Shown: piece after piece, positions 1 through 64,000 of the stretch
How the letters are laid out: each line of letters opens with the position of its first letter
Position numbering within the stretch: position 1 is the stretch's first letter
NCBI RefSeq assembly: GCF_006149045.1
Contig: NZ_VBSN01000059.1
Coordinates: 124,001-188,000 of the forward strand
Source of the DNA: Dyadobacter flavalbus
Lineage (GTDB): Bacteria; Bacteroidota; Bacteroidia; Cytophagales; Spirosomataceae
Reading direction: 5' to 3'
Length of the DNA: 64,000 bases
Notes under the pieces: generated by a model
Told to the model about the DNA's origin: nothing
What the model saw: only the letters and a program-made list of their open reading frames with translations
Database searches by the model: none
Made by a program: the position numbers and the translations under genes

Positions 1-487
1 TTTTTAAGAACTCGGCGCCTGCAAGGCTCAGTGCGCCTTGCGTTGCGCCGTGATAGGCATTGTAGCAGGAAATAAATTCCGAACGTCTGGTAAAACGCTT
101 GGCCAGTTTCATGGCGCCTTCTACCGCTTCGGTACCCGAATTGGTAAAATAAACATTGTTAATGGCTCCAAACGGCGACAAAGTTGCCTGTGCAAGATGC
201 AACGTATTGGCCAGCGATGCGGCAAGCTGAACTTGTGAACTTTGTACAAATTCGCCGTAAACCAGCAAATGCATGTGTTTATCAAGCTGATTGTGAATGG
301 CTTCAATTACTTTCGGATGTCTGTGGCCGACATTGCTGACGGCAATTCCGGAGATAAGGTCCATGTACCGCTTGCCATCCGGACTGTACATGTAAATGCC
401 TTCGGCTTTATCAATTTCCAGTGCCAGCGGATAATCAGAAGTTTGAGCTAGGTGATCAAAAAAATGCTGGCGATGTGTAATGTGCAT
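1..487 (-). CDS. Class III aminotransferase, N-terminal part (runs off left edge)
   Basis: PLP-dependent class III (ornithine/acetylornithine/glutamate-semialdehyde-like) aminotransferase; only about the first 162 residues lie in the window. The ATG at 487 opens MHITHRQHFFDHL, followed by the family pattern of an opening strand with a G-Y-M-Y-S-P-D-G-K-R-Y-M-D-L segment, SGIAVSNVGHRHP, VYFTNSGTEAVEGAMKLAKR (the phosphate-binding GTEA region) and the YHGAT motif. The PLP-lysine part is outside the window. It starts 4 bases after the stop of the upstream ATP-grasp-like gene, so it is almost certainly the sixth gene of that operon. Substrate cannot be told; in this context it may supply or consume an amino donor or an aldehyde for the amide-ligase pathway (inference). 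Confidence 0.9.
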   Translation of the reverse strand, partial: MHITHRQHFFDHLAQTSDYPLALEIDKAEGIYMYSPDGKRYMDLISGIAVSNVGHRHPKVIEAIHNQLDKHMHLLVYGEFVQSSQVQLAASLANTLHLAQATLSPFGAINNVYFTNSGTEAVEGAMKLAKRFTRRSEFISCYNAYHGATQGALSLAGAEFLK

Positions 488-491
488 GATG

Positions 492-1685
492 TTACTTTTC
501 AAAAAATGTAGCGCTTCCTCCGACCCAGGTGAAGTTTTTGTTATAATCCACACCAATCATTTCTCCACGACTCAAACGGCTTAAACTAATCAGTAATTCA
601 GGTTTTTCTGCGGAATCGTTCCAGCCGTACATCATCCTGATCTCGCATTTAACCAGTCCGTCCGGAGCCTGGATAACCGGTTCGTAGTTTACTTTTCTCT
701 GCAGAATATAATTTTCAGGGTCCGGGATGGTTTTGAGCAGTTCTTCCGAAACATGCAGCTGAACACCCGAACCGGCAAAGGAAAACAATGGTTTCAACAC
801 ATAATTTTCAAGATCAGCAGGATAATGGCCGTTGAAATTGCTTACAAAATCGGTTTTCGGCACAAAACTGCTTTTCAGGAACGGCAAGGCAAATTTACTG
901 ATCCGGTAAAACCAGTTGGGATGGCCGACCCATTTCACGTCGACATCATCAGTAAAGTGATAGCTGGTTTCCAGACCGGAATATTTCTTCAGATCATCAA
1001 AAATCAGGCGGTTATAAATCCTTTTGACCTGAATTTTTCTGCCGTTATCTTCATAATACAACTTTCTTCCTTCGCGGATCAGTTTGGTATAACAAACGGC
1101 TTTGACGCCCAGCATTTGCTCCGTAATGGCAAAATCAATGCGCGTTTTCTGCTTTTCGGGAAAAATTTCAAGCAAAATAACCTGTTCAGGATTATCGCCG
1201 GCAACGATCAGGCTGCGGAGCTTGTTTACATATTCTTCATAAGAATCCGCACCAAAACAATAGTGGAAATCGGCAGGAATATCAAAGTATTTACGAAACA
1301 GTTCAGACAAGTAAGCCTGATAACCAAATATGGAGGGAAAGCCTTGTAACTCAATCAACTGAGGATGCAATTCTCCGGATTCGTTCCTGCAGACTGCAAA
1401 ATCAATGGCCAGAAAAGAAGTATGCGCGTTTTCATTCGGCACCGATTCATTTTCAGGAACCGCACGGTCCGTTTTCTCCTTGAAATCCGGCGACAGCAGC
1501 GAATCAATAATTTCTCCGGAAGCCTGAATGATTTTGTTTTTTAGCTCAGCCGGAATGAAAACAGGCGTTTCTGCTATCCGGAAATCAAGCTGTCCGGGAA
1601 AATCGACTTCAAAAGCTTTCAGGAACTCCTGATATTTGTTTTCTGTAAATGATTGATTGTAAGCTTCGCGTGCTTCTTTTTGCAT
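492..1685 (-). CDS. Permuted ATP-grasp-like ligase, substrate unknown
   Basis: 397-residue soluble protein. I do not recognise an exact orthologue, but two stretches look like an ATP-grasp enzyme in circularly permuted order, as in the glutathionylspermidine synthase family. Residues 92-118 carry a metal-site-like pattern (AIDFAVCRNESG then PQLIELQGFPS), and only later, at residues 295-309, comes a nucleotide-binding pattern YVLKPLFSFAGSGVQ, followed by YILQRKVNYEP (326-336) and EIRMMYGW (348-355). In a canonical ATP-grasp the order is reversed. The C-terminus ends LSRGEMIGVDYNKNFTWVGG, resembling the last strand of that fold. It lies between a glutamine amidotransferase (27-base gap) and an aminotransferase (4-base gap). 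An amide- or peptide-bond-forming role is inferred from fold and neighbours. It could also be a degenerate, non-catalytic relative. Confidence 0.7.
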   Translation of the reverse strand: MQKEAREAYNQSFTENKYQEFLKAFEVDFPGQLDFRIAETPVFIPAELKNKIIQASGEIIDSLLSPDFKEKTDRAVPENESVPNENAHTSFLAIDFAVCRNESGELHPQLIELQGFPSIFGYQAYLSELFRKYFDIPADFHYCFGADSYEEYVNKLRSLIVAGDNPEQVILLEIFPEKQKTRIDFAITEQMLGVKAVCYTKLIREGRKLYYEDNGRKIQVKRIYNRLIFDDLKKYSGLETSYHFTDDVDVKWVGHPNWFYRISKFALPFLKSSFVPKTDFVSNFNGHYPADLENYVLKPLFSFAGSGVQLHVSEELLKTIPDPENYILQRKVNYEPVIQAPDGLVKCEIRMMYGWNDSAEKPELLISLSRLSRGEMIGVDYNKNFTWVGGSATFFEK

Positions 1686-1712
1686 GTTAAATGCTGGATT
1701 TGATTACTATGT

Positions 1713-2567
1713 TTAGGCTAAATCTGCTGTTACTGCCTGCGTAAAAGTTTTCTGGTAAGCATTCTTCAGAAAGGACGGAATGATAACTGCTTCTGTCCGC
1801 ATGATTTTTTCGGAATCATTCAGATTACGGATCATGTCATTGTATTTGGCTTCACCGTAATTGGCAATTATACTTGTTTTTTTATCTTCTCTAAGAAAAT
1901 AACGGAGCATTCCTTCGGCATCTGCTTCGGGATGAAACTGCGTTCCGACAATTTCATTGCTGAACCGGATCGCCATAACGGCGCGTTCAAGCGGGACATG
2001 CGGACGGATTTTTTCAAGGCAAAGCAGCTTGGCACCCATGCTTTCAAACATTTGCTGATTCGGCTGCGTCACCTGAAAATCCCTTGAATCGACGATATAA
2101 AAAGGGTCTTCAAGTGCGTTCAGAAGCGGATCTTTTCTGCCCGAAAGCGTTTTATGCACGGGAAAAGTACCGAATGACGTTTTTCTTCTTTTACTCACCG
2201 CCGCAAGCTGCCAGTGAATGCATGCCATCTGAAAAGAATGACAAATCAGAAACAGATGTTTTTTGGTGCGGTTGCGGCGATTTTGGTTAAAATGCAGAAG
2301 CTGGTCCAGAAAACTGAAGAACTTTCGTTCCCAGGCTTCCCCGACAGGTGCCGGATTTCCGGGCCCGCCGGTTGAAATGTAAGCATCGAATTCCATTCCC
2401 GGAACTTCAAGCTTCTGGCGTACGTCGAAAATGGTATAAGTTACAGGAATGGCTTCCTGTTCACCGAATGCCGTAATGATCTTTTTGATGCAGCGCATTC
2501 CTTCATTGTCCACCCCGCTGTACATGTCGAGGATTGCAATATGGAAATGTTTATGATTCGTGTTCAT
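1713..2567 (-). CDS. Class I glutamine amidotransferase-like protein
   Basis: 284-residue GATase-1 domain protein that would release ammonia from glutamine or hydrolyse a gamma-glutamyl bond. Visible features are the STGGPGNPAP loop (residues 65-74), the nucleophile region LFLICHSFQMAC with Cys109, and the C-terminal GTQFHPEADAEG with His212 and Glu214, so a Cys-His-Glu triad is present. The elbow reads C-H-S rather than the usual G-x-C-x-G. An ATG at 2567 (MNTNHKHFHIAILDM) is chosen; a longer frame reaches 2711 but would overlap the upstream ligase gene and adds a non-family leader. It lies between the GCS2-type ligase and the permuted ATP-grasp-like gene, so it may feed ammonia to, or deglutamylate the product of, those ligases (inference). 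Confidence 0.88.
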   Translation of the reverse strand: MNTNHKHFHIAILDMYSGVDNEGMRCIKKIITAFGEQEAIPVTYTIFDVRQKLEVPGMEFDAYISTGGPGNPAPVGEAWERKFFSFLDQLLHFNQNRRNRTKKHLFLICHSFQMACIHWQLAAVSKRRKTSFGTFPVHKTLSGRKDPLLNALEDPFYIVDSRDFQVTQPNQQMFESMGAKLLCLEKIRPHVPLERAVMAIRFSNEIVGTQFHPEADAEGMLRYFLREDKKTSIIANYGEAKYNDMIRNLNDSEKIMRTEAVIIPSFLKNAYQKTFTQAVTADLA

Positions 2568-2667
2568 TTTATAATAGCTGAATACAATGCACTCAGCTTT
2601 TAGTTTTAAGAAAGTGTAAATTAAGTTAACATATTTACTGTCAATAAATTCACACTCAAATTGAATT

Positions 2668-3768
2668 TTAATACAACCCGACCTTGGTTTCGGAAACAAT
2701 GTAATCCACAACGGCGCTCATATTTCCGGTTTGTTCAAATACGGCAAGCTGGCGGTCTGCACCGGTTCCCATTCGCATGATCTCGTGAATGTAACTTATT
2801 TCATGTCTGCTGCCGAGTTCATCTACAACATCGTCAATAAATTCCAGCAGTTCTTCCACCAGAATACTGTACTCGACTTCCTCCTGTTTACCAAAATCAA
2901 TGAGTTTGCCGTGAATGCCATACCGTGCGGCGCGCCATTTGTTTTCATTGATCAGCATCCGGTGATAGGGCCGGAAGCTGAGGTTCATGCGGTGCAGTTT
3001 ATGGATTTTGGCTACAAGCGCCTGCATAATGGCGGCCAGGCAAATGGTTTCGTCCGTTCGCATGGGCACATCGCACATGCGGAATTCAATGGTATTGAAA
3101 AACGGGTGAAGCCGGATATCCCACCAGATTTTCTTGCCGTTGTCAATGCATTTGGTCTTGATCAGCAATGCGACATATTCATCGTATTCCGAAGCACTTG
3201 CAAAAAAGTCCGGGATTCCGGTTCTCGGAAATTTATCAAAAACCTTGGAACGGTAGGATTTGAAACCGGTATTTCTGCCGCACCAGAAAGGCGAGTTGGT
3301 CGACAATGCATAAATATGCGGCAGAAAATACCGCACGGCGTTCATGATTTCGATGCCTTCGTTCCGGCTTTCAATCCCGACATGCACATGCAGACCGAAA
3401 ATGAGATTTCCGCGAGCTACATCACGCATTTCGTCAATAATCTCATCATAGCGCGGATCCGGCGTAATGAGCTGTTCCACCCAGTCGGCAAAAGGATGCG
3501 TTCCGGCTGCGGCGACCTGCAGATTCTGTTTTTCCGCAAGGTCCAGAATCATTTTCCTTAAATAAGTGACCTCTTCACGCGCTTCCTGAATATTATGGCA
3601 GATATTTGTCCCTACTTCCACAACCGCCTGATGCATTTCTGCTTTTACTCTTTCCTTAAGTGTGATTTTCCCGTCCTCCACAAGTTTGGACATATGCGAC
3701 CGCAGATTGCGCGTAACGGGATCAATGGTCTGAAATTCTTCTTCAATTCCCAGAGTGAAAGTTGCCAT
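2668..3768 (-). CDS. Carboxylate-amine ligase, GCS2/YbdK family
   Basis: 366-residue member of the glutamate-cysteine ligase type 2 family (COG2170, E. coli YbdK-like), with a glutamine-synthetase-like fold that uses ATP to join a carboxylate to an amine. The start MATFTLGIEEEFQTIDP carries the family GxExE metal-site motif. AEMHQAVVEVGTNICHN (about 43-59), AAAGTHPFADW, FGLHVHVGIE and the FNTIEFRMCDVP segment follow as in the family, and the length is typical. YbdK itself has weak gamma-glutamylcysteine ligase activity; most homologues, this one included, have no known substrate. It is the third gene of the operon, 27 bases after the ATP-grasp gene, which suggests successive amide-bond formations by two unrelated ligase folds. 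Confidence 0.93.
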   Translation of the reverse strand: MATFTLGIEEEFQTIDPVTRNLRSHMSKLVEDGKITLKERVKAEMHQAVVEVGTNICHNIQEAREEVTYLRKMILDLAEKQNLQVAAAGTHPFADWVEQLITPDPRYDEIIDEMRDVARGNLIFGLHVHVGIESRNEGIEIMNAVRYFLPHIYALSTNSPFWCGRNTGFKSYRSKVFDKFPRTGIPDFFASASEYDEYVALLIKTKCIDNGKKIWWDIRLHPFFNTIEFRMCDVPMRTDETICLAAIMQALVAKIHKLHRMNLSFRPYHRMLINENKWRAARYGIHGKLIDFGKQEEVEYSILVEELLEFIDDVVDELGSRHEISYIHEIMRMGTGADRQLAVFEQTGNMSAVVDYIVSETKVGLY

Positions 3769-3795
3769 AATAAAAAGCTGCGCTGAAATGATTGG

Positions 3796-4968
3796 TTAAG
3801 ATTTATCCAATTTGGAATTTTTGGCCGGCGCTTTGGTTGCAGCCGCTTTTTTGGTTGGTATTTTGGGAGCCGGTTCCAGGATTGTTTCAAATCCTTTGTC
3901 TTCAACCGGCTTCAGTGCTTTTTTAGGCGCGACAGATTTTACTTTAACTTCCTTTGCAGACGTAACCGGTGCAGCTGGCGCAGACGGTACCGATGCAGGT
4001 TCGGCAGCCATCTGCGGCGTACCGATTGCATCTTTTACAAATGTTCCCCACGTCAGGTTTGATTGTCCGGGAACATGCTTTTGAGCACGTTCAATGGCCA
4101 TGTTTGCCGCAGCTTCCACAACCCATTCAAAATTGTCGGGTCCGACGGAATAAATGTCTGCGTCCGGCGCAGGATTACAGAAATCAATGGCAACCGGAAT
4201 GCCGTCGCGTACTGCAAATTCGACGGTATTGAAGTCGTAACCCAAGGCAACGTTCAGCTTTAAAGTGTAGTCACGAACCGTTTCCAGCAACTTTTCTCTT
4301 TCTTCACCCGTGGCTTTTATTTCGGCAGCATACCTCAGATGATGCGGATTTCTGGGCTCGTAAGGCATAATGAGCACATCTTTCTGCCCGATGCAGTAGC
4401 AGCGGAAATAATCGTCAAAGACAACTTCTTCCTGCAACATCATAACAAGATGTCCGGTTTCCTGGTGTTTGTGCCACATATCCTGCGGGTTCACGACTTT
4501 ATAAACGCTTTTCCAGCCTCCGCCGTCATGTGGTTTCATGTATGCCGGAAAACCTACATACTGGAATATTTCTTCCCAGGCCATCGGATACGCAAGGTTG
4601 CGGAAAGAGGTTTCGGAAGTATTTTCAGGACGTTCCCTTGAAGGCAGCAGTACGGTCTTCGGAACCGGAACCCCGATTTTCTCGGCGAGTGCATTATTGA
4701 AAAACTTTTCATCAGCGCTCCACCAGAACGGATTATTGATTACAGCAGTCCCGGACAAAGCTGCATTTTTGAGGTATGCTCTGTAAAAGGGCACATCTTG
4801 TGAAATACGGTCAATGATAACGGCATATTCCGTGGGATCGGCCTGAACAACTTTGTCAATGGATACAGCTTCTGCAATAATGCCGTCCACTGCTTTACTG
4901 TTCACTCTTTCAATAAAAGCGTTCGGAAACGTATTTTCCATTCCAAACAATATTCCAATTTTTTTCAT
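3796..4968 (-). CDS. ATP-grasp amide ligase with low-complexity C-terminal tail
   Basis: 390-residue ATP-grasp protein (RimK/D-Ala-ligase-like). Residues 1-95 form a pre-ATP-grasp region (MKKIGILFGMENTFP); FPAYMKPHDGGGWKSVYKV (140-158) supplies the ATP lysine K145 and a glycine-rich loop; MMLQEEV (176-182) matches the hinge; NTVEFAVRDG then IDFCNPAPDAD (247-271) carries the metal ligands E250, D262 and N265. From about residue 320 the protein turns into an Ala/Pro/Lys-rich tail of about 70 residues with several KKA and PAP runs, probably disordered. It is the second gene of the operon, 66 bases after the esterase. It likely ligates an amino acid or amine to a carboxylate; the substrate is not visible. 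The tail is unusual for a small-molecule ligase. Confidence 0.88.
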   Translation of the reverse strand: MKKIGILFGMENTFPNAFIERVNSKAVDGIIAEAVSIDKVVQADPTEYAVIIDRISQDVPFYRAYLKNAALSGTAVINNPFWWSADEKFFNNALAEKIGVPVPKTVLLPSRERPENTSETSFRNLAYPMAWEEIFQYVGFPAYMKPHDGGGWKSVYKVVNPQDMWHKHQETGHLVMMLQEEVVFDDYFRCYCIGQKDVLIMPYEPRNPHHLRYAAEIKATGEEREKLLETVRDYTLKLNVALGYDFNTVEFAVRDGIPVAIDFCNPAPDADIYSVGPDNFEWVVEAAANMAIERAQKHVPGQSNLTWGTFVKDAIGTPQMAAEPASVPSAPAAPVTSAKEVKVKSVAPKKALKPVEDKGFETILEPAPKIPTKKAAATKAPAKNSKLDKS

Positions 4969-5034
4969 ACTATATTACTGTTATGTTTAAGCCAGCATTT
5001 TCATTTTTTAACGGAAATATCTGTAAATACGGAT

Positions 5035-5742
5035 TTACATAATACGGGATAAGTAATCCGGAAACATTTTGTGCCAGAGCGGCCAGTCATGCTTTTCCCA
5101 GCCGCGCACATCCAGCCAGTGGTCAATTCCGTTGTTGCTGAGAATGCCTGACATTTTCAAATTGCTGTCCAGACAAATATCCCAGTCTGATGTTCCGAGC
5201 ACGATTTTCATATGCCCGTACCGCCAGCCCTGTTCATTCGGCATAAAATCAACCGGATTATTGAAATAAACCGTATCGTCGTAAAATCCGTCGGTAAAGC
5301 TCCTGATGTCAAATGCACCGCTCATGCTGATCAGATAGGCGACCATGTCCGGATGACGGAAGGCATAATTGGCAGCATGAAAGCCTCCGAAGCTGCATCC
5401 GGCAACCCCGATTTTATCGACTTTGCATTCATTTTTGATAAAAGGAACCAGTTCGTTGTTCAGGAACTTGTCGTACTGAATATGGTTCAGGACCCGGTAT
5501 TGCGGGTTGAGATGCTTTGCATACCAGGAATCTGCATCAATGGAATCTACACAGTAAAGCTTGTATTTCCCGGATTCAATCTGCATGCGTACACTTTCGG
5601 TCAGGCCCATGTCCTTAGCCTGATAAAACCGCCCGAGCGTTGTCGGAAAAAGCAGAATCGGATAGCCCCAGCTTCCGTAAACAAGCAAATCAACGTTTCT
5701 GTCGAGATGATGAGAATAATATTTAATGTGCTTCTCTTCCAA
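5035..5742 (-). CDS. Alpha/beta-hydrolase esterase (esterase D type)
   Basis: 235-residue cytoplasmic alpha/beta hydrolase of the PF00756 esterase type. The nucleophile elbow is GVAGCSFGG with Ser117. A plausible acid lies in GTSDWD (about residue 184) and the histidine in GWEKHDWPLWH near the C-terminus, so the triad is complete. There is no signal peptide. It is the first gene of the six-gene minus-strand operon and diverges from a second esterase at 5851, with 108 bases between them. The family hydrolyses small esters and thioesters (for example S-formylglutathione) or transfers acyl groups. Linked to two ligases and a GATase, it may trim or transacylate the pathway product (inference). 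Confidence 0.88.
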   Translation of the reverse strand: MEEKHIKYYSHHLDRNVDLLVYGSWGYPILLFPTTLGRFYQAKDMGLTESVRMQIESGKYKLYCVDSIDADSWYAKHLNPQYRVLNHIQYDKFLNNELVPFIKNECKVDKIGVAGCSFGGFHAANYAFRHPDMVAYLISMSGAFDIRSFTDGFYDDTVYFNNPVDFMPNEQGWRYGHMKIVLGTSDWDICLDSNLKMSGILSNNGIDHWLDVRGWEKHDWPLWHKMFPDYLSRIM

Positions 5743-5850
5743 TATGTGTCAAATTTTACAGAATACGACGATAAATGAAATATACAAAACAAATCATAGG
5801 AAGCAAATTAATAACTTGCCGTCCGTTTTTCAAGTATCATTAACCGGCCA
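5743..5850. promoter_or_regulatory. Divergent promoter region of the amide-ligase cluster
   Basis: 108 AT-rich bases separate the two divergent esterase genes and must hold the promoters of both the six-gene minus-strand operon and the plus-strand esterase. No perfect TAnnTTTG element is visible; CAAATTTT and CAAATTAA near-matches occur on the operon side. The call rests on gene arrangement only. Confidence 0.4.
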
Positions 5851-6666
5851 GTGCGTTTGAATTCTTCTGAACAGCAAATCTTATTCCAGCATAAATGCCT
5901 GTATTCTTTTTTTCTGGAAAGGGAAATGGCGATTTCCGTTTTTCTTCCTTTTGAATATAACCCGTCTGAAAGCTATCCTTTGCTGCTGTTCAACGACGGT
6001 CAGGATTTCGGGGCGCTGCACATGCATGAAATCCTGAACCGGATGCAGGCGGAAAACCGGATGACTCCGGTGCTTGTCGCAGGGATTCATGCCGGGCCGG
6101 AAAGGATATTTGAATACGGAACGGCTTTGATGTCCGATTATGCCGGGCGGGGCAACAAAGCGCAGGCAACTACGGACTTTGTTTTGCAGGAACTGCTTCC
6201 GTATCTGAACGAAAATTACAGTGTAAGATTATCGGAAGTAACATACGCCGGGTTTTCGCTCGGCGGATTAATGGCGCTGGATATGGCGTGGAACCATTCC
6301 GGTATTTTCTCGAAAGCCGGCGTATTTTCGGGTGCGTTATGGTGGCGGCAGAAAGCACTGCACGAAGGTTACAGTGATGCCGACCGCATTATGCATGCGC
6401 AGATCAGAAACACTGCATTAAAACCTGAACTGAAAATCTGGTTTCAATGCGGGTCGCTGGATGAATATGATGACCGTGATAATGACGGCGTCATTGATTC
6501 CATTCAGGATACGCTGGAATGCATTTCAGAACTGGAAAGAAAAGGCTTTGTCTGGCAAAAAGATGTGTTTTATACAGAAGTGGAACTCGGGGAACATAAC
6601 CAGAAAACCTGGTCAGCGGTTCTGCCCGAGTTTTTGCAATGGGCTTTTGGAAAGGAAAACCGGTAA
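5851..6666 (+). CDS. Alpha/beta-hydrolase esterase with EF-hand-like loop
   Basis: 271-residue PF00756-type esterase starting at GTG. Segments include the strand YPLLLFNDGQDFG, the oxyanion region AGIHAGPERI and the nucleophile elbow TYAGFSLGGL with Ser136; a histidine lies in ELGEHNQKTW near the end. After GSLDEYD, residues 208-219 read DRDNDGVIDSIQ, which fits a DxDxDG calcium-binding loop (EF-hand/dockerin-like) apart from Gln at the twelfth position. It diverges from the amide-ligase operon and its stop abuts the stop of the acyl-CoA reductase gene. No signal peptide is visible. It is related in type to, but clearly distinct from, the esterase at 5035, and possibly acts on the same metabolite. 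Confidence 0.85.
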   Translation: MRLNSSEQQILFQHKCLYSFFLEREMAISVFLPFEYNPSESYPLLLFNDGQDFGALHMHEILNRMQAENRMTPVLVAGIHAGPERIFEYGTALMSDYAGRGNKAQATTDFVLQELLPYLNENYSVRLSEVTYAGFSLGGLMALDMAWNHSGIFSKAGVFSGALWWRQKALHEGYSDADRIMHAQIRNTALKPELKIWFQCGSLDEYDDRDNDGVIDSIQDTLECISELERKGFVWQKDVFYTEVELGEHNQKTWSAVLPEFLQWAFGKENR

Positions 6667-7689
6667 TCAGCAATCAGCCAGAAACGCCATCGTATCCACG
6701 GCATCCGCGTAATCAAAAAGGCCGGGACTCTGTGCTTTGCCGAAATCCACGGTTTGCGGCAGAGCCGGATTGCTGCTTCCGACAATGCACTGGATTTTTT
6801 CCGAAGATGCTGCAAGTTTTTCCTTTACATCTTCAATAGAGCGGTAAGTTTCATAATGCAGCACGCTTATTGCCGACACAAGCACTTCACTTTCTCTGAG
6901 TAACAGGAATCCGTTATCATAATGCGGAACGGCGTTTACAAGAAAAATGGACTTGTTATAATCGTAATTATTGAAGTATTTATGATGATGCAGGTATAAT
7001 TTATCCGTAGGCTGAATGGCTTCATAAAACCTGGTAAAATCATATTCTGCTGGAACATACAACTTGGAAACATTGCGGCAGCCAAGACCAAAATACTGTA
7101 AAACGTCACGGCCGAGTGCACTCAGTTCTGCTTCGGTTTCGTTCCCGGTCAGTACGGCAACAGAAGTCCGGTTTTTACGGATAATGTGCGGTTTTTTGGC
7201 AAAATAATAGTGAAAATAGCGTGCGGTATTGTCACTTCCCGTGGCGATGAAAGCATCCGCATCATTCAGGCGTTCCACAAAGCGGATGTAATCTTCAAAT
7301 GCGGGTTCCAGATCAGTCAGTTTGTTCAGGATGGCATTGATCAGTACAAAATCGTCCGAACTCGGTTTGGCCAGCAGAATGTGTCCGCTGATGAGTACAC
7401 ATAGCGCGTCCTGAAAACCTACGGCAGGAATATTTCCGGCCATGACAATGCCGATTTTTTTTGCCGATTCGGGTTCCGGATATTGCGAAGCCCATTGCGT
7501 CAGCTTGTCTTCATCCAGATATTGTGAAGCAATTGCATTCAGCGACTGCGCAGTATTTTCAGGCGTAAACCAGTTGTTCTTGCTTTTGGCATGATCAATC
7601 CAGTTTTCGATGACAGATGAATTTTGCGGGTTACTGATGAATTTTCCGAGCTTTACAAAGGCATTTATTCGTTGGTTTCTTGATATCAT
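6667..7689 (-). CDS. Acyl-CoA reductase (LuxC-like, PF05893)
   Basis: 340-residue protein of the LuxC/acyl-CoA reductase family, an aldehyde-dehydrogenase-like fold that reduces an activated acyl group to an aldehyde with NADPH. Family landmarks are IGIVMAGNIPAVGFQD (79-94), ILLAKPSSDD (104-113), the FIATGSDNTARYF nucleotide region and the catalytic-cysteine segment FGLGCRNVSKLYVP with Cys204. It ends directly against the convergent esterase gene and is divergent from the dicluster ferredoxin at 7820. The same reductase/ferredoxin pairing is common in Bacteroidota. The substrate is unknown; a link to the neighbouring amide-ligase operon is possible but unproven. Confidence 0.88.
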   Translation of the reverse strand: MISRNQRINAFVKLGKFISNPQNSSVIENWIDHAKSKNNWFTPENTAQSLNAIASQYLDEDKLTQWASQYPEPESAKKIGIVMAGNIPAVGFQDALCVLISGHILLAKPSSDDFVLINAILNKLTDLEPAFEDYIRFVERLNDADAFIATGSDNTARYFHYYFAKKPHIIRKNRTSVAVLTGNETEAELSALGRDVLQYFGLGCRNVSKLYVPAEYDFTRFYEAIQPTDKLYLHHHKYFNNYDYNKSIFLVNAVPHYDNGFLLLRESEVLVSAISVLHYETYRSIEDVKEKLAASSEKIQCIVGSSNPALPQTVDFGKAQSPGLFDYADAVDTMAFLADC

Positions 7690-7741
7690 TATAGGGTAAC
7701 TCTGAATTGTTTAATTAAAAACGGCATGTTAAATTTTGTGA

Positions 7742-7771
7742 TTGCCGGGAAACTATAAATATTTATATTTG
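7742..7771 (+). promoter_or_regulatory. Bacteroidota-type promoter for the ferredoxin gene
   Basis: TATATTTG at 7764-7771 matches the -7 consensus TAnnTTTG exactly, and a TTG at 7742-7744 lies 19 bases upstream, the usual spacing of the -33 element. The predicted start of transcription is near 7778, about 40 bases before the ATG at 7820. Confidence 0.5.
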
Positions 7772-7780
7772 TTATTCTAA

Positions 7781-8167
<387 letters not shown>

Positions 8168-8191
8168 AACCTGCTGAACAATCAAGATTTT

Positions 8192-8221
8192 AAAGCCTGC
8201 TGATCAGCAGGCTTTTTTTTT
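8192..8221 (+). terminator. Rho-independent terminator after ferredoxin
   Basis: A perfect 12-base palindrome AAAGCCTGCTGA/TCAGCAGGCTTT runs straight into a T tract, 25 bases after the ferredoxin stop. Confidence 0.9.
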
Positions 8222-8433
8222 GCCCTCAGCTTCCGGAAATGTAAATAAATTAATAAAATTTCTTAATAACTGGTAGCTGTCATTTGTAATAATATTTTGT
8301 TTTGGTTACAAAATACAAAATATTAATTTCTGTATGTAATCAGGTGATTTTTGCTTATTTTAGTTTTATAGACATAAAAAAGAGTAAAAAACCATGATTT
8401 TTAGAGGAAAACACATTAATTCTGTTCTTTATA

Positions 8434-8464
8434 TTTGAAAAATATAATTTAAGTACAATATTTG
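8434..8464 (+). promoter_or_regulatory. Probable promoter for the porin-amt operon
   Basis: TTTG at 8434-8437 is followed 19 bases later by AATATTTG at 8457-8464, one mismatch from TAnnTTTG. It lies about 50 bases before the ATG at 8514. The surrounding 8222-8513 stretch is very AT-rich and holds no gene; no sigma-54 -24/-12 site was found by eye. Confidence 0.35.
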
Positions 8465-8513
8465 ATCTGATAATCCTGCCGGAGCGTAATATTAACTTAA
8501 ACAGAATATAATT

Positions 8514-9737
8514 ATGAGAAAAGTCTATTGTACAGAATTATCTTTGATGTTTCCCTTACTTGGTTTTGCCAAGACAGAGGAAGACAAAAAAGCAATTAAA
8601 GCAGATACGACAGTAGTAGTGGAGGTAAAGGAAGATGAAGAAGCCAAAGGTGCATTTGCCTTTACAGGTTACCTGGACTCCTATTATATGGCCAACTTCA
8701 ACAAGCCCGCTTCACGTTCCAATATGGGTGTTGCAGGAACAGCGCGGGTTTTTGACCGCAAAGCCGGCCAGTTTTCACTCGGACTTGTTCAGGCAAGAGT
8801 TGCATATGCAAACGCTAAATCGGAAGCAGTAGTAGACCTTACTTTCGGCCCCAACGCAGATTACGGCAATTATGGAAATGTGCTGAGCCCGATGGATGGC
8901 ATCAGTACAAGTACGGCGCTTGCGATCAAACAGGCCTATTTTACTTATAAATTCACAGACAAGTTTTCCATGACCGCGGGCCAGTTCGGAACGCATATTG
9001 GTTATGAAGTCATTGATGCCCCAGCCAATTTCAACTATTCGCTTTCCAATCTTTTTAACAATGGCCCGTTTTATCATGCGGGTGTGAAGGCGACCTATGC
9101 TTTTACCGACAAGGCATCTTTAATGCTCGGTGTTGTAAACAATGTAGACGGACTCGGCGATAACAACCGCAAAAAGGGAATTATCGGACAGTTTTATTTT
9201 TCTCCTGCAAGCAACTGGAACGTTTACCTGAATTTCATTAACAGCAATGAAGCCAATCCGGACACCGCCGGTAACCAGCCGGATGCGCATTACCGCCTTT
9301 TTGATATTACAACCAGTTACCAGATCACTGAAAAGTTCCTGCTGGGTCTGAATGCCGCTTACGGTTCGCAAAAAGGAGATTATCAGGGGTACGGCGGACC
9401 TGCTGATGCACAAACCTGGGGCGGCGTAGCGGTTTATGCCAATACGGCTCTTACGGATCATTTCGGGATCGGGGCACGTTATGAATACTTTAACAATGAC
9501 AACGGCGTACGCGGACTGGTTACAGGTTCGGGTGCCGGAACAAGCGTAAATTCAGTAACCCTGACAGGAAACATCAGCCTTGCAGACGGACACATTCTGT
9601 TGAAACCGGAATTCCGTCTGGATGCATATCCAAAAGTTAACGGATCAGGAGAAGTTCAGCAGTTTCAGGATTCCAAAGGATTTTATACCAAAAACAGCCA
9701 GACCACATTCGGACTCGCATTTATCTACAAATTTTAA
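8514..9737 (+). CDS. Outer-membrane beta-barrel (porin-like) protein upstream of amt
   Basis: 407-residue outer-membrane beta-barrel protein (BBP2/OmpL-like). After a short leader, alternating strands follow: FTGYLDSYYMANFNKP, ARVFDRKAGQFSLGLVQARV, AYFTYKFTDKFSMTAGQFGT, ending in a typical barrel C-terminus TTFGLAFIYKF with terminal Phe. The signal peptide is weak: MRKVYCTELSLMFPLLGFA has a hydrophobic core of about 11 residues with a Glu at position 8. It lies 44 bases before the ammonium transporter, and a barrel gene of this type in front of amt is a recurring Bacteroidota arrangement. It presumably lets ammonium or small nitrogen compounds across the outer membrane (inference). Confidence 0.82.
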   Translation: MRKVYCTELSLMFPLLGFAKTEEDKKAIKADTTVVVEVKEDEEAKGAFAFTGYLDSYYMANFNKPASRSNMGVAGTARVFDRKAGQFSLGLVQARVAYANAKSEAVVDLTFGPNADYGNYGNVLSPMDGISTSTALAIKQAYFTYKFTDKFSMTAGQFGTHIGYEVIDAPANFNYSLSNLFNNGPFYHAGVKATYAFTDKASLMLGVVNNVDGLGDNNRKKGIIGQFYFSPASNWNVYLNFINSNEANPDTAGNQPDAHYRLFDITTSYQITEKFLLGLNAAYGSQKGDYQGYGGPADAQTWGGVAVYANTALTDHFGIGARYEYFNNDNGVRGLVTGSGAGTSVNSVTLTGNISLADGHILLKPEFRLDAYPKVNGSGEVQQFQDSKGFYTKNSQTTFGLAFIYKF

Positions 9738-9781
9738 TCATATACCTTCTTAATCTATTATTATAATAACAATTTACTACA

Positions 9782-11101
9782 ATGAAAAAACGTAATTTAG
9801 TTCCACTAATTATTCTTCTCGTAATCAGCATGTTAGGTGCATTTGCGGGAGATGTCCCCACCAAGATTGTTACTGAAGGCATCAATTCAGGCGACACTGC
9901 GTGGCTGCTTGTTTCAGCTGCACTTGTATTGTTGATGACTCCGGGACTTGCTTACTTTTACGGAGGTATGGTCAATAACAAAAACGTTATTTCCACCATG
10001 CTCCAGAGTTTTATTGCAATGGGTGTCATCAGTGTACTTTGGGTTGTAATCGGTTTCAGCCTTGCGTTTGGTGATGACATCGGCGGTTTTGTCGGCAGTC
10101 CGACGACACACTTCATGTTCAAAGGCGTTCTGGACGGGCCGGTTTTCGGAACCATTCCTTTCGCTTTGTTTGCCATGTTCCAGATGAAGTTCGCGGTAAT
10201 CACGCCGGCACTCGTTACAGGTTCAATGGCCGAACGTATCAATTTCCGCTCCTATGTATTGTTTATAATTCTCTTTTGTATCTTCATTTACTCGCCACTG
10301 GCGCACATGACATGGCATGCAGAAGGCATTCTTTTCAAAATGGGCGTACTTGACTTTGCCGGCGGAACGGTTGTACATATGTCTGCTGGCTGGGCTGCAC
10401 TCGCCGGTGCACTTTACCTGAAAAGACGCAGATCTTTAATGGAAGATCATGTATTGCCGCCTGCAAACATTCCGTTTGTACTGCTTGGAACAGGTTTGCT
10501 ATGGTTTGGTTGGTTCGGTTTCAATGCAGGTTCCGCACTATCTGCTTCTCCGCTTGCCGTTTCCGCTTTTGCAACAACAAATACAGCTGCCGGCGCCGCT
10601 GGTCTGGCGTGGGTGTTGTTTGACGTGGCAAGAGGTAAAAAAGTATCCGCACTTGGTTTTTGCATCGGGGCAGTTGTTGGTCTGGTTGCCATTACGCCTG
10701 CTGCGGGTTTTGTAACCGTTCCTGCCGCATTATTTATCGGAACAATTGCAGCGGTAATCAGTAATTATATAGCTCACCTGCGCACCCGTTCCACACTGGA
10801 TGACACGCTGGACGTATTTCCATGCCACGGAGTTGGCGGTATGGTCGGTATGCTGATGACAGGCGTTTTCGCGACAAGCGGCGTTAATGGACTGGTTACA
10901 GATCAGGGACTTGCATTTGGAGAAACTACTTTGTTCATCAATCACGTAATTGCATTGGTCGGCGTTTCGGTATTTGCGTTTGTCGGATCACTGGCATTGC
11001 TTAAAATTACAGACCTGATCCTGCCGCTTCGTGTTTCTGAAATGGACGAAAAAGCAGGTCTGGATATCAGCCAGCATGATGAGTTTCTTGTAGAAGCCTA
11101 A
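9782..11101 (+). CDS. amt: Ammonium transporter (Amt/MEP/Rh)
   Basis: 439-residue ammonium channel with a signal-like N-terminus ending AFAGDVP and about 11 transmembrane segments. Diagnostic stretches are LMTPGLAYFYGGMVNNKN, WVVIGFSLAFGD, FAVITPALVTGSMAERINF, DFAGGTVVHMSAGWAALAG (first pore His), WFGWFGFNAGSAL and VFPCHGVGGMVGMLMTGVFA (second pore His). It follows the porin gene after 44 bases and the two are likely cotranscribed. No PII (glnK) gene accompanies it; a strong hairpin follows the stop directly. Together with the type III and II glutamine synthetases downstream it forms an ammonium-uptake and assimilation region. Confidence 0.97.
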   Translation: MKKRNLVPLIILLVISMLGAFAGDVPTKIVTEGINSGDTAWLLVSAALVLLMTPGLAYFYGGMVNNKNVISTMLQSFIAMGVISVLWVVIGFSLAFGDDIGGFVGSPTTHFMFKGVLDGPVFGTIPFALFAMFQMKFAVITPALVTGSMAERINFRSYVLFIILFCIFIYSPLAHMTWHAEGILFKMGVLDFAGGTVVHMSAGWAALAGALYLKRRRSLMEDHVLPPANIPFVLLGTGLLWFGWFGFNAGSALSASPLAVSAFATTNTAAGAAGLAWVLFDVARGKKVSALGFCIGAVVGLVAITPAAGFVTVPAALFIGTIAAVISNYIAHLRTRSTLDDTLDVFPCHGVGGMVGMLMTGVFATSGVNGLVTDQGLAFGETTLFINHVIALVGVSVFAFVGSLALLKITDLILPLRVSEMDEKAGLDISQHDEFLVEA

Positions 11102-11114
11102 TTTACTTGACGTT

Positions 11115-11153
11115 AAATGCAGAAAGCCCGGATTTTCCGGGCTTTCTGCATTT
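11115..11153. terminator. Hairpin between convergent amt and mtaB
   Basis: A 17-base perfect inverted repeat beginning AAATGCAGAAAGCCC with a five-base loop lies 14 bases after the amt stop and 37 bases beyond the mtaB stop on the other strand. It can fold on either strand and probably ends both transcripts, although the T tract is short. Confidence 0.8.
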
Positions 11154-11189
11154 AATAACCAATTGAAAATCGTATCAGTAATCAGGCCT

Positions 11190-12527
11190 TTATGCATGGA
11201 AAAGCACTTCGTCCACTTCCTGAACTTCCATCAATCCGTTTTCATTCAGGCTGCTGTAAAGCACTTCCTTGGTTTCATTGATCAGCAAAGGATCATATTT
11301 GACGGCAACGCGGATGTAATTTTCTGTAAACCCGAGCATCTGGCCGTTTTCAACTTCATCCTCAAAAAGTACGGTCCCTTTTTTATTGATTTGATTTTCA
11401 TAGAAATGGCGCTTCTTCTTTTCAGACAGAATGTGAAGCATTTTTGAACGTTCACTTCTTACTGCTTTGGGGACAACCGGGCGAATGGCCAGTGCAGCCG
11501 TATTTTCTCTTTCCGAATAAGTGAAAACATGCAGATAGGAAATGTCCAGTTCGTTCAGGAACCTGTAACTTTCTTCAAAATATTCCTGCGTTTCGCCGGC
11601 ATGCCCGACAATTACATCCACACCGATGCAACAATCCGGCATGAGTGATTTTATTTTGGCAATTCGTTCGGCATACAGTTCACGTTTGTAACGTCGCTTC
11701 ATCAGTCCCAGCACTTTGTTAGAGCCCGATTGCAGCGGAATGTGAAAATGCGGTGCAAAACGTCTGGACTGCGCTACAAATTCAATGATCTGGTCCGTCA
11801 GCAAATTGGGTTCAATGGAAGAAATCCGGAAACGTTCAATGCCTTCCACTTCGTCCAGAGCTTTCACAAGATCCAGGAATGTTTCTTTCCGTTCACCTCC
11901 ATGCAGGCCAAAATCCCCGATGTTAACGCCGGTAAGTACAATTTCCTTCACATTGCGCTCAGCAATTTCACGGGCCGCTTTTACAATATTTTCAATCGTA
12001 TCGGAACGGCTCTTTCCGCGCGCCAGCGGAATGGTACAGTAAGAACACGGATAATCACAGCCGTCCTGTACTTTCAGAAATGTACGCGTGCGGTCGTTTA
12101 AAGAATAGGAAGTATGGTAATCAACAGCATTGTCGATATGCGAGGCAAGAACCTGCGCGGCTTGGCCGGAAGGCGTTTTTTCGAATGTCTCGATCAGATC
12201 GGCCAGACGAAATTTTTCAGCAGCACCCAGAACCGCGTCAACGCCCGGAATTTCTGAAATTTCCTTTGGTTTCAGCTGTGCATAGCAGCCGATAATGGCC
12301 ACATAGCCGTCCGGATTGATCTTTTGTGCCTCTCTTACAATCTTGCGGCATTTTTTATCTGCATTTTCGGTAACAGAACACGTATTGATTATAAAAATAT
12401 CGGGCGACTCGTTGAATTCAACTTTGGAATATCCTTTCTGTTCAAACATTCTTGCAATGGAAGAACTTTCGGAATAATTGAGTTTGCAGCCTAATGTATA
12501 AAAAGCGACTTTTTTCATTGTTTTCAA
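11190..12527 (-). CDS. mtaB: tRNA t6A37 methylthiotransferase MtaB
   Basis: 445-residue radical-SAM methylthiotransferase of the MtaB branch, converting t6A to ms2t6A at position 37 of tRNAs. The N-terminal UPF0004 domain shows TLGCKLNYSES (Cys14), FIINTCSVTENADKKC (Cys50) and IIGCYAQ (Cys81) for the auxiliary cluster. The radical-SAM motif CDYPCSYCTIP has Cys157/161/164. The LGCKLN start and lack of MiaB hallmarks favour MtaB. It ends with a TRAM-like segment. It starts 28 bases after the LTA-synthase-like gene and is probably cotranscribed with it. A second ATG three codons in (12518) is also possible. Confidence 0.95.
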   Translation of the reverse strand: MKTMKKVAFYTLGCKLNYSESSSIARMFEQKGYSKVEFNESPDIFIINTCSVTENADKKCRKIVREAQKINPDGYVAIIGCYAQLKPKEISEIPGVDAVLGAAEKFRLADLIETFEKTPSGQAAQVLASHIDNAVDYHTSYSLNDRTRTFLKVQDGCDYPCSYCTIPLARGKSRSDTIENIVKAAREIAERNVKEIVLTGVNIGDFGLHGGERKETFLDLVKALDEVEGIERFRISSIEPNLLTDQIIEFVAQSRRFAPHFHIPLQSGSNKVLGLMKRRYKRELYAERIAKIKSLMPDCCIGVDVIVGHAGETQEYFEESYRFLNELDISYLHVFTYSERENTAALAIRPVVPKAVRSERSKMLHILSEKKKRHFYENQINKKGTVLFEDEVENGQMLGFTENYIRVAVKYDPLLINETKEVLYSSLNENGLMEVQEVDEVLFHA

Positions 12528-12555
12528 ATATTCTGCAAAATTACATCTTTTATAA

Positions 12556-14391
12556 TCAACGCTTTAAATAATCCGTAAAAGAAGCTTGCAAATAAGCTTT
12601 TCCCAAAGCTTCTTCGGACTTCCCCGGTTTCCCATTTTCTTCGGTAATATTCCCTCCGAGGTTGTCACGCACCAGAAAACCGGCCGGCATCATCCAGCCC
12701 AGCCCGTTATTAAACGCGAAATAGGCAAACGGAATCCTGTTTTTACGAAAAATATCATTGCTCCACATAAACCCGGTAGAAGGCAAACCAAACTGGTTCA
12801 GCAAAGTGGCGGCCAGGTCCGTTTGGGAAGCCAATGTATCAATCCTTGTATTCCTTTTTTCCAGCACGCCGCCGAGCCACAGCATCGGAATATGAAATTC
12901 ACTGGGTTTCGTTTTCTGCGTTTCCGGCATCGGATGGCCATGGTCCGCAATGATGACGACAAGCGTATTTTTCCACCACGGTTTCTTTTTGGCCTGTTCA
13001 ATAAACCGGCCGATGGATGCGTCGGTATAATGATGCGCATTCAGGAAAAGGTGTTCGGGGTCGTTGCCTTCAATAACCGTTTTTACCGGAACTTCAAAAG
13101 GTTCGTGGCTGCTCAGCGTAAAAAGCGTTGAAAAGAACGGCTGCTTCTGCGTGTCGAGATCGCTCAGCAGGCGGTTTAAAACAACATGATCGTGCGCACC
13201 CCATTTGGAATTCATTTCCGATTCGTCAAAGCTTTCCTTGTCCGTGATTTTATCAAAACCCTGCTGAAGAAAATAGGATTTCATATTCGCAAACTCCGTT
13301 TCGCCGCCGTAATAAAATGAAGTGTTCCAGCCGCTTCTGTGAAATACGCCGGGCAAAGACGGAAGTGTAACGGTCTTTTTCGGTATTTTGATAATCGAAG
13401 TAGTGGGCTGCGCCGGGTAACCGCTGAGAATGGCGACCATTCCTTTGTCACTGCGGTTGCCGCTTGCATAGATGTTTGTAAACAAAATTCCTTCCTTCGA
13501 CAATCTTTCAAATTCCGGCGTAACATTTTTCATGCCGTCCAGATTGCCGGCGACTTTGGCCGTAAAACTTTCCCAGATAATGAGAATGATATTCACATCT
13601 TTTCCGGTTCTGATAATTTTTTCAGTTTCCCCGCCGGCGCCGTACAAGGAAGAAACCATTTTTTCTGCTTCATTTTCCTTGAAGTAAACAAATGGGTTTT
13701 TCGTACTGTATGTAGCGTTTATAACCGAGCTCATGAAATTCCAAGGCACGTTCACAGCCGCATAGTTTGCAAAGCTTTTGTTGCTGAAAAAAACCGCGCT
13801 TTCATTCATCGGAGCAAGCTGAAATCCTCCGCGGATCGGAACAATAAGGCTGGCTGTCAGGAGAATAAATGCAGGAATCGTGAAGTAAAAGCCGGACCGT
13901 TCAAATGCACTTACACTTCTGCGGATGACGGTTGTTAAAAGACTTGAAATAAGCACAAAGATGAATGCAAACAAAAGCACAAGCGGAAATACGGGCGCAG
14001 CGCCCATGGATGCAAACGCTTCAGTCGGCGTTTTGAGATACTGCAGAATGGAACCTTCGATCCGGAATCCCCACGCACGAAAAAGTTCGAGATCGGCAAC
14101 GGCAAGCAATGTAATCAGAAACGAAATGACGATGCTGTAAACAATGGCTGTTTTTTTATACCAGTTCCACTTTCCTGCGGTGAATGCAATGAGCAAGGCC
14201 GGTATCACCAGAATGTATGCGGCAAAAGAAATGTCCATTCTCAAACCGTGAAAAGCGCTGCTGACCCATAAAGAGGACGAAAGTTCAAGCGCTTTTTTGT
14301 AATGATAGGCAAAGAATATAACCCGCAGAAACTGAAAGAAGACAATCCAGGTCAATCCGTATATAAAAAGGAACTTTAATCTTTTAATCAT
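12556..14391 (-). CDS. LTA-synthase-like sulfatase-fold membrane protein
   Basis: 611-residue protein with about five N-terminal transmembrane helices (to roughly residue 190) and a large extracytoplasmic alkaline-phosphatase/sulfatase domain, the layout of LtaS and related phosphoglycerol or phosphoethanolamine transferases. The catalytic domain opens NIILIIWESF (metal-binding Glu). A nucleophile region YASGNRSDKGMVAILSG has Ser where LtaS has Thr. SLPGVFHRSGW, NSKWGAHDH and IIADHGHPMP supply the later metal ligands. A Gram-negative relative probably modifies envelope lipids or glycans; the donor and acceptor cannot be inferred. It is first in a likely two-gene operon with mtaB. Confidence 0.87.
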   Translation of the reverse strand: MIKRLKFLFIYGLTWIVFFQFLRVIFFAYHYKKALELSSSLWVSSAFHGLRMDISFAAYILVIPALLIAFTAGKWNWYKKTAIVYSIVISFLITLLAVADLELFRAWGFRIEGSILQYLKTPTEAFASMGAAPVFPLVLLFAFIFVLISSLLTTVIRRSVSAFERSGFYFTIPAFILLTASLIVPIRGGFQLAPMNESAVFFSNKSFANYAAVNVPWNFMSSVINATYSTKNPFVYFKENEAEKMVSSLYGAGGETEKIIRTGKDVNIILIIWESFTAKVAGNLDGMKNVTPEFERLSKEGILFTNIYASGNRSDKGMVAILSGYPAQPTTSIIKIPKKTVTLPSLPGVFHRSGWNTSFYYGGETEFANMKSYFLQQGFDKITDKESFDESEMNSKWGAHDHVVLNRLLSDLDTQKQPFFSTLFTLSSHEPFEVPVKTVIEGNDPEHLFLNAHHYTDASIGRFIEQAKKKPWWKNTLVVIIADHGHPMPETQKTKPSEFHIPMLWLGGVLEKRNTRIDTLASQTDLAATLLNQFGLPSTGFMWSNDIFRKNRIPFAYFAFNNGLGWMMPAGFLVRDNLGGNITEENGKPGKSEEALGKAYLQASFTDYLKR

Positions 14392-14476
14392 GGCAAATCA
14401 ACGAATCTGCAAAGTTCCGAAAAATGCTTAATCAAATGATAACACAAAAGACAATAAATGAAAATGTACCGCATAA

Positions 14477-14508
14477 TTGTTGTTCGTACGGTTAAATAAA
14501 TAATTTTG
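14477..14508 (+). promoter_or_regulatory. Promoter for type III glutamine synthetase
   Basis: TAATTTTG at 14501-14508 is an exact TAnnTTTG match. A TTGTTG at 14477-14482 lies 18 to 21 bases upstream as the -33 element. Transcription would begin near 14514, just ahead of the GAGG-less leader and the ATG at 14536, which also argues against a TTG start at 14506. Confidence 0.5.
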
Positions 14509-14535
14509 AGGAGAATTAATATAAATCAATACATA

Positions 14536-16722
14536 ATGACTTTTCGATCCAAAGCTTTTGAGATTGCTCAGGGACGTGTTTCCCCCGTTTTAACCCCTCC
14601 CGCCGAAAAAGTTGCGGACCTTTATGGAAGCAATACATTCAGTGACGATGTGATGCGGACCTTGCTTTCCGCAGAGGCTTATACAAAGATCTCGAATGCC
14701 ATCCGTTCCGGTTCCACGATCGACAGGGAAGTCGCCGACGAAGTTTCCGCAGCCATGAAATCCTGGGCTATTTCCAAGGGCGCGACACATTATACACACT
14801 GGTTTCAGCCGTTAACGGGCACAACTGCCGAAAAACACGATTCATTTTTTGATCTGACGATTGACGGAAAAGCCGTAGAAAAATTTAAGGGAAGCGCATT
14901 GGTGCAGCAGGAGCCGGACGCGTCCTCTTTTCCGAGCGGAGGACTTCGTGCAACTTTTGAAGCCCGGGGCTACACCGGCTGGGACCCGAGTTCGCCGGCT
15001 TTTCTGATGGATAACGGGGCAGGAGGGAAGACGCTCTGCATTCCGTCCGTTTTTATTTCCTATACCGGCGAGGCGCTGGATTACAAGGCACCGCTGCTTC
15101 GTTCGCTGGTTATGCTGGATAAAGCTGCAACGGCCGTATGCCAGTTTTTCAACCGCGATGTAGATAAAGTGACGCCGACATTAGGCATTGAGCAGGAATA
15201 TTTTCTAGTTGATAAAGCGCTTTATTATGCACGTCCGGACCTTCTGATGGCCGGCAGGACGGTTTTCGGACACAGTCCGGCACGCGGACAGCAGCTGGAC
15301 GATCATTATTTCGGTTCCATTTCGCCGCGTGTAAATGCCTTTATGGTTGATTTTGAATTTGAGGCACTCAAACTAGGAATTCCGGTACGTACAAGACATA
15401 ACGAAGTGGCACCGGGGCAGTTTGAATGTGCGCCGACTTTTGAAGAAATCAATCTGGCCATTGACCATAATGCCCTGTTAATGGACCTGATGCAGAAAGT
15501 CGGCGACAAACATAATTTTCAGGTGCTTTTTCATGAAAAACCATTTGCAGGAATAAATGGCAGCGGCAAGCATAATAACTGGTCACTTTCCACGGATACG
15601 GGCATCAATCTGCTTGCGCCCACGTCCAAGCCGAAGGAAAATCTGCGGTTCCTTACTTTTCTGATGAATGTGGTTAAAGCAGTACACGATCATGCGGATC
15701 TGCTCCGGGCTTCCATTTCTTCTGCGGGCAATGAACACCGTCTCGGCGCCAATGAAGCGCCGCCGTCCATTGTTTCTGTTTTCCTAGGCAAAGACCTTAC
15801 GGCCATGCTGGAAGAACTCGTCAGCAAAGGCGAAATAACGCTGGAAAAAGGCGAAAATTTCTATTACAAGCTCGGCATTACGCGTATTCCGCATCTGCAG
15901 CGTGACAATACGGACCGAAACCGGACGTCTCCGTTCTGCTTTACCGGAAATAAGTTTGAATACCGCGCAGTCGGGAGTTCGCAGAACAGTGCTTCGCCAA
16001 TGATTGTGCTGAACACGATTGTTGCGGCGCAATTGATGGAGTTCCGGAAAGAAATGGATGAAAGGCTTGCGGCGGGAGAAGAGAAAAAAGTAGCAACGGT
16101 TGAAATCCTGAAAAGATATTTTACCGAATCCAAAAATATACTGTTTGAAGGAAACGGCTATTCTGAAGAGTGGATTGAACTGGCGAAAAAGCGGGGTTTG
16201 AGCAACATCAGCGCAACGTACGAGGCATTGCATGCTTATATTTCAGACAAGACGGTGCATGTGTTTGAAAGAATGGGCATTCTGAGTTCGAGGGAATTGC
16301 ATGCCAGGTATGAGATCGAACTTGAAAATTACATTAAAAAACTTCAGATCGAATCGCGTGTCATCGGTGATCTGGCGTTGAACCATATTGTATCGACGGT
16401 TGTAAAATACCAGTTCAAGCTGGCGCAAACGGCGCGTTCGCTGACCGATCTGGAAATGCTGGAAGAAGCGGAGCCGATCAAGGAAATCATCAAGGATATT
16501 TCTTCGCACGTCGTGATTATCAAGCGACTTGTGCATGAAATGACGGAAAGCAGGAAAACGGCAAACAGCATGGAGGATCTGCTTGAAAAAGCCAAATTCT
16601 ACGGATCGGAGGTAAAAGGCTACTTCGAGAATATCCGGTATCATGTGGATAAGCTGGAATTATTGATCGATGACGAAGACTGGCCTTTGGCAAAGTACCG
16701 TGAAATGTTATTTTTGGAGTAA
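14536..16722 (+). CDS. glnN: Glutamine synthetase type III
   Basis: 728-residue GSIII, the large hexameric-ring glutamine synthetase typical of Bacteroidota and cyanobacteria, making glutamine from glutamate, ammonia and ATP in the cytoplasm. Visible family segments are THYTHWFQPLTGTTAEKHDSF, FPSGGLRATFEARGYTGWD, the metal site TPTLGIEQEYFLVD, HNEVAPGQFECAP, the ATP/glutamate site FAGINGSGKHNNWSL and NRTSPFCFTGNKFEYR, then a C-terminal helical region. The ATG at 14536 (MTFRSKAFEIAQG) gives the family start. The frame extends to a TTG at 14506, but that lies within the predicted promoter. A small acidic protein follows after 39 bases, and a type II enzyme lies convergently beyond it. Confidence 0.97.
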   Translation: MTFRSKAFEIAQGRVSPVLTPPAEKVADLYGSNTFSDDVMRTLLSAEAYTKISNAIRSGSTIDREVADEVSAAMKSWAISKGATHYTHWFQPLTGTTAEKHDSFFDLTIDGKAVEKFKGSALVQQEPDASSFPSGGLRATFEARGYTGWDPSSPAFLMDNGAGGKTLCIPSVFISYTGEALDYKAPLLRSLVMLDKAATAVCQFFNRDVDKVTPTLGIEQEYFLVDKALYYARPDLLMAGRTVFGHSPARGQQLDDHYFGSISPRVNAFMVDFEFEALKLGIPVRTRHNEVAPGQFECAPTFEEINLAIDHNALLMDLMQKVGDKHNFQVLFHEKPFAGINGSGKHNNWSLSTDTGINLLAPTSKPKENLRFLTFLMNVVKAVHDHADLLRASISSAGNEHRLGANEAPPSIVSVFLGKDLTAMLEELVSKGEITLEKGENFYYKLGITRIPHLQRDNTDRNRTSPFCFTGNKFEYRAVGSSQNSASPMIVLNTIVAAQLMEFRKEMDERLAAGEEKKVATVEILKRYFTESKNILFEGNGYSEEWIELAKKRGLSNISATYEALHAYISDKTVHVFERMGILSSRELHARYEIELENYIKKLQIESRVIGDLALNHIVSTVVKYQFKLAQTARSLTDLEMLEEAEPIKEIIKDISSHVVIIKRLVHEMTESRKTANSMEDLLEKAKFYGSEVKGYFENIRYHVDKLELLIDDEDWPLAKYREMLFLE

Positions 16723-16761
16723 TTTTACGGAGATTCTTTAAAACAAACTATAACAACTATT

Positions 16762-17316
16762 ATGAATCCGGGATTTGATCCAGAAGAAATTGCCCAGCTT
16801 AAAAACGAATGCAAGGCAGAGCGGTTGAACTTTATTTATGTTGATGACGAGCTGGAAGAGGAAGAAGATGAAAACAGCGAACACGCGCATGTTCAGTTTG
16901 TCGGTTTTTACAAGGAAAAGGAAGTCATTTATGATGCCCTGATCTATACACTAAGACTGCATCATTCCACACTTGTTTATGACGCTGCGCTGGAAAGGGT
17001 ACAAAAGGAAATTCCCGGCTATGTTTCCAGAGACGAAAGGACCGGAAATGAGAACATCAGCGAGGAAGACGACGAGGAAGCAGAATTGCTGCTGACCGAA
17101 TTTATTGAAGAAATCGAGGAAAATGAAGAAATTACCGTTCGTGAGCACGTTGAAGTGGACGACGAATTTGAATACGGCATCGGCCTGGAAGTAGGATTGA
17201 ACAAAACCGAAATCAACGAGAAAGTGATCAATGATTTCATTCTCCGTTTCAATACCGGCAGATTACAGCTTGATCCGACCTTGTATTCTTTTTCAGGAAG
17301 TGAAGACGAAGACTGA
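16762..17316 (+). CDS. Acidic protein of unknown function downstream of GSIII
   Basis: 184-residue, strongly acidic soluble protein that I do not recognise. It has two Asp/Glu-rich patches (YVDDELEEEEDENSE at about 27-41 and ISEEDDEEAELL around 95) separated by a more ordinary stretch FVGFYKEKEVIYDALIYTLR, and a Lys/Asn-containing C-terminal region ending SFSGSEDED. It has no signal peptide, membrane span or cysteine cluster. It follows the glutamine synthetase gene by 39 bases on the same strand and is closed by a terminator, so it is probably cotranscribed with it. A role in controlling or stabilising the synthetase is possible but rests only on position. Confidence 0.8.
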   Translation: MNPGFDPEEIAQLKNECKAERLNFIYVDDELEEEEDENSEHAHVQFVGFYKEKEVIYDALIYTLRLHHSTLVYDAALERVQKEIPGYVSRDERTGNENISEEDDEEAELLLTEFIEEIEENEEITVREHVEVDDEFEYGIGLEVGLNKTEINEKVINDFILRFNTGRLQLDPTLYSFSGSEDED

Positions 17317-17334
17317 TCCCGAAGTCCAAGTTGT

Positions 17335-17365
17335 AAAAAAAGCCACGCTAGCGTGGCTTTTTTTA
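17335..17365. terminator. Bidirectional terminator between the acidic-protein gene and GSII
   Basis: The perfect palindrome AGCCACGCTAGCGTGGCT (17341-17358) is flanked by an A run on the left and a T run on the right, so it can terminate both the glnN-side transcript and the convergent glnII transcript. Confidence 0.9.
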
Positions 17366-17386
17366 TAATATATCTTAAAACTTGTA

Positions 17387-18397
17387 TTACAAAGCAGATT
17401 TAACAGTTTTAATAATACGCGCTGCCACTTTGTAAGGATCGGCAGCAGAGTTCGGACGACGGTCTTCAAGGTAGCCGTTCCATCCTTTTGCAGGAACTGT
17501 TACGGGTATACGAATGGATGCACCGCGGTCAGAAACGCCGTAGCTGAAATCATGAATACTTGCAGTTTCATGCTTTCCGGTCAGACGCAAATGGTTATCG
17601 GCACCATAAACTTCAATATGTTCTTTTACAACAGGGCGGAAAGATTCACAAACTTTATCGAATACTTCCTTGCTTCCTGCGGTTCTCAATGCTGAGTTTG
17701 AGAAATTGGCGTGCATGCCGCTTCCGTTCCAGTCAAGAGCTCCAAGCGGTTTCGGGTGCCAGTTGATTGAAACACCGTATTTTTCACCGATTCTTTCCAG
17801 CAGGTAACGTCCAAGCCAGATCTGGTCACCCGCTTCTTTTGCACCTTTTGAGAAAATCTGGAATTCCCACTGACCTGCAGCAACTTCTGCATTAATACCT
17901 TCCACGTTCAGACCGGCTTCCAGGCAGGCATCGAGGTGTTCTTCAATTATATCACGTCCAAACGCGTTTTTAGCGCCCACCGAGCAGTAATAAGGGCCTT
18001 GCGGAGCCGGATATCCGTTAGCCGGGAAGCCAAGTGGTTTGTTGGTTTCAACATCCCAAAGGAAATATTCTTGTTCGAAACCGAACCAGAAATCATTATC
18101 ATCATCTTCGATTGTAGCACGGCCGTTGGACTCATGCGGAGTTCCATCAGCATTTAATACTTCACACATTACCAGATAGCCGTTTTTGCGTTGCGGATCC
18201 GGAATAATGTAAACAGGTTTTAGCAAACAGTCTGAAGAACCACCAGGAGCTTGTTCAGTGGATGAACCATCAAACGACCACATTCCGCAATCTTCCAGTT
18301 TGCCACTGAAATCATTTTCAATTTTGGTTTTGCTGCGTAAACTTTGGGTCGGCTTATAGCCATCCAACCAAATATATTCCAGCTTGGATTTTGACAT
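17387..18397 (-). CDS. glnII: Glutamine synthetase type II (eukaryotic-like)
   Basis: 336-residue GSII. The beta-grasp N-terminus LEYIWLDGYKPTQSLRSKTK is followed by MWSFDGSSTEQAPGGSSDCL, the metal site FWFGFEQEYFLWD, GINAEVAAGQWEFQ, WNGSGMHANFS and the C-terminal GASIRIPVT and LEDRRPNSAADPY, all family signatures; the length is close to the usual 330-370. It makes glutamine from glutamate and ammonia. It is convergent to the GSIII gene cluster about 660 bases away, so the organism carries two unrelated glutamine synthetases side by side. It is the only gene before its terminator and has its own upstream region. Confidence 0.97.
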   Translation of the reverse strand: MSKSKLEYIWLDGYKPTQSLRSKTKIENDFSGKLEDCGMWSFDGSSTEQAPGGSSDCLLKPVYIIPDPQRKNGYLVMCEVLNADGTPHESNGRATIEDDDNDFWFGFEQEYFLWDVETNKPLGFPANGYPAPQGPYYCSVGAKNAFGRDIIEEHLDACLEAGLNVEGINAEVAAGQWEFQIFSKGAKEAGDQIWLGRYLLERIGEKYGVSINWHPKPLGALDWNGSGMHANFSNSALRTAGSKEVFDKVCESFRPVVKEHIEVYGADNHLRLTGKHETASIHDFSYGVSDRGASIRIPVTVPAKGWNGYLEDRRPNSAADPYKVAARIIKTVKSAL

Positions 18398-18789
18398 AAC
18401 AGTACTAAATAAAGTGGTGACGAATATTTATAACGGCACAATATTAATGTAAAAATGTATTTCCCAAAAACAAATAATAAGAAAAATTAACTTTATGCAG
18501 AATAATATTAGGAGTATATCAGTATTTGCATTAAAATCTGTATTATTTTAATAATCCCGTATTTGGAACTGTAAAATGCCAAAAAACCTTAGATTGCGCA
18601 TCCCTGCGTTTATTGACAAAATTTTAATTGTAGCGCTTTTTTGTTGAAATAAGTCACAGGAATGTGCTTGAAAGCATGCATTTTTGAAATTTAAGTAATT
18701 CTGGCATTGCGGTATAATTAACTGTTTTATTATTCCCTATTTTTGATTAAAGATTGTTCTTAGTTGCAGTAAATTATTACTACTTTTCT
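18398..18789. other. Intergenic region between divergent glnII and rsmE
   Basis: About 390 AT-rich bases without a credible gene. It must hold the glnII promoter (no clear TAnnTTTG match on the minus strand) and the rsmE promoter near the right end. No repeat, RNA structure or sigma-54 site was recognised by eye. Confidence 0.6.
18738..18745 (+). promoter_or_regulatory. -7 promoter element for rsmE
   Basis: TATTTTTG is an exact TAnnTTTG match about 45 bases before the rsmE ATG. No TTG lies at the expected -33 spacing, so the call is tentative. Confidence 0.35.
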
Positions 18790-19500
18790 ATGCATTTATT
18801 CTATCAGCCAAATAAAAATCTTTATGAATTAGATGAAGAGGAAACAAGGCACAGTTCAAAAGTTCTGAGGCTTAATTCCGGTGATATCATTCATGTCACG
18901 GACGGAAAAGGACTGCTCCAGAAATGTGTTCTGAATATGCACAAGAATAAAGCAGGTTATGAAGTGATCGGATCGGAAATGATCCCGAAAAGAAGCTTTT
19001 CGGTTCACATCGCGATTGCTCCGACGCGAAAAGCGGAACGCAATGAATGGATGATAGAAAAAATGACGGAAATAGGCGTGGAGCGCATTGATTTTCTGAT
19101 TACGGAACATACCAATCCGGAAACGCTGAACCGCGTTGTGAACCTGAGCAGACTGAACCGTATTGCGGCGGCTGCCATGAAACAGTCACAGCAATTTTAT
19201 CTTCCCGAGATTACAGTAAATAACAAATATGATTCGTTTATCAGAAGCAGGCAGGAAGATGTGAAACTGATTGCCTATGTTCCGGATCAGAATACGGTGG
19301 AACACGTTTTTAGCAAGGTTAGAAAGGACAGCAGCACGTCTTTGTTCATTGGCCCCGAAGGTGATTTCAGCGAAAAGGAAATTGCCCTCGCCACGGAAAA
19401 CGGCTTTTCGACCGTTTCACTCGGGCCGACAAAATTACGGACAGAAACTGCTGCCATTGCCGGCTGCCATGCCATCAATCTGGCGCAGATTTTAATTTAA
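18790..19500 (+). CDS. rsmE: 16S rRNA (uracil-1498-N3)-methyltransferase RsmE
   Basis: 236-residue SPOUT-class methyltransferase that methylates U1498 of 16S rRNA using SAM. The start MHLFYQPNKNLYELDEEETRH shows the family HxxxVLR segment (TRHSSKVLRL). IAIAPTRKAERNEWMIEKMTEIGVERI is typical, as are SLFIGPEGDFSEKE and SLGPTKLRTETAA of the trefoil knot. The ATG at 18790 is preferred over an upstream in-frame start at 18754, which would only add MFLVAVNYYYFS. A DUF4159 gene follows after 12 bases and is probably cotranscribed. Confidence 0.95.
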   Translation: MHLFYQPNKNLYELDEEETRHSSKVLRLNSGDIIHVTDGKGLLQKCVLNMHKNKAGYEVIGSEMIPKRSFSVHIAIAPTRKAERNEWMIEKMTEIGVERIDFLITEHTNPETLNRVVNLSRLNRIAAAAMKQSQQFYLPEITVNNKYDSFIRSRQEDVKLIAYVPDQNTVEHVFSKVRKDSSTSLFIGPEGDFSEKEIALATENGFSTVSLGPTKLRTETAAIAGCHAINLAQILI

Positions 19501-19512
19501 ACCTGAATTTTT

Positions 19513-20187
19513 ATGCTCCGATCATTTTCTGCTATAACATTTATATTAATAGTCATTATTACCGGTTTTTTAAAACATGCGAATGCGCAGTCTTCCCTTA
19601 AAATTGCCAAGCTGAAATACGGCGGCGGCGGTGACTGGTATGCCAATAAAACTTCACTTCCCAATCTGATCCGTTTTTGCAATTCGGAACTGAAAATGAA
19701 CATCAATCCGGTTGAAGATGTCGTGGAAGTCGGAAGCCCGGATATTTTCACGTACCCGTTCGTTCACATGACGGGGCACGGCAATGTGGTTTTCACCGAT
19801 GCGGAGGCCCAGAACCTGCGTAATTATCTGTTGTCCGGCGGTTTTCTGCATATTGATGACAACTACGGTCTGGATCAGTTCATTCGCCGGGAAATGAAAA
19901 AAGTGTTTCCGGAATTGTCGTTTGTGGAGCTGCCGTACGATCATCAGGTTTATCATATCAAGTACAATTTTCAGGAAGGGCTTCCGAAAGTACATGAGCA
20001 TGACGGCAAGCAGCCGCAGGGCTTCGGACTGATCTGGCAGGGCAGGCTGGTATGCTATTACAGCTACGAAACCGATCTTGGAAACGGCTGGGAAGATCAG
20101 AGCGTTTATGGCGATCCGGAGGAGATGCGCAGAAAAGCATTGCAGATGGGCGCTAATCTTTTGAGCTATGCGTTTATGATATTGTAA
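19513..20187 (+). CDS. DUF4159 secreted protein
   Basis: 224-residue protein with a signal peptide (MLRSFSAITFILIVIITGF, cleavage after HANAQ) and a DUF4159 domain. Recognisable stretches are LKYGGGGDWYANKTSLPNL, FTYPFVHMTGHGNVVFTD, LLSGGFLHIDDNYG and HQVYHIKYNF. The domain is a periplasmic glutamine-amidotransferase-like fold of unknown role; in other bacteria it occurs near MoxR/BatA-type operons, which are absent here. It follows rsmE by 12 bases. Confidence 0.9.
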   Translation: MLRSFSAITFILIVIITGFLKHANAQSSLKIAKLKYGGGGDWYANKTSLPNLIRFCNSELKMNINPVEDVVEVGSPDIFTYPFVHMTGHGNVVFTDAEAQNLRNYLLSGGFLHIDDNYGLDQFIRREMKKVFPELSFVELPYDHQVYHIKYNFQEGLPKVHEHDGKQPQGFGLIWQGRLVCYYSYETDLGNGWEDQSVYGDPEEMRRKALQMGANLLSYAFMIL

Positions 20188-20333
20188 TCCGGTTGCGGTT
20201 CAGTGTTTTAAATGCAAGAAAGAATTCAGTCAGGTTATAAATATATTACAAATTTGGCTTTCCTTATTTCGTTTTTCTGACTGCATACGCTTACTTTTGT
20301 ACAAAGTTTAATATCCTAAAATTTCATCCGCAT

Positions 20334-21080
20334 ATGTATATAGTTCTTGCTGTATTTTTTTTACACTGGTATTTATCCCTATTCTGTCAAACCTTTTTCC
20401 TGCATCGTTATTCCGCGCATAAAATGTTCATAATGAGCAAGCCGTGGGAGCGGTTTTTTTACCTTCTTACTTATCTTTCACAAGGTTCTTCCTATCTGAG
20501 CCCGAGAGCGTACGCGATTTTGCACCGCATGCACCATGCTTTCAGCGACACCGAACGTGATCCGCATTCACCGCATCATACAAAAAACGTTTTTACAATG
20601 ATGTGGGAAACCAAGAATATTTATAATGCCGTTCTGAACCGGAAAAGAGCGATTGAATCGCAGTTCGAAAGAAATTATCCGGAATGGAGGTTTATTGAGA
20701 AACTGGGCGATTCATGGTTTTCAAGAGCCGGATGGGCTTTGCTTTATCTTGCATTTTACGTGCTTGCGTATATTTATCTGGATATGCACTGGGCATTTTT
20801 CTTCCTGCTGCCGATCCATTTCCTGATGGGCCCGATTCATGGTGCTATTGTAAACTGGAGTGGCCATAAATACGGTTATCAGAATTTTGATAATGACGAC
20901 AAATCGAAGAATTCACTCATTTTTGATTTTCTGATGATGGGCGAGCTTTTCCAGAATAATCATCATAAAAAGCCTAACTCCATCAATTTTGGTGCGAAAT
21001 GGTTTGAAGTGGACCCGACTTATCCGGTTATCAAGCTGCTGAACAAGCTTAAAATTATTGAAATTCGAAAGAAGCATTAA
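20334..21080 (+). CDS. Membrane fatty acid desaturase
   Basis: 248-residue integral membrane di-iron desaturase. The three histidine boxes are visible: HRYSAH (24-29), HRMHH (64-68) and QNNHH (207-211), with an additional WSGHKYG (175-181). About four transmembrane segments surround them. It resembles acyl-CoA/acyl-lipid delta-9 desaturases but is shorter than the SCD type. It would introduce a double bond into membrane acyl chains, adjusting fluidity. It stands alone, with about 145 bases of upstream sequence and a terminator just after the stop. Confidence 0.9.
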   Translation: MYIVLAVFFLHWYLSLFCQTFFLHRYSAHKMFIMSKPWERFFYLLTYLSQGSSYLSPRAYAILHRMHHAFSDTERDPHSPHHTKNVFTMMWETKNIYNAVLNRKRAIESQFERNYPEWRFIEKLGDSWFSRAGWALLYLAFYVLAYIYLDMHWAFFFLLPIHFLMGPIHGAIVNWSGHKYGYQNFDNDDKSKNSLIFDFLMMGELFQNNHHKKPNSINFGAKWFEVDPTYPVIKLLNKLKIIEIRKKH

Positions 21081-21096
21081 TACATAACTTCGTACG

Positions 21097-21135
21097 AAAA
21101 ACCCTTTGATCATCCGCTAATCGAAGGGTTTTTTT
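21097..21135 (+). terminator. Terminator after the desaturase gene
   Basis: AACCCTTTGAT pairs with ATCGAAGGGTT (one G-T pair) and is followed by T7; it begins about 20 bases after the stop. Confidence 0.85.
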
Positions 21136-21386
21136 ATGATCAAATTTTTGTTCCGATGTTAAAAAAGGCTTTTGCTGCAAAAAGATTTTAATCCAGACCG
21201 GCTGTTCAGTACAAATGGATATACCCTGTATAAAACTTTGGCAGATGTGAGAAACACCTGCCAAGTTTGCTTATTAACACCACAAAAAATGAAATCTCTT
21301 AAAGCCTTTTGCAACGCTAGCGCTGCTTACAATACAAATTAACTTTGCAATACTTAAAATGGAGTTAATACAAGGTTAGAATTTAC

Positions 21387-22763
21387 TTAGAGACGGGAAA
21401 AAGTAACCAGAAATGTAGTGCCTTTCGGCTGATTGCTGTTAATCGTTACGGTTCCGTTATGCAGTTTGACGATCCGCTCCACCAATGAAAGCCCGATTCC
21501 GTAACCTTTGATGTTGGCCGTGTTATCGCTTCTGTAAAAGGGCTGAAAAACAAGGTTCTGGTCTTCACTCGGAATGCCTTTGCCGTTGTCAGAAAAACGG
21601 AGTTTTAAAGAGTTTCCCAACGACTGCAGACCGACATTTACCGTATTGTTATCCGAAAATTTACACGCATTGTCCATCAGATTGATAAATGCCGTTTTCA
21701 GCAGAGTGGAGTTTCCGGTTATTTCCAGCCATGTATCGTCTTCGGGCAGTTCGTCAAAGTTCAGCAGGATGTTGTAATTCGGGTTGGCCTCCGCCAGATT
21801 TTGCCGGCAATCCAGAATAAGGTCATCAACGCGTACGGTTTCCGTCAGCAGATCACGCTGGTCTTCGCTGACTTTGGCAAGTTCGAGCAAAGTATTTGAC
21901 AATTGCGCAAGTTCCTGAATATCTTCCAGTACCGACCGGATCGTCAGTTGATAATCCGCTGTATTACGCTCTTTCAGCATACTTACTTCCAGCTGCGACC
22001 TGATTTTTGTTAAAGGGTTCTTGAGTTCATGCGAAACATTGGCAACAAAAATTTTCTGCATCTGAAAAGCCGTTTCAATCCGGTCGAGCAGCTTGTTGAA
22101 AGTAGTTGTCAGACGACCGATTTCGTCTTTCTGGTTCGGAACTTCCAGCCTTGTATCCAGTTTCTGAGGCAGAATTCCTTCCACGGCATTCATCACTTTT
22201 GAAATGGGCCTTAATGCACGTTTGGAAAAAATCCAGCCAACAATGGCTACGATAATGGTGACAATGAAATACAGAACCGTCAGCAGCGTACTCAGGTTGG
22301 AAAGGTTTGCCTGGCCGTACAAGTCCTTGGCGCCGAGCATAACGACCGCCCTGTTGAAAGGATATTTATAATAAAGCCCTACAACTTTGTAATCGCCGTC
22401 TTTATAGCGGATCTGTCCGGATTTCCTGATTTCGTCCAGCCAGTAATTGGAGACATGAATGGATTTTTTGTCCGCGTTGGTCAGATTGCTGTAAATCAGG
22501 CGGTTTTTTTCGTCAAATATGAATGTGTTTTCATCGTAGATCAGATCGCGGTTCGTTTCATCCAGTGCTTTGAGTACTTCGGTATTGACCTGCGGGACTT
22601 TCAGCAGCAGCTCGGCCTGTGACTTCGCCTTGGAACGCAAGCGGTCGTAGAAATCTTCGGTAACGTTGTAATAGGAGAAAAAGTAAATGGCCAGAAATGT
22701 AATCAGCAGAATCCCGCTCACCAACAGGGAAAACTGGACCGTAAGTCGGGTGCGGATCTGCAT
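21387..22763 (-). CDS. Sensor histidine kinase (HAMP, HisKA, HATPase)
   Basis: 458-residue membrane sensor kinase. TM1 lies at about 10-31, an extracytoplasmic sensor of about 125 residues follows, then TM2 at about 160-179 and a HAMP segment. The H-box FVANVSHELKNPLTKIRS has His245. The N-box FINLMDNACKFSDN, G1 FSDNGKGIPSED and G2 KGYGIGLSLVERIVKLH follow. The layout is that of CusS/ArlS-like kinases paired with OmpR-type regulators. It starts one base after the regulator gene, the last of a five-gene operon. The signal is unknown. Confidence 0.94.
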   Translation of the reverse strand: MQIRTRLTVQFSLLVSGILLITFLAIYFFSYYNVTEDFYDRLRSKAKSQAELLLKVPQVNTEVLKALDETNRDLIYDENTFIFDEKNRLIYSNLTNADKKSIHVSNYWLDEIRKSGQIRYKDGDYKVVGLYYKYPFNRAVVMLGAKDLYGQANLSNLSTLLTVLYFIVTIIVAIVGWIFSKRALRPISKVMNAVEGILPQKLDTRLEVPNQKDEIGRLTTTFNKLLDRIETAFQMQKIFVANVSHELKNPLTKIRSQLEVSMLKERNTADYQLTIRSVLEDIQELAQLSNTLLELAKVSEDQRDLLTETVRVDDLILDCRQNLAEANPNYNILLNFDELPEDDTWLEITGNSTLLKTAFINLMDNACKFSDNNTVNVGLQSLGNSLKLRFSDNGKGIPSEDQNLVFQPFYRSDNTANIKGYGIGLSLVERIVKLHNGTVTINSNQPKGTTFLVTFSRL

Positions 22764-22764
22764 A

Positions 22765-23442
22765 CTACTCTATTTTAAGCACATAGCCCATTCCAAACTG
22801 TGTATGGATCAGTTTGACAGGATAATCTTTATCGATTTTCTTACGAAGATAATTTACATAGACTTCGATCACATTGGTGCCTGTATCAAAACCGATATCC
22901 CAGACCTGCTCCGCAATCTCGACTTTGGAAATGACACGTCCCTGATTTCTGATGAGATAAACCAAAAGATTGAATTCCCTTGCTGTCAGATTGATTTTGT
23001 TTCCGGATCTGTGAACCGTCTTGGCATCCAGCGAAACTTCCAGATCGGCAAAACGCAGAACTTGTGCCGTATGTGAAACAGTTGTTCCGCGTTTGGTTAG
23101 GGCGCGCACGCGGGCCAGAAGTTCCTTGAATTCAAATGGTTTTACAAGGTAATCGTCTGCTCCGGCATCCAGTCCTGTCACCTTGTCGTCTGTCGTTCCC
23201 AGCGCGGTAAGCATGAGAATTGGCGTTTCATCGCCCCAGCTGCGAATTTCCCTGCAAAGCTCGATGCCGTTAATGCCGGGAATGATAATATCGCTGATGA
23301 TGAGCTGATACGTGTTATTTTTGGCCAGTTGCCTGCCGATCAGCCCGTCATATGCAATGTCTACTTCGTATCCATTTTCTTCAAGTCCCTGTTTGACAGA
23401 CTGTAATGTTTTGGGCTCGTCTTCGATCAGCAGTAATTTCAT
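22765..23442 (-). CDS. OmpR-family response regulator
   Basis: 225-residue two-component regulator. The receiver domain has the acid pocket at IEDEP and phospho-acceptor Asp51 (LIISDIIIPGINGIE), Thr in LMLTALGTTDD and Lys in YLVKPFEFKELLARV. The C-terminal winged helix (LTAREFNLLVYLIRNQGRV and a terminal FGMGYVLKIE) binds DNA. It overlaps the nucleotidase gene by four bases (ATGA) and is followed by the kinase after one base, so the pair is translationally coupled. Confidence 0.95.
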   Translation of the reverse strand: MKLLLIEDEPKTLQSVKQGLEENGYEVDIAYDGLIGRQLAKNNTYQLIISDIIIPGINGIELCREIRSWGDETPILMLTALGTTDDKVTGLDAGADDYLVKPFEFKELLARVRALTKRGTTVSHTAQVLRFADLEVSLDAKTVHRSGNKINLTAREFNLLVYLIRNQGRVISKVEIAEQVWDIGFDTGTNVIEVYVNYLRKKIDKDYPVKLIHTQFGMGYVLKIE

Positions 23443-23972
23443 GAAATCGGGAGAAAAAGTTCAGAAACGTCGTTCCAGCTGGAAACGCGTTGGAAAGATG
23501 TTTCCTTGAGGTTATGCGGTGCTGTAAACAGAATACCTTTGCCTTTGAATGCAGTCAGGTTCCGTACATGGTCATCAATCAGGTAATCGGACTGGATAAT
23601 GCTTTTGTAGCCGCAGAAAACAATATTTGTCCATGGAACAAACGGAAAATGCCGGTGCAGCCATGTGAATTTATCATGGAAAGAGGTCGGGAATTCCATG
23701 CATGCGGTTGCGATGAATATCTCGTAAAATTTCGAAAGCTGTGCGACCGTTTCCACTGCGCCTTCCTTCACTTTGATATCTGCAAAAAAGCCCGCTGTAT
23801 CCATGATCTTGTGCAGTTTGGCAAGCTGCTTGGGATGCAGCAGCTCGCGTAACGGCTTGGATTTTAACTCTTTTTCGGTACGGATTGTTGCGAAGTCATT
23901 GAGAATGATCTCCACAAGCTTTTCGTGGGTGTCTGCCAGCACGTCATCCATATCCAGAGTAAGTCTCAGCAT
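23439..23972 (-). CDS. HAD-family 5'(3')-deoxyribonucleotidase
   Basis: 177-residue HAD phosphatase of the NT5C type, dephosphorylating deoxyribonucleotides. Motif I is LDMDDVLADTHEK with nucleophile Asp and acid/base Asp. Motif II is EIFIATACMEFPTSF. Motif III/IV is FCGYKSIIQSDYLIDDH. The length fits prokaryotic members. It overlaps the preceding E2 gene by one base and the next regulator by four, in the middle of the cinA-E2-nucleotidase-regulator-kinase operon. No obvious metabolic link joins it to its neighbours. Confidence 0.9.
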   Translation of the reverse strand: MLRLTLDMDDVLADTHEKLVEIILNDFATIRTEKELKSKPLRELLHPKQLAKLHKIMDTAGFFADIKVKEGAVETVAQLSKFYEIFIATACMEFPTSFHDKFTWLHRHFPFVPWTNIVFCGYKSIIQSDYLIDDHVRNLTAFKGKGILFTAPHNLKETSFQRVSSWNDVSELFLPIS

Positions 23973-25270
23973 CAGATTAAAGATCTGTGAATGTCAAAAT
24001 TTTCCAGATAATCATTGACTCTTTTCAGAAACATGCCGCCAAGGGAACCGTCCACAACACGGTGATCATAGGAATGTGAAATGAACATCATGCTCCGGAT
24101 CCCGATCAGGTCACCCTGCGGGGTTTCGAGAACAGCCGGTTTCTTTTTGATGGCGCCGAATGCCATGATTGCAACCTGCGGCTGAACAATCACCGGCGTT
24201 CCCATCAGATTGGAAAAAGCACCGATATTGGAAACCGAATAAGTGCCACCGGCAAGGTCATCCGCTTTCAGCTTGTTTTCCCTTGCTCTTCTGGCGAGCT
24301 CATTGACCTTGCGTGCGAGGCCCGGCAGATCGTACTGGTCGGCATGGTGAATTACCGGAACGATCAGGTTTCCGTCCGGCAGGGCAACGGCCATTCCGAT
24401 GTTGATATCCTTTTTACGAATGATCTTTTCACCATCTACTGAAATGTTGATCATCGGATAATCCCTGATTGCTTTCGCAACAGCCTCAATCAGAATCGGC
24501 GTGAAAGTAATGCTGTCACCCGTTTTTTTCCTGAATTCCGACTTCACCTGTTCCCGCCAGTTAACGATGGGCGTCATATCCGTTTCGATAAAAGAAGTAA
24601 CATGCGCCGAAATCCTTTTTGACTCGATCATGCGCTGGGAAATCATTTTGCGCATGCGGTCCATTTCAATGATTTCACTGCTTCCATTTAATGAAACAGC
24701 AGCCGGAGCCGGCTTTACAGGTATGCTTTTACGATTACTGATATATGTGATGATATCATTTTTGGTAACGCGGTTTTCAGCGCCGGTGCCCGGAATGCCG
24801 GCAAGTTCGCTGGCAGTGATATTTTCTTCACGTGCAATGCTCAAAACCAGCGGTGAGTAAAAAGTATTTCCCTGCAGATCGTTTTTTGCAAGTCCGGAAA
24901 CCGGTTCGGGATTTTTGTCAACGGCTTTCAGGAAGTCATTTTCCAGCATGGCAGCCATGGTTTCCGCATCCGGGATTTCTTCCTGCATTTCAGGAGCTGC
25001 CGGTTGCTTGCCGGATGCCGGCACATCGTCTTCTACTTCAAAGTGTGCCACAACGCTGCCAATCGCCACCACATCATTTTCCCTGACAAGCCATTCCGTC
25101 AGTTTGCCGTTAAAAGGGCACGGCACTTCCGTATCCACTTTATCCGTTGCAACCTCCAGTACGGAATCGTCTGCTGACACGGTTTCGCCTGCTTTCTTAA
25201 GCAGGTTGAGCACGGTGCATTCCATTATACTTTCTCCCATCGGAGGCATTACCATTTCAACTATTTTCAT
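23972..25270 (-). CDS. 2-oxoacid dehydrogenase E2 (dihydrolipoamide acyltransferase)
   Basis: 432-residue E2 subunit. The N-terminal lipoyl domain has lipoyl-Lys44 in EVATDKVDTEVP. An acidic and Pro/Ala-containing linker follows, then a peripheral-subunit-binding domain around residues 130-170 (SPLVLSIAREENI, GTGAENRVTKNDI) and a catalytic acyltransferase domain ending in SYDHRVVDGSLGGMFL with the HxxxDG site. It could serve a branched-chain, pyruvate or 2-oxoglutarate complex; the short single-lipoyl layout fits the branched-chain type slightly better. No E1 or E3 gene is adjacent. It starts 61 bases after cinA and overlaps the nucleotidase gene. Confidence 0.92.
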   Translation of the reverse strand: MKIVEMVMPPMGESIMECTVLNLLKKAGETVSADDSVLEVATDKVDTEVPCPFNGKLTEWLVRENDVVAIGSVVAHFEVEDDVPASGKQPAAPEMQEEIPDAETMAAMLENDFLKAVDKNPEPVSGLAKNDLQGNTFYSPLVLSIAREENITASELAGIPGTGAENRVTKNDIITYISNRKSIPVKPAPAAVSLNGSSEIIEMDRMRKMISQRMIESKRISAHVTSFIETDMTPIVNWREQVKSEFRKKTGDSITFTPILIEAVAKAIRDYPMINISVDGEKIIRKKDINIGMAVALPDGNLIVPVIHHADQYDLPGLARKVNELARRARENKLKADDLAGGTYSVSNIGAFSNLMGTPVIVQPQVAIMAFGAIKKKPAVLETPQGDLIGIRSMMFISHSYDHRVVDGSLGGMFLKRVNDYLENFDIHRSLI

Positions 25271-25331
25271 ACTTGCATATTTTCGCAGGCAACCATACGG
25301 TGGGCAAGCTGCCTGTATTTGTAACTTTCGA

Positions 25332-26603
25332 TCAGCTTTTGACAGCCGGATTATATCTTAAAATGGTTTTTCTGAGCAAATTCAACGCGTATGAATTTGT
25401 AAGCTCCATATTGATTTTTCTGTCATTTCTTAAAGTCAGCAGCTGTGTGAATGTTTCATCCGGCGTTGCACATGCAATCCATACGGTTCCTACCGGCTTT
25501 TCAGCAGTGCCGCCGTCCGGGCCGGCAATGCCGGTTGTCGAAATTGCAAAAGTTGTATTTAAAACCTTTCTTGCACCTTCCGCCATTTCACGTGCAGTCT
25601 GCTCGCTTACTGCGCCGTAGCGTTCAAGCGTTTCTGCTGAAACGCCCAATACGTTTATTTTGATTGCATTGCTGTAACTCACAACCGATCCTTCAAAATA
25701 GCGCGAGGAACCCGGCACACTCGTGATCTGACTGGCTACATATCCGCCTGTACAGCTTTCCGAAGTGGCCAGCGTGGCGTTGCTGTTCATCAGTAACGAT
25801 CCGATAACGGTTTCCAGTTCATCTTTATCAAATCCGAAAACGTATTCTTCAATGAGCGGCATCAGCAAATCCACTTGTTGCTGAAGTTGCGCATCAATAA
25901 GCTGCTGATCCGTTCCGGTTGCTGTCAGGCGGAGTTTTACCTGACCAAAATGCGGCAAATAGGCGAGCTTTATATGCTCCGGTAGTGCATCTTCCCAGGA
26001 TGCTATGGTTTCTGCCAGAAAAGATTCACCGATTCCGATGGTACGAACCGATTTATGCTGGATGATATTCGTAACAAATCGAGATTTCAGCCTGGGCAGG
26101 ATTTCAAATTCCATCAGGTTTTTCATCTCATACGGAACCCCCGGAAGCGAAACGTAAATTACATTATCTTTTTCAAACCACATGCCGGGCGCAGTTCCCC
26201 ACAGGTTTGGAATGTAAGTGCAATTCTGCGGAAGTGCAGCCTGCTGAATATTCAGCTCGGTCATGGCTCTGCCTCGTTTGTTAAAGAATTCTGTTATCAA
26301 TTTCAGTGCATCTTCATTAATCTGCAGTTCTGTACCGAAATATTCACAAAATGTATGTTTGGTAATATCGTCCCGGGTAGGGCCGAGGCCGCCTGTAACA
26401 ATGATTACATCGACTCTTTGGCTTGCTTCTTTAAATGCATCCAGGATATCCTGTCTTTTATCGCCGACGGATGTTTTTCTGACCGGACGGATGCCGATAT
26501 CAGTTAACTGAGCACCAATCCATTGCGTGTTGGTATCTGTAATTTGCCCGAAAAGAATTTCGTCCCCGATCGTTAATATTTCTGCCCGGATTGTGGAAAC
26601 CAT
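25332..26603 (-). CDS. cinA: CinA-family nicotinamide-nucleotide amidohydrolase
   Basis: 423-residue CinA. The N-terminal COG1058 domain shows AEILTIGDEILFGQITDTN and VIIVTGGLGPTRDDITKH. The C-terminal PncC domain, from about residue 265, has TLATSESCTGGYVASQIT (catalytic Ser) and FAISTTGIAGPDGGTAEKP. Family members hydrolyse NMN to nicotinate mononucleotide and ADP-ribose, in NAD salvage. It is the first gene of a five-gene minus-strand operon. Confidence 0.96.
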   Translation of the reverse strand: MVSTIRAEILTIGDEILFGQITDTNTQWIGAQLTDIGIRPVRKTSVGDKRQDILDAFKEASQRVDVIIVTGGLGPTRDDITKHTFCEYFGTELQINEDALKLITEFFNKRGRAMTELNIQQAALPQNCTYIPNLWGTAPGMWFEKDNVIYVSLPGVPYEMKNLMEFEILPRLKSRFVTNIIQHKSVRTIGIGESFLAETIASWEDALPEHIKLAYLPHFGQVKLRLTATGTDQQLIDAQLQQQVDLLMPLIEEYVFGFDKDELETVIGSLLMNSNATLATSESCTGGYVASQITSVPGSSRYFEGSVVSYSNAIKINVLGVSAETLERYGAVSEQTAREMAEGARKVLNTTFAISTTGIAGPDGGTAEKPVGTVWIACATPDETFTQLLTLRNDRKINMELTNSYALNLLRKTILRYNPAVKS

Positions 26604-26666
26604 AGTGCAACGTTGATTGAATGAGACCGTTATTTTCTCAAAAATAAGTAAAATTAATCGTTATTG

Positions 26667-26685
26667 AGTACGTTTAAACCGTACT
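26667..26685. repeat. Short inverted repeat upstream of the DUF4197 gene
   Basis: AGTACG and CGTACT are spaced by seven bases (TTTAAAC), between the divergent cinA operon and the DUF4197 gene, about 25 bases before the ATG. This could be an operator or chance. Confidence 0.35.
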
Positions 26686-26709
26686 GCAGCATTAACAAAC
26701 TGAATCGTA

Positions 26710-27435
26710 ATGAAACAAAAAATCATATCTGTTACCTTGTTTTGGCTCTTTTGCAGCACGCTGGCGCATGCCCAGTTCAATTTGGGAAGAGTAATGGAGT
26801 CCTTTGGAAAGAAATCCGGAAAACTCAGTGAAAATGAAATTGTGAACGGCTTGAAAGAAGCATTGAATGTAGGCATAACCAACGGTTCGGCAGAAGCTTC
26901 GAAAGTGGACGGTTTTTTTAAAAATGAACTGATTAAAATTGCAGTTCCGCCTGAGGCGCAGAAAGTGGCAGAAACATTGCGTAAAATGGGCCTGGGCGAG
27001 CAGGTGGATAAGTTTACCTTGTCACTCAATCGGGCGGCTGAAGATGCTGCCAAAAAATCCAGACCGATTTTTGTCAAATCCATCACTTCCATGACGGTTC
27101 CGGATGCACTGGGTATTCTGAAAGGCTCTGACGATGCAGCCACGCAGTATCTGAAAAAATCAACGAATGATGAATTGTTCAAAACATTTTTCCCGGTTGT
27201 GGATAGTACGCTGAACCTGAACAAAACGACGGAGTATTACACGGATATTGTAAATACCTACAACAAACTGCCGTTTGTCAAAAAGGTAAATCCGAACCTG
27301 AAAGAATATGCAACTCAAAAAACCATTGACGGTTTGTACACGCTGATTGCACAGGAGGAAAAAAAGATACGCGAAGATCCCGGTGCAAGGGTAAGCGCTT
27401 TGCTTAAAAAAGTTTTCAGTCAGGCAGGAAAGTAA
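26710..27435 (+). CDS. DUF4197 secreted protein
   Basis: 241-residue protein with a clear signal peptide (MKQKIISVTLFWLFCSTLAHAQ) and a mostly helical DUF4197 domain: LSENEIVNGLKEALNVGITN, LSLNRAAEDAAKKSRPIF, MTVPDALGILKGSDDAATQY and FFPVVDSTL are family stretches. No enzymatic motif is seen and the family function is unknown. Periplasmic or lipid-free envelope location is inferred from the signal peptide. gldC follows on the same strand after 56 bases. Confidence 0.9.
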   Translation: MKQKIISVTLFWLFCSTLAHAQFNLGRVMESFGKKSGKLSENEIVNGLKEALNVGITNGSAEASKVDGFFKNELIKIAVPPEAQKVAETLRKMGLGEQVDKFTLSLNRAAEDAAKKSRPIFVKSITSMTVPDALGILKGSDDAATQYLKKSTNDELFKTFFPVVDSTLNLNKTTEYYTDIVNTYNKLPFVKKVNPNLKEYATQKTIDGLYTLIAQEEKKIREDPGARVSALLKKVFSQAGK

Positions 27436-27491
27436 CTTGCAGCAGCTATTTATCGCTCATTTGGTTACTTTTGTGGAAAATAAAACACTTT

Positions 27492-27833
27492 ATGAAAAAG
27501 TCAGAGATACATTTTACAGTTGAGCTGGACGAACAGAATATACCCGATAAAATTTTCTGGGATGCAACAGACAATCCGAACGAAGGAATAAATGACACCA
27601 GAGCCATTGCCATTGCCGTCTGGGATCATTATCACAGAGGTACGCTGAAAATAGATCTCTGGACAAAAGATATGGAAGTGTTCGATATGAAGCGTTTTTA
27701 CATTGAATTGATGAGCGGCATAGCAGATACTTTACTGACAGCAACCAATGACAACGCCATGGCAGAAGCCATAGAAGGAGTTTGTGAAACGCTTAGCAAA
27801 CGTCTGGACGAGGAAATGAAAGCTGCAAAGTAG
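27492..27833 (+). CDS. gldC: Gliding-motility-associated protein GldC
   Basis: 113-residue small cytoplasmic protein of the GldC family: MKKSEIHFTVELDEQNIPDK, FWDATDNPNEGI, RAIAIAVWDHYHRGTLKIDL and IELMSGIADTL are characteristic. In Flavobacterium GldC supports gliding, yet the gene is widespread in Bacteroidota that do not visibly glide, so motility cannot be claimed. The ATG at 27492 is chosen; the frame opens seven codons earlier (27471) without family similarity. No gldB lies beside it. Confidence 0.93.
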   Translation: MKKSEIHFTVELDEQNIPDKIFWDATDNPNEGINDTRAIAIAVWDHYHRGTLKIDLWTKDMEVFDMKRFYIELMSGIADTLLTATNDNAMAEAIEGVCETLSKRLDEEMKAAK

Positions 27834-27834
27834 T

Positions 27835-27955
27835 GAGCGGTTAGCTTTTAGCTTTTAGCTTTGAATTAAGATTGAAATTCTATAGTTAAAAGCTAAAAGC
27901 GAAACACTCGTAACGAACAGCTTATATAAATCCAGTTGCTAATCGCCAACCGCTC
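27835..27955. repeat. Nested inverted repeat between convergent genes
   Basis: The outer arms GAGCGGTT (27835-27842) and AACCGCTC (27948-27955) enclose an inner pair in which repeated GCTTTTA units on the left match TAAAAGCTAAAAGC on the right (about 27845-27865 with 27886-27900). The element fills almost the entire gap between gldC and the MmcQ gene. It can form a long hairpin on either strand and could act as a bidirectional terminator or be a small palindromic repeat element. Confidence 0.7.
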
Positions 27956-27959
27956 ATAG

Positions 27960-28319
27960 CTAGCCACCAGCTGCCAGTTCTTCTCTCTGCTTTTTCGGCA
28001 GGTTACTTACCACAAGATCATAAGAATCTTTTACCCAGCTGAACAGTAAGTCACCGGGAATACTTCCGTTTACGAAGATGGTATTCCAATGCTTTTTGTT
28101 CATATGATAGCCCGGTTTTACATCCGGATAGCGGGATCTCAGTTCATCTGCTTTTTCAGGATGGCATTTGGCATTAAACTGCAATTCTGCTGAATCCAGC
28201 GGAGCGAGCAGAAAAACTTTGCCCATTACTTTAAACACCAGGGTATCCGGGCCGAACGGAAGCTCTTCTGTTACGCCCGGCAAAGCAAGTGCATAATCGC
28301 GCAGTGATTCCAGATTCAT
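27960..28319 (-). CDS. MmcQ/YjbR family protein
   Basis: 119-residue MmcQ/YjbR-fold protein: MNLESLRDYALALPGVTEEL, FGPDTLVFKVMGKVFLL, YPDVKPGYHMNKKHWNTIFV and SYDLVVSNLPKK are typical. The family has a CyaY-like fold with a putative DNA-binding function, not established. The ATG at 28319 overlaps the stop of the upstream membrane-protein gene (ATGA), which fixes the start; a longer frame to 28355 lacks similarity. Confidence 0.88.
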   Translation of the reverse strand: MNLESLRDYALALPGVTEELPFGPDTLVFKVMGKVFLLAPLDSAELQFNAKCHPEKADELRSRYPDVKPGYHMNKKHWNTIFVNGSIPGDLLFSWVKDSYDLVVSNLPKKQREELAAGG

Positions 28320-28495
28320 CGCATGAATGCTCTTACGATCATTACAATAACGCAAATCAGGAACATAATGATGGAGATCCGGTTGATACCATGCATCATG
28401 CGCAGGTTAAATGAATTCGGTGCATTGGGGTCTCTTTTTTTAAACACCCGTATGAAATAGTAAAATACTGCACCTAGCTGAAAGTATTTTTTCAT
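28316..28495 (-). CDS. Small membrane protein (DUF6728-like)
   Basis: 59-residue protein beginning MKKYFQLGAVFYYFIR, with a basic middle (FKKRDPNAP), NFNLRMMHGINRISI and one C-terminal transmembrane helix IIMFLICVIVMIVRA. It resembles short single-span proteins common in Cytophagales (DUF6728 from memory). It overlaps the MmcQ/YjbR gene by four bases and follows ispG in reverse, so it sits at the tail of neither gene but is translationally coupled to MmcQ. Function unknown. Confidence 0.7.
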   Translation of the reverse strand: MKKYFQLGAVFYYFIRVFKKRDPNAPNSFNLRMMHGINRISIIMFLICVIVMIVRAFMR

Positions 28496-28532
28496 AAGAT
28501 CAAATTGTAAAGTTAACTGTGAACAAACAACG

Positions 28533-30542
28533 CTAAACCAGAATTTCGCGTTCTTCCGGTTCAATCCATCTTCCGTCTTCCCGGATCAGCTCAATCAGTT
28601 CTTCTACTGCTTTTGCTGCCGTAACCGATCTTTTAATCACTTCCTGACCGCGGTACAAGGCAATTTTATCCTTGCCCATACCCACATATCCGTAATCTGC
28701 GTCAGCCATTTCACCGGGACCGTTCACGATACAGCCCATGATGCCGATTTTCACACCTTTCAGATGCTCGGTATGCTTGCGGATCATGGCTGTTGTTTCC
28801 TGTAAATCAAACAATGTTCTGCCGCATGAAGGACAGGAGATGTATTCGGTTTTGGACATCCGGGTTCTGGCGGCCTGCAAAATTCCGAATGCAATGCTGT
28901 TGAAACCGGCAGCATAGCCCAGCTTTTCTGCATGATCCTCAAAGCCATCGAACTGTGGCATTAAAAGTGTGCCGTCGCCAAAGCCGTCCACAAGTAATCC
29001 GCCAATATCCGTTGCAGCATACAGCGTCAGCTTATCAGGCATGGAAACCGGGTATTTTCTCTGAATGATAACCGGAACCCTGATTTTCCTTTCAGCCAGT
29101 TTGTAAAAAAAACGCCGCAGTTCGGGCATGGCATGTTCGTTGTCCGTAAACGCGATCAAAACGACATGATCTGCGGAGCGGACACTTTCCAGAAATTCAG
29201 ATTGAAAGGTATGGATGTTTCCTCTGATGAAATTGAGTGATTCCGAAACTTGATCCGGATCAGCTTCAATCCACTCCTTGACAGAAAACAACGGGAATTT
29301 GTTGCTGCGTTCCGGATGAACAAGCCATTGATCCTGATCCAGAATTTCCTTCAGGCCGTTTGGCAGCATAAAAGGAACCGGGTTTTTTCCTGTATAAATA
29401 AAATCCGCACCCTGATCGTTCATGGCCCATTTATCGGGAACCGGCAGAAAAAAATGGCCGATGCTTTTCAGATCGCTTAATTCCTGAACCGGAATACCAG
29501 AATAATCTGCAACAACCCGTGGCACATTCATATGGCCGAGATTGTACACTTCATCCGTATCACGGCGGGCATACTGAAACGGGTTGATCGGTATATGTTC
29601 AACAGGTTCTATGAAATCGTGCGGCGTGCGTACCGTATATCTTTCTATTAATGCGCGTGCTACAGGTGCTTCTTTCTCCGGTGCTTCGGTCAGTGAAACC
29701 CGCACCGTATCGCCAAGTCCGTCTTCGAGCAAAGTTCCGATGCCGACCGCCGATTTGATCCGACCGTCTTCAGCTTCGCCTGCCTCTGTAACGCCCAGAT
29801 GCAGCGGATAGGGTTTCAGTCCTTCTTCGTCCAGCCTTTGGACAAGCAGGCGGTAAGCTTCCACCATCACCTGTGTATTGCTGGATTTCATGGACAAGGC
29901 AATGTTGAAGTAATTGAACTCTTCACAAATCCGCAGAAACTCCAGTGCCGATTCCACCATGCCGAGCGGCGTATCTCCGTAGCGGCTCAGAATCCGGTCG
30001 GAAAGAGAACCGTGATTGGTACCGATGCGCATGGCCGTGCCGTATTCCTTGCAGATTTTGACAAGCGGAATAAATTTTTCCCGGATCCTTTCCAATTCGG
30101 CGGCGTAGGATGCATCCGTATAATCGATGATCTCAAACCGTTTGCGGTCCGCATAATTTCCGGGATTGATCCTTACTTTTTCCACGATGCGGGCAGCCAG
30201 TTCAGCCGCATTGGGCGTAAAATGAATATCCGCAATCAGCGGAACCTGAATGCCCGATCTGCGCAATCCGTTCCGAATGTTTTCCAGATTTTGTGCCTCT
30301 TTAACGCTGGGCGCTGTAATCCGCACGTATTCACATCCCGAATCGACCATTCTGATCACTTCATCAATAGAACCCTGCGTATCCATGGTATCCACGGTTG
30401 TCATGGACTGCACCCGGATCGGATAGGCAGAACCCATCGGAATATCACCGATGTTTATTGTGATTGTTTCACGTCTTTGATAAGCTGTCAGAGATGGGCA
30501 GTACAGATTTGACTTTTGTTCAGGAGCTGTGTTCACTTTCAT
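28533..30542 (-). CDS. ispG: 4-hydroxy-3-methylbut-2-enyl diphosphate synthase IspG (long form)
   Basis: 669-residue IspG of the three-domain type found in plants and Bacteroidota, converting MEcPP to HMBPP in the MEP isoprenoid pathway. The N-terminal TIM barrel shows IPMGSAYPIRVQSMTTVDT, PLIADIHFTP and MRIGTNHGSLSDRI. An inserted middle domain of about 250 residues follows, then the C-terminal [4Fe-4S] domain with YISCPSCGRTLFDLQ and GCIVNGPGEMADADYG. CAAACGTA at 30595-30602 is the complement of an exact TAnnTTTG element about 55 bases upstream of the ATG, a likely promoter. Confidence 0.96.
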   Translation of the reverse strand: MKVNTAPEQKSNLYCPSLTAYQRRETITINIGDIPMGSAYPIRVQSMTTVDTMDTQGSIDEVIRMVDSGCEYVRITAPSVKEAQNLENIRNGLRRSGIQVPLIADIHFTPNAAELAARIVEKVRINPGNYADRKRFEIIDYTDASYAAELERIREKFIPLVKICKEYGTAMRIGTNHGSLSDRILSRYGDTPLGMVESALEFLRICEEFNYFNIALSMKSSNTQVMVEAYRLLVQRLDEEGLKPYPLHLGVTEAGEAEDGRIKSAVGIGTLLEDGLGDTVRVSLTEAPEKEAPVARALIERYTVRTPHDFIEPVEHIPINPFQYARRDTDEVYNLGHMNVPRVVADYSGIPVQELSDLKSIGHFFLPVPDKWAMNDQGADFIYTGKNPVPFMLPNGLKEILDQDQWLVHPERSNKFPLFSVKEWIEADPDQVSESLNFIRGNIHTFQSEFLESVRSADHVVLIAFTDNEHAMPELRRFFYKLAERKIRVPVIIQRKYPVSMPDKLTLYAATDIGGLLVDGFGDGTLLMPQFDGFEDHAEKLGYAAGFNSIAFGILQAARTRMSKTEYISCPSCGRTLFDLQETTAMIRKHTEHLKGVKIGIMGCIVNGPGEMADADYGYVGMGKDKIALYRGQEVIKRSVTAAKAVEELIELIREDGRWIEPEEREILV

Positions 30543-30594
30543 GGAATTGTCATAAATGGTTTACGTCCGGCATCAAAATATGTTTATTGATGGT

Positions 30595-30602
30595 CAAACG
30601 TA
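30595..30602 (-). promoter_or_regulatory. -7 promoter element for ispG
   Basis: Read on the minus strand this is TACGTTTG, an exact TAnnTTTG match, about 53 bases before the ispG start. A -33 TTG is not at standard spacing. Confidence 0.35.
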
Positions 30603-30663
30603 ATGTATGCAAATGTCATAAAAGTAAAACACAATCGGAATTACATTCGTGCATTTTAATGCT

Positions 30664-31746
30664 TCAAAATTCAATTCTTGTACCTGAATCCACGGTGATA
30701 ATGTAGCTTTTTCCGCCTTCCTTTTCAATCGCTTCCGCCACTTCCTCTGCTTTCGACGGCGCATAGGCAAACATGCAGCCGCCACCGCCGGAACCGTTGA
30801 TTTTTCCGCCCAGCGCACCGGCATTCAGCGCGGCGTTCATCATGCGTTCAATTTTCGGGGTTGAAGTCCTTTTATGGTCGCGCAGGTTTTTGTAATGTGC
30901 ATAAAGCAGGTTTCCGAACTGATCATCAAACTCTTCATTAACTGAGGAATAGCTGCTTTTCGTTAACAAAGCTTTCCCTTCAATCAGAATATCGCGGTCT
31001 TCTACATTGGCTCTTAAAAGGCTCATTTCGTCTTCCGAGAGCTCGTGTAAATAGTCTGCCGTTTTTTCAAGCGGTGTGGTGAAAATGGAAAATTCCGGAT
31101 CGTATGCTTTTACTTTCCGGATCACATCTTCCATTCCGTAGCGGCATCTGGCCAGGATTCCAAGCGTGTCTTTAGGTTCGAGTGAATCGCCGAGCACGAA
31201 CGTTCCCAGTTTGGGCGTCAGTGCTTCGACCTTGATTTCCGGTGTGGATTCCAGATAAATCACGTTTCCGATGGCCGTAGAATAATGATCCATCATTCCG
31301 CCGGGCTCGCCAAATTCCAGCACTTCCGCCGCATTCGCGATTTCACCCAGTTCCTTTTGGGAAAAATTGAACGGATTATCGCTCATTTTATCCAGAAAAT
31401 GAGCCCATGAAACAATCAGCGCAGACGAACTCGAAGTGCCGGAGTTGATCGGAATATTTCCGCGGATCACGCATTCAAACCCTTTTGAAAAAGTAAGCCC
31501 TTTCCGTTTCAGTACATTGATGGTGCTGCGGAAATAATCACGCTGGATTACATACGGGAAAGTTTCTTTTAATGAAAACTGAACCTTAAGGCCCAGATCA
31601 GGCAAATGCAGAATAATATTTTCATCATGGCGGTATGCACCGTCAATACCAATTCGGCGCGAAATTGCAGCCGCTATGACGGGCAATCCAAGATAATCCT
31701 GATGCTCGCCAAACAAACAAATACGGCCCGGAGTCGAAATCCTCAT
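30664..31746 (-). CDS. GHMP-family sugar kinase (galactokinase-like)
   Basis: 360-residue GHMP kinase. Motif 1 is GRICLFGEHQDYLGLPVIAA, close to the galactokinase signature. Motif 2 is GNIPINSGTSSSSALIVS, the phosphate-binding loop. Motif 3 is GGKINGSGGGGCMFAYAP. It phosphorylates a sugar or related alcohol with ATP; galactokinase, N-acetylhexosamine kinase and heptose kinase subfamilies look similar and cannot be separated by eye. It starts three bases after the stop of a sugar transporter and lies downstream of a GH109-like gene, so the substrate is probably the sugar released and imported by them (inference). Confidence 0.88.
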   Translation of the reverse strand: MRISTPGRICLFGEHQDYLGLPVIAAAISRRIGIDGAYRHDENIILHLPDLGLKVQFSLKETFPYVIQRDYFRSTINVLKRKGLTFSKGFECVIRGNIPINSGTSSSSALIVSWAHFLDKMSDNPFNFSQKELGEIANAAEVLEFGEPGGMMDHYSTAIGNVIYLESTPEIKVEALTPKLGTFVLGDSLEPKDTLGILARCRYGMEDVIRKVKAYDPEFSIFTTPLEKTADYLHELSEDEMSLLRANVEDRDILIEGKALLTKSSYSSVNEEFDDQFGNLLYAHYKNLRDHKRTSTPKIERMMNAALNAGALGGKINGSGGGGCMFAYAPSKAEEVAEAIEKEGGKSYIITVDSGTRIEF

Positions 31747-31749
31747 GAA

Positions 31750-32973
31750 TTACCAGCTTTTCTTTTTATGGCCGACAAGACCGAAATAAAGTATAAATAA
31801 ATAAAGCGGAACCAGAATCCAGTATGCTTTCTGCGTGCTGCCAATGGAGTCGGCAATACCGCCGTAAATGAGCGGAACAACGGCACCGCCGGAAATACCC
31901 ATTACAAGCAGTGCGGAAGCGATTTTGGTAAATTTGCCCAATCCGCTCAGCGCAAGCGGCCACAAAGCCGGCCAGATTACCGCATTGGCAAAACCCAGAA
32001 CGGCAATGCACATAACCGAAGTAAAACCGCTTGTAAAAATGGCAATAAGAGTAACTGCTACGCCCAGAAATGCGGAGAAGATCATGTATGCCTGCTGGGA
32101 AACAAATTTTGGAATAAGCACAATGCCCAGTACATAGCCGAACATCATTCCGCCCAGCGTATAAGCTCCGAATATCCTGGCTTCATCTTCCGGAATGCCG
32201 AGCGAAACGCCGTAATTGATAATGGTATCCGCCGCAACTACTTCCACGCCAACATAGCAAAACAATGCAAGAACACCCAGGACAAGGTTTGGATATTGAA
32301 ATACACTTGTTTTCTGAACCGCGGTTTGTTGCGTTGCCGAAGGCTCGTCCTCTTCTTCGCTCACTTCCACAAGCCCTTTTGTAAACCAGATCAGAAGCGC
32401 AAAACCGACAAGAACTGCCGTTAGGATCAGATATGGAACGACTACTTTATCCAGCTGCTCTTTCGGATCTCCGGAAGTGGCGCCGGCCAGCAGCAGTTTT
32501 CCGATGACAATCTGACTGATGATTCCGGCTCCTTTGTTGGCAATCCCCATGATACTGATCCGCTGCGCGGCACTTTCACGCGGTCCGAGAATCGTTGCAT
32601 ACGGGTTGGAGGCCGTCTGCAGAACGGTAAGTCCGATTCCGATCGTGAAAAGCCCGACGAGGAAAAGCGGGTAAGAAGCCATTTCCGCGGCAGGAATAAA
32701 AATCAGCGTTCCGGCAGCCATTACCAGCAGCGCCAGCGACATGCCGTTTTTAAAACCTGTCTTTTTTACAACCATGGAACACGGAATTGCCATGACCGTA
32801 TAGGAAATGAAAAAGGCAAAGGTGACGAGGTAAGAACTCGTATTGTCCAGTGAAAATGCTTTTTTAAAGAATGTTATGAGCGTACCGTTTACCCAGGTAA
32901 TAAAACCCATAACAAAAAATAAAAGTCCGATGATTAGAAGAGGGCCAAGGTAGTTGTTGTTCTTGTTGTTCAT
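31750..32973 (-). CDS. FHS-type MFS sugar transporter
   Basis: 407-residue, 12-helix major facilitator of the fucose/glucose/galactose:H+ symporter group. Family landmarks are FFVMGFITWVNGTLITFFKKAF, FFISYTVMAIPCSMVVKKTG, TVLQTASNPYATILGPRESA and CYVGVEVVAADTIINYG, then ALWPLALSGLGKFT. The central loop (about 215) is acidic. It would import a monosaccharide. It is separated from the kinase by three bases and follows the GH109-like gene by 64 bases. Confidence 0.92.
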   Translation of the reverse strand: MNNKNNNYLGPLLIIGLLFFVMGFITWVNGTLITFFKKAFSLDNTSSYLVTFAFFISYTVMAIPCSMVVKKTGFKNGMSLALLVMAAGTLIFIPAAEMASYPLFLVGLFTIGIGLTVLQTASNPYATILGPRESAAQRISIMGIANKGAGIISQIVIGKLLLAGATSGDPKEQLDKVVVPYLILTAVLVGFALLIWFTKGLVEVSEEEDEPSATQQTAVQKTSVFQYPNLVLGVLALFCYVGVEVVAADTIINYGVSLGIPEDEARIFGAYTLGGMMFGYVLGIVLIPKFVSQQAYMIFSAFLGVAVTLIAIFTSGFTSVMCIAVLGFANAVIWPALWPLALSGLGKFTKIASALLVMGISGGAVVPLIYGGIADSIGSTQKAYWILVPLYLFILYFGLVGHKKKSW

Positions 32974-33037
32974 TTAATTTGATAAATTGAATTGGTCAGG
33001 GTTAAAAAGTATGAAGAATATTTTATGATTTTACTAC

Positions 33038-34390
33038 TTAAAAGGCATCATTCAGTCCGAAAATACGCGGATTGGTTTTCCATTTTCCACGTGTGAAATC
33101 CGGGATTTCAACCGGCGCGTTACCGCGTGCAATAGACATTTCGGAAAGCGGGCTTATGGCGCTCCATACCGCCGCATCGTACACATCGATCGGCGGGGCT
33201 GTCTTGTTTTTGATGGCCTCCACAAAGCCGCGCAAAACAAAATAGTCTATTCCGCCATGTCCGGCATTTTCAGCTTCCCGGGCATGCTTTTTCCAGAGCG
33301 GATGATCATTTTTTTCAAGATATTTCTTGTCCGGTTCGGCAGTATGTTCTTCCGGCGAAACGCCTTCCAGATAAATGCTATTGCCGTCGTTCATCCAGAT
33401 TCCTTTCGTTCCCTGCGCACGGAAGCCCAGCGAGTAGGGGCGCGGCGAGTTCGTATCGTGGATCAGTACGATATTTTCACCGTTATGGCACTGGATAACC
33501 GTTGTAACAATATCGCCAAGTTTGAAATTGACTTTGGCATTCGGATGATCTTTTCCGCCATGGTCCACAACGTATTTATGCAAGCCGCGCGATTTTGTAG
33601 CTGTGGAAGTAAGGGAAGTAAAATAGTTGCCGCGATTGATATCCAGCCAGTGCGCAACGGGTCCGAGTCCGTGTGTCGGGTAAATGTCACCGTTGCGGTC
33701 CACGGAATGCTGTGTACGCCATTTTGCTTCCGAAAATCCCTTTTCACCAAATTCCGCGCCTACGCCACCGTCACTTTTTCCGTTATTGAACTTGACGCTC
33801 CGCAAGTCATGCTGATAACCGCAATGCGCGTAAGTCATTTCACCGAACATTCCTTCACGCACCATTTTCAGGACGGCCATGACATCCCGGCGGTAACATA
33901 CATTTTCCAGGATCATGCAATGAGAACCGGTTTTTTCAAATGTATTAACCAGGTCCCAAGATTCCTGCAGCGTCACCGTTGCGGAAACTTCCACAGCGGC
34001 GTATTTGCCGGCGTTCATAACGGCCAGCGCCATGGGTACGTGCCAGTGCCACGGCGTCGCGATGAGAATGCCGTCCAGATCGTCGCGTTTGACAAGGTTC
34101 AGGAAATCTTCATCGCCCTTCGAATATACCGCAGGCGCTTTTTTACCGGCTTTTTTGATCAGGTTCAGCGTAATATCAACAGCGGAAGCGTCAATATCGC
34201 AAATGGCATTGATTTCAATATCCGGACGGTATAATGCCTGCTGAACGTGACTGCGCCCCCGGAGCCCCACGCCGATAAAGCCCATGCGGACTTTGTCAAG
34301 CGGTTTGTTTTCCTTGTATATAAACGATGGAAAGATTCCTGCGGCGGATCCTGCCAGAGTAGCTTTTTGAATAAAATTGCGTCTATCCAT
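33038..34390 (-). CDS. GH109-like Gfo/Idh/MocA protein with Tat-type signal
   Basis: 450-residue secreted NAD-dependent Gfo/Idh/MocA protein. The start MDRRNFIQKATLAGSAAG is a Tat-like leader. VRMGFIGVGLRGRSHV is the Rossmann loop and AICDID the adenine-ribose acid. GILIATPWHWHVPMALA and AAVEVSATVTLQESW follow. The segment YPTHGLGPVAHWLDINRGN is the hallmark of glycoside hydrolase family 109 (alpha-N-acetylgalactosaminidase that uses bound NAD+). The ATG at 34390 is chosen; a frame to 34459 would bury the RR signal. First of three genes with a sugar transporter and a sugar kinase. GH109 assignment is by recalled motif and needs a profile check. Confidence 0.85.
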   Translation of the reverse strand: MDRRNFIQKATLAGSAAGIFPSFIYKENKPLDKVRMGFIGVGLRGRSHVQQALYRPDIEINAICDIDASAVDITLNLIKKAGKKAPAVYSKGDEDFLNLVKRDDLDGILIATPWHWHVPMALAVMNAGKYAAVEVSATVTLQESWDLVNTFEKTGSHCMILENVCYRRDVMAVLKMVREGMFGEMTYAHCGYQHDLRSVKFNNGKSDGGVGAEFGEKGFSEAKWRTQHSVDRNGDIYPTHGLGPVAHWLDINRGNYFTSLTSTATKSRGLHKYVVDHGGKDHPNAKVNFKLGDIVTTVIQCHNGENIVLIHDTNSPRPYSLGFRAQGTKGIWMNDGNSIYLEGVSPEEHTAEPDKKYLEKNDHPLWKKHAREAENAGHGGIDYFVLRGFVEAIKNKTAPPIDVYDAAVWSAISPLSEMSIARGNAPVEIPDFTRGKWKTNPRIFGLNDAF

Positions 34391-34679
34391 AAAAAGTTTG
34401 AAATAGGAATACGGAAAAGCCGTGGACAAAATCTTTCCAGCTTTGCAATTTACACTCAATAACGAGATTTTTAAATTTTTTTAATTTATTAAAACAGATT
34501 GGCTGCCGCCGGATGATGGAATGAATTCGCGGTACAGTGAACAAATTGAAATCGTATGGCGTTACAGGAAAGCAAGTGACTTCCATGGGCATTTCTTTTG
34601 CGCTCAATGGCTTTAAGTGTGTTGAACACATACTTTGTTACGACATTTAAGGCAGCATTATACATAAGTGGTTTGAAAT

Positions 34680-35096
34680 ATGGCACATAAAGTGGCGGTG
34701 TTCCGCAAAGAACATTTTAATGCGGCTCATCGTCTGCATCATCCGCAATGGTCGGAAGAAAAGAACGATGCTGTTTTTGGCAAATGCAATAATCCCAATT
34801 TTCATGGTCATAACTATGAACTGATTGTGCAGGTGACCGGGGAAGTTGATCCGGAAACGGGTTTTGTGATGGATATGAAACTGCTGAGTGCGTATATCAA
34901 GGAACTGGTTCTGGACAGGCTGGATCATAAAAACCTGAATCTGGATGTGGAGGAATTTCGTGAACTGAACCCGACAGCGGAAAATATCGCCATTGTCATT
35001 TATACTATTTTGAGAAATAAAATTGATCCGGGGCTTGCTCTGAAAATTAGATTATATGAAACCGAACGGAACTTTGTCGAATATCCAGTTGAATGA
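34680..35096 (+). CDS. queD: 6-pyruvoyl/6-carboxy-tetrahydropterin synthase (QueD-like)
   Basis: 138-residue PTPS/QueD-family enzyme. The zinc histidines are in FNAAHRLHHPQW and NFHGHNYEL. The catalytic Cys is in FGKCNNPNFHG, Asp-His in LDHKNLNLD, and the substrate-anchor Glu in LYETERNFVEY. QueD turns dihydroneopterin triphosphate into 6-carboxytetrahydropterin for queuosine; PTPS proper makes a biopterin precursor. The CNNPN spacing matches bacterial and PTPS-like members alike, so the exact product is open. folE follows, starting one base after the stop, which places GTP cyclohydrolase directly with its downstream enzyme. Confidence 0.9.
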   Translation: MAHKVAVFRKEHFNAAHRLHHPQWSEEKNDAVFGKCNNPNFHGHNYELIVQVTGEVDPETGFVMDMKLLSAYIKELVLDRLDHKNLNLDVEEFRELNPTAENIAIVIYTILRNKIDPGLALKIRLYETERNFVEYPVE

Positions 35097-35097
35097 T

Positions 35098-35745
35098 ATG
35101 GTCGAAACAGAAGAAATCGGCGACGATCATGTACAGTCTTCTACAGACACGCCAATGCGGAAAGACGCATTTGCAATGGAAGATGAGGTAAAAATGGAGC
35201 TGATTGAAAAGCATTTCCGGCACATTATGGAAATTATGGGCCTCGACCTGAACGACGACAGCCTCAAAGGCACGCCGAAACGGGTTGCCAAAATGTATAT
35301 CAAAGAAGTTTTCAGTGGACTTGATCCCAAAAACAAGCCTTCTGTCACGTTGTTTGATAATAAATACAAGTATGATCAGATGCTTGTTGAAAAAGATATT
35401 ACCGTTTTTTCCAATTGCGAGCACCATTTTGTTCCCATTTACGGAAAAGCGCACATCGCGTATATTTCCAGCGGAAAAGTGATCGGTTTGTCCAAGCTGA
35501 ACCGGATCGTGGAATATTTTTCCAAACGCCCGCAGGTGCAGGAAAGGCTTACTGTCCAGATTGCCGATGAACTGAAGCGCGCACTCAAAACGGAAGATGT
35601 TGCCGTTGTAATTGATGCGCAGCATATGTGCGTCCAGTCCCGCGGAATCCGTGATTCGGGAAGTTCAACGGTTACAGCCTTTTATGGCGGAAAATTTCAG
35701 GACGAAATGACCCGGAAAGAGTTTCTGAGTTATCTTGGCAGGTAA
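35098..35745 (+). CDS. folE: GTP cyclohydrolase I FolE
   Basis: 215-residue FolE, converting GTP to 7,8-dihydroneopterin triphosphate. MKLRI-type zinc ligands appear in FSNCEHHFVPIYGKAHIAY and AQHMCVQSRG (Cys-His-Cys). The active-site stretches VIGLSKLNRIVEYFSKRPQVQE and GSSTVTAFYGGKF also fit. The ATG at 35098, one base after the queD stop, avoids a 41-base overlap that the earlier in-frame ATG at 35056 would need. The operon with queD supplies tetrahydrofolate, queuosine or pterin precursors. Confidence 0.95.
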   Translation: MVETEEIGDDHVQSSTDTPMRKDAFAMEDEVKMELIEKHFRHIMEIMGLDLNDDSLKGTPKRVAKMYIKEVFSGLDPKNKPSVTLFDNKYKYDQMLVEKDITVFSNCEHHFVPIYGKAHIAYISSGKVIGLSKLNRIVEYFSKRPQVQERLTVQIADELKRALKTEDVAVVIDAQHMCVQSRGIRDSGSSTVTAFYGGKFQDEMTRKEFLSYLGR

Positions 35746-35793
35746 AAAAATGTCAGCTCAGGAACATATTCCACTCCTGAGCTGACATTTTTA
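35744..35793. terminator. Bidirectional terminator after folE
   Basis: AAAAATGTCAGCTCAGGA and TCCTGAGCTGACATTTTT form an 18-base perfect stem with an eleven-base loop, bounded by A and T runs. It lies between folE and the convergent isomerase/epimerase gene. Confidence 0.92.
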
Positions 35794-35812
35794 TAACAGA
35801 GTCCGTATTTTA

Positions 35813-36736
35813 CTAGACGGTCGGCGCTATTCTTTCAAGCAATGCTTTGGTAGCTTTGATGCCGTCGTATTCGGAAAGTTTGCTTCCTTCGTATTCAATT
35901 CCGGCAATTCCCTTGAAGCCGCTGTCTTTCACAATTTTCAGGATTTTGGTATAATCCGTTTCAATGCAGTTTCCTTTTTCGTCAAAATCATACGTTTTCG
36001 CACTGACACCTTTTGCAAACGGCATCAGTTCCTTTGTGCCCTGATAACGGTCGTAAGATTCTGCGCAGCCGCCTTCTTTTCTCACAATACAGAAGTTGCC
36101 GAAATCCGGAAGCGTACCCACATTTTTCAGATTTACCTGCTTCATTACGCCTGAAAGCCATTGTCCGTTGGACGAAGAACCGCCGTGATTTTCCACGATT
36201 ACATTGATGCCCGTTTTGGCGGCAAATTCTCCGAGCTTGCTCAAACCGTCCACGGCAGCTTTGGCAATTTCTTCATCCGAACCTTTTCCGAATGCATTCA
36301 CACGAATGGTTTTGCAGCCCAGGAATTTTGCAGCTTCCACCCATTTGTAATGGTTTTCAACGGCTTTGTTTCTAACAGCAGCATCCAGCTCACCGAGTCC
36401 GCCTTCACCGTCGATCATGATCAGGTTATTGGTTACGCCATTATCTTTTGATCTTTTCAGCAAGTCATTAAGATATGTTTTATCCTCCGCTTTGTCCTTG
36501 AAAAACTGGTTTACATATTCCACGATTGAGATTCCGAACTCTTTTCTGGCCAGTTCGGGGAAGTCAAGGTTCGTCAGTTTTTTTGCAAAGAGTGCTTTGT
36601 GCAGCGACCATTCGGCCAGAGAAATATCAAACCACATTTTTTTTGCTGCAGATTCTGCCAGCAAATCGGTCATTGTCGTAGCGGCAAGTGCGGTAACGCC
36701 TGCTTTTTTCAGAAAATCGCGTCGCGAAAAGTACAT
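35813..36736 (-). CDS. Sugar phosphate isomerase/epimerase-like protein with Tat-type signal
   Basis: 307-residue TIM-barrel protein of the AP-endonuclease-2/xylose-isomerase-like superfamily. The leader [20 protein letters not shown] is a Tat signal. The barrel shows [31 protein letters not shown], the metal-binding [13 protein letters not shown], and [12 protein letters not shown] periplasmic isomerase/epimerase or lyase acting on a sugar is likely; the substrate is unknown. It is 24 bases downstream of the CDF transporter gene on the same strand, so the two may be cotranscribed. Confidence 0.87.
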
Positions 36737-36760
36737 TTTGGTTAGAATTTAGATTGATTA

Positions 36761-37774
36761 TTATTCCTGAATATGAATGCTTGCTTCGGTATATAATTTT
36801 TCATTTTTGACCAGATTGGCTGCATCCCATTCAATATCCTGAATGAAATTGTGCTGCCGTACGGGACAATTCTCAATGCGGCAGAAGTAACAGCACTGGT
36901 ACAGACACGGATCGGCATGAACAAAGACCTCCGTTTCGCCGTTATGGCTGTTTTTTAAAATATTTTCCAGGTCATGAATCGTTTCATGCACTTTCTGCAG
37001 TTCCCAATAATACGGCAAAGTAAGATGACAATCAATATGCAGGTCGGAGCCGTATTGCTGTACGCGAAGATTATGAACGTCGATCCATGCCGGATTCTTG
37101 TGGCTGCGGAGTGTATTGACAACTTTTTCCAGCAAATGCTCGTCACTGGCGTCCATCAGACCGGCTACCGATTTGCTGACGAGCTTGAACCCGTTGTAAG
37201 CCAGAAACATGCCAAAAAGCAGTGAAGCAACGCTGTCGATCCAGACAAATCCGGTTAGCAAGATTAGCCCGACGCTGACGATCAGCACAAGACTGCTGAT
37301 GCTGTCGGTCATCAGATGTCTTCCGTCTGCAACAAGCGCAAGCGAATTTGCTTTTTTCCCTTCGGTCAAAAGTTTGTAGCCGATGGCCGTATTGACCAGA
37401 ATCGTAAAAAGGATGAAGCCCGAACCCTGCGCAAGATTCTGGATAGGAGCGGGGTCCATCAATCTTTTTACCGCTTCAAGAATAATGAACAGCGAGGCAA
37501 TCATGATCAACGCTCCTTCAAAGCCTGCTGAAAAAAATTCTATTTTTCCATGTCCGTACGGATGATTTCTGTCTTTCGGCTGTGAAGAAAGGTAAATGCT
37601 GTAAAAGGCAAAACCACTTGCAATCACATTGATAATGGATTCCAGCGCATCGCTCAGAATGGCATTGGAAGAAGTAAGGTAATACGCAAAAAACTTCAAA
37701 CCCGTCAGCAGAATACTGGCTATAAAAGACAGCAGAATGAGACGTTGTTTAAGCTTATTTTGGTTTATTTGCAT
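36761..37774 (-). CDS. Cation diffusion facilitator with Cys-rich C-terminus
   Basis: 337-residue CDF metal efflux protein: six transmembrane helices (to about residue 205), then a cytoplasmic domain (about 210-288). The transport site is Asp42 (LSDALES) with His153 and Asp157 (DGRHLMTDS), but the fourth ligand position is Ser46, where FieF/YiiP has Asp. The tail carries five cysteines in CLYQCCYFCRIENC (Cys290, 294, 295, 298, 303), a probable extra metal site. The substrate may be Zn, Fe, Co or Cd. It is divergent from the NUDIX gene and upstream of the isomerase gene. Confidence 0.92.
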   Translation of the reverse strand: MQINQNKLKQRLILLSFIASILLTGLKFFAYYLTSSNAILSDALESIINVIASGFAFYSIYLSSQPKDRNHPYGHGKIEFFSAGFEGALIMIASLFIILEAVKRLMDPAPIQNLAQGSGFILFTILVNTAIGYKLLTEGKKANSLALVADGRHLMTDSISSLVLIVSVGLILLTGFVWIDSVASLLFGMFLAYNGFKLVSKSVAGLMDASDEHLLEKVVNTLRSHKNPAWIDVHNLRVQQYGSDLHIDCHLTLPYYWELQKVHETIHDLENILKNSHNGETEVFVHADPCLYQCCYFCRIENCPVRQHNFIQDIEWDAANLVKNEKLYTEASIHIQE

Positions 37775-37821
37775 TTGGGATTTGTTATTCAGGCGTTAAA
37801 AATACTAAGAAAATACGGGTT

Positions 37822-38367
37822 ATGTCCACAGAAAATAATTGGAAGACGCTTTCTTCCGAAACTGTATATGAAAATGCGTGGCTGGAACTCAGTCACCGTG
37901 ATGTCATTAACCCGTCTGGAAATAAAGGTATTTACGGGCTTGTAAAGTTCAAAAATCAGGCAATCGGTGTTATTCCGATGGATGAAGAAGGGAATATTTA
38001 TCTGGTCGGACAGTTTCGTTATGCCATTGACGAGTATTCCTGGGAAATTCCTGAAGGCGGCGGTTTGCTGGGCACCGATCCGCTGGAAGCTGCCAGGCGG
38101 GAACTGAAGGAAGAAACAGGGCTTTTTGCAAACAAATGGACCAAGCTTGCACGGATTCATACTTCCAATTCCGCAACCAACGAAGAAGGGTTCCTGTACA
38201 TTGCCGAAGAACTGACTCAAAAAGAAGCCGAGCCGGAAGACACGGAAGACCTTCAGATCCGGAAAGTACCGCTGAAAGAAGCCGTGGAAATGGTCATGCG
38301 CTCTGAAATAACTGATTCGCTTTCCGTTTGTGCCATCTTAATGACAGCAAGGCTGAGGGGAATCTGA
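37822..38367 (+). CDS. NUDIX hydrolase (ADP-ribose pyrophosphatase-like)
   Basis: 181-residue NUDIX protein. The Nudix box begins with EGGGLLGTDPLEAARR and continues ELKEETG, preserving REx2EE. The region before it (IPMDEEGNIYLVGQFRYA, YSWEIPEGGG) matches ADP-ribose/nucleoside diphosphate-sugar hydrolases. It would cleave ADP-ribose or a related compound to AMP and a phosphosugar. It is one base from the LysE gene and coupled to it. Confidence 0.92.
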   Translation: MSTENNWKTLSSETVYENAWLELSHRDVINPSGNKGIYGLVKFKNQAIGVIPMDEEGNIYLVGQFRYAIDEYSWEIPEGGGLLGTDPLEAARRELKEETGLFANKWTKLARIHTSNSATNEEGFLYIAEELTQKEAEPEDTEDLQIRKVPLKEAVEMVMRSEITDSLSVCAILMTARLRGI

Positions 38368-38368
38368 T

Positions 38369-38983
38369 ATGCTGGAATCTTTGTTTTACGGTACGCTCAC
38401 AGGAATTGCCTTGTGTCTGACGTTTGGAACCGTGTTTTTTTCGCTGGTCCAGAACAGCGTTGACAATGGCTACAAAACAGGGATCAAAATTGCAGCCGGT
38501 GTATTTGTATGCGATCTGATCTTTGTGTTTTTTGCGATTTTCGGAACCTCGCTGCTTCCCGACATTCCGGATTTTAAAAAATGGATGGCCGGTGCCGGCA
38601 TCGTTTTTCTGCTGATTCTGGGATTAAGTAATTTAATCAAGGGCCAGCCGAAGATTGCTTACCCAAAGACCAGCCTTGGAAATCTGCTTTATTATTTTAC
38701 AACCGGTTTTTTGTTGAACGGCCTCAATCCGGTCAATTTTATCAGCTGGGTTACGATTGCATCCTATATCCGCACCAATCTGCATTACAATTACAATCAG
38801 GTTCTGCTTTTTTTCGGTGCGAGCGTGATTGCCGTTTTTCTGGTCGAATGCGCCATTGCAGTATTTGCGCACCGCCTTAAGCGTATTTTTACACCCAGAG
38901 TCGTCACGATTTTCAACAAAGTGACAGGCATCATATTTATCCTGATTGCCTGCCAGATTGCCTATGCGAATTTTATAAAATAG
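38369..38983 (+). CDS. LysE-family exporter
   Basis: 204-residue membrane protein with six helices and the LysE/RhtB layout: FYGTLTGIALCLTFGTVFFS, TGIKIAAGVFVCDLIFVF, FTTGFLLNGLNPVNFISWVT and NKVTGIIFILIACQIAYANF. It exports an amino acid or a small metabolite. The ATG begins one base after the NUDIX stop. A functional tie to the NUDIX hydrolase is not evident. Confidence 0.88.
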   Translation: MLESLFYGTLTGIALCLTFGTVFFSLVQNSVDNGYKTGIKIAAGVFVCDLIFVFFAIFGTSLLPDIPDFKKWMAGAGIVFLLILGLSNLIKGQPKIAYPKTSLGNLLYYFTTGFLLNGLNPVNFISWVTIASYIRTNLHYNYNQVLLFFGASVIAVFLVECAIAVFAHRLKRIFTPRVVTIFNKVTGIIFILIACQIAYANFIK

Positions 38984-38993
38984 GTATTATCAA

Positions 38994-40556
38994 CTAAGTT
39001 GTATAACCGTTGCTCTTCAGAAAGCCTTTCCAGTCATTGATCAGGAAGTTTTTGAAAACCCTTGGAAACTTGTGCTGTCCGCCCATTTTTCCCTTTGCTT
39101 TCATCCAGTCGTAAAATGCTTTATTCGGAAGTACAGTAACGAAAATTTCTTTCAGCGCATGCCTGCGCTCTACGGCATAATCATCGTTCAGTTCCGCCAG
39201 TCTTGCATCCAGCCTTGATTTTAGAACTTCGGCGTCCACATCATTTTCTTCCACGCCGATATACCAGTGATGTGCGAACAGACTTTCGTACTCTACGCCG
39301 CAAACCGTGAACTCCTTGACAGTAACGCCCATTTCATCCGCAACAAGGTCAACAGCTTTGTTCATATTGTCAACAGAAAGGTGCTCGCCGCAAAGACTTA
39401 AATAATGTTTGGTTCTTCCGGTAATGACGATTTCACCTTTGGCTTTATCCACAAATTTGACCGTATCGCCGATCAGATACCGCCATGCTCCTGCACAGGT
39501 TGACAGCAGCAGTGCATATTCCTTGCCTTCTTCCACCTGATCCACCATCAGCGTTTCGGGATCGGCCTGAAGCGTTCCTTCCGAATCGAAGTTTTTTTCA
39601 TTAAAAGGAATAAACTCGAAAAACAGGCCGTTGTCGCAAACAAGCTCCATTCCCGTCGCACCCGGACGTGTCTGATACGCGATAAAACCTTCCGAGGCAA
39701 GGTACGTATTGATGTAAATCAGCGGTCGTGCAAGCAGTTTTTCAAAACCTTTGCGGTACGGCTCGAAAGAAACACCGCCATGCGCAAAAACCTGAAGATT
39801 AGGCCAGATGTCGTGGATCGTTTTTACATTGTAATGTGCAATGATCTTTTCCATCAGCAGCTGGATCCACGCCGGGACGCCTACGATAAAGCCGATATCC
39901 CATTCATGTGCCTGTTTCGTAATTTCTTCCAGTTTCAGGCCCCAGTCTTTCTGGGCGGCTATTTTTTCACCGGGTTTGTAATAAGGCCGGAACCAGTAGG
40001 GAATCTGTTTGGCCTGAATACCGCTGAGATCGCCTTCAAAATGCTTGTCCTGATTGTTCAGGTTCGTGCTTCCGCTCAGCATCAGAAATCCTTTTTCATA
40101 CAGATTGTCCGGAAGGTTTTTATAATGGCCAAGCGAAAGAATCTGGCGGATGCTTGTTTTCTGAATGGCCCTCGACATGGCCTTTGTTACCGGAATATGT
40201 TTGGTAGAGGCTTCGGACGTTCCGGAACTCAGCGCATAATACTTGATCTGACCGGGCCAGCAAATGTCTTTTTGCCCTTCAAGCGACTTATGCCACCATT
40301 CATTGAATATCTTGTTGTAATCGTAAACAGGTACTGACTTTTTATAAAGTTCATAAAACGCGCCCTTTTCACCGAACAAAATGGATGAAAGCAATTCGTC
40401 AAAATTATACTTTTCTCCGAATTCCGTGTATCTCGCCTTGGCAAGAAGCTTGGCAAGCGTTTTTTTCTGCTGCTGATGAAGTCCCGCCTTTCTGCGGTTG
40501 GCAACAATATTGCTGAAATGGATTCCTCTTTTTAATAAACTGCCTACTAATGCCAT
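38994..40556 (-). CDS. GH3-family acyl-acid-amido synthetase
   Basis: 520-residue GH3 (auxin-responsive-promoter) family protein, of the ANL adenylating superfamily. Plant members join amino acids to jasmonate or indole-acetate. Visible stretches are the phosphate-loop region YALSSGTSEASTKHIPVTKA, the acyl-binding part GIQAKQIPYWFRPYYKPG, YINTYLASEGFIAYQTRPG and WRYLIGDTVKFVDKAKGEIVITGRTKHYLSL with the C-terminal hinge. Bacterial substrates are unknown. It starts 14 bases after surE and should be in the same transcript. Confidence 0.92.
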   Translation of the reverse strand: MALVGSLLKRGIHFSNIVANRRKAGLHQQQKKTLAKLLAKARYTEFGEKYNFDELLSSILFGEKGAFYELYKKSVPVYDYNKIFNEWWHKSLEGQKDICWPGQIKYYALSSGTSEASTKHIPVTKAMSRAIQKTSIRQILSLGHYKNLPDNLYEKGFLMLSGSTNLNNQDKHFEGDLSGIQAKQIPYWFRPYYKPGEKIAAQKDWGLKLEEITKQAHEWDIGFIVGVPAWIQLLMEKIIAHYNVKTIHDIWPNLQVFAHGGVSFEPYRKGFEKLLARPLIYINTYLASEGFIAYQTRPGATGMELVCDNGLFFEFIPFNEKNFDSEGTLQADPETLMVDQVEEGKEYALLLSTCAGAWRYLIGDTVKFVDKAKGEIVITGRTKHYLSLCGEHLSVDNMNKAVDLVADEMGVTVKEFTVCGVEYESLFAHHWYIGVEENDVDAEVLKSRLDARLAELNDDYAVERRHALKEIFVTVLPNKAFYDWMKAKGKMGGQHKFPRVFKNFLINDWKGFLKSNGYTT

Positions 40557-40570
40557 AGCTGATTATTTAA

Positions 40571-41338
40571 TTATAAATCCCACGTCGAGAGCTGTTCCAG
40601 TGCCTTGTACTCGGTGAGGTCATACTGACACGGAACTACCGAAATATAGTTGTTGTCCAAAGCCCATACGTCGGTATCTTCCTTTTCAGTGTCAAAATTG
40701 ACAAAATTCCCGGCCATCCAGAGGTATCCTCTTCCGTTCGGGTCTACTCTGTAATCAAATTTTTCCTGCCATTTTGCGTGTGCCTGACGACAAACTTTAA
40801 CGCCTTTCAGCGGCAGGCTGGTTTTCTCCGGAATATTTACATTCAGTGCGATGCCGTTCGGAATCCCGTTTTTCAGCGCCGATTCCGTTATGGATTTAAT
40901 GTAAGGTATTGCATGACTGAAATCAGCATCTTCGCGGAAATCGCATAAAGAAAATCCGATTGCCGGAATGCCTTCAATGGCTGCTTCTATGGCTGCCGAC
41001 ATCGTACCCGAATAAAGCACGCTGATGGAACTGTTGCTTCCGTGATTGATGCCGCTTACGACAAGGTCGGGTTTTCTGTCCTGAAGAACGTAATTTTTTG
41101 CAAGTTTGACACAATCAGCCGGTGTTCCGGAGCATTCATATTCGGTAACGCCTTCAAAAATGTGCGTGGAATAAAGCCGTAGCGGTTCACCGATTGTAAT
41201 GGCGTGGCCCATGCCGGATTGCGGACTGTTCGGGGCAACAACAATGACTTCACCGATTGTCTGCATGGTTTCTACCAGTGTCCGAATTCCTTTGGATGTT
41301 ATTCCATCGTCATTTGTAACTAAAATAAGGGGTTTCAT
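40571..41338 (-). CDS. surE: 5'/3'-nucleotidase SurE
   Basis: 255-residue SurE, a metal-dependent phosphatase of nucleoside 5'- and 3'-monophosphates. VTNDDGITSKG (Asn9-Asp10-Asp11), VAPNSPQSGMGHAITIGEPL, ECSGTPADCVKLA and VVSGINHGSNSSISVLYSGT are signatures. An exact Bacteroidota promoter (41446-41475) lies about 110 bases upstream, inside the start of the divergent acetyltransferase gene. The GH3 gene follows. Confidence 0.96.
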   Translation of the reverse strand: MKPLILVTNDDGITSKGIRTLVETMQTIGEVIVVAPNSPQSGMGHAITIGEPLRLYSTHIFEGVTEYECSGTPADCVKLAKNYVLQDRKPDLVVSGINHGSNSSISVLYSGTMSAAIEAAIEGIPAIGFSLCDFREDADFSHAIPYIKSITESALKNGIPNGIALNVNIPEKTSLPLKGVKVCRQAHAKWQEKFDYRVDPNGRGYLWMAGNFVNFDTEKEDTDVWALDNNYISVVPCQYDLTEYKALEQLSTWDL

Positions 41339-41445
41339 ATATTTCTACTTGTCAGCTTGCAGGCTCGTAACAGCTAAGTTCCGATTTGCTGAAAAGCCGT
41401 GTGGTTTTTAAGAGTGAAAACTATTTATTTGCATTCCTTGTACGC

Positions 41446-41475
41446 CAAAATTAAGCAATATGCCTTCATTCGCAA
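41446..41475 (-). promoter_or_regulatory. Promoter for surE-GH3
   Basis: On the minus strand TTG at 41475-41473 and TAATTTTG at 41453-41446 are separated by exactly 19 bases, matching TTG-N19-TAnnTTTG. It overlaps the first codons of the divergent acetyltransferase gene at 41460. Confidence 0.5.
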
Positions 41476-41957
41476 TAAAGCATGCATCCGTTGATGATAT
41501 TCCTGACATTATTAGAATACAGGAAAAGACCTGGGAAACTACTTACAAGGATATTCTCAGCAAAGAGCAGATTGATTATATGTTTGAAAAAATATATTCG
41601 CATGATTCGCTGAACCATCAGATGCTCAACGACAAGCACCAGTTTCTGATGCTTGAAAATAACGGAAATCCCGAAGGTTTTGCATCTGTTTCCAAAGAAA
41701 GCCCCGAAACTTTCAAATTACATAAAATCTATGTACTTCCGTCACTGCAAGGTTCCGGGGCCGGAAAATATATGCTGAACGAAATTGAAAATTACATCCG
41801 GTCAGAAGGAGGAAACAAGCTGATACTTAACGTAAATAGGTTTAACAAAGCCCGAGCTTTTTACGAGAAAATGGGTTTTTACGTAACGGAAGAAAAGGAC
41901 ATTCCTTTCGGCCCGTACTGGATGAATGATTACATTCTGGAAAAAGACCTGCGCTGA
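41460..41957 (+). CDS. GNAT-family N-acetyltransferase
   Basis: 165-residue GNAT protein. The N-terminus IKHASVDDIPDIIRIQEKTW is a usual first strand-helix. Acetyl-CoA motif A is IYVLPSLQGSGAGKYMLNEI. Motif B includes LNVNRFNKARAFYEKMGF. The substrate (amine of a small molecule or protein N-terminus) is unknown. It is convergent with trhO, the two stops being three bases apart, and its 5' end overlaps the surE promoter. Confidence 0.9.
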   Translation: MPSFAIKHASVDDIPDIIRIQEKTWETTYKDILSKEQIDYMFEKIYSHDSLNHQMLNDKHQFLMLENNGNPEGFASVSKESPETFKLHKIYVLPSLQGSGAGKYMLNEIENYIRSEGGNKLILNVNRFNKARAFYEKMGFYVTEEKDIPFGPYWMNDYILEKDLR

Positions 41958-41960
41958 TTG

Positions 41961-42944
41961 CTACGCTCCGGTTTTGGTAGCCAGTTTCATTTTTTTCAAG
42001 TTTTTCTTCTGACTTTTCAATCCCTGCAATGGGTGATAATGATTGCTGTTGCTTACATAATATCCTGTTCCGTCGTAGGCGCGCTTGCCGGGATGTGCCT
42101 TGCATTCAGGCGAGCATGCACCTTCCATCTGCTCCGCGCAGCTATGGCAAACCGGCACGTGCGTGTTGCATTCCGCATTGGAGCAATTGATCATCCGATC
42201 ACAAGGCTCGCCGCAGATATAGCATTTTGAAATGATGGTCGGATTAACGCTGTTTACGTCAACTGTAATCCTGTTGTCAAACACATAGCATTTTCCGTCA
42301 AAATTCTCACCACCTTCTTCCAGTCCGTAGCGGATGATGCCGCCATGCAGCTGGTAAACGTCTTTAAACCCCTGTTCCAGCAGATAAGCGCTTGCTTTCT
42401 CGCATTTGATACCGCCCGTGCAGTAAGTAACTATCTTTTTATCTTTAAGATGCTCGATTTCATGGACATGATCCGGAAGTTCGCGCAGGTTATGCATGTT
42501 GAAAGTAACAGCGCCTTTGAATTTCCCGACCTCATGTTCATAATCCGAACGCATATCCACCAGCACCACATCCGGATCATTTATTATCTGTTTGAATTCA
42601 GAAGGTTCCAGATGTTTTCCCGTACGCACGAGCGGGTTTACATTCAGATCGGAATTGACAATTTCATCTTTTACACGGACATGCAGTTTCTGGAAAGCAA
42701 TTTTATCATGCTCTTCCACCTTGAACTGCACATTCCTGAACCGCTCATCGGAACGGATGTAATTCATGTACGCTTCGCAGTCTTCCGGTGTTCCGGAAAC
42801 AGTACCGTTAAGTCCTTCGGGAGCAATGATAATCCTTCCCAGCAGATTATGCTCCACACAAAATAAATGATGCTCGTCGCGGTAAGTTTCAGTATCCGCG
42901 ATGGGTGCATAGTAATAATATAGTATAACCCTGAAAGGCTTCAT
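41961..42944 (-). CDS. trhO: tRNA uridine-34 hydroxylase TrhO
   Basis: 327-residue rhodanese-domain protein that hydroxylates U34 of tRNAs in the mo5U/cmo5U pathway. It opens with RVILYYYYAPIADTETYRDE. Family stretches include PEGLNGTVSGTPEDCEAY, ARGVD-like VLVDMRSDYEHEVGKFKGAV, the active-site loop VTYCTGGIKCEKASAYL, FKDVYQLHGGIIRYG and a Cys-rich zinc-like tail (CYICGEPCDRMINC). It converges with the GNAT gene. Confidence 0.95.
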   Translation of the reverse strand: MKPFRVILYYYYAPIADTETYRDEHHLFCVEHNLLGRIIIAPEGLNGTVSGTPEDCEAYMNYIRSDERFRNVQFKVEEHDKIAFQKLHVRVKDEIVNSDLNVNPLVRTGKHLEPSEFKQIINDPDVVLVDMRSDYEHEVGKFKGAVTFNMHNLRELPDHVHEIEHLKDKKIVTYCTGGIKCEKASAYLLEQGFKDVYQLHGGIIRYGLEEGGENFDGKCYVFDNRITVDVNSVNPTIISKCYICGEPCDRMINCSNAECNTHVPVCHSCAEQMEGACSPECKAHPGKRAYDGTGYYVSNSNHYHPLQGLKSQKKNLKKMKLATKTGA

Positions 42945-43141
42945 TAGTTTAATCCTGATATATTGAACAAAGAAAAAGAGCTTCGTTTAACGAAATTCCC
43001 ATTCCGGAATGAACCGCAAATATATAAATTGCTGCGCTTTATAGGAAATCAAAAAACAGGCTGCGTCAAGGGAAAATCTGTTGTGAAATCCATACTTTTG
43101 CAATCATCCGTTCCGAAATTTCATTAACTTTTTCAAACAGT

Positions 43142-43756
43142 ATGCACATAGCGATCATTGGCAACATCGGTGCGGGAAAAACGACTTTGACCCAGATGCT
43201 CGGAGAGTATTTCAAGTGGGAAGTCATGTACGAAGCAGTGGAAGGCAATCCTTATCTGGCCGATTTTTACCAGGATATGGAGCGCTGGGCTTTTAATCTG
43301 CAGATTTATTTTCTGAACAGCAGGTTTGCGCAAGTTCAGAAAATTCGTTCTGCAACTTACTCGACCATTATTCAGGACCGGACCATTTATGAAGATGCTT
43401 ATATATTTGCGAGAAACCTGCATGATTCCGGCGTTCTGACAGAGCGTGATTATCAGACTTATTTGTTGCTTTTTGAAACCATTATCAAAACAGTTTCACA
43501 GCCGGATCTTCTGATTTACCTTAAAGCAGATATTCCCAAGCTGGTCGCGCAGATCAAGAAAAGAGGAAGAGAATTCGAGTCGGATATTTCAGTTGATTAC
43601 CTGCAGAACCTGAACAATTATTACGAAGATTTTGCAAAAAATTACGATCACGGAAAGATCATTGAAATAGACGTAAACCGGATGGATTTTGCTTCCAATC
43701 CGGATGATTTTCAATTTATCGTATCTAAACTCAATAAAGAACTTTTTTATATCTGA
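43142..43756 (+). CDS. Deoxynucleoside kinase
   Basis: 204-residue kinase of the dCK/dGK/dAK family. The P-loop is IGNIGAGKTTL. EAVEGNPYLADFYQDMERW is the substrate-binding ED/N region. TIIQDRTIYEDAYIFARNLH carries the DRS-like motif. LIYLKADIPKLVAQIKKRGREFE holds the lid. It phosphorylates deoxynucleosides in salvage; the exact base preference (deoxyadenosine or deoxycytidine) is not visible. Its stop lies 21 bases from the stop of the convergent secreted-protein gene. Confidence 0.92.
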   Translation: MHIAIIGNIGAGKTTLTQMLGEYFKWEVMYEAVEGNPYLADFYQDMERWAFNLQIYFLNSRFAQVQKIRSATYSTIIQDRTIYEDAYIFARNLHDSGVLTERDYQTYLLLFETIIKTVSQPDLLIYLKADIPKLVAQIKKRGREFESDISVDYLQNLNNYYEDFAKNYDHGKIIEIDVNRMDFASNPDDFQFIVSKLNKELFYI

Positions 43757-43777
43757 GTCAAATACATCGTCGGTCAA

Positions 43778-44236
43778 TTAAATAATGCACTGTAAAGCTT
43801 TATTAAGCAGCTTGTTTTTCTGGCTGCTGATGGAGTAGATTTTGGTTTCTTCCGGAAGTATGATTTCGATCTTGACAGTTCCTTTCATTTTTTCCATTTC
43901 CTCAGGCGTTACCGGTGAAGAAAGTGTAAAGGAACTATTCCAGAAATTCCGGTTTGACGCCGTGGTAAACAGCGTAAAATTGCCTTTCGTGGAGGTAAAT
44001 TTTATTTCAGTAAACGTCTGAACATGAAAGATAAGCTCGATCAGTTTATTATTATAGGTAAATATTTTTTCTTCTCCGGTTTTGGAAAGCGTCACAAATT
44101 CATGCGTACCTGAAAGGATAACATCCTGAAAATAAATCTTTTGTTTGGTCGCTCTGCTAATTTTTTCCTGACATTGTGCATGGGCAGTATGGAACGCAAA
44201 CAGCAGCAGGAAGCCGGATAAATGAAGTATTTTCAT
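43778..44236 (-). CDS. Hypothetical secreted protein
   Basis: 152-residue protein not recognised. It has a signal peptide (MKILHLSGFLLLFAFHTAHAQ) and a mature part of about 130 residues rich in beta-prone stretches (KQKIYFQDVILSGTHEFVTL, NKLIELIFHVQTFTEIKF, GTVKIEIILPEETKIY) with two Cys. No enzymatic motif is seen. Probably a small periplasmic beta-sandwich protein. Confidence 0.7.
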   Translation of the reverse strand: MKILHLSGFLLLFAFHTAHAQCQEKISRATKQKIYFQDVILSGTHEFVTLSKTGEEKIFTYNNKLIELIFHVQTFTEIKFTSTKGNFTLFTTASNRNFWNSSFTLSSPVTPEEMEKMKGTVKIEIILPEETKIYSISSQKNKLLNKALQCII

Positions 44237-44473
44237 GGAGAAATGTTCCTTCTGGCTTTTGATTGTTAAAAGGGTGGATACAAATTATAAAATTATTTCT
44301 GCAAAATAGAAATACATGGTCAAACTTCAATGTATTTAGTTGAATTGATGAATCAGGATTTGGATTGTTTTCTATTTTGACACAACCTTTACAAAAGCCA
44401 ATTCACTTCCTGAATACATCAACATCAGTAATTTGAAACTGGTGGTTGCCGATAATGGAGCAGAATGCAACAT

Positions 44474-44509
44474 AAAAAAACCGCGCAGGGGAAATTCCCG
44501 ACGCGGTTT
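44474..44509 (-). terminator. Terminator after tRNA-Leu
   Basis: On the minus strand AAACCGCG and CGCGGTTT form a stem and are followed by a run of T, beginning a few bases after the tRNA 3' end. Confidence 0.8.
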
Positions 44510-44510
44510 G

Positions 44511-44594
44511 TGACCAGAAGGAGAGTCGAACTCCTATACCCGAACGGGCACTACCCCCTCAAAGTAGCGTGTCTACCAATTCCACCACCTGGCC
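44511..44594 (-). tRNA. tRNA-Leu (anticodon GAG)
   Basis: 84-base class II tRNA. Minus-strand 5' end GGCCAGG pairs with TCTGGTC (with two G-T pairs). The D arm has GGAATTGGTAGAC. The anticodon stem CTACT/GGTAG encloses loop TTGAGGG with GAG at positions 34-36, reading CUC/CUU. A variable arm TGCCCGTTCGGGTA and T arm AGGAGTTCGACTCTCCT follow. The discriminator is A and CCA is not encoded. Confidence 0.95.
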
Positions 44595-44744
44595 GTGATT
44601 TGTGATGCAAAACTACAATTTAAATTAAATGCCGCAAGTCGCAGGTAAATCTTTTTTAACGAAAAACGGATCATTAACCAACGCAGCGCAGTTCTTAGAG
44701 GTCGCCCGGCTTCATCAGTTGACATTTACATATCTAAATTATTA

Positions 44745-45410
44745 ATGTTTAAAATCATGAAAAGGACAAAGACCGGGATAGTATTCCGGGACAGAAAAGA
44801 TGCCGGAGAAAAGCTGGGCATGTATCTGGAAGCAGAATACAAGCGTTTTGATCCGCTTGTTTTAGGGATTCCAAGAGGCGGTATGGAAGTAGCGTATTAC
44901 GTTGCCAAACACATGAAAGCCCCTTTGTCCATGCTCATTTCCAAGAAATTGCCATATCCAAACAACAAAGAAGTAGGTTTCGGAGCCATTGCAGAAGACC
45001 TGTCGGTTTATATAGCTGCCAATTTGCGCAAGACACCTGATCGCGAAATAATCGGGCAGGTCATTGATGAGCAGACTGATGAAATTAACAGGAGAATAAA
45101 AGCATACCGGAAGGGGGGATCATTTCCTGATGTAACAGGCAGAACTGTAATTCTTGTAGATGACGGAATTGCAACCGGTGTAACGCTTGTGCCGGCCTTA
45201 AGGCTTTGTAAAAATAAAGGCGCTTTGAAAATAGTTGTTGCAGTTCCGGTATGCGGTCCGAATTATGATAAACACTTAAACGAGGCGGACGGGTTTGAGG
45301 TAATGGTCCAGCCAAAAGATTTTTATGCAGTCGGGCAGGTTTATGAATCATTTTACGATTTAAGTGAAGACGAGTTCATGTCTATTCTCGAAAGAGGATC
45401 CATTATATAA
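44745..45410 (+). CDS. Phosphoribosyltransferase domain protein
   Basis: 221-residue type I phosphoribosyltransferase fold. The PRPP-binding motif is VILVDDGIATGVT (135-147). The N-terminal hood region contains LGIPRGGMEVAYYVAKHM. KLPYPNNKEVGFGAIAEDL matches the group of uncharacterised PRTases often annotated as phosphoribosyltransferase. The nucleobase substrate is unknown and regulatory roles exist in this group. An ATG at 44757 is an alternative start, four codons in. It precedes a REP-like repeat. Confidence 0.9.
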   Translation: MFKIMKRTKTGIVFRDRKDAGEKLGMYLEAEYKRFDPLVLGIPRGGMEVAYYVAKHMKAPLSMLISKKLPYPNNKEVGFGAIAEDLSVYIAANLRKTPDREIIGQVIDEQTDEINRRIKAYRKGGSFPDVTGRTVILVDDGIATGVTLVPALRLCKNKGALKIVVAVPVCGPNYDKHLNEADGFEVMVQPKDFYAVGQVYESFYDLSEDEFMSILERGSII

Positions 45411-45439
45411 ATTGTTTTATTAAAATGTATATCGCAGTT

Positions 45440-45560
45440 ATAGGGAAATATCATTGCCGCGGAGCGGCTTCCTGTTTGTAGCAATGCAGGATTTTCAGGA
45501 TAATTTTCAGGCCCCGGAGGGGCCAACTGAATATTTGTCAGGATGCAATGCCCCGCTAAA
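45440..45560. repeat. REP-like palindromic element
   Basis: Two imperfect palindromes lie in the gap after the PRTase gene: GCCGCGGAGCGGC (45456-45468) and GGCCCCGGAGGGGCC (45510-45524), each followed by similar words (CTTCCTGTTTGTAG and AACTGAATATTTGT). It resembles the GGAGGGGC-type repeats that recur in Cytophagales genomes. Confidence 0.65.
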
Positions 45561-45624
45561 TTCGACCCGGAACTGATCATTAAAATGAATATACGTTTTT
45601 TATAACAATTTGAATTGTACACGA

Positions 45625-45632
45625 TATATTTG
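45625..45632 (+). promoter_or_regulatory. -7 promoter element for the VOC gene
   Basis: TATATTTG is an exact TAnnTTTG match, 27 bases before the VOC ATG. No -33 TTG lies at standard spacing. Confidence 0.35.
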
Positions 45633-45658
45633 CTTAAATACGCTATTATTCATTAACT

Positions 45659-46099
45659 ATGTCGTACGAACCTACAAAACTCAATCCCTATCTTTTCTTC
45701 GGAGGAAATTGCCGGGAAGCAATGGAATTTTACCAGAATGTGTTTGGTGGTGAATTGACTTTCTCTACCTATGGTGAAGGCCCTGCTGATGCTCATCAGG
45801 ATCCGAAAGCCAATAGTGACGAGATGAAGGACAAAATCATGTACTCAAAACTGAATGGCGACTTGGTGATACTGGCGAGCGACAGTCCATACATTGAATC
45901 AAACCCGGGTACGAATCAGTTCAGTTTATCAATTGAAGGCACGAATGTGTCTGTATTAACAGGTTATTTTGAAAAGTTATCCGTAAACGGGCGGGTAAAT
46001 GCTCCGCTTGTTAAACAATTTTGGGGTGATTTCTTCGGAATGCTTACGGATCAGTTTGGAGTAAACTGGATGATAAGTATTACAGCCGGAGCGCATTAA
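45659..46099 (+). CDS. VOC-family (PhnB/glyoxalase-like) protein
   Basis: 146-residue vicinal-oxygen-chelate protein. LNPYLFFGGNCREAMEFYQNV opens the first beta-alpha-beta unit; GGELTFSTYG, then KDKIMYSKLNGDLVILASDS are PhnB-like; the second unit ends MLTDQFGVNWMISI. Family members bind metals or small substrates; no function is assigned. It is monocistronic, with its own -7 element. Confidence 0.87.
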   Translation: MSYEPTKLNPYLFFGGNCREAMEFYQNVFGGELTFSTYGEGPADAHQDPKANSDEMKDKIMYSKLNGDLVILASDSPYIESNPGTNQFSLSIEGTNVSVLTGYFEKLSVNGRVNAPLVKQFWGDFFGMLTDQFGVNWMISITAGAH

Positions 46100-46295
46100 G
46101 ATTTAAATCATGGATTGTTTGATATTTGATTTAATACCAACACTCCTGCAAGCTGACAATGCAAATTGAAATCTTGAACAAGTAACTATTGTAAATGCAA
46201 ACTGTCGCAAACAGCCCGTCATTTGCGAAGAAAAGGAATGTTGGAAAACGGCGCTTTTCTGTGTGAAATTGATGATGATTAAAGCCTTCTATAAC

Positions 46296-47075
46296 TTATT
46301 CTATTTCTTTCAGATAAAGCATAACACGTCTTTCTGCCGGCAGATTACGCTCAACGGAATCGGGCATAACGGCTTCGCGCAACATTTTGTAACAGGCAAC
46401 GATCTGGTGTATTGCAGTCAGGCAGGATTGCCGGTCATAATCCGCCAAAGTTGATTTTATGGCAAGGAAATCTGCTTCGGGCAAGTGCATTTCCAGCTTG
46501 CGTACACCTTTGGGCAAGTGCCCGTTTTTTATCAATGCCAATGGGCCCAGCACATTTTGTTGCATAAAGGAAATAAAAGTCAACGTTTCAAAGAGTTCAC
46601 CTCGGCCGATCTTGGAAGCGGCATAATGGATCCAGACCCAAAATCGATCTTCAATCCACTGATAGTCAGGATATGGAAATGCTGCTTTGGAGTTTTGTAA
46701 GATAGCCGTAAGCGCCATGTCTCGTTCCCAGATGATCACCGGATCCTCCACTCGGGTATGCAGGTCAGACAAGGAAACAAATTTTAGATCAACATGAAGA
46801 AGCGGATCATCGTACAGGCAAATCAGTAATCTTGGCTCACCGACATGTTCACCTGTAAAACCGGCCAGCAAATTGCCCGCCGATCCGGCCAGCGACTTGC
46901 GTTTCGAAAGAGAAAGAAAATCGGCTTTGTGAACGATAACCAGATCCACATCCGAGAAATGATCCATTTGGCCGTCAATCCAGGAGCCGCCTGCTGCCAG
47001 TCCGATGTATTGAGGATCATTAACAAGTATTTCAGCCAGTGAATCGACGAATTTTTGGTGCTCAGCCGGAATCAT
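46296..47075 (-). CDS. Nucleotidyltransferase-fold protein (aminoglycoside-adenylyltransferase-like)
   Basis: 259-residue protein with an N-terminal nucleotidyltransferase domain: GGSWIDGQMDHFSDVDLVIV carries G29-G30-S31 and the metal-binding D42/D44. The C-terminal helical half resembles kanamycin/streptomycin nucleotidyltransferase-type proteins (WVWIHYAASKIGRGELFETL). It would transfer a nucleotide to a hydroxyl or amine; a resistance role cannot be claimed from sequence alone. Single gene on the minus strand. Confidence 0.82.
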   Translation of the reverse strand: MIPAEHQKFVDSLAEILVNDPQYIGLAAGGSWIDGQMDHFSDVDLVIVHKADFLSLSKRKSLAGSAGNLLAGFTGEHVGEPRLLICLYDDPLLHVDLKFVSLSDLHTRVEDPVIIWERDMALTAILQNSKAAFPYPDYQWIEDRFWVWIHYAASKIGRGELFETLTFISFMQQNVLGPLALIKNGHLPKGVRKLEMHLPEADFLAIKSTLADYDRQSCLTAIHQIVACYKMLREAVMPDSVERNLPAERRVMLYLKEIE

Positions 47076-47573
47076 AAAGGAATTATCTGAAGTTGGAAGT
47101 ATATACGCAAATTAAATATTATTTCCTTACTCTCGCCAGATAACCCGGTAAATAGATAGCACAAAATGGCATCCACAGCCCGGGTTAACACATTCGGTTA
47201 CCTTAACTTACCTGCCCGGCCATCCATGATTGATCAGGAGTTTGTTCAGCAGCAAAGCATAGCGCAACCTGCGCAGCGGGCATTTGAAATGAAGGTATAG
47301 TTTTTGATAGGAGGATGGAACATTCCTGTTTACAACAACGACGGGTTATTGAATGGGTTCTGCGGAAGACGGAAACAAGATCCGTGTTCACGAAAATCAA
47401 AAAAGTACGCTGCCGAACAAAAGAATGGATTGTACAAAAGAAGAATCAACCCAAGCAGTAAAGGAAGCTGAAAACTTGGTAAAAACGGTTCGGGTATATT
47501 CAGGAAATAAAACTTTGATGAGCTTAAAAAAAATACTTTATACATTAAATATTCACTTTGTAATTCAGGATAT
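47076..47573. other. Gene-free interval before the ZIP gene
   Basis: About 500 bases with no recognised gene or RNA. An open frame of 78 codons (47353-47589) overlaps the ZIP start and lacks similarity or a clear leader. No strong hairpin or promoter match was recognised. Confidence 0.55.
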
Positions 47574-48335
47574 ATGGAAAAATGGATAATGGCTGGCTTC
47601 TGGGGACTTTTATCCGGCTCGGCTCTTGTTGTAGGCTCATTGGCCGGCTATTATTTGAACATTTCCCAGAAATTCATAGCCATCATCATGGGCTTTGGCG
47701 CAGGCGTGTTAATTTCTGCATTGTCTTTTGAACTGATGGACGAAGCATATCAAACAGGCGGGTTTTATTCAACTGCAGTCGGGTTTTTGTCCGGGGCCAT
47801 TATTTATTCCGCAGCTAATTACGCATTATCCAGAAACGGGGCGAAGCATCGCAAGCGTTCAAGCAAAGAACATCAATCCTCCGAAGAAAGCCAGTCCGGA
47901 AGCGGCTTGGCCATTGCACTGGGTGCACTGCTCGACGGCATTCCGGAAGCCATTGCGATCGGCATCAGCATGATTGAAGGCGGCGCAGTGAGTATTGCTA
48001 CGGTCATAGCCATTTTCATTTCCAATATTCCGGAAGGGCTGTCAAGCTCTGCCGGTATGAAGGATGCCGGAAGGTCGAAGCTGTTTATATTCAGCGTTTG
48101 GGGAATTATCGCAATTCTGACAGGCATTGCTTCCATTTTGGGCTACACGGTTTTCAGTCAGTTGCCGGACACGGTCGTTGCCGCTACCATTGCCGTTGCG
48201 GCAGGAGCAATCCTGACCATGCTTGCTGACACGATGATTCCGGAAGCTTTTGAAAAAGGACATAATATCATCGGTATCATTACGGTAATCGGGTTTCTTT
48301 CCGCTTTCGTATTGTCCAAACTGGCTGAGCCTTGA
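47574..48335 (+). CDS. ZIP-family metal transporter
   Basis: 253-residue ZIP (ZupT-like) divalent metal transporter with eight helices. TM4 has GALLDGIPEAIAIG and TM5 IFISNIPEGLSSSAGMKDAG, which hold the binuclear metal centre. The cytoplasmic loop between TM3 and TM4 is Lys/Ser/Glu-rich (HRKRSSKEHQSSEESQS) rather than His-rich. It imports Zn or Fe by family analogy. The ATG at 47574 is the only in-frame start near TM1. Confidence 0.9.
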   Translation: MEKWIMAGFWGLLSGSALVVGSLAGYYLNISQKFIAIIMGFGAGVLISALSFELMDEAYQTGGFYSTAVGFLSGAIIYSAANYALSRNGAKHRKRSSKEHQSSEESQSGSGLAIALGALLDGIPEAIAIGISMIEGGAVSIATVIAIFISNIPEGLSSSAGMKDAGRSKLFIFSVWGIIAILTGIASILGYTVFSQLPDTVVAATIAVAAGAILTMLADTMIPEAFEKGHNIIGIITVIGFLSAFVLSKLAEP

Positions 48336-48818
48336 TTGGCTGTTTAAGGGAAGTTCCTGACTTGGTTACAGGTTATCAAACAGATCATTTTCAACTTTTG
48401 TTAAGCTCTTTTGTAAAGTCAGAATGTCTGACTGAAATTGTATAAACTTCCAAATCAGCCTCTGCATACCAATCCGGTTTGATCCATGATCAAACAAAAG
48501 CAAAAAAACATTTGCTAATCAAAAAGCAATAAACTTACTTTGTCTATCAATATAGTAGGGTAATGTTCTTCCTATTAGCCACCAATACGAAAGAACGTTC
48601 CGGAATTCGTTTAAAAAAAGACAACGATGAATACATATTCTTCGCAGCTGATGCTTGCGCCCCGGGTGGTTTTACATTTCAGACTTTTCTGCACCGGCTG
48701 TTGTTGCTGAAATCCAGCCTTTGCCCGTTTCTGCGGTTTGATTTATAATCCATTTAACCGGTCAGTTGTAAAGCGGCCGGTCCCAGTCACATATCCTATT
48801 TTTATCTGCTAAAACATC
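48336..48818. other. Gene-free interval before the PstS-like gene
   Basis: About 480 bases; a 61-codon open frame (48563-48748) has no similarity and is not called. No hairpin, repeat or promoter match was recognised. Confidence 0.5.
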
Positions 48819-49751
48819 ATGAAAAAGTTAAATTCACTCCTGTTTGCAACCGGCCTGGCCATTGTATCAAGTCCATTCCTGTTTGCGCAGGAATCGTCAC
48901 AGAACAAAGTAGTCGTTACAGGCGTCCGTTTTGCGTATCCGTTACTTGAAAAATGGATCAAAGGGTATTCTGCCGAAAATCCTCAGGCGCAGGTTATTAT
49001 TGAAACACGGACGATTACGGATCCCGAAAAATACGACGTGCTGATTGAAGCTTACGACCAGGAACGTATTGTAAAAGAAAACAGAGAAGTGATTTCGATC
49101 GGCCGTTATGCATTGCTTCCCGTTGCTAATTCAAAGTCTGAATTTGCAAAAGAGTATGCCGAAAAAGGATTGAATGAAAAGACTTACAAACAAATATTTT
49201 TTCATGATATCTATGCTGAAAAGGATCAATCAATCACAACTCCTTTTACGGTTTATACACGTCTGCAGAAAGCCGGGGCGCCGGTGACATTTGCAAAGTA
49301 CTTTGGCTACGAACAGCAGCAGATCAAAGGAAAAACCATTGCAGGAGCCGACGAGCATTTGATCAAAGCGCTGTTGAAAGATGAAACCGGCATCACTTAT
49401 ACGGTTCCGGGACTTGCTTATGATCTCAATACCCGCAAACCTGTGGACGGAATTACGATCATTCCGGTTGATCTGGACAACAATGGCCGGATTACAAAAG
49501 AAGAAAAGCAGATCGACAATCTTGATCAGGTAATTGACAAGCTTGAAACCGAAAAAGTCAGAAATGTGCCCGTTGAATACATTCATTTGTCCATTGCCAA
49601 AAACAACAGCAATCCGGAAGCCAAAAAATTTCTGCTATGGGTTGCATCACACGGTGAGCAGGATTTGCGCCAGTTTGGTTATCTGAAACCGGAGCCAAAA
49701 CGTCTGCAGGATGAAAAGGAAAAGCTGGAAAGATTCTCGGCTGTGAAATAA
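48819..49751 (+). CDS. PstS-like substrate-binding protein with EF-hand loop
   Basis: 310-residue secreted protein; signal peptide MKKLNSLLFATGLAIVSSPF ending FAQ. The body looks like a periplasmic binding-protein fold of the PstS/phosphate-type group (VTGVRFAYPLLEKWIKGYSA, DVLIEAYDQERIV, TKPVN-like region GLAYDLNTRKPVDG and a late FLLWVASHGEQDLR). Residues 218-229 read DLDNNGRITKEE, a canonical 12-residue EF-hand calcium loop with D, D, N, G, I and E at positions 1, 3, 5, 6, 8 and 12. No ABC permease or ATPase gene is nearby; a sulfatase and a TonB receptor follow. The ligand is unknown. Confidence 0.8.
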   Translation: MKKLNSLLFATGLAIVSSPFLFAQESSQNKVVVTGVRFAYPLLEKWIKGYSAENPQAQVIIETRTITDPEKYDVLIEAYDQERIVKENREVISIGRYALLPVANSKSEFAKEYAEKGLNEKTYKQIFFHDIYAEKDQSITTPFTVYTRLQKAGAPVTFAKYFGYEQQQIKGKTIAGADEHLIKALLKDETGITYTVPGLAYDLNTRKPVDGITIIPVDLDNNGRITKEEKQIDNLDQVIDKLETEKVRNVPVEYIHLSIAKNNSNPEAKKFLLWVASHGEQDLRQFGYLKPEPKRLQDEKEKLERFSAVK

Positions 49752-49928
49752 GACTTGTTTTGTTCTGGAAATTCCTGCCATGTTGCTGCTGATCAAGTTG
49801 TTCTCGCGTGCTGCGTATAGGGACTTGCGGAAGTAATGGAAAAGTATGCGCAGAAAAATGAAGCTATAGAGCAATTTAGTTATAGTCAAAATCAAGATCA
49901 GACTTAAGGAATCAAATCAAATTATGAA

Positions 49929-51356
49929 ATGAAGAAATTTGCGGACATTATTACCGTTGCGCTAGGGATCCTTGCATTGTTTTTATTTCCGTGTTCAGAA
50001 ATTTCGGCACAGCAAAAGGCAGCGGAACCCAAAAAGAAATACAACATTCTCTTCATTGCTGCAGACGATTTGAACAATGATATCGGATGCTACGGGAATA
50101 CATTTGTAAAAACACCCAATATTGACAGGCTCGCGAAAATGGGCGTCCGATTTAACCGGGCATATAACCAGTTTCCGCTTTGCAGTCCCAGCCGGTCTTC
50201 ACTTCTCACGGGCCAGCGGCCGGATGTTACAGGGATTTATGAACTGCAAACCCATTTCCGCAAAAACCTTCCGGACGTTGTAACTTTGCCTCAGCTATTT
50301 AAAAACAACAATTATTATAGTGCGCGGGTCGGCAAAATTTATCACTACGGCGTGCCGGGACAAATCGGAACCGACGGGCTGGACGATCCGATTTCATGGG
50401 ACCATAAAGTAAACCCGAAAGGAAGAGATAAAACCGAAGAATCGCTTGTCAAGAATATGACGGCTGCGCGCCCGCTTGGCAGCGCGCTTGCCTACCTTGC
50501 CACAGAAGGAACTGACGACGAGCATACCGACGGCATGGTTGCCAATGAAGCCATCAAGATCATGGAGGAAAAGAAGTCAGAACCGTTCTTTCTGGCCGTT
50601 GGCTTTTACCGTCCGCATTCGCCTTATGTTGCCCCGAAAAAATACTTTGATATGTATCCCGTCGACAAGGTTCCGTTACCGAAAGAAATTGCCAATGACC
50701 TGGACGATGTTCCGGAAGCTGCCTTATTTACCAAACCGGCGCATTGGGGGCTGGGCGAACCGGAAAGAAGAGAAGCGCTGCGTGCTTACTATGCAACCAT
50801 TTCCTTTATGGATGCGCAAGTCGGCAAATTGCTGGACGCACTGGAAAAAAACAAGCTTGCAAACAACACGATTATCGTTTTCTGGAGCGATCATGGATAT
50901 AACGTCGGGCAGCACGGACAATGGATGAAGCAAAGCCTTTTTGAAAATTCGGCCCGGGTTCCGCTGATTATCTCCGTTCCGGGCGGAACAAAAGGAAAAG
51001 CTTCCGGGCGTACGGTTGAGCTGCTGGATATTTACCCGACATTGGCCGAACTTTGCGGACTTGCTCCGCCTCAAAAATTACAGGGAAAAAGCCTGGTCCC
51101 TCTGCTGAAAGATCCCGAAGCCGCCTGGGACAAACCGGCTTACACGCAGGTCAGAAGAAATCAGATTTTTGGCCGCAGCGTACGTACAGAACGTTTCAGG
51201 TATACGGAATGGGACGAAGGCAGGGCAGGAGCAGAGCTGTATGATCACCAGAAAGATCCGGATGAATTTAATAATCTGGCCAGGGAAAGTTCTTATGCAG
51301 ACACAGTAAGTGAACTGGCGATTTTATTGAAAAAGGGTTTTCCACCGGCAGAATAA
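49929..51356 (+). CDS. Secreted sulfatase (iduronate-sulfatase-like)
   Basis: 475-residue type I sulfatase with signal peptide (MKKFADIITVALGILALFLF then SEISAQ). The formylglycine motif is CSPSR with Cys85 (YNQFPLCSPSRSSLLTGQRP). Metal ligands lie in IAADDLNNDIGCYGN, and FWSDHGYNVGQHGQWMKQ carries the C-terminal site. It would remove sulfate from a glycan or other ester, with an iduronate-2-sulfatase-like layout. It follows the PstS-like gene by 177 bases. No anaerobic maturase or FGE gene is visible here. A terminator follows. Confidence 0.92.
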   Translation: MKKFADIITVALGILALFLFPCSEISAQQKAAEPKKKYNILFIAADDLNNDIGCYGNTFVKTPNIDRLAKMGVRFNRAYNQFPLCSPSRSSLLTGQRPDVTGIYELQTHFRKNLPDVVTLPQLFKNNNYYSARVGKIYHYGVPGQIGTDGLDDPISWDHKVNPKGRDKTEESLVKNMTAARPLGSALAYLATEGTDDEHTDGMVANEAIKIMEEKKSEPFFLAVGFYRPHSPYVAPKKYFDMYPVDKVPLPKEIANDLDDVPEAALFTKPAHWGLGEPERREALRAYYATISFMDAQVGKLLDALEKNKLANNTIIVFWSDHGYNVGQHGQWMKQSLFENSARVPLIISVPGGTKGKASGRTVELLDIYPTLAELCGLAPPQKLQGKSLVPLLKDPEAAWDKPAYTQVRRNQIFGRSVRTERFRYTEWDEGRAGAELYDHQKDPDEFNNLARESSYADTVSELAILLKKGFPPAE

Positions 51357-51371
51357 CAAAACAGAGAAATG

Positions 51372-51421
51372 AAAAAATCGGCTGTAATTTCTGGACCTTC
51401 AGAAATTACAGCCGATTTTTT
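51372..51421. terminator. Bidirectional terminator between sulfatase and TonB receptor
   Basis: AAAAAATCGGCTGTAATTTC and its complement form a stem of about 22 base pairs with a six-base loop and A/T flanks, between the convergent genes. Confidence 0.92.
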
Positions 51422-51483
51422 ATTGGATAAATTGACGGATAAAGTAATTAAAAAATTACAAACCCGATGTCAGAAACATTTGG

Positions 51484-54400
51484 TTAAAAGCTGTAACGCA
51501 ATCCAAGCTGAAACTGATACGGATTTCCTGACGGCGTAACAATGCCCGCCGTGTTCACCCGGTAAACAAATTTCTGATTGGTTTTATCAAATGCCGGGAT
51601 CGCAGGCGAACTGGTTGTTGCAGGAATTCCAAGCGCATAAAGTGCCTGATTTCCAAGAGATTCGTTTACGCCCCAGCTTTTATTCAGCAAATTGGCAACA
51701 TTGAAAATATCCGCAGAAAGTTCGATGTTCTGGCTTTTGTGAATTCTGAATCTTTTTGTCGCCCTGATGTCAAAAATGCCGTAAAAACGATTGATACCTC
51801 CGTTTCTGGCTGCCATTTTTCCCGAGTACTCATTAATGTAATCTTTCACGCTCTGGCTTGCTTTCGGGTTGTCCATAATTGCCTGCAAACCGTTTCTTAC
51901 ATTTTCAGGAACAGACGGATTGTTTCTGTCGAAAATAAAGGCAAGATCATTGGTTCCGGATACAAAGTCCGCATTGCTGTTGGCACCGGACAAAAGCGTA
52001 TAACGCGTTCCACCAATTCCTGAATAACGGATACCGACATTGATGCCGTAAAAAGATGGCAAAGAACCATAGAACACGATTTTGTGACGGAAATGGTTGT
52101 CGGAATAGCTCATGCGGCTCAGATCACGCGGATCATCTTTTACCGGTAATGACAAAGTAGCAGTGTTAGCCACGTTTCCATTGTAAGAAGTATTGTCCCT
52201 TGTATCGTTATAAGTATAGCTCATTGTAATTTCTCCATCCCGGAAATACTGATAAGTGGCATCGGCTACAAAGGCAAACTGATTTACTTTTCCTTCGCTG
52301 TTCAGTTCCAGAACACGTCCGAACTTCTGGCTTTTGCGGCCCTGCAGCCAGTCACCGGCGCCGTTTGCCGGCATCGAATTCAGTGGCACGTACACACCAC
52401 GGTTGTCTTCATCGGCCAGCCTGAAAAAAGGCTCGTCAACCATGTTTCTGTCCACATAAAAATAATTGTTGCGGCCTAATGTCATGTAACCGGCAACGCC
52501 GACTCTCAGCTTGTCTGTAAAATAATGGCTGTAAGAAGCATTTGCCTTGTACATAACCGGAACACGTGCATCCGGGCCGTTGGTATTGATGGTCGGAAGC
52601 TGGAATGCGGCCAGGCTTGGAATGTTGGCGTAATTGTTGCGGTATGCGGCAAAATCGGGCGTTGGGATGTTCGGGGCACGTACATCGACCGTGGCCAGAT
52701 GTTTTCCGTCAAATGTCAGGTTATTGATCAGGACATAATTGTTGATGTCTGAGGCAAAAATCCCGGCACCGGCCCGGATGATGTCCGTATGTCTTTCATT
52801 AACATCCCACGTAAACTGCACGCGGGGCTGCACGACAAACGACTTCAATCGGTGATCCGTACGAATGTTCAGTTCCTGTAAAACCGTCTCGTTCAGCGGC
52901 GAAGTCGGATAATGTGCATAATCCAGGCGCAGACCTGCAACCATATCCAGCCCTGTGGCCAGACGGGTTTTCAATTGACCGTAAATTCCTGCATTCAGGA
53001 TATTTCCGTCAACGGACCAATCGTCCATTAATGGAACTTCGCGGTAATAACGGTACGGCTGAAGGTTTTCAAACTTTTCAAGTGAAGTATTGGCCGCATC
53101 CGAAATGTAATGGAAACGCCCGTTCACTTCGCTGCCGTAACGCGAATGCGCCCGCGTGTACATCAGATCAATCCCGAACGTGTATTCTACTTTATCCGTA
53201 TTGTAATACAGATTATCCACCAGTTGAATTACATTGTTTTTGAAACCTTCCTGTGCAAAACGGTGCCCGCCCATTTGAATGTTCGTGGATTTGGAAGTTC
53301 CGTCACTCAGCGTAGAAACGACGTTTTCAACAATGGCACGGGGAATGTTGGCAGATGGAAGCTGATCGCCCGGGCTGCTTTTCTGATACGTATATAAATG
53401 CTGAACCTTCAGTTCGTTCGTGAGGCGTGGATTGATGGAAGAACGAAGCGAAGCCAGCAGACTGTTATCCACGTTGTAATCATTTCCTGTGGACTCGTAA
53501 ATATTAATGGCCGTGTTATCCTGAAGACCCAGTTTGTTTCTGTCATTGGTATAATTGTCACGGATCGTCAGCAGGTTTTTGCTGTTTATTTGCCAGTCAA
53601 TCCTTGCGAATACCGCATCCGAGCCGCGACTTTTGTCAAAGGTTCCGTATTGGGGCGTGTTGGCAACGCCGTATCTGGAGCGTGCAATGTCAACATATTT
53701 ATCCAGCGTTGTTTTGGTGATGTTAAACCGGTTTTCATCTGCGGCCGTTTGCACATCGGCAATAACGAACGGACGCGTATCCTGCTGATGATCCCAGGCA
53801 ACAAAAAAATGCAGCTTGTCCTTGATGATCGGGCCGCCCAGTGAGAATCCAAACTGATTGGTTGAAAACTTGGTGTTCAGCTTATTGCCGCGAATATCAT
53901 AAGGGCTTGATAGCCAGCTGGCTCTGCTGTAATTGAATGCACTTCCGCTCAGCCGGTTGGTTCCGGATTTGGTAACGGCACTTACCGTTCCTCCGCCGCT
54001 ACGGCCGTAAGTTACATCATACTGGTTTGTAACAACCTGAAATTCACGTACTGCTTCAATAGAAATGGAGTAAGGAGCACCGCTGCGGCTTGTCGTGGAT
54101 CCTGCCGAAGTCGGGTTTTTGGCATTCATACCGTCAATGGTATAATTGGTGGAAGATCCAAGCTGACCGGAAATATTGCCGCCGCGGCTTAACGGAGAAA
54201 GATCCATCAGCGAAGTGAAGTTACGGCCGTTCACGGGAAGGCGCGTAATATCTTTGGCCGAAATAGCCGTAGAAGCACCGATGTTCTCGATTTTGTTTTT
54301 GATACCGGAAGCAACAACCTGCACAACTTCAAGCGTCTGGTCATTTTCCTTCATGCTCGTTTTGATGCGGATGGCATCACCCTGATGGAGAATATAACCG

Positions 54401-54684
54401 GTTTGTTTCTGTTCGCCAAAGCCGATATAAGTTACAATCACTGTATACGGCCCGCCGAGCGGCAGTTCCTTGAAGGCATATTCACCTTTTGCGTTGGTGG
54501 CCGTACCCGTTGTAAAGCCGGTGGATTCATTTTTGACCTGGATCGTGGCACCGGCAAGTTCAGCGTTCTGATTGTCGGTAACTGTACCCGAAATAGATGC
54601 CTGTGTAGTCTGGGCATTAACATCAATGCTGTTAAAAGCACCAAAGGAAATCAGGAAGGCAGAAAGTAAAAGTTTTTTTAGCAT
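51484..54684 (-). CDS. Oar-like TonB-dependent receptor
   Basis: 1066-residue outer-membrane receptor. MLKKLLLSAFLISFGAFNS is the signal peptide (cleavage after VNAQ). Residues about 27-115 are a carboxypeptidase-regulatory-like domain (ISGTVTDNQNAELAGATIQV). The plug follows with LPVNGRNFTSLMDLSPLS, YTIDGMNAKNP and SGGGTVSAVTKSGTNRLSG, the Oar/TonB style. A 22-strand barrel ends in QFQLGLRYSF. No SusD-like partner is present, so the substrate may be a peptide, siderophore or surface structure rather than a glycan. The ATG at 54684 is chosen over 54711, which lacks a signal start. It is convergent to the sulfatase. Confidence 0.92.
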   Translation of the reverse strand: MLKKLLLSAFLISFGAFNSIDVNAQTTQASISGTVTDNQNAELAGATIQVKNESTGFTTGTATNAKGEYAFKELPLGGPYTVIVTYIGFGEQKQTGYILHQGDAIRIKTSMKENDQTLEVVQVVASGIKNKIENIGASTAISAKDITRLPVNGRNFTSLMDLSPLSRGGNISGQLGSSTNYTIDGMNAKNPTSAGSTTSRSGAPYSISIEAVREFQVVTNQYDVTYGRSGGGTVSAVTKSGTNRLSGSAFNYSRASWLSSPYDIRGNKLNTKFSTNQFGFSLGGPIIKDKLHFFVAWDHQQDTRPFVIADVQTAADENRFNITKTTLDKYVDIARSRYGVANTPQYGTFDKSRGSDAVFARIDWQINSKNLLTIRDNYTNDRNKLGLQDNTAINIYESTGNDYNVDNSLLASLRSSINPRLTNELKVQHLYTYQKSSPGDQLPSANIPRAIVENVVSTLSDGTSKSTNIQMGGHRFAQEGFKNNVIQLVDNLYYNTDKVEYTFGIDLMYTRAHSRYGSEVNGRFHYISDAANTSLEKFENLQPYRYYREVPLMDDWSVDGNILNAGIYGQLKTRLATGLDMVAGLRLDYAHYPTSPLNETVLQELNIRTDHRLKSFVVQPRVQFTWDVNERHTDIIRAGAGIFASDINNYVLINNLTFDGKHLATVDVRAPNIPTPDFAAYRNNYANIPSLAAFQLPTINTNGPDARVPVMYKANASYSHYFTDKLRVGVAGYMTLGRNNYFYVDRNMVDEPFFRLADEDNRGVYVPLNSMPANGAGDWLQGRKSQKFGRVLELNSEGKVNQFAFVADATYQYFRDGEITMSYTYNDTRDNTSYNGNVANTATLSLPVKDDPRDLSRMSYSDNHFRHKIVFYGSLPSFYGINVGIRYSGIGGTRYTLLSGANSNADFVSGTNDLAFIFDRNNPSVPENVRNGLQAIMDNPKASQSVKDYINEYSGKMAARNGGINRFYGIFDIRATKRFRIHKSQNIELSADIFNVANLLNKSWGVNESLGNQALYALGIPATTSSPAIPAFDKTNQKFVYRVNTAGIVTPSGNPYQFQLGLRYSF

Positions 54685-54896
54685 GTTCTGTTTTTTGCAT
54701 TTAGGGTGCAAAAAACAGAAATTAGCTTCACCTGAAAGTTACGCGATTGTTAACGAATTGTGAAAAAACGGATCAGATTGTAAATGGTCAATTTTCTGTT
54801 TTCAATAGTATAGTCAGGTTTTCAGGTGAATGGTTTTGGTTGATTGCTTTTCAGAAATGCGGTTTAAGGCATTCATGCTTACTGATAATCTAAATA

Positions 54897-54936
54897 AGTA
54901 GAGGAGGGTAATACTTAGTAGAGGAGGATAATACAA
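54897..54936. repeat. Tandem duplicate of a 20-base sequence
   Basis: Two adjacent copies of AAGTAGAGGAGGGTAATACT and TAGTAGAGGAGGATAATACA (three mismatches) lie upstream of the TonB receptor and downstream of a short hypothetical gene. Confidence 0.75.
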
Positions 54937-54955
54937 AAAATAATGTCAGAAATTT

Positions 54956-55321
54956 TTAATTCCGGTGCATGTAACTGTTCCAGTTGTTTGCAGCGTAAAA
55001 TTCGTTTATAGCCGATTTGATATGCTTTTTCTTGATGCCGCTGTACAGGATTTGTAACTTGCTGGCATGCTCACGATCTAATCTCCGGAGCTTCCAGTAT
55101 TGCGGATGACTATGGTGAATAGGCCGTCTGAATTCCGGTTCGTTGGGTTCTTTGATCAACACGTCAATATTTAACTCCGAAATTTCCGTTTGCTTTACAT
55201 CATGGATGATAACCTTCACCGATCTGCCGGTTTTAAGGTTAAATATCTTTTCGTGAATCATGGTTGTTGCTTGTGATGAGTTGGATACCTGTACAATTTT
55301 CCGGATTTTCAGTACCTTCAA
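54956..55321 (-). CDS. Short hypothetical protein
   Basis: 121-residue protein, basic, not recognised. Middle stretch GRSVKVIIHDVKQTEISELN looks like a beta hairpin; the rest is Lys/Arg/His-rich (HPQYWKLRRLDREHASK, GIKKKHIKSAINEFY) and ends NNWNSYMHRN. No signal peptide. An exact -7 element CAAAATTA (complement TAATTTTG) lies at 55340-55347. An internal ATG at 55261 (MIHEKIFNLKTG) is an alternative start. Its size and codon pattern fit a real gene but it stands between repeats. Confidence 0.55.
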   Translation of the reverse strand: MKVLKIRKIVQVSNSSQATTMIHEKIFNLKTGRSVKVIIHDVKQTEISELNIDVLIKEPNEPEFRRPIHHSHPQYWKLRRLDREHASKLQILYSGIKKKHIKSAINEFYAANNWNSYMHRN

Positions 55322-55827
55322 ACCCTGTTAAGTATGCATCAAAATTAGTCAGGCAGATGTGTTGAGATTATGACCTGGATCAGTTTCAAAACTAATATTG
55401 ATTATCTTTTTGAAGCGGCTCAACTTCTGCCGATTGAATTTACTTGTTCATATGAATCTGCGTAAAAATGGTCGGGAGATAATTTTGGGCATGGAAGTAA
55501 TTTTGGCACAAGCAATTTTGACAAGAGACAATTTTGATGCCGATCAAATTCCGGCACGAAATGCAATTTCAGGCATGAAAGCAACTCGGACATTGCAGGC
55601 AATTTTCAACCTGAAAGATAGCTTCCGGCAAATCACCATTGTTCGTAACAAACCGCAAATTATGCAGTCCTGAACGGGTAATTTCCAATATACAATTTTG
55701 GCATTGTTGTGGCTTGTTTTATAAAAATAACTGTATTTATTGTAGAATATATTGTATAAAAGTTGACACTTTGTAATTATATGTAGTACAATATTTAACT
55801 TGTGTATTCAATACATACATACTCAAC
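55322..55827. other. Interval with degenerate minisatellite before the propeller gene
   Basis: About 500 bases. The middle (55481-55622) holds the AATTTTGGCA repeats annotated separately; the right end is very AT-rich and must contain the promoter of the secreted propeller gene, with TTGACA at about 55763 and TACAATATTT about 20 bases on. A 91-codon open frame (55398-55673) is explained by the repeats and is not called. Confidence 0.55.
55481..55622. repeat. Degenerate tandem repeat array, unit about 15-18 bases
   Basis: About eight consecutive units begin AATTTTG or a variant: 55481 (AATTTTGGGCATGGAAGT), 55499 (AATTTTGGCACAAGC), 55514, 55530, 55547 (AATTCCGGCACGAAATGC), 55565 (AATTTCAGGCATGAAAGC), 55583 and 55601; two more AATTT words follow at about 55680 and 55694. 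Unit length wavers between 15 and 22, so it is not a codon-phased repeat. The approximate consensus is AATTTTGGCATGAAAGC. Confidence 0.6.
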
Positions 55828-58800
55828 ATGAACATATCAGTACCATTTTTTCTCAGGTCTGCAGGCAGATCATTTACTCACGTTTTATTACCGCTCTTCT
55901 TTTTGTTTCTGGTTTACGGAAAAAGTTTCGGGCAGACATGGCAGCTTGCAGGCAAAGCCGGTTTTTCCACAGGTGAGGCATACTATACATCGTTGGTTCT
56001 GGATAATTCCGGTACGCCATACGTGGCTTACTCCGACGAGGGCGACAGCTATAAAGTGACTGTTATGAAATTTGACGGCTCCAAATGGTACCCGGTCGGA
56101 ACACCCGGATTTTCCATCGGCGAGACGTATTTTACATCACTTGCACTCGACAAATCCGGAATGCCTTATGTGGCATTTACGGATGCGGGCAATGACAACA
56201 AGGCTACGGTAATGAGGTTTAACGGTTCGGATTGGGAGTCGGTGGGGCCGGCTGGTTTTTCCAACGGCAATGCTTCCAGTACATCGCTGGTTCTGGACAA
56301 TAACGGCACACCTTACGTCGCTTATACGGATGCAGGAAACGGTTACAAGGCAACAGTTATGAAATTTGATGGTGAAGCCTGGGTTCCGGTGGGCATGGCG
56401 GGCTTTTCTGAAAATTATGCCGGCTATGTTTCGCTGAAACTGGATGGTTCCGGCACACCGTATGTTGCTTATTTTGATTATGGCAACAACAATAAAGCTA
56501 CCGTTATGAAGTTCAACGGTACCGATTGGGAAATAGTGGGCAAGGCTGGATTCTCTGCAGGCAGCTCACCTTATACTTCGTTGGTGCTGGACAATTCAGG
56601 CAAGCCTTATATTTCTTTTAAAGATGACGCCAACGAAAGCAAGGTGACCGTCATGCAGTTTGACGGTAACAGCTGGCAAACGGTAGGAACACCCGGCTTT
56701 TCGGAAGGAGACGTGGATTATCCTGTACTTGCGCTTGACAACGCAGGCGTACCTTATGTTGCTTATACCGAAGTGACCAATGACTACAAAGCAACGGTAA
56801 TGAAGTACAACGGAGCAGATTGGGAAACGGTAGGAGGAGCCGGGTTTTCAGCAGGTGAAGCTTACTACTTTTCACTTGTGATCAACAATTCAAACATTCC
56901 TTATGTAGCTTATTCGGATTACGGTAACGGCGGAAAGGCAACGGTCATGAAACTGGTAATGCCGGTTATGCCGGCCATTACTGCACAGCCGGCTGCCAGA
57001 ACCATTACAGGCGGGCAAGCTGCCAGCTTTTCTGTTAATGCAACGGCGGACGATGAAGCATTAACTTATCAGTGGCAGGTGAGCTACGACAACAGCAATA
57101 CTTTTACCAACGTCACCAACGGCGGCATTTACAGCGGGGCCAATCTTCCCACCCTCAATGTAATCAACGCACCGGTTTCGCTGAACGGGTATCAGTTTCG
57201 TGTACAGGTAAGCAACGGTAATGTTTTGATTTCAGATACAGCGGCATTAACCGTAAATACACCGGCTTTTGACAATGTCAGGACGTGGCAGGTAACCGGA
57301 AATGCAGGTTTTTCCAAAGGAACAGCACTGTATACCTCCCTGGCGCTGGATGCTTCCGGCACACCTTACATGGCGTATTCCGATCAGGGAAATGGCTACA
57401 AGGCAACCGTCATGAAGTTCAGCGAAAATGCATGGGGGCCGGTAGGAACACCGGGTATCTCCATTGATTCCGCAGGTTATACAACACTGGCGCTGAATGC
57501 GTCAGGTACACCGTACGTGGCATTTACCGATGCCGGAAACGATAACAAGGTCACCGTTATGCAGTATGGCGGCAGCAACTGGGAAGCAGTCGGTACACCG
57601 GGATTCTCGACCGGCTCTGCTTCCAGAACCTTGCTGGTTCTTGACAATTCAGGAATACCTTATGTGGCCTACACAGATGCAGCGGACAATAACCGGATCC
57701 ATATCATGAAGTTTGACGGTACAGCCTGGCTTCCGGTCGGCAACGCCGATTTTTCGGCAGGAAACGCCAATTATGTGTCGCTTTCTGTCAACAGCTTTGG
57801 AATGCCGTTCCTGGCTTACTCCGATGCAGCAAACGGAAGCAAGGTAACCGTTGCCAAATTTAGCGGTACCGATTGGGAAACATTGGGCAAAGCAGGCTTG
57901 TCGGCCGACAGCGCTTCTTACATCACAATGGTTCTGGACATTTCCGGCACACCTTACGTATCTTTCAAGGATTATGGAAATGACGGTAAAGTTACGGTAC
58001 TGAAATACAGCGGAACAGCGTGGACGGCAGTAGGCGCACAGGGAATCTCCGAAGGAAGCGCAGATTTTTCAACGCTTGCTCTGGACGCTTCCGGCACACC
58101 GTTTGTTGCTTACACCGAAGTAAGCAATGCATCCAAGGCAACTGTGAAAAGATTTAACGGCACAAACTGGCAAACCGTTGCTTCGGCCGCCTTTACGGCC
58201 GGAGAAGCCGATTATTTATCCATGTCAATAAACAGTACGGGCACCCCGTATGTAGCCTATGCGGATTACGGCAATAATGGAAAAGCCACGGTTCTGAGGC
58301 TGGACGGACAGCCGCTTCCGGTTACATGGATTTCATTCGAAGGCCGTTCTTCGGTGGAAGGAAATATTCTGAACTGGTCAACAGCAACGGAGGAAAATGC
58401 GGATGTCTATGTGATTGAACGTTCGGCTAATGGCAGAGTCTTTTCAGAAATCGGACGGGTGAAGTCGGTTGGGAACAGCAGTCAGGTGCAGAATTACAGG
58501 TTTATGGACAGCCAGCTTCCACAAGAAACCGCAACGCTTTATTACAGAATCAAGCAGCAGGATACAGACGGAAAGCTGGATTACACAAAAATTATAGCAA
58601 TCAGATCGAATGATTTTCTTGCGGATCATGCCATTTCTGTTTCTCCGAATCCATTCGGCAGCAGCAGCATACTTACCTTGCGCTTTGCACAGACGCCCGC
58701 AGCCGCAAAAGGTCAGGTATGGCTTACCGCAATGAACGGGCGCGAGCTTTTCCGGCATGATATTTCCGGTATCTCAGCCTCCGGCGAAGCCGTACTGAAC

Positions 58801-58887
58801 GGTTTACCGCAGCTTGCGCCGGGAATGTATCTGCTGAATGTAAGGATCGGTGAAGAAATGAAAGTGATGAAAGTGGTAAAAGAATAG
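55828..58887 (+). CDS. Secreted double seven-repeat propeller protein with T9SS sorting signal
   Basis: 1019-residue secreted protein. Residues 1-36 are a signal peptide (ending KSFGQ). Residues 37-382 hold seven 49-residue repeats of the form W..VG.AGFS.G.A...SL.LD.SGTPYVAY.D.GN..KATVMKF.G. Residues 383-486 form an Ig-like/PKD-type domain (QWQVSYDNSNTF, GYQFRVQVSNG). Residues 487 to about 830 hold a second set of seven repeats, blade-for-blade like the first. A fibronectin-like segment (LNWSTATEENADVYVIERS) and a type A T9SS sorting domain (SVSPNPFGSS to the end) follow. It is likely surface-attached or released, and may bind a ligand or polymer. No catalytic motif was seen. Confidence 0.93.
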   Translation: MNISVPFFLRSAGRSFTHVLLPLFFLFLVYGKSFGQTWQLAGKAGFSTGEAYYTSLVLDNSGTPYVAYSDEGDSYKVTVMKFDGSKWYPVGTPGFSIGETYFTSLALDKSGMPYVAFTDAGNDNKATVMRFNGSDWESVGPAGFSNGNASSTSLVLDNNGTPYVAYTDAGNGYKATVMKFDGEAWVPVGMAGFSENYAGYVSLKLDGSGTPYVAYFDYGNNNKATVMKFNGTDWEIVGKAGFSAGSSPYTSLVLDNSGKPYISFKDDANESKVTVMQFDGNSWQTVGTPGFSEGDVDYPVLALDNAGVPYVAYTEVTNDYKATVMKYNGADWETVGGAGFSAGEAYYFSLVINNSNIPYVAYSDYGNGGKATVMKLVMPVMPAITAQPAARTITGGQAASFSVNATADDEALTYQWQVSYDNSNTFTNVTNGGIYSGANLPTLNVINAPVSLNGYQFRVQVSNGNVLISDTAALTVNTPAFDNVRTWQVTGNAGFSKGTALYTSLALDASGTPYMAYSDQGNGYKATVMKFSENAWGPVGTPGISIDSAGYTTLALNASGTPYVAFTDAGNDNKVTVMQYGGSNWEAVGTPGFSTGSASRTLLVLDNSGIPYVAYTDAADNNRIHIMKFDGTAWLPVGNADFSAGNANYVSLSVNSFGMPFLAYSDAANGSKVTVAKFSGTDWETLGKAGLSADSASYITMVLDISGTPYVSFKDYGNDGKVTVLKYSGTAWTAVGAQGISEGSADFSTLALDASGTPFVAYTEVSNASKATVKRFNGTNWQTVASAAFTAGEADYLSMSINSTGTPYVAYADYGNNGKATVLRLDGQPLPVTWISFEGRSSVEGNILNWSTATEENADVYVIERSANGRVFSEIGRVKSVGNSSQVQNYRFMDSQLPQETATLYYRIKQQDTDGKLDYTKIIAIRSNDFLADHAISVSPNPFGSSSILTLRFAQTPAAAKGQVWLTAMNGRELFRHDISGISASGEAVLNGLPQLAPGMYLLNVRIGEEMKVMKVVKE

Positions 58888-58911
58888 CCGCGATCCCGGG
58901 ATTTACTGTAT

Positions 58912-58953
58912 AAAAAAGAGACTGCTTTTATTTGAAAAAGCAGTCTCTTTTTT
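58912..58953 (+). terminator. Terminator after the propeller gene
   Basis: AAAAAAGAGACTGCTTTT pairs with AAAAGCAGTCTCTTTTTT, about 25 bases after the stop; it could also serve the convergent membrane protein gene at 59014. Confidence 0.9.
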
Positions 58954-59013
58954 GTTTGAACATCCGGTTTAATAACTCGTTTTACTGAATAAACATCAAC
59001 CTTGTTCAGTGAA

Positions 59014-60204
59014 TTACTTTTTATAATTATTGGAAATATATCCTTCTTCATTTTCAGTACTTGAAACATAAATATTTTTGATTTCGGTATAAGACAGGAT
59101 CGTCCAGGGAATTTGTCTTGGAAAATAAATCAGAAACTGGGTCGGCATCAAAAGACACAGTGCCGCAGTAATCAGAAAAATCCGTTGGTGAACTTTGGTG
59201 CGGTTTAATGAAACATAAATGCCGGAAATGATAAATACAGGAAATGCATATGACAGGCTTCTTGTAATATCAAATACACTGTAAGCGACAATAATATGAA
59301 GCATTAAAATACCCGAAAGCAATACGAGAAGTAATGATTTGCGCTGATTATACATGAGCAGTGCGGCCGACAAAAGCAAAAGCCACAATCCTTCAAATGC
59401 AAGAAAAATCCCGATCAGCCGGTGTTTAAACTGGTATGGAATCAGGCTTAATGCCACGCCCGAATTCTCTCCAAAAGGGGTATGCAAATCAAATTGATAA
59501 GCAAGAAGCATACGGACAATTCCATATGCCAGGCCGGCGAGTACGACTACAAAAGACCGCTGTTTTAAACTTTCACGATTCAATAGCTGCCGCAGGCTTG
59601 ATATGCTGAAACTGTTTTCCTGAAGCAAATGAAAAAGGTAAATGGAAGACAATGCAATGACGGCACGTTCATCTGTCCAGCAGGCCAGCTGCAATGCAAT
59701 GAATATGCCCGCCTTATTACGGAAATACATGCCGAGCAACAGGAAAAAATAAGCAAATCCGTCAAACCAGAAGTCGTAATCCCAAAAGAATGCCTTTGAT
59801 AAATAAACCGAAGAGCAGGCAATGGAAAAATAGAGTAAAGTAGAAGAATTCGTAAATCTTTTCAACAGCTTGATCAGTATGTAAAAGAATGGAATCAGCA
59901 GAAAAGACTGGATAAGATATAAAATAACAATCCTGCGGCCGCTGCCGAAATCTCCGGGATAAAGCAACTTCGCAAGCAACGGTACCGTTAGCCGGAATGC
60001 AATTTTGGAACCGTGTGTATCCGGCGCAATCGGAACGGCTTTCAACGGCTCGCTTACTTTATGAAAAAAATAGGAATAAGTATTATACGGAGAAGGATCG
60101 GCAAGGATTTCCAGATATTTCGGAAAAGTGGTCAGTAATACAAAGGCAAACAGAATAACAGACAATAATAAAATACCCCGGCTGGATGTAAGTAAGTTTG
60201 CCAA
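59014..60204 (-). CDS. Polytopic membrane protein of unknown function
   Basis: 396-residue protein with about ten hydrophobic helices, not recognised. It opens LLTSSRGILLLSVILFAFVL. A periplasmic loop PDTHGSKIAFRLTVPLLAKL and the segments FFWDYDFWFDGFAYFFLLLG and ALQLACWTDERAVIALSS place acidic residues (WDYD, TDER) near the membrane face, as in GT-C glycosyltransferases or EpsG/Wzy-type polymer proteins. It has a soluble C-terminus of about 40 residues. Any glycan role is inference. Confidence 0.7.
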   Translation of the reverse strand: MANLLTSSRGILLLSVILFAFVLLTTFPKYLEILADPSPYNTYSYFFHKVSEPLKAVPIAPDTHGSKIAFRLTVPLLAKLLYPGDFGSGRRIVILYLIQSFLLIPFFYILIKLLKRFTNSSTLLYFSIACSSVYLSKAFFWDYDFWFDGFAYFFLLLGMYFRNKAGIFIALQLACWTDERAVIALSSIYLFHLLQENSFSISSLRQLLNRESLKQRSFVVVLAGLAYGIVRMLLAYQFDLHTPFGENSGVALSLIPYQFKHRLIGIFLAFEGLWLLLLSAALLMYNQRKSLLLVLLSGILMLHIIVAYSVFDITRSLSYAFPVFIISGIYVSLNRTKVHQRIFLITAALCLLMPTQFLIYFPRQIPWTILSYTEIKNIYVSSTENEEGYISNNYKK

Positions 60205-60513
60205 AATAAACGTTGAGTGATTTTCAGAATAAACATAATAATAAAAAAGCTATCTGCAATTGAATTTTTCATATGAATTATTGAAAAAGTAATAATTCTA
60301 CATAGTATAAAACTTCTTGTATAAGGCATTTGTTAAATAGTTTGGAAAGATCACTGGCTTTAATTGTGCATGACAGCGATGAATGTATTTTGTGAAATGT
60401 GAAATGTAAAAAGTGAAATGTTTTGGCTGGTTTGAGCAATCTTTGTATTGTTGGAAAGAGCTTTCCGGTTTGCAGAATTTTTATTTTCCAATTTCAACGT
60501 TAACATTTTAAGA
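60205..60513. other. Intergenic region before the NtrC-type regulator
   Basis: About 300 AT-rich bases between two divergent genes. It contains a short GTGAAAT heptamer run at 60391-60420 (GTGAAATGTGAAATG and a third copy). An open frame reaches TTG at 60448. No exact TAnnTTTG element for the regulator was found. Confidence 0.55.
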
Positions 60514-61848
60514 TTGAAGACGATATTAATCATTGATGACGAGGACAAACTCCGGTCTCTGCTTGCAAGGATTATCAAAGGAGAAGGCTTTGAGGTAGTG
60601 GAAGCTGCGGATGGCCATTCGGGCCTGAAGCAGATTGAAAATCAGGAAATAGACGCTGTGCTTTGCGATGTAAGGCTGCCGGACAGGAATGGCGTCGAAA
60701 TGATCGGCTTGCTGAAAGCGAAAAACCCGCTTGCTGAAATCATCCTTTTAACGGCCAACGGAAATATTGCGGACGGCGTAAAAGCAATGAAAAACGGTGC
60801 GATGGATTACATTGTGAAAGGGGACGACAATGATAAAATCCTGCCGTTACTGGCCAAAGCGGTGGAAAAAGCACACCTGCAGAAAAAGCTTCAGAAGCTG
60901 GAATCCCTGGTTTCGAGTAAATATTCATTTGATGCGATTATCGGCAATTCCCAGACGCTGAAAAATGTAATTGATCTTGCCAGAAAAGTTGCGCATACCG
61001 ATACCGTAGTGTTGCTGACCGGGGAAACGGGAACGGGAAAGGAAGTATTTGCGCAGGCCATTCATCACAGCAGCTCCCGTGCGGACAAGAATTTCGTTGC
61101 GCTCAATTGCAGCGCCTTCGGTCGGGAAATGATGGAAAGCGAACTGTTTGGTTACAAGCAGGGCGCTTTTACCGGCGCACTCAAAGACAAAAAAGGACTT
61201 CTGGAAGAAGCGCATAACGGCACATTGTTTCTGGACGAAATCGGGGAACTTCCGCTTGAACTGCAGGCGCGGCTGCTTCGTGTGCTGGAAACGCACGAGT
61301 TCATAAAACTGGGTGATACAAAGCCGGTTAAATCCAATTTTCGCCTGATCGCCGCTACTAACCGTGATTTAAAGGCTGAATCCGAACAGAAAAGATTCAG
61401 GTCAGACCTGTATTTCCGGCTCAACGTGTTCCAGATCCTGCTGCCGCCGCTCAGGGAAAGGGTGAAAGATATTCCGCTGCTTGTGGAGTACTATCTGAAT
61501 TATTTTGCCAGACAAACCAATAAAAAGAATCCGGGTTATTCAGGGGAATTTCTCAAACTGCTGGAAAACTATGCTTGGGTCGGAAACATTCGCGAACTGA
61601 AAAACGTCATCGAACGGTCCATTATCATCAGCGACGGCGAACTGCAGCCTGAAAGCCTGCCGTTTGAAATCCAGCAGTCCGTTCCTTCCAAAAACACATA
61701 CATGTCTGCTTTCTCCATGGCAAGTGCCGAAAAACTGCATATACAGAAAGTCCTGAATCATTGCAAGGGAAACAAGGCGGAAACGGCGCGTTTGCTGGAA
61801 ATCGGCATTGCCACGCTTTACCGCAAGATCGAGGAATACGGCATTTAG
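60514..61848 (+). CDS. NtrC-family sigma-54-dependent response regulator
   Basis: 444-residue activator. Receiver domain (1-120) with acid pocket IIDDED and phospho-acceptor Asp52 (AVLCDVRLPDRNG). An AAA+ domain follows with GETGTGKEVFAQ (Walker A), ELFGYKQGAFTGALKDKKG including the sigma-54-contacting GAFTGA loop, and FLDEIGELPLELQARLLRVL (Walker B). A Fis-type helix-turn-helix ends the protein (KVLNHCKGNKAETARLLEIG). No ATG is near the family start: TTG at 60514 gives MKTILIIDDEDKL, while an upstream TTG at 60448 adds 22 unrelated residues. No partner kinase is in the window. Confidence 0.9.
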   Translation: MKTILIIDDEDKLRSLLARIIKGEGFEVVEAADGHSGLKQIENQEIDAVLCDVRLPDRNGVEMIGLLKAKNPLAEIILLTANGNIADGVKAMKNGAMDYIVKGDDNDKILPLLAKAVEKAHLQKKLQKLESLVSSKYSFDAIIGNSQTLKNVIDLARKVAHTDTVVLLTGETGTGKEVFAQAIHHSSSRADKNFVALNCSAFGREMMESELFGYKQGAFTGALKDKKGLLEEAHNGTLFLDEIGELPLELQARLLRVLETHEFIKLGDTKPVKSNFRLIAATNRDLKAESEQKRFRSDLYFRLNVFQILLPPLRERVKDIPLLVEYYLNYFARQTNKKNPGYSGEFLKLLENYAWVGNIRELKNVIERSIIISDGELQPESLPFEIQQSVPSKNTYMSAFSMASAEKLHIQKVLNHCKGNKAETARLLEIGIATLYRKIEEYGI

Positions 61849-62235
61849 TAACTTGGTGAAAAAGCTTTAATTTGGTTGTTTCTGTTCGGAATAAGATTCT
61901 CAGTTTGCGTTAGATGTTTCCTGACCTGAAAACGGCATGGCATTAAAGTCTTTTACTTTCAGAGTTTGCAAACATGGCCATGACTGCGAAAAAGGACAGC
62001 ATAAATGCACACATTACAAAGTAGACTTCAGTATAATACTGGCGAAAGAACAACCGGATCGGGTCCGATAGGGAGTTGATGATCTGCATGGGTAAATTTG
62101 TTGAAAAGAGGATTTACAGAAAGTTTGCCTGTGGTTTACTTCTAGAAAGATATTGCAATATTTGTTCAAACCTGTAATTACTGTGGTGACTGCCGGAATT
62201 AATGGGGTTAACCCGGTAAAGTATATTATCAAAGT
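61849..62235. other. Gene-free interval after the sigma-54 activator
   Basis: About 390 bases with only short overlapping open frames (for example 62014-62265 on the minus strand, 62153-62410 on the plus) that show no family similarity. No tRNA, repeat or clear promoter is seen. Confidence 0.5.
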
Positions 62236-62262
62236 AAAAAGCCGGCATTCGGAGCCGGCTTT
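62236..62262 (-). terminator. Terminator after the DUF1501 gene
   Basis: On the minus strand GCCGGC, a seven-base loop and GCCGGC are followed by T5; it lies about 57 bases after the stop of the DUF1501 gene. Confidence 0.8.
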
Positions 62263-62318
62263 CATGAAAATAACTGGAAAAACAGGAACATGGATAACGG
62301 AAAGCTGGATTCCAATCG

Positions 62319-63746
62319 TTACGCCAGCAAGTCCATCACAGGCAATCCTTTTCCGTCAGGAGTGGTATAAAATGGCCGTTTTTCAACTTCGTAATGCGTA
62401 TCGCCCGTAATACCCAGCGCATGATAAATCGTCTGATGCACCTGATCTATTTTGATCGGGTTTTCGATGGTTTTGCACGGACGTTCGTCTGCGGTCTTTC
62501 CGTATACAAACCCTTTTTTAATCCCGCCTCCAAATAGCAGCATGGAACCTGCATCCGTAAAATGACGGTGCATGCCGTAAAATTTCAGGTCCGATAAAAT
62601 GTCCGGCTGGTTAACCTGTTCCAGCACTTTGGCGTCCGGCTTTCCTTCCACCATCATGTCGCGGCTGAACTCACTGGCGAGTACAATCATGGTTCTGTCG
62701 AGAAGTCCTTTCTGATCGAGGTCTTTAACCAGCTGCGCAATCGGGCCGTCAATCTGCTTTTTCATTTCTATCAGCCGCGTGTAGCCGTTTTCGTGCGTAT
62801 CCCAGCCTTTGAACGGCTCGTATTCGGTAGTCACGCTGATAAATCGGGCTCCTTGTTCGGTCAGTCGGCGCGCAAGCAGACAGCCCAGCCCGAACTTTCC
62901 GGTATTGTAAATTTGATAGCTCTCCTTGGGTTCCGAACTCAGGTCAAAAGCCTTGGACTCCGGTGAATTGAGTAATGCATAAGCCTGTTCCATCGAACGT
63001 TTGAGGGATTCACGCTGGTAATCGCTGCCAAATTCCCCGATCGGGCTGTTATTGACCAGTTCGTTGTACAACTGATTTCTTCTTTCAAAACGCTTGGCAT
63101 CCATTCCGACGGGCGGACGTACGCTGTCGAGGCCCTGGCTCGGATCGGGAATAAAGAAAGGCCCGAACTCATTTCCAAGGAATCCCGCTGTGTGAAAAGC
63201 TTTGAGTTCTTCGGCTTCGCCAACGGTAAAGCGCTGACCAATATCTACAAAAGCCGGAATCACAGGGTTCTTCGGCCCGAGTTCTTTTGCGATCCACGAA
63301 CCGATGTGCGGCGCGGCAACCGTTTGCGGCGGTTCATAGCACGTATGCCAGTGATACTGATGCCGGGAATGCAAGATATGGCCCATATCGGCCGCTACGT
63401 ACGAGCGGATCAGCGTTCCTTTATCCATTACTTTCCCGATGGATTGCAGCCCGTCCGAAAAATGGATTCCGTCCAGAATAGTCGGCATGGATTTGAACGT
63501 ACTCAGCACGCGGTTGCCTTCCATGTCTTTTTCAAAAGGCGTATAACGCTTCGGGTCAAAAGTTTCGGTATGCGCCATGCCGCCGGCCATCCATAACAGG
63601 ATAACGGTATCGGCCGTGGAATCAGGTCCGGAAAAACGCTTGCAGCCGGAAAGCAGGCCCGAAACGGGAGCGCCTGCCGCCAGTGCCGCCATGGTCGCTG
63701 CGCTGGCACGCTGTAAAAATTCTCTTCGGTTCCAGTTGGTATTCAT
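62319..63746 (-). CDS. DUF1501 protein with Tat-type signal
   Basis: 475-residue DUF1501 family protein (alkaline-phosphatase/sulfatase-like fold). MNTNWNRREFLQRASAATMA is a Tat-type leader. VILLWMAGGMAHTETFDPK, ADMGHILHSRHQYHWHTCYE, QGARFISVTTEYEPFKGWDTHENG, TMIVLASEFSRDM and LLFGGGIKKGFVYGKT carry the conserved metal-binding Asp/His residues. The family occurs in Planctomycetes, Bacteroidota and Verrucomicrobia with DUF1549/DUF1553 partners; its reaction is unknown. Downstream of the cut DUF1553 gene, 48 bases apart. Confidence 0.9.
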   Translation of the reverse strand: MNTNWNRREFLQRASAATMAALAAGAPVSGLLSGCKRFSGPDSTADTVILLWMAGGMAHTETFDPKRYTPFEKDMEGNRVLSTFKSMPTILDGIHFSDGLQSIGKVMDKGTLIRSYVAADMGHILHSRHQYHWHTCYEPPQTVAAPHIGSWIAKELGPKNPVIPAFVDIGQRFTVGEAEELKAFHTAGFLGNEFGPFFIPDPSQGLDSVRPPVGMDAKRFERRNQLYNELVNNSPIGEFGSDYQRESLKRSMEQAYALLNSPESKAFDLSSEPKESYQIYNTGKFGLGCLLARRLTEQGARFISVTTEYEPFKGWDTHENGYTRLIEMKKQIDGPIAQLVKDLDQKGLLDRTMIVLASEFSRDMMVEGKPDAKVLEQVNQPDILSDLKFYGMHRHFTDAGSMLLFGGGIKKGFVYGKTADERPCKTIENPIKIDQVHQTIYHALGITGDTHYEVEKRPFYTTPDGKGLPVMDLLA

Positions 63747-63794
63747 GATGGTGAATGCTTGAAAGTCAGCTAAAAGTCTTTATTATTTCTGCAT

Positions 63795-64000
63795 TTAATA
63801 AATCAGTTGAAACTCCGGAATGAGTGCAATGGCCCACATCAGATCCTGAATCCCTTCTTCACTCGGCACCGGCCCCAGCATTTTTTTCGCTACGGCAATT
63901 TCCTTGGGCAGTGGCGTTCGTCCCAGTGATTTCCTGTACAGTTCCGTCACAAGCAGCTCGGAAGTCGGGTATTTTTCACGCCATTGTTTCGAACCCGTTT
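63795..64000 (-). CDS. DUF1553-domain protein, C-terminal end (runs off right edge)
   Basis: The last 68 residues of a protein read on the minus strand: LVTELYRKSLGRTPLPKEIA, then EEGIQDLMWAIALIPEFQLI and a TAA at 63795. The ELYRKSLGR...PEF ending is typical of DUF1549/DUF1553 (planctomycete cytochrome C-associated) proteins. It lies upstream of the DUF1501 gene by 48 bases, the usual partner arrangement. The rest is outside the window. Confidence 0.8.
   Translation of the reverse strand, partial: TGSKQWREKYPTSELLVTELYRKSLGRTPLPKEIAVAKKMLGPVPSEEGIQDLMWAIALIPEFQLIY

Follow-up and report, generated by a model that had tools for sequence, protein, structure and literature searches.

The gene at positions 492-1685 (minus strand) of a 64,000-nucleotide stretch of Dyadobacter flavalbus DNA, hereafter the window, raises the question of what its 397-amino acid product is and whether that product works together with the ligases encoded beside it. 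This protein, which we call ORFX, starts at an ATG and is predicted to be a circularly permuted ATP-grasp amide ligase; scans of ORFX itself against Pfam and NCBIfam returned zero matches. Its gene belongs to a tight minus-strand run that opens with EST1, an alpha/beta hydrolase (5035-5742; PF00756/PF00561), and continues with ATPG, an ATP-grasp ligase with canonical motif order, akin to Ddl, LysX and RimK (3796-4968; 390 amino acids), a GCS2 or YbdK-type carboxylate-amine ligase (2668-3768; 366 amino acids; PF04107, E 4.7e-62; PRK13515 above cut-off), GAT, a class-I glutamine amidotransferase-like protein with a Cys109-His212-Glu214 triad (1713-2567; 284 amino acids; PF00117, E 2e-6), ORFX, and a class-III aminotransferase (1-487; PF00202, E 5.4e-34) that runs beyond the window edge, so that its start alone is visible. 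The complete aminotransferase gene is present at L213:4277-5557. Calculated from the coordinates, the intergenic gaps along the run from EST1 to the aminotransferase are approximately 66, 27, 100, 27 and 4 bp, and EST1 adjoins ATPG in many other loci.

We modelled ORFX with AlphaFold2 from 55 aligned sequences (alignment A1, comprising the window protein and those of 54 of 80 loci), and the resulting model (pLDDT 90.4, pTM 0.89) shows an ATP-grasp fold. Foldseek matched it to 3n6x (E 1.4e-14), which is a putative glutathionylspermidine synthase, as well as to glutathione synthetases, while VIA-align placed YgiC at the top rank (Z 25.9, rmsd 3.5 over 342 residues), with YjfC at Z 25.3, E. coli Gss at Z 24.2-24.6, human glutathione synthetase 2hgs at Z 23.4, eukaryotic glutathione synthetases in general at Z of about 23, and trypanothione synthetase (TryS) at Z 23.1. 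Chains of the GSS, GspS, TryS and YgiC kinds align over their full length with model residues 1-397 or nearly so (Z 19-26), whereas canonical ATP-grasp chains such as Ddl, LysX/ArgX and RimK, whose chemistry is likely the same but whose motif order differs, reach Z 8.0 at most and cover residues 144-397 or less, which corresponds to the last 230-255 residues. Sequence identity to the closest folds (YgiC, YjfC and Gss) is 12-14%, and the best phmmer match in the PDB is YgiC at E 0.23, or at E 0.014 when a profile is used. The model thus puts ORFX among the circularly permuted ATP-grasp enzymes, in the superfamily that includes glutathione synthetase, glutathionylspermidine synthetase and YgiC; an earlier note on this DNA had proposed a permuted fold from motif order, and the end-to-end alignment with permuted ligases bears this out.

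The motif order itself also holds. Residues 92-118 (LAIDFAVCRNESGELHPQLIELQGFPS; window 1332-1412, minus strand), which contain LIELQGFPS and the putative metal site D95, E112 and Q114, lie ahead of residues 295-309 (YVLKPLFSFAGSGVQ; window 759-803, minus strand), which contain KPLFSFAGSGV with the putative nucleotide-binding K298 and a glycine loop. The two stretches do not resemble these motifs by accident: D95, E112, Q114, K264, K298, G305 and G307 are identical in all 119 relatives examined besides the query, a set made up of 79 of 80 loci from one collection (L042 was omitted as the gene caller had chosen an overlapping frame) and all 40 of a second. A profile-profile alignment with PF03738 enzymes, in which the PF03738 side comprised 15 sequences including YgiC, YjfC and Gss, is of modest strength (E 6.2e-5, hhalign probability 65%) and pairs D95, E112, Q114, K264 and K298 with YgiC D102, E115, N117, K267 and K302, and the glycine loop with G309. 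An excerpt of the TryS literature (PMC3581523) gives Asp330, Glu344 and Asn346 as Mg ligands, Lys513 and Lys548 as phosphate-binding, and Arg328 as contacting both the gamma phosphate and the carboxylate; read from order and spacing and without alignment, these residues would have equivalents in YgiC, with R328 corresponding to R100.

Two of these positions set ORFX apart from the PF03738 enzymes. The residue two positions before the metal Asp, R100 in YgiC, is Arg in 15/15 PF03738 sequences and mainly Ala (70), Val (19), Gln (14) or Thr (9) among the 119 ORFX relatives, and the PF03738 metal Asn is Gln in every one of the 119, with the Asp and Glu kept. Catalysis by ORFX might therefore differ from that of the known enzymes, since an Asn metal ligand is replaced by Gln and the TryS-type Arg by other residues. 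The same two changes could instead mark a catalytically dead, pseudoenzyme-like relative that is retained for binding, a reading we consider very improbable because D95, E112, K264, K298 and both loop glycines are unvarying across the relatives.

Whether this enzyme belongs to the glutathionylspermidine synthase family is a separate matter from its fold. Pfam sets its cut-offs at 29.3 bits (gathering) for PF03738 and 32 bits for PF14403. At E<=1 ORFX itself matches neither family; PF03738 gives weak matches in 34 of 55 ORFX family members (best E 9.3e-4), two of which score 21.3 and 19 bits and so fall under the cut-off, and PF14403 gives matches in 9/55 relatives (best E 9e-4, these being E values alone, to be read against a cut-off set in bits). 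The Lys and Gly-rich loop feature of PF03738 is present throughout the family (K298, G305 and G307, 119/119), and a distant group of five PF03738-type proteins that exceed the cut-off (alignment A3) shares a short local match alone with ORFX. In the comparison with PF03738, ORFX hence stays below the Pfam threshold and is not a member. The proposal that its nearest relatives are of the glutathionylspermidine synthase type is upheld (Z 24.2-25.9), with the correction that sub-threshold PF03738 scores, the D/E/Q site and the missing Arg lead us to treat ORFX as a separate family and not as a glutathionylspermidine synthase.

The genome from which the window derives also encodes a separate, full-score PF03738 protein (L132, G000:C60:259430-260560; 367 bits), so ORFX is not the sole permuted ligase of its genome. 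This bears on the idea that ORFX has diverged from YgiC or glutathionylspermidine synthase while keeping their substrates, and would thus be a true glutathione-like or peptide-polyamine ligase. That YgiC, YjfC and Gss are its nearest folds and that a glutamate-cysteine-ligase-like GCS2 protein is encoded in the same operon would fit such a role; we nonetheless judge it quite unlikely given the 12-14% identity, the missing catalytic Arg and the Asn-to-Gln change, and the role may already be filled by the full-score protein. As a partial control, we searched 198 genomes for PF03738 and found it in 18, of which 13 carry ORFX too, an overlap that points to a general enrichment in certain genomes and indicates that PF03738 is not a constant companion of ORFX.

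The earlier note had further claimed that a standard ATP-grasp enzyme is encoded in the same operon, and ATPG confirms this. It is matched by LysX and RimK models and by Ddl at E 7.9e-4 by profile, and a structure model with a core at residues 1-315 (mean pLDDT 71.7, lowered by a low-confidence tail) retrieved Ddl (1.8e-13), ArgX/LysX (8.2e-13 for ArgX) and RimK (1.2e-11) in Foldseek. A conserved K145 precedes E250 and N265, residues whose roles we assign provisionally from the motif. According to this model ATPG is a canonical ATP-grasp enzyme with a Ddl/RimK-type fold, and because ORFX is permuted the operon contains two ATP-grasp topologies. Foldseek also listed PsnB and MdnC, which are suggestive of graspetide-type maturation of a ribosomal peptide; we set this candidate aside because the intergenic gaps, at most ~100 bp judging from the coordinates, leave scant space for a precursor gene. 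The C-terminal tail of ATPG (window 3796-4023, minus strand), about 75 residues rich in Ala, Pro and Lys and modelled with low confidence, is missing from most aligned relatives outside Dyadobacter.

To see whether the two topologies are linked in function, as had been suggested, we examined the distribution of their genes across a sample of 296 Bacteroidota genomes. After dropping one 25-residue fragment (G105), ORFX was found in 92; weak matches to ATPG (G063, G272) and to GAT (G107, G183, G271, G314, G323, G326, G334) were likewise removed from the counts, and alignment A5 was built without L080, which has a stop in the translated range, and L021. Among the 92 ORFX genomes, ATPG occurs in 89, GCS2 in 87 and GAT in 55, while among genomes without ORFX they occur in 19, 16 and 15, respectively (Fisher p of 3e-52, 2e-51 and 1e-21, uncorrected for phylogeny). 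In the 39 ORFX genomes from the same family, order and class, GAT is found in 39, ATPG in 38 and GCS2 in 35, and the 20 ORFX-lacking genomes nearest to the window contain neither GAT nor GCS2 and a single weak ATPG match (G065). Both ORFX-present and ORFX-absent states occur within families f12, f19, f22, f23, f25 and f26, and a single old split does not account for all of the pattern. Often the genes co-occur without being linked, as in several distant families (e.g. G085, G101, G157). A tblastn search of plasmids with ORFX and ATPG gave no match.

The strongest evidence for joint action comes from genomes in which ORFX is replaced. All 15 genomes that possess ATPG and GAT and lack ORFX carry a different permuted ATP-grasp protein of ~450 amino acids, of the PF14403 type (CP_ATPgrasp_2; for example L193:5643-7055, plus strand). 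Of five such proteins scanned, each matches PF14403 at E<=0.01 and two exceed the 32-bit cut-off. In 14 of the 15 genomes this gene sits between ATPG and GAT, in the operon slot that ORFX otherwise occupies, and in the fifteenth it adjoins ATPG with GAT on another contig. Although the two families share this slot, the PF14403-type proteins have an E-x-N metal motif and show no significant match to ORFX when profiles are aligned (hhalign E 0.03, probability 1.7%). The PF14403-type family is present in 16/296 genomes, the sixteenth of which (G193) has a divergent copy plus ORFX. Altogether, 104 of 108 ATPG genomes possess at least one permuted ATP-grasp from the ORFX or PF14403-type family, and the remaining four (G065, G143, G216, G343) have low-scoring ATPG matches of 207-344 bits. 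Together with the co-occurrence in 89/92 genomes, the presence of a second permuted family where ORFX would otherwise sit supports the suggestion that the permuted and canonical enzymes act together.

The gene beside ORFX differs between loci. We surveyed 120 loci (26 from records named Dyadobacter and partly redundant) for the gene lying within 400 bp upstream of ORFX, and found GAT in 86, a PF07969 amidohydrolase in 7 (at -1 to 24 bp from the matched ORFX start), a relative of M29-type metallopeptidases (PF02073) in 5, GCS2 in 4 and no gene of these kinds in 18, a class that includes L158, in which the M29-type gene lies two genes upstream. The M29-type relative takes GAT's place in several lineages (L096:6963-7979 and L160:7296-8321, both plus strand). 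In distant lineages a ferredoxin-like 115-amino acid gene precedes the amidohydrolase-ORFX pair (L179:9931-11742, minus; L190:7062-8937, plus), and a gene similar to it lies close to the operon at window 7820-8167. Two related genomes have a sodium:solute symporter gene followed by ORFX (L166:6637-9237, plus; L167:8790-11369, minus), and in the first of these the two form a single uninterrupted 867-amino acid reading frame with a Met where the ORFX part begins. Downstream of ORFX in Chitinophagaceae-type loci are nine grouped proteins, one of which is a 332-amino acid protein without a Pfam or NCBIfam match (L075:9263-10258, plus).

From its sequence, GAT could possibly be a glutaminase, a gamma-glutamyl hydrolase or an acyltransferase. 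One tentative possibility is that GAT pairs with ORFX as a glutamine-dependent amidotransferase, in which GAT would free ammonia from glutamine and ORFX would make a primary amide from an activated carboxylate. The position of GAT immediately upstream of ORFX in 86/120 loci, its Cys-His-Glu triad, kept in 26/26 sequences, and its place beside the replacing permuted ATP-grasp in 14/15 genomes are consistent with this arrangement. Set against it are the M29-type, amidohydrolase and GCS2 genes that fill the slot elsewhere, the 37 of 92 ORFX genomes that lack GAT, which indicate that it is no obligatory subunit, and the best solved relative of GAT by profile, homoserine O-succinyltransferase (2vdj, E 3.3e-5), on account of which GAT may not be a glutaminase. 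It is also possible, to much the same degree, that ORFX and its neighbour are the separated halves of a synthetase/amidase pair, with ORFX making a conjugate that the hydrolase, be it GAT, the M29-type protein or the amidohydrolase, would cleave. E. coli Gss provides a possible parallel, as it joins synthesis and hydrolysis in one protein and hydrolyses its own product, according to an excerpt of PMC6272389. Three unrelated amide-handling families in the slot suit a pair of this kind, yet in 18/120 loci the 400 bp upstream of ORFX contain no recognised partner, and GAT could after all be a glutaminase. We give about equal weight to GAT as an ammonia feeder and as a cutter of the ORFX product.

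Under either role for GAT, ORFX itself is probably an active permuted ligase of its own family that shares a pathway with ATPG and GCS2, with an amide-handling neighbour that feeds ammonia or trims. By homology, ORFX would bind Mg-ATP through D95, E112, Q114 and K298 and phosphorylate a carboxylate on a peptide-like acid, after which an amine or ammonia would attack the acyl phosphate to give an amide; this acyl-phosphate route to an amide is the chemistry to which homology and the conserved residues point. Computation shows the fold, the motif order, the conserved site, the operon, the co-occurrence and the exchange of families in the slot, whereas the catalysis, the order of the steps and the existence of one shared product are our inferences. 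Judged from the company that it keeps, ORFX perhaps carries out the capping step on a peptide-like product whose synthesis involves GCS2 and ATPG, and GAT, or elsewhere the M29-type metallopeptidase or amidohydrolase, would supply ammonia or trim the product. Most likely, then, ORFX is a ligase in an undescribed pathway to a small peptide-like amide.

Known systems offer partial likenesses. E. coli YgiC and YjfC, annotated as peptide-spermidine ligases and described as peptidylpolyamine synthetases in an excerpt of PMC12568646, share with ORFX the full-length permuted fold and the aligned D, E, K and K residues, but differ in N117 and R100 and lie in another operon. Gss and TryS resemble it in their synthetase-domain fold (Z 24.6 and 23.1), although Gss has a fused amidase domain that ORFX is without, and we saw no sign that glutathione or spermidine are ORFX substrates. 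Eukaryotic glutathione synthetase has the permuted fold and recalls the GCS2-type ligase in the ORFX gene set, but is 12% identical. Our literature search retrieved no title or abstract describing the ORFX family; the amidoligase survey of Iyer et al. 2009 fell outside its scope and may mention the operon. The fold is already known; the ORFX family, its E-x-Q metal motif, the operon and the slot replacement were not found in the literature searched.

Through these results a family named in neither Pfam nor NCBIfam gains a fold and a probable chemistry, and is tied by inheritance to two other ligases in roughly a third of the Bacteroidota genomes sampled. The swap of permuted families in one operon slot constitutes a natural experiment, from which it seems that their shared role is needed alongside ATPG. 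As a more speculative proposal, which we put forward tentatively, Bacteroidota may possess an undescribed pathway in which GCS2, a canonical ATP-grasp and a permuted ATP-grasp make a small glutathione-like amide conjugate. On this view two different families have each come to occupy the permuted slot, and turnover of the product falls to one of three unrelated hydrolases. Gene deletion and metabolomics now offer a direct test of the pathway and of what it makes, and if the proposal is true, the product would be a new and widespread metabolite or modification in environmental Bacteroidota.

What the first reader, a model, noticed from the sequence alone, without database searches (positions are those of the whole stretch)
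55828..58887. Two homologous seven-repeat propellers around an Ig-like domain, exported by T9SS
Fourteen 49-residue repeats fall into two sets of exactly seven. Matching blades share features (the second of each has FTDAGNDNK; the fifth begins SFKD; the sixth VAYTEV; the seventh ADYGN or SDYGN), so the whole first propeller was duplicated, not single blades. A 104-residue Ig-like insert separates the two sets, and a T9SS sorting domain exports the protein. No catalytic motif is visible, so a bivalent lectin or adhesin is plausible (inference).
Basis: partly seen in the sequence, partly recalled or inferred. Interest (0 to 1): 0.65.

Follow-up and report, generated by a model that had tools for sequence, protein, structure and literature searches.

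The report
Secreted protein with two seven-bladed propellers
A Dyadobacter bacterium makes a secreted protein that folds into two similar doughnut-shaped binding domains held apart by a spacer; it is probably a two-headed surface binding protein, and it belongs to a widespread, largely undescribed propeller family rather than being something categorically new.

Summary
ORF 55828-58887 (+, 1019 aa; Dyadobacter, nearest D. sediminis, 90%) has a Sec signal, seven 49-residue repeats (aa 38-380), a ~106-residue Ig-like linker, seven more repeats (487-829), an FN3-like segment and a T9SS type A sorting domain. AlphaFold2 gives propeller A at pLDDT 95.7; the full-length model shows the seven-blade pattern twice. 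Among homologues, 39 blade runs are exactly seven and four are fourteen, so seven is the closed unit. A and B match in register (61% vs 50%; best of 5040 pairings), in D. sediminis too, so a whole-propeller copy is supported. But it is old: third codon positions carry no register signal. A homologous Ig linker joins two seven-blade sets in another family of the order, where A and B are not in register, so the layout probably predates the A-B resemblance. Closest folds: CylK's propeller and PLL lectins, without detectable sequence kinship. No Asp-box, no His/Cys in A. dN/dS 0.05-0.07: both propellers are maintained. Best reading: a T9SS-exported bivalent binding protein or adhesin; ligand unknown, lectin activity untested. 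A truncated 92%-identical copy lies in an IS-rich contig. New variant of a known kind.

The parts
55828..55932 (+). Sec signal peptide (aa 1-35), predicted to be cut before Gln36 (SFG|QTW), as the Bacteroidetes Q-rule expects
   Evidence: read from the sequence; same site in D. sediminis (VFG|QTW); Q-rule: PMC5837995 abstract
55939..56967 (+). Propeller A: seven 49-aa blades, aa 38-380 (A1 55939-56085, A2 56086-56232, A3 56233-56379, A4 56380-56526, A5 56527-56673, A6 56674-56820, A7 56821-56967)
   Evidence: repeat table, HMM blade count, AlphaFold2 pLDDT 95.7, pTM 0.92
56968..57285 (+). Ig-like linker domain, aa 381-486
   Evidence: weak Pfam Ig_3 (18.2 bits, cut-off 30); homologous linker in the same place in G012 (62%) and in G769, G624, G783 (42-46%); not confidently modelled
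57286..58314 (+). Propeller B: seven 49-aa blades, aa 487-829, in register with A
   Evidence: block pLDDT mostly 83-93 in the full-length model; model range 484-827 aligned to an integrin propeller, Z 27.3
58315..58632 (+). FN3-like segment before the sorting domain, aa about 830-935
   Evidence: position and resemblance to tails of other T9SS cargo of the same genome; no Pfam hit; FN3 label is inference
58639..58884 (+). T9SS type A C-terminal sorting domain, aa 938-1019
   Evidence: TIGR04183 27.2 bits, cut-off 23; 29.3 bits in the genome scan

Best explanation
The gene encodes an exported protein with two closed seven-bladed beta-propellers separated by an Ig-like spacer. Shown by computation: the 7+Ig+7 layout, the propeller fold, the sorting signal, the T9SS translocon gene in the genome, and purifying selection on both propellers. 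Inferred: Sec exports it, signal peptidase exposes Gln36, the T9SS (SprA/PorV) moves it across the outer membrane and removes the C-terminal domain, and the mature protein is anchored to the surface or released. Each ring closes by an N-terminal 'velcro' strand (the WQ.. strand before blade 1 completes blade 7, whose own sequence stops before the W..VG strand). The two rings then work as two binding heads, held apart by the Ig spacer, that bind a surface polymer, most plausibly a glycan, giving avidity or cross-linking (adhesin-like). The two heads were made similar by an old whole-propeller copying event in the Dyadobacter lineage, within an architecture that is older still.
For: Repeats and register. 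AF2 propeller A pLDDT 95.7, pTM 0.92; the full-length model shows the four-strand blade pattern seven times on each side of the linker. Homologues: 39 runs of exactly 7 blades, 4 runs of 14. Sorting domain over cut-off; one SprA homologue at 2320 bits and about 100 cargo domains over the cut-off in the genome. dN/dS against D. sediminis 0.08 overall, 0.07 for A and 0.05 for B: both heads are kept. Fold neighbours: CylK propeller Z 33.9, PLL lectins Z 28-30 and Foldseek E down to 1.3e-12. Homologues with the same core carry cadherin domains plus a sorting domain, and the Ig linker matches stretches of very large proteins of relatives. No His or Cys in A, no Asp-box, which speaks against the common propeller hydrolases. 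Whole-propeller copying.
Against: No ligand, lectin motif or binding pocket was demonstrated. The best structural match of all is an enzyme domain (CylK), and the fold is shared by scaffolds, enzymes and lectins alike; a shared fold shows no function. Profile searches found no PDB relative by sequence. The Ig, FN3-like and sorting parts were modelled poorly (pLDDT mostly below 50), so spacing and valency are guesses. The tests on which lineage-specific copying rests involve fast-evolving repeats (AU p 0.04 and 0.005), and site-pattern counts are few (14 in-genome, 8 orthologous, 1 cross).
Confidence: 0.55

Rival explanations
1. Secreted enzyme or enzyme subunit: one or both propellers act on a polysaccharide, like the propeller GH and PL families, or catalyse another reaction at a propeller face, like CylK.
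For: Fold neighbours include GH BT3686, BACINT_00347, PL25 ulvan lyase, a rhamnose-glucuronate lyase and CylK; a sulfatase gene lies nearby (49929-51356).
Against: No His or Cys in A, one His in B, no Asp-box; CylK's Ca-binding N-terminal domain, which supplies a catalytic Arg (PMC8916777), is absent. The sulfatase is separated by minus-strand genes and the upstream neighbour differs in D. sediminis.
Confidence: 0.12
2. Protein-protein interaction scaffold or structural element of the cell surface or matrix, not a glycan binder.
For: Seven-bladed propellers without catalytic residues often bind proteins; integrin, WD40 and G-beta propellers also match well.
Against: Nothing in the neighbourhood suggests a fixed partner; the gene stands alone and is patchy in the genus (7 of 48 genomes have a related propeller).
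Confidence: 0.27
3. The similarity of A and B does not come from copying a whole propeller: each set was amplified from single blades and the register signal reflects shared constraints at each blade position.
For: Continuous single-blade amplification is reported as widespread in propellers (PMC9218822); A blades are almost as like each other as like B (57.7 vs 61.3%); other double-propeller proteins show little or no A-B register; third codon positions show none.
Against: The register is the best of 5040 pairings in two species and 31/5040 in a third, and A and B of Dyadobacter sp. and D. sediminis form one clade (97/98). Most unrelated propellers of the family show no common positional signature.
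Confidence: 0.2

Closest known systems
D. sediminis orthologue (NZ_VCEI01000011.1, L039)
   Same: Same length, 7+Ig+7+FN3-like+sorting domain, 90% identical, same downstream genes
   Different: Different upstream neighbour: a reprolysin-like T9SS cargo instead of the TonB-type receptor
WRAP domain of Npun_R6612 (Nostoc), described in PMC9218822
   Same: 14 blades that fold as two separate seven-bladed propellers
   Different: WD40-type, blades nearly identical and recently amplified; here blades are 45-58% alike within a set, old, and the two sets are in register
PLL/PHL seven-bladed lectins (Photorhabdus)
   Same: Seven-bladed propeller of W-motifs with sugar sites between blades (PMC6943638); Foldseek E to 1.3e-12, VIA Z 28-30
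   Different: 10-13% identity, no sequence-profile match; sugar-site tryptophans not shown here
C-terminal propeller of CylK (7fh6, 7roo)
   Same: Best structural match by VIA-align, Z 33.9, rmsd 2.6, 325 residues, 18% identity, over the whole ring
   Different: Enzyme with a Ca-binding N-terminal domain and Ca sites at the blade junctions (PMC8916777); no sequence-profile match here
Propeller-Ig-propeller-cadherin proteins of another family of the order (G769, G624, G783)
   Same: Two seven-blade sets around a homologous Ig linker, T9SS sorting domain
   Different: A and B not in register; cadherin domains instead of the FN3-like segment (cadherin hits seen in G769 and G783; G624 not scanned)

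Membership tests
T9SS type A cargo (TIGR04183) | C-terminal sorting domain over the curated cut-off | tested here: met
   27.2 bits, cut-off 23; Pfam PF18962 only 17.5 bits, cut-off 27
T9SS type A cargo (TIGR04183) | N-terminal Sec signal peptide | tested here: inconclusive
   a hydrophobic stretch and an SFG|Q site are read from the sequence, but no signal-peptide program was available
T9SS type A cargo (TIGR04183) | T9SS translocon in the same genome | tested here: met
   SprA TIGR04189 2319.8 bits, cut-off 200
Seven-bladed beta-propeller | seven four-stranded blades closing a ring | tested here: met
   AF2 pLDDT 95.7, pTM 0.92 for A; B mostly 83-93 per block in the full model; blade counts in homologues
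PLL lectin family | seven-bladed fold like PLL | tested here: met
   Foldseek E 1.3e-12, TM 0.67; VIA Z 28-30
PLL lectin family | detectable sequence homology | tested here: not met
   a profile of 18 propellers finds no PDB sequence at E up to 10
PLL lectin family | inter-blade sugar sites with Trp for CH-pi stacking, and sugar binding | not testable with these tools
   needs side-chain coordinates and binding assays
Asp-box (BNR) propellers | (S/T)-X-(D/N)-X-G-X-(T/S)-(W/F/Y) between strands 3 and 4 of a blade | tested here: not met
   no strict match in the protein; the conserved D-x-G-N-x-x-K turn lies between the second and third strand of the repeat. Pfam BNR_4 scores 28.0 (B) and 22.6 bits (A) at a cut-off of 27.3, without a single stretch passing alone
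CylK alkylating enzymes | Ca-binding N-terminal domain supplying catalytic Arg105 | tested here: not met
   only a 37-aa signal region precedes propeller A (PMC8916777)
Highly repetitive propellers (over 60% blade identity, PMC9218822) | median blade-to-blade identity above 60% within a propeller | tested here: inconclusive
   mean, not median, computed: 57.7% within A, 44.7% within B

The most novel reading that the evidence does not exclude
A T9SS-borne propeller-Ig-propeller adhesin family in which the architecture is ancient and fixed while the blades turn over inside it, by single-blade amplification in some lineages and by copying a whole seven-blade ring onto the other in Dyadobacter, so that both heads are kept alike and binding specificity can be reset without changing the layout.
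Probability: 0.25. Interest if true: 0.55.

Novelty: new variant of a known kind. Interest (0 to 1): 0.36.

Why it matters
The blade family is common in Bacteroidota (33 of 390 genomes sampled in the order), yet no curated family here describes it well and no PDB sequence matches its profile. It offers natural single, tandem and linker-separated seven-blade rings in one family, a good test set for how propellers are copied: by single blades (the reported rule) or as whole rings (suggested here). If the binding role is confirmed, it adds a class of bivalent T9SS surface binders.

Tried and rejected
Viral contigs: no match. PDB sequence search with the whole protein gave only weak NHL/TRIM hits (E 0.003 and up); propeller profiles found nothing convincing and a blade profile only weak NHL-type matches such as PknD, E 0.01, made of sub-threshold pieces. 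Pfam DUF6087, Rax2, DUF6836 and BNR_4 hits are summed from repeats, mostly without one stretch passing alone; not taken as membership. PF26607, recalled as a PLL-like family, is not in the library. An early all-pairs register table counted insert columns as identities and was redone; a first G012 comparison used a wrongly padded blade A2, corrected. Promoter-like and terminator-like sites are no more frequent than chance. I looked for blade-specific but species-conserved columns as a ligand face; the numbers were too few to claim anything. The idea that the nearby sulfatase points to a glycan-degrading locus was dropped, as minus-strand genes lie between and the upstream neighbour is not conserved.

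Full report
What is there. The ORF at 55828-58887 (+) codes for 1019 aa. The window is from a Dyadobacter genome: the nearest named relative is D. sediminis, 90% identical over the full length. The order of parts is Sec signal (aa 1-35), seven repeats of 49 aa (38-380), an Ig-like linker (381-486), seven repeats (487-829), an FN3-like segment (about 830-935) and a T9SS type A sorting domain (938-1019; TIGR04183 27.2 bits, cut-off 23). The signal ends SFG|Q in this species and VFG|Q in D. sediminis, as expected from the Q-rule of Bacteroidetes signal peptides (PMC5837995, abstract). The genome has one SprA homologue (2320 bits) and about 100 sorting domains over the cut-off, this one among them.

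Is the sevenfold repeat real? Yes. All 14 repeats align without gaps. A blade profile finds the same 7+Ig+7 in D. sediminis and in a third species of the genus (G012), and single sets of seven in Chitinophagaceae, Prolixibacteraceae and others. Over homologous proteins from many families, runs of four or more blades number 39 with exactly seven, four with fourteen, and nine with other numbers (4, 5, 6 or 8), the latter mostly weak matches, divergent sets or fragments at a contig edge. The last blade of each set lacks the following G..W..VG strand, and the first residues of the set (WQ..G) can supply it, which is the sequence mark of a ring closed by an N-terminal strand (inference).

Fold. AlphaFold2 on propeller A with six sequences: mean pLDDT 95.7, pTM 0.92, seven blades. 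The full-length model, with only four sequences, has both propellers at block pLDDT mostly 80-93, and the linker and tail mostly below 50. In solved structures, Foldseek ranks PLL lectins first (E 1.3e-12, TM 0.67); VIA-align ranks the CylK propeller first (Z 33.9, 325 residues, 18% identity) and PLL lectins next (Z 28-30), for the single propeller and for the full model. Propeller B (484-827) also aligns to an integrin propeller (Z 27.3). No PDB sequence matches a profile of 18 propellers at E up to 10. So the fold is certain enough, while family membership stays open.

Duplication. Matched blades A1-B1 to A7-B7 are 61.3% identical; the other circular shifts give 48.6-53.0%; the true pairing is the best of 5040, also in D. 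sediminis (1/5040), and 31/5040 in G012. Mean identity within A is 57.7%, within B 44.7%.

History. Propeller-Ig-propeller also occurs in three genomes of another family of the order (G769, G624, G783). Their Ig linker is homologous to the window's (42-46%; phmmer E 8e-25 or better, in a search of a six-sequence set) and sits at the same place; the exit linker FDN.R.WQ is shared by the window, G012 and G783 and only loosely by the other two. Their A and B are not in register (2579, 3398 and 4893 of 5040). In a tree, A and B of Dyadobacter sp. plus D. sediminis form one clade (97/98), and a tree in which all A sets, or all B sets, are one clade is rejected (p 0.007 and 0.006). An earlier tree with other outgroups gave only 71/94 for that clade, and p 0.04 and 0.005 for the A and B clades within the genus. 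Site patterns point to a mixed history: 14 in-genome, 8 orthologous, 1 cross; 14 against 8 is not a significant difference. I read this as an old architecture in which the blades keep turning over, with one whole-ring copying or conversion event in the Dyadobacter lineage. Independent assembly around a common kind of Ig domain is not excluded; the linker also matches stretches of giant proteins of relatives. An unrelated, FN3-linked 7+7 protein in another genome of the phylum (G227) and four tandem fourteen-blade proteins show that doubling recurs.

Function. Both rings are under strong purifying selection (dN/dS 0.07 and 0.05). A has no His or Cys, B one His, and there is no Asp-box, so the usual signatures of propeller hydrolases are missing; CylK's first domain is absent. 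Homologues with the same core carry cadherin domains and a sorting domain. A type A sorting domain leads to static anchoring or release (PMC12618676). The most likely role is therefore a two-headed extracellular binding protein, adhesin-like, with a glycan as the most plausible ligand; that last step is inference only.

Surroundings. Upstream lie a sulfatase, an outer-membrane receptor-like protein with a carboxypeptidase-regulatory domain on the minus strand, and a small unknown ORF; downstream an unknown membrane-type protein on the minus strand, a sigma-54 response regulator and a DUF1501 protein. The downstream genes are the same in D. sediminis, the upstream neighbour is not. The gene appears to stand alone.

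A second, broken copy. Contig C27 of the same genome holds a 1.8-kb piece, 92% identical in DNA, from within blade A1 to within blade B4. Its left end abuts an inverted histidine-kinase-like gene and its right end an IS3-like remnant in an IS-rich stretch. It is nearer to the resident gene (dS 0.28) than to D. sediminis (dS 0.69), although in the protein tree its A set groups with D. sediminis (99/95), so its origin is unsettled.

Verdict.

Noticed in passing
L052:9449-11344 (G000 contig C27, about 69.5-71.35 kb): Truncated 92%-identical second copy of the gene (blade A1 to blade B4), abutting an inverted histidine-kinase-like gene on one side and an IS3-like remnant on the other; closer to the resident gene at synonymous sites, closer to D. 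sediminis in the protein tree.
   Followed up: partly
G000 C50:243131-243349, C31:69108-69326, C21:55474-55692: Three T9SS sorting-domain hits with the same score (40 bits) in open frames of 222 aa on three contigs: perhaps a repeated element that carries a sorting domain.
   Followed up: no
L093 (genome G227), minus-strand 3105-aa ORF: A 3105-aa protein with two seven-blade sets joined by an FN3-like instead of an Ig domain, next to another propeller gene: an apparently independent double propeller.
   Followed up: partly
L142, L138, L145, L149: Four proteins with fourteen blades in direct tandem, without a linker and without A-B register.
   Followed up: partly
PDB 5hx0: A Dyadobacter fermentans protein of unknown function, Dfer_1899, is among the structural matches (TM 0.54); its relation was not examined.
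   Followed up: no
L039:1051-4245: In D. sediminis the gene just upstream is a 1064-aa reprolysin-like T9SS cargo; this window has an outer-membrane receptor-like gene there.
   Followed up: no
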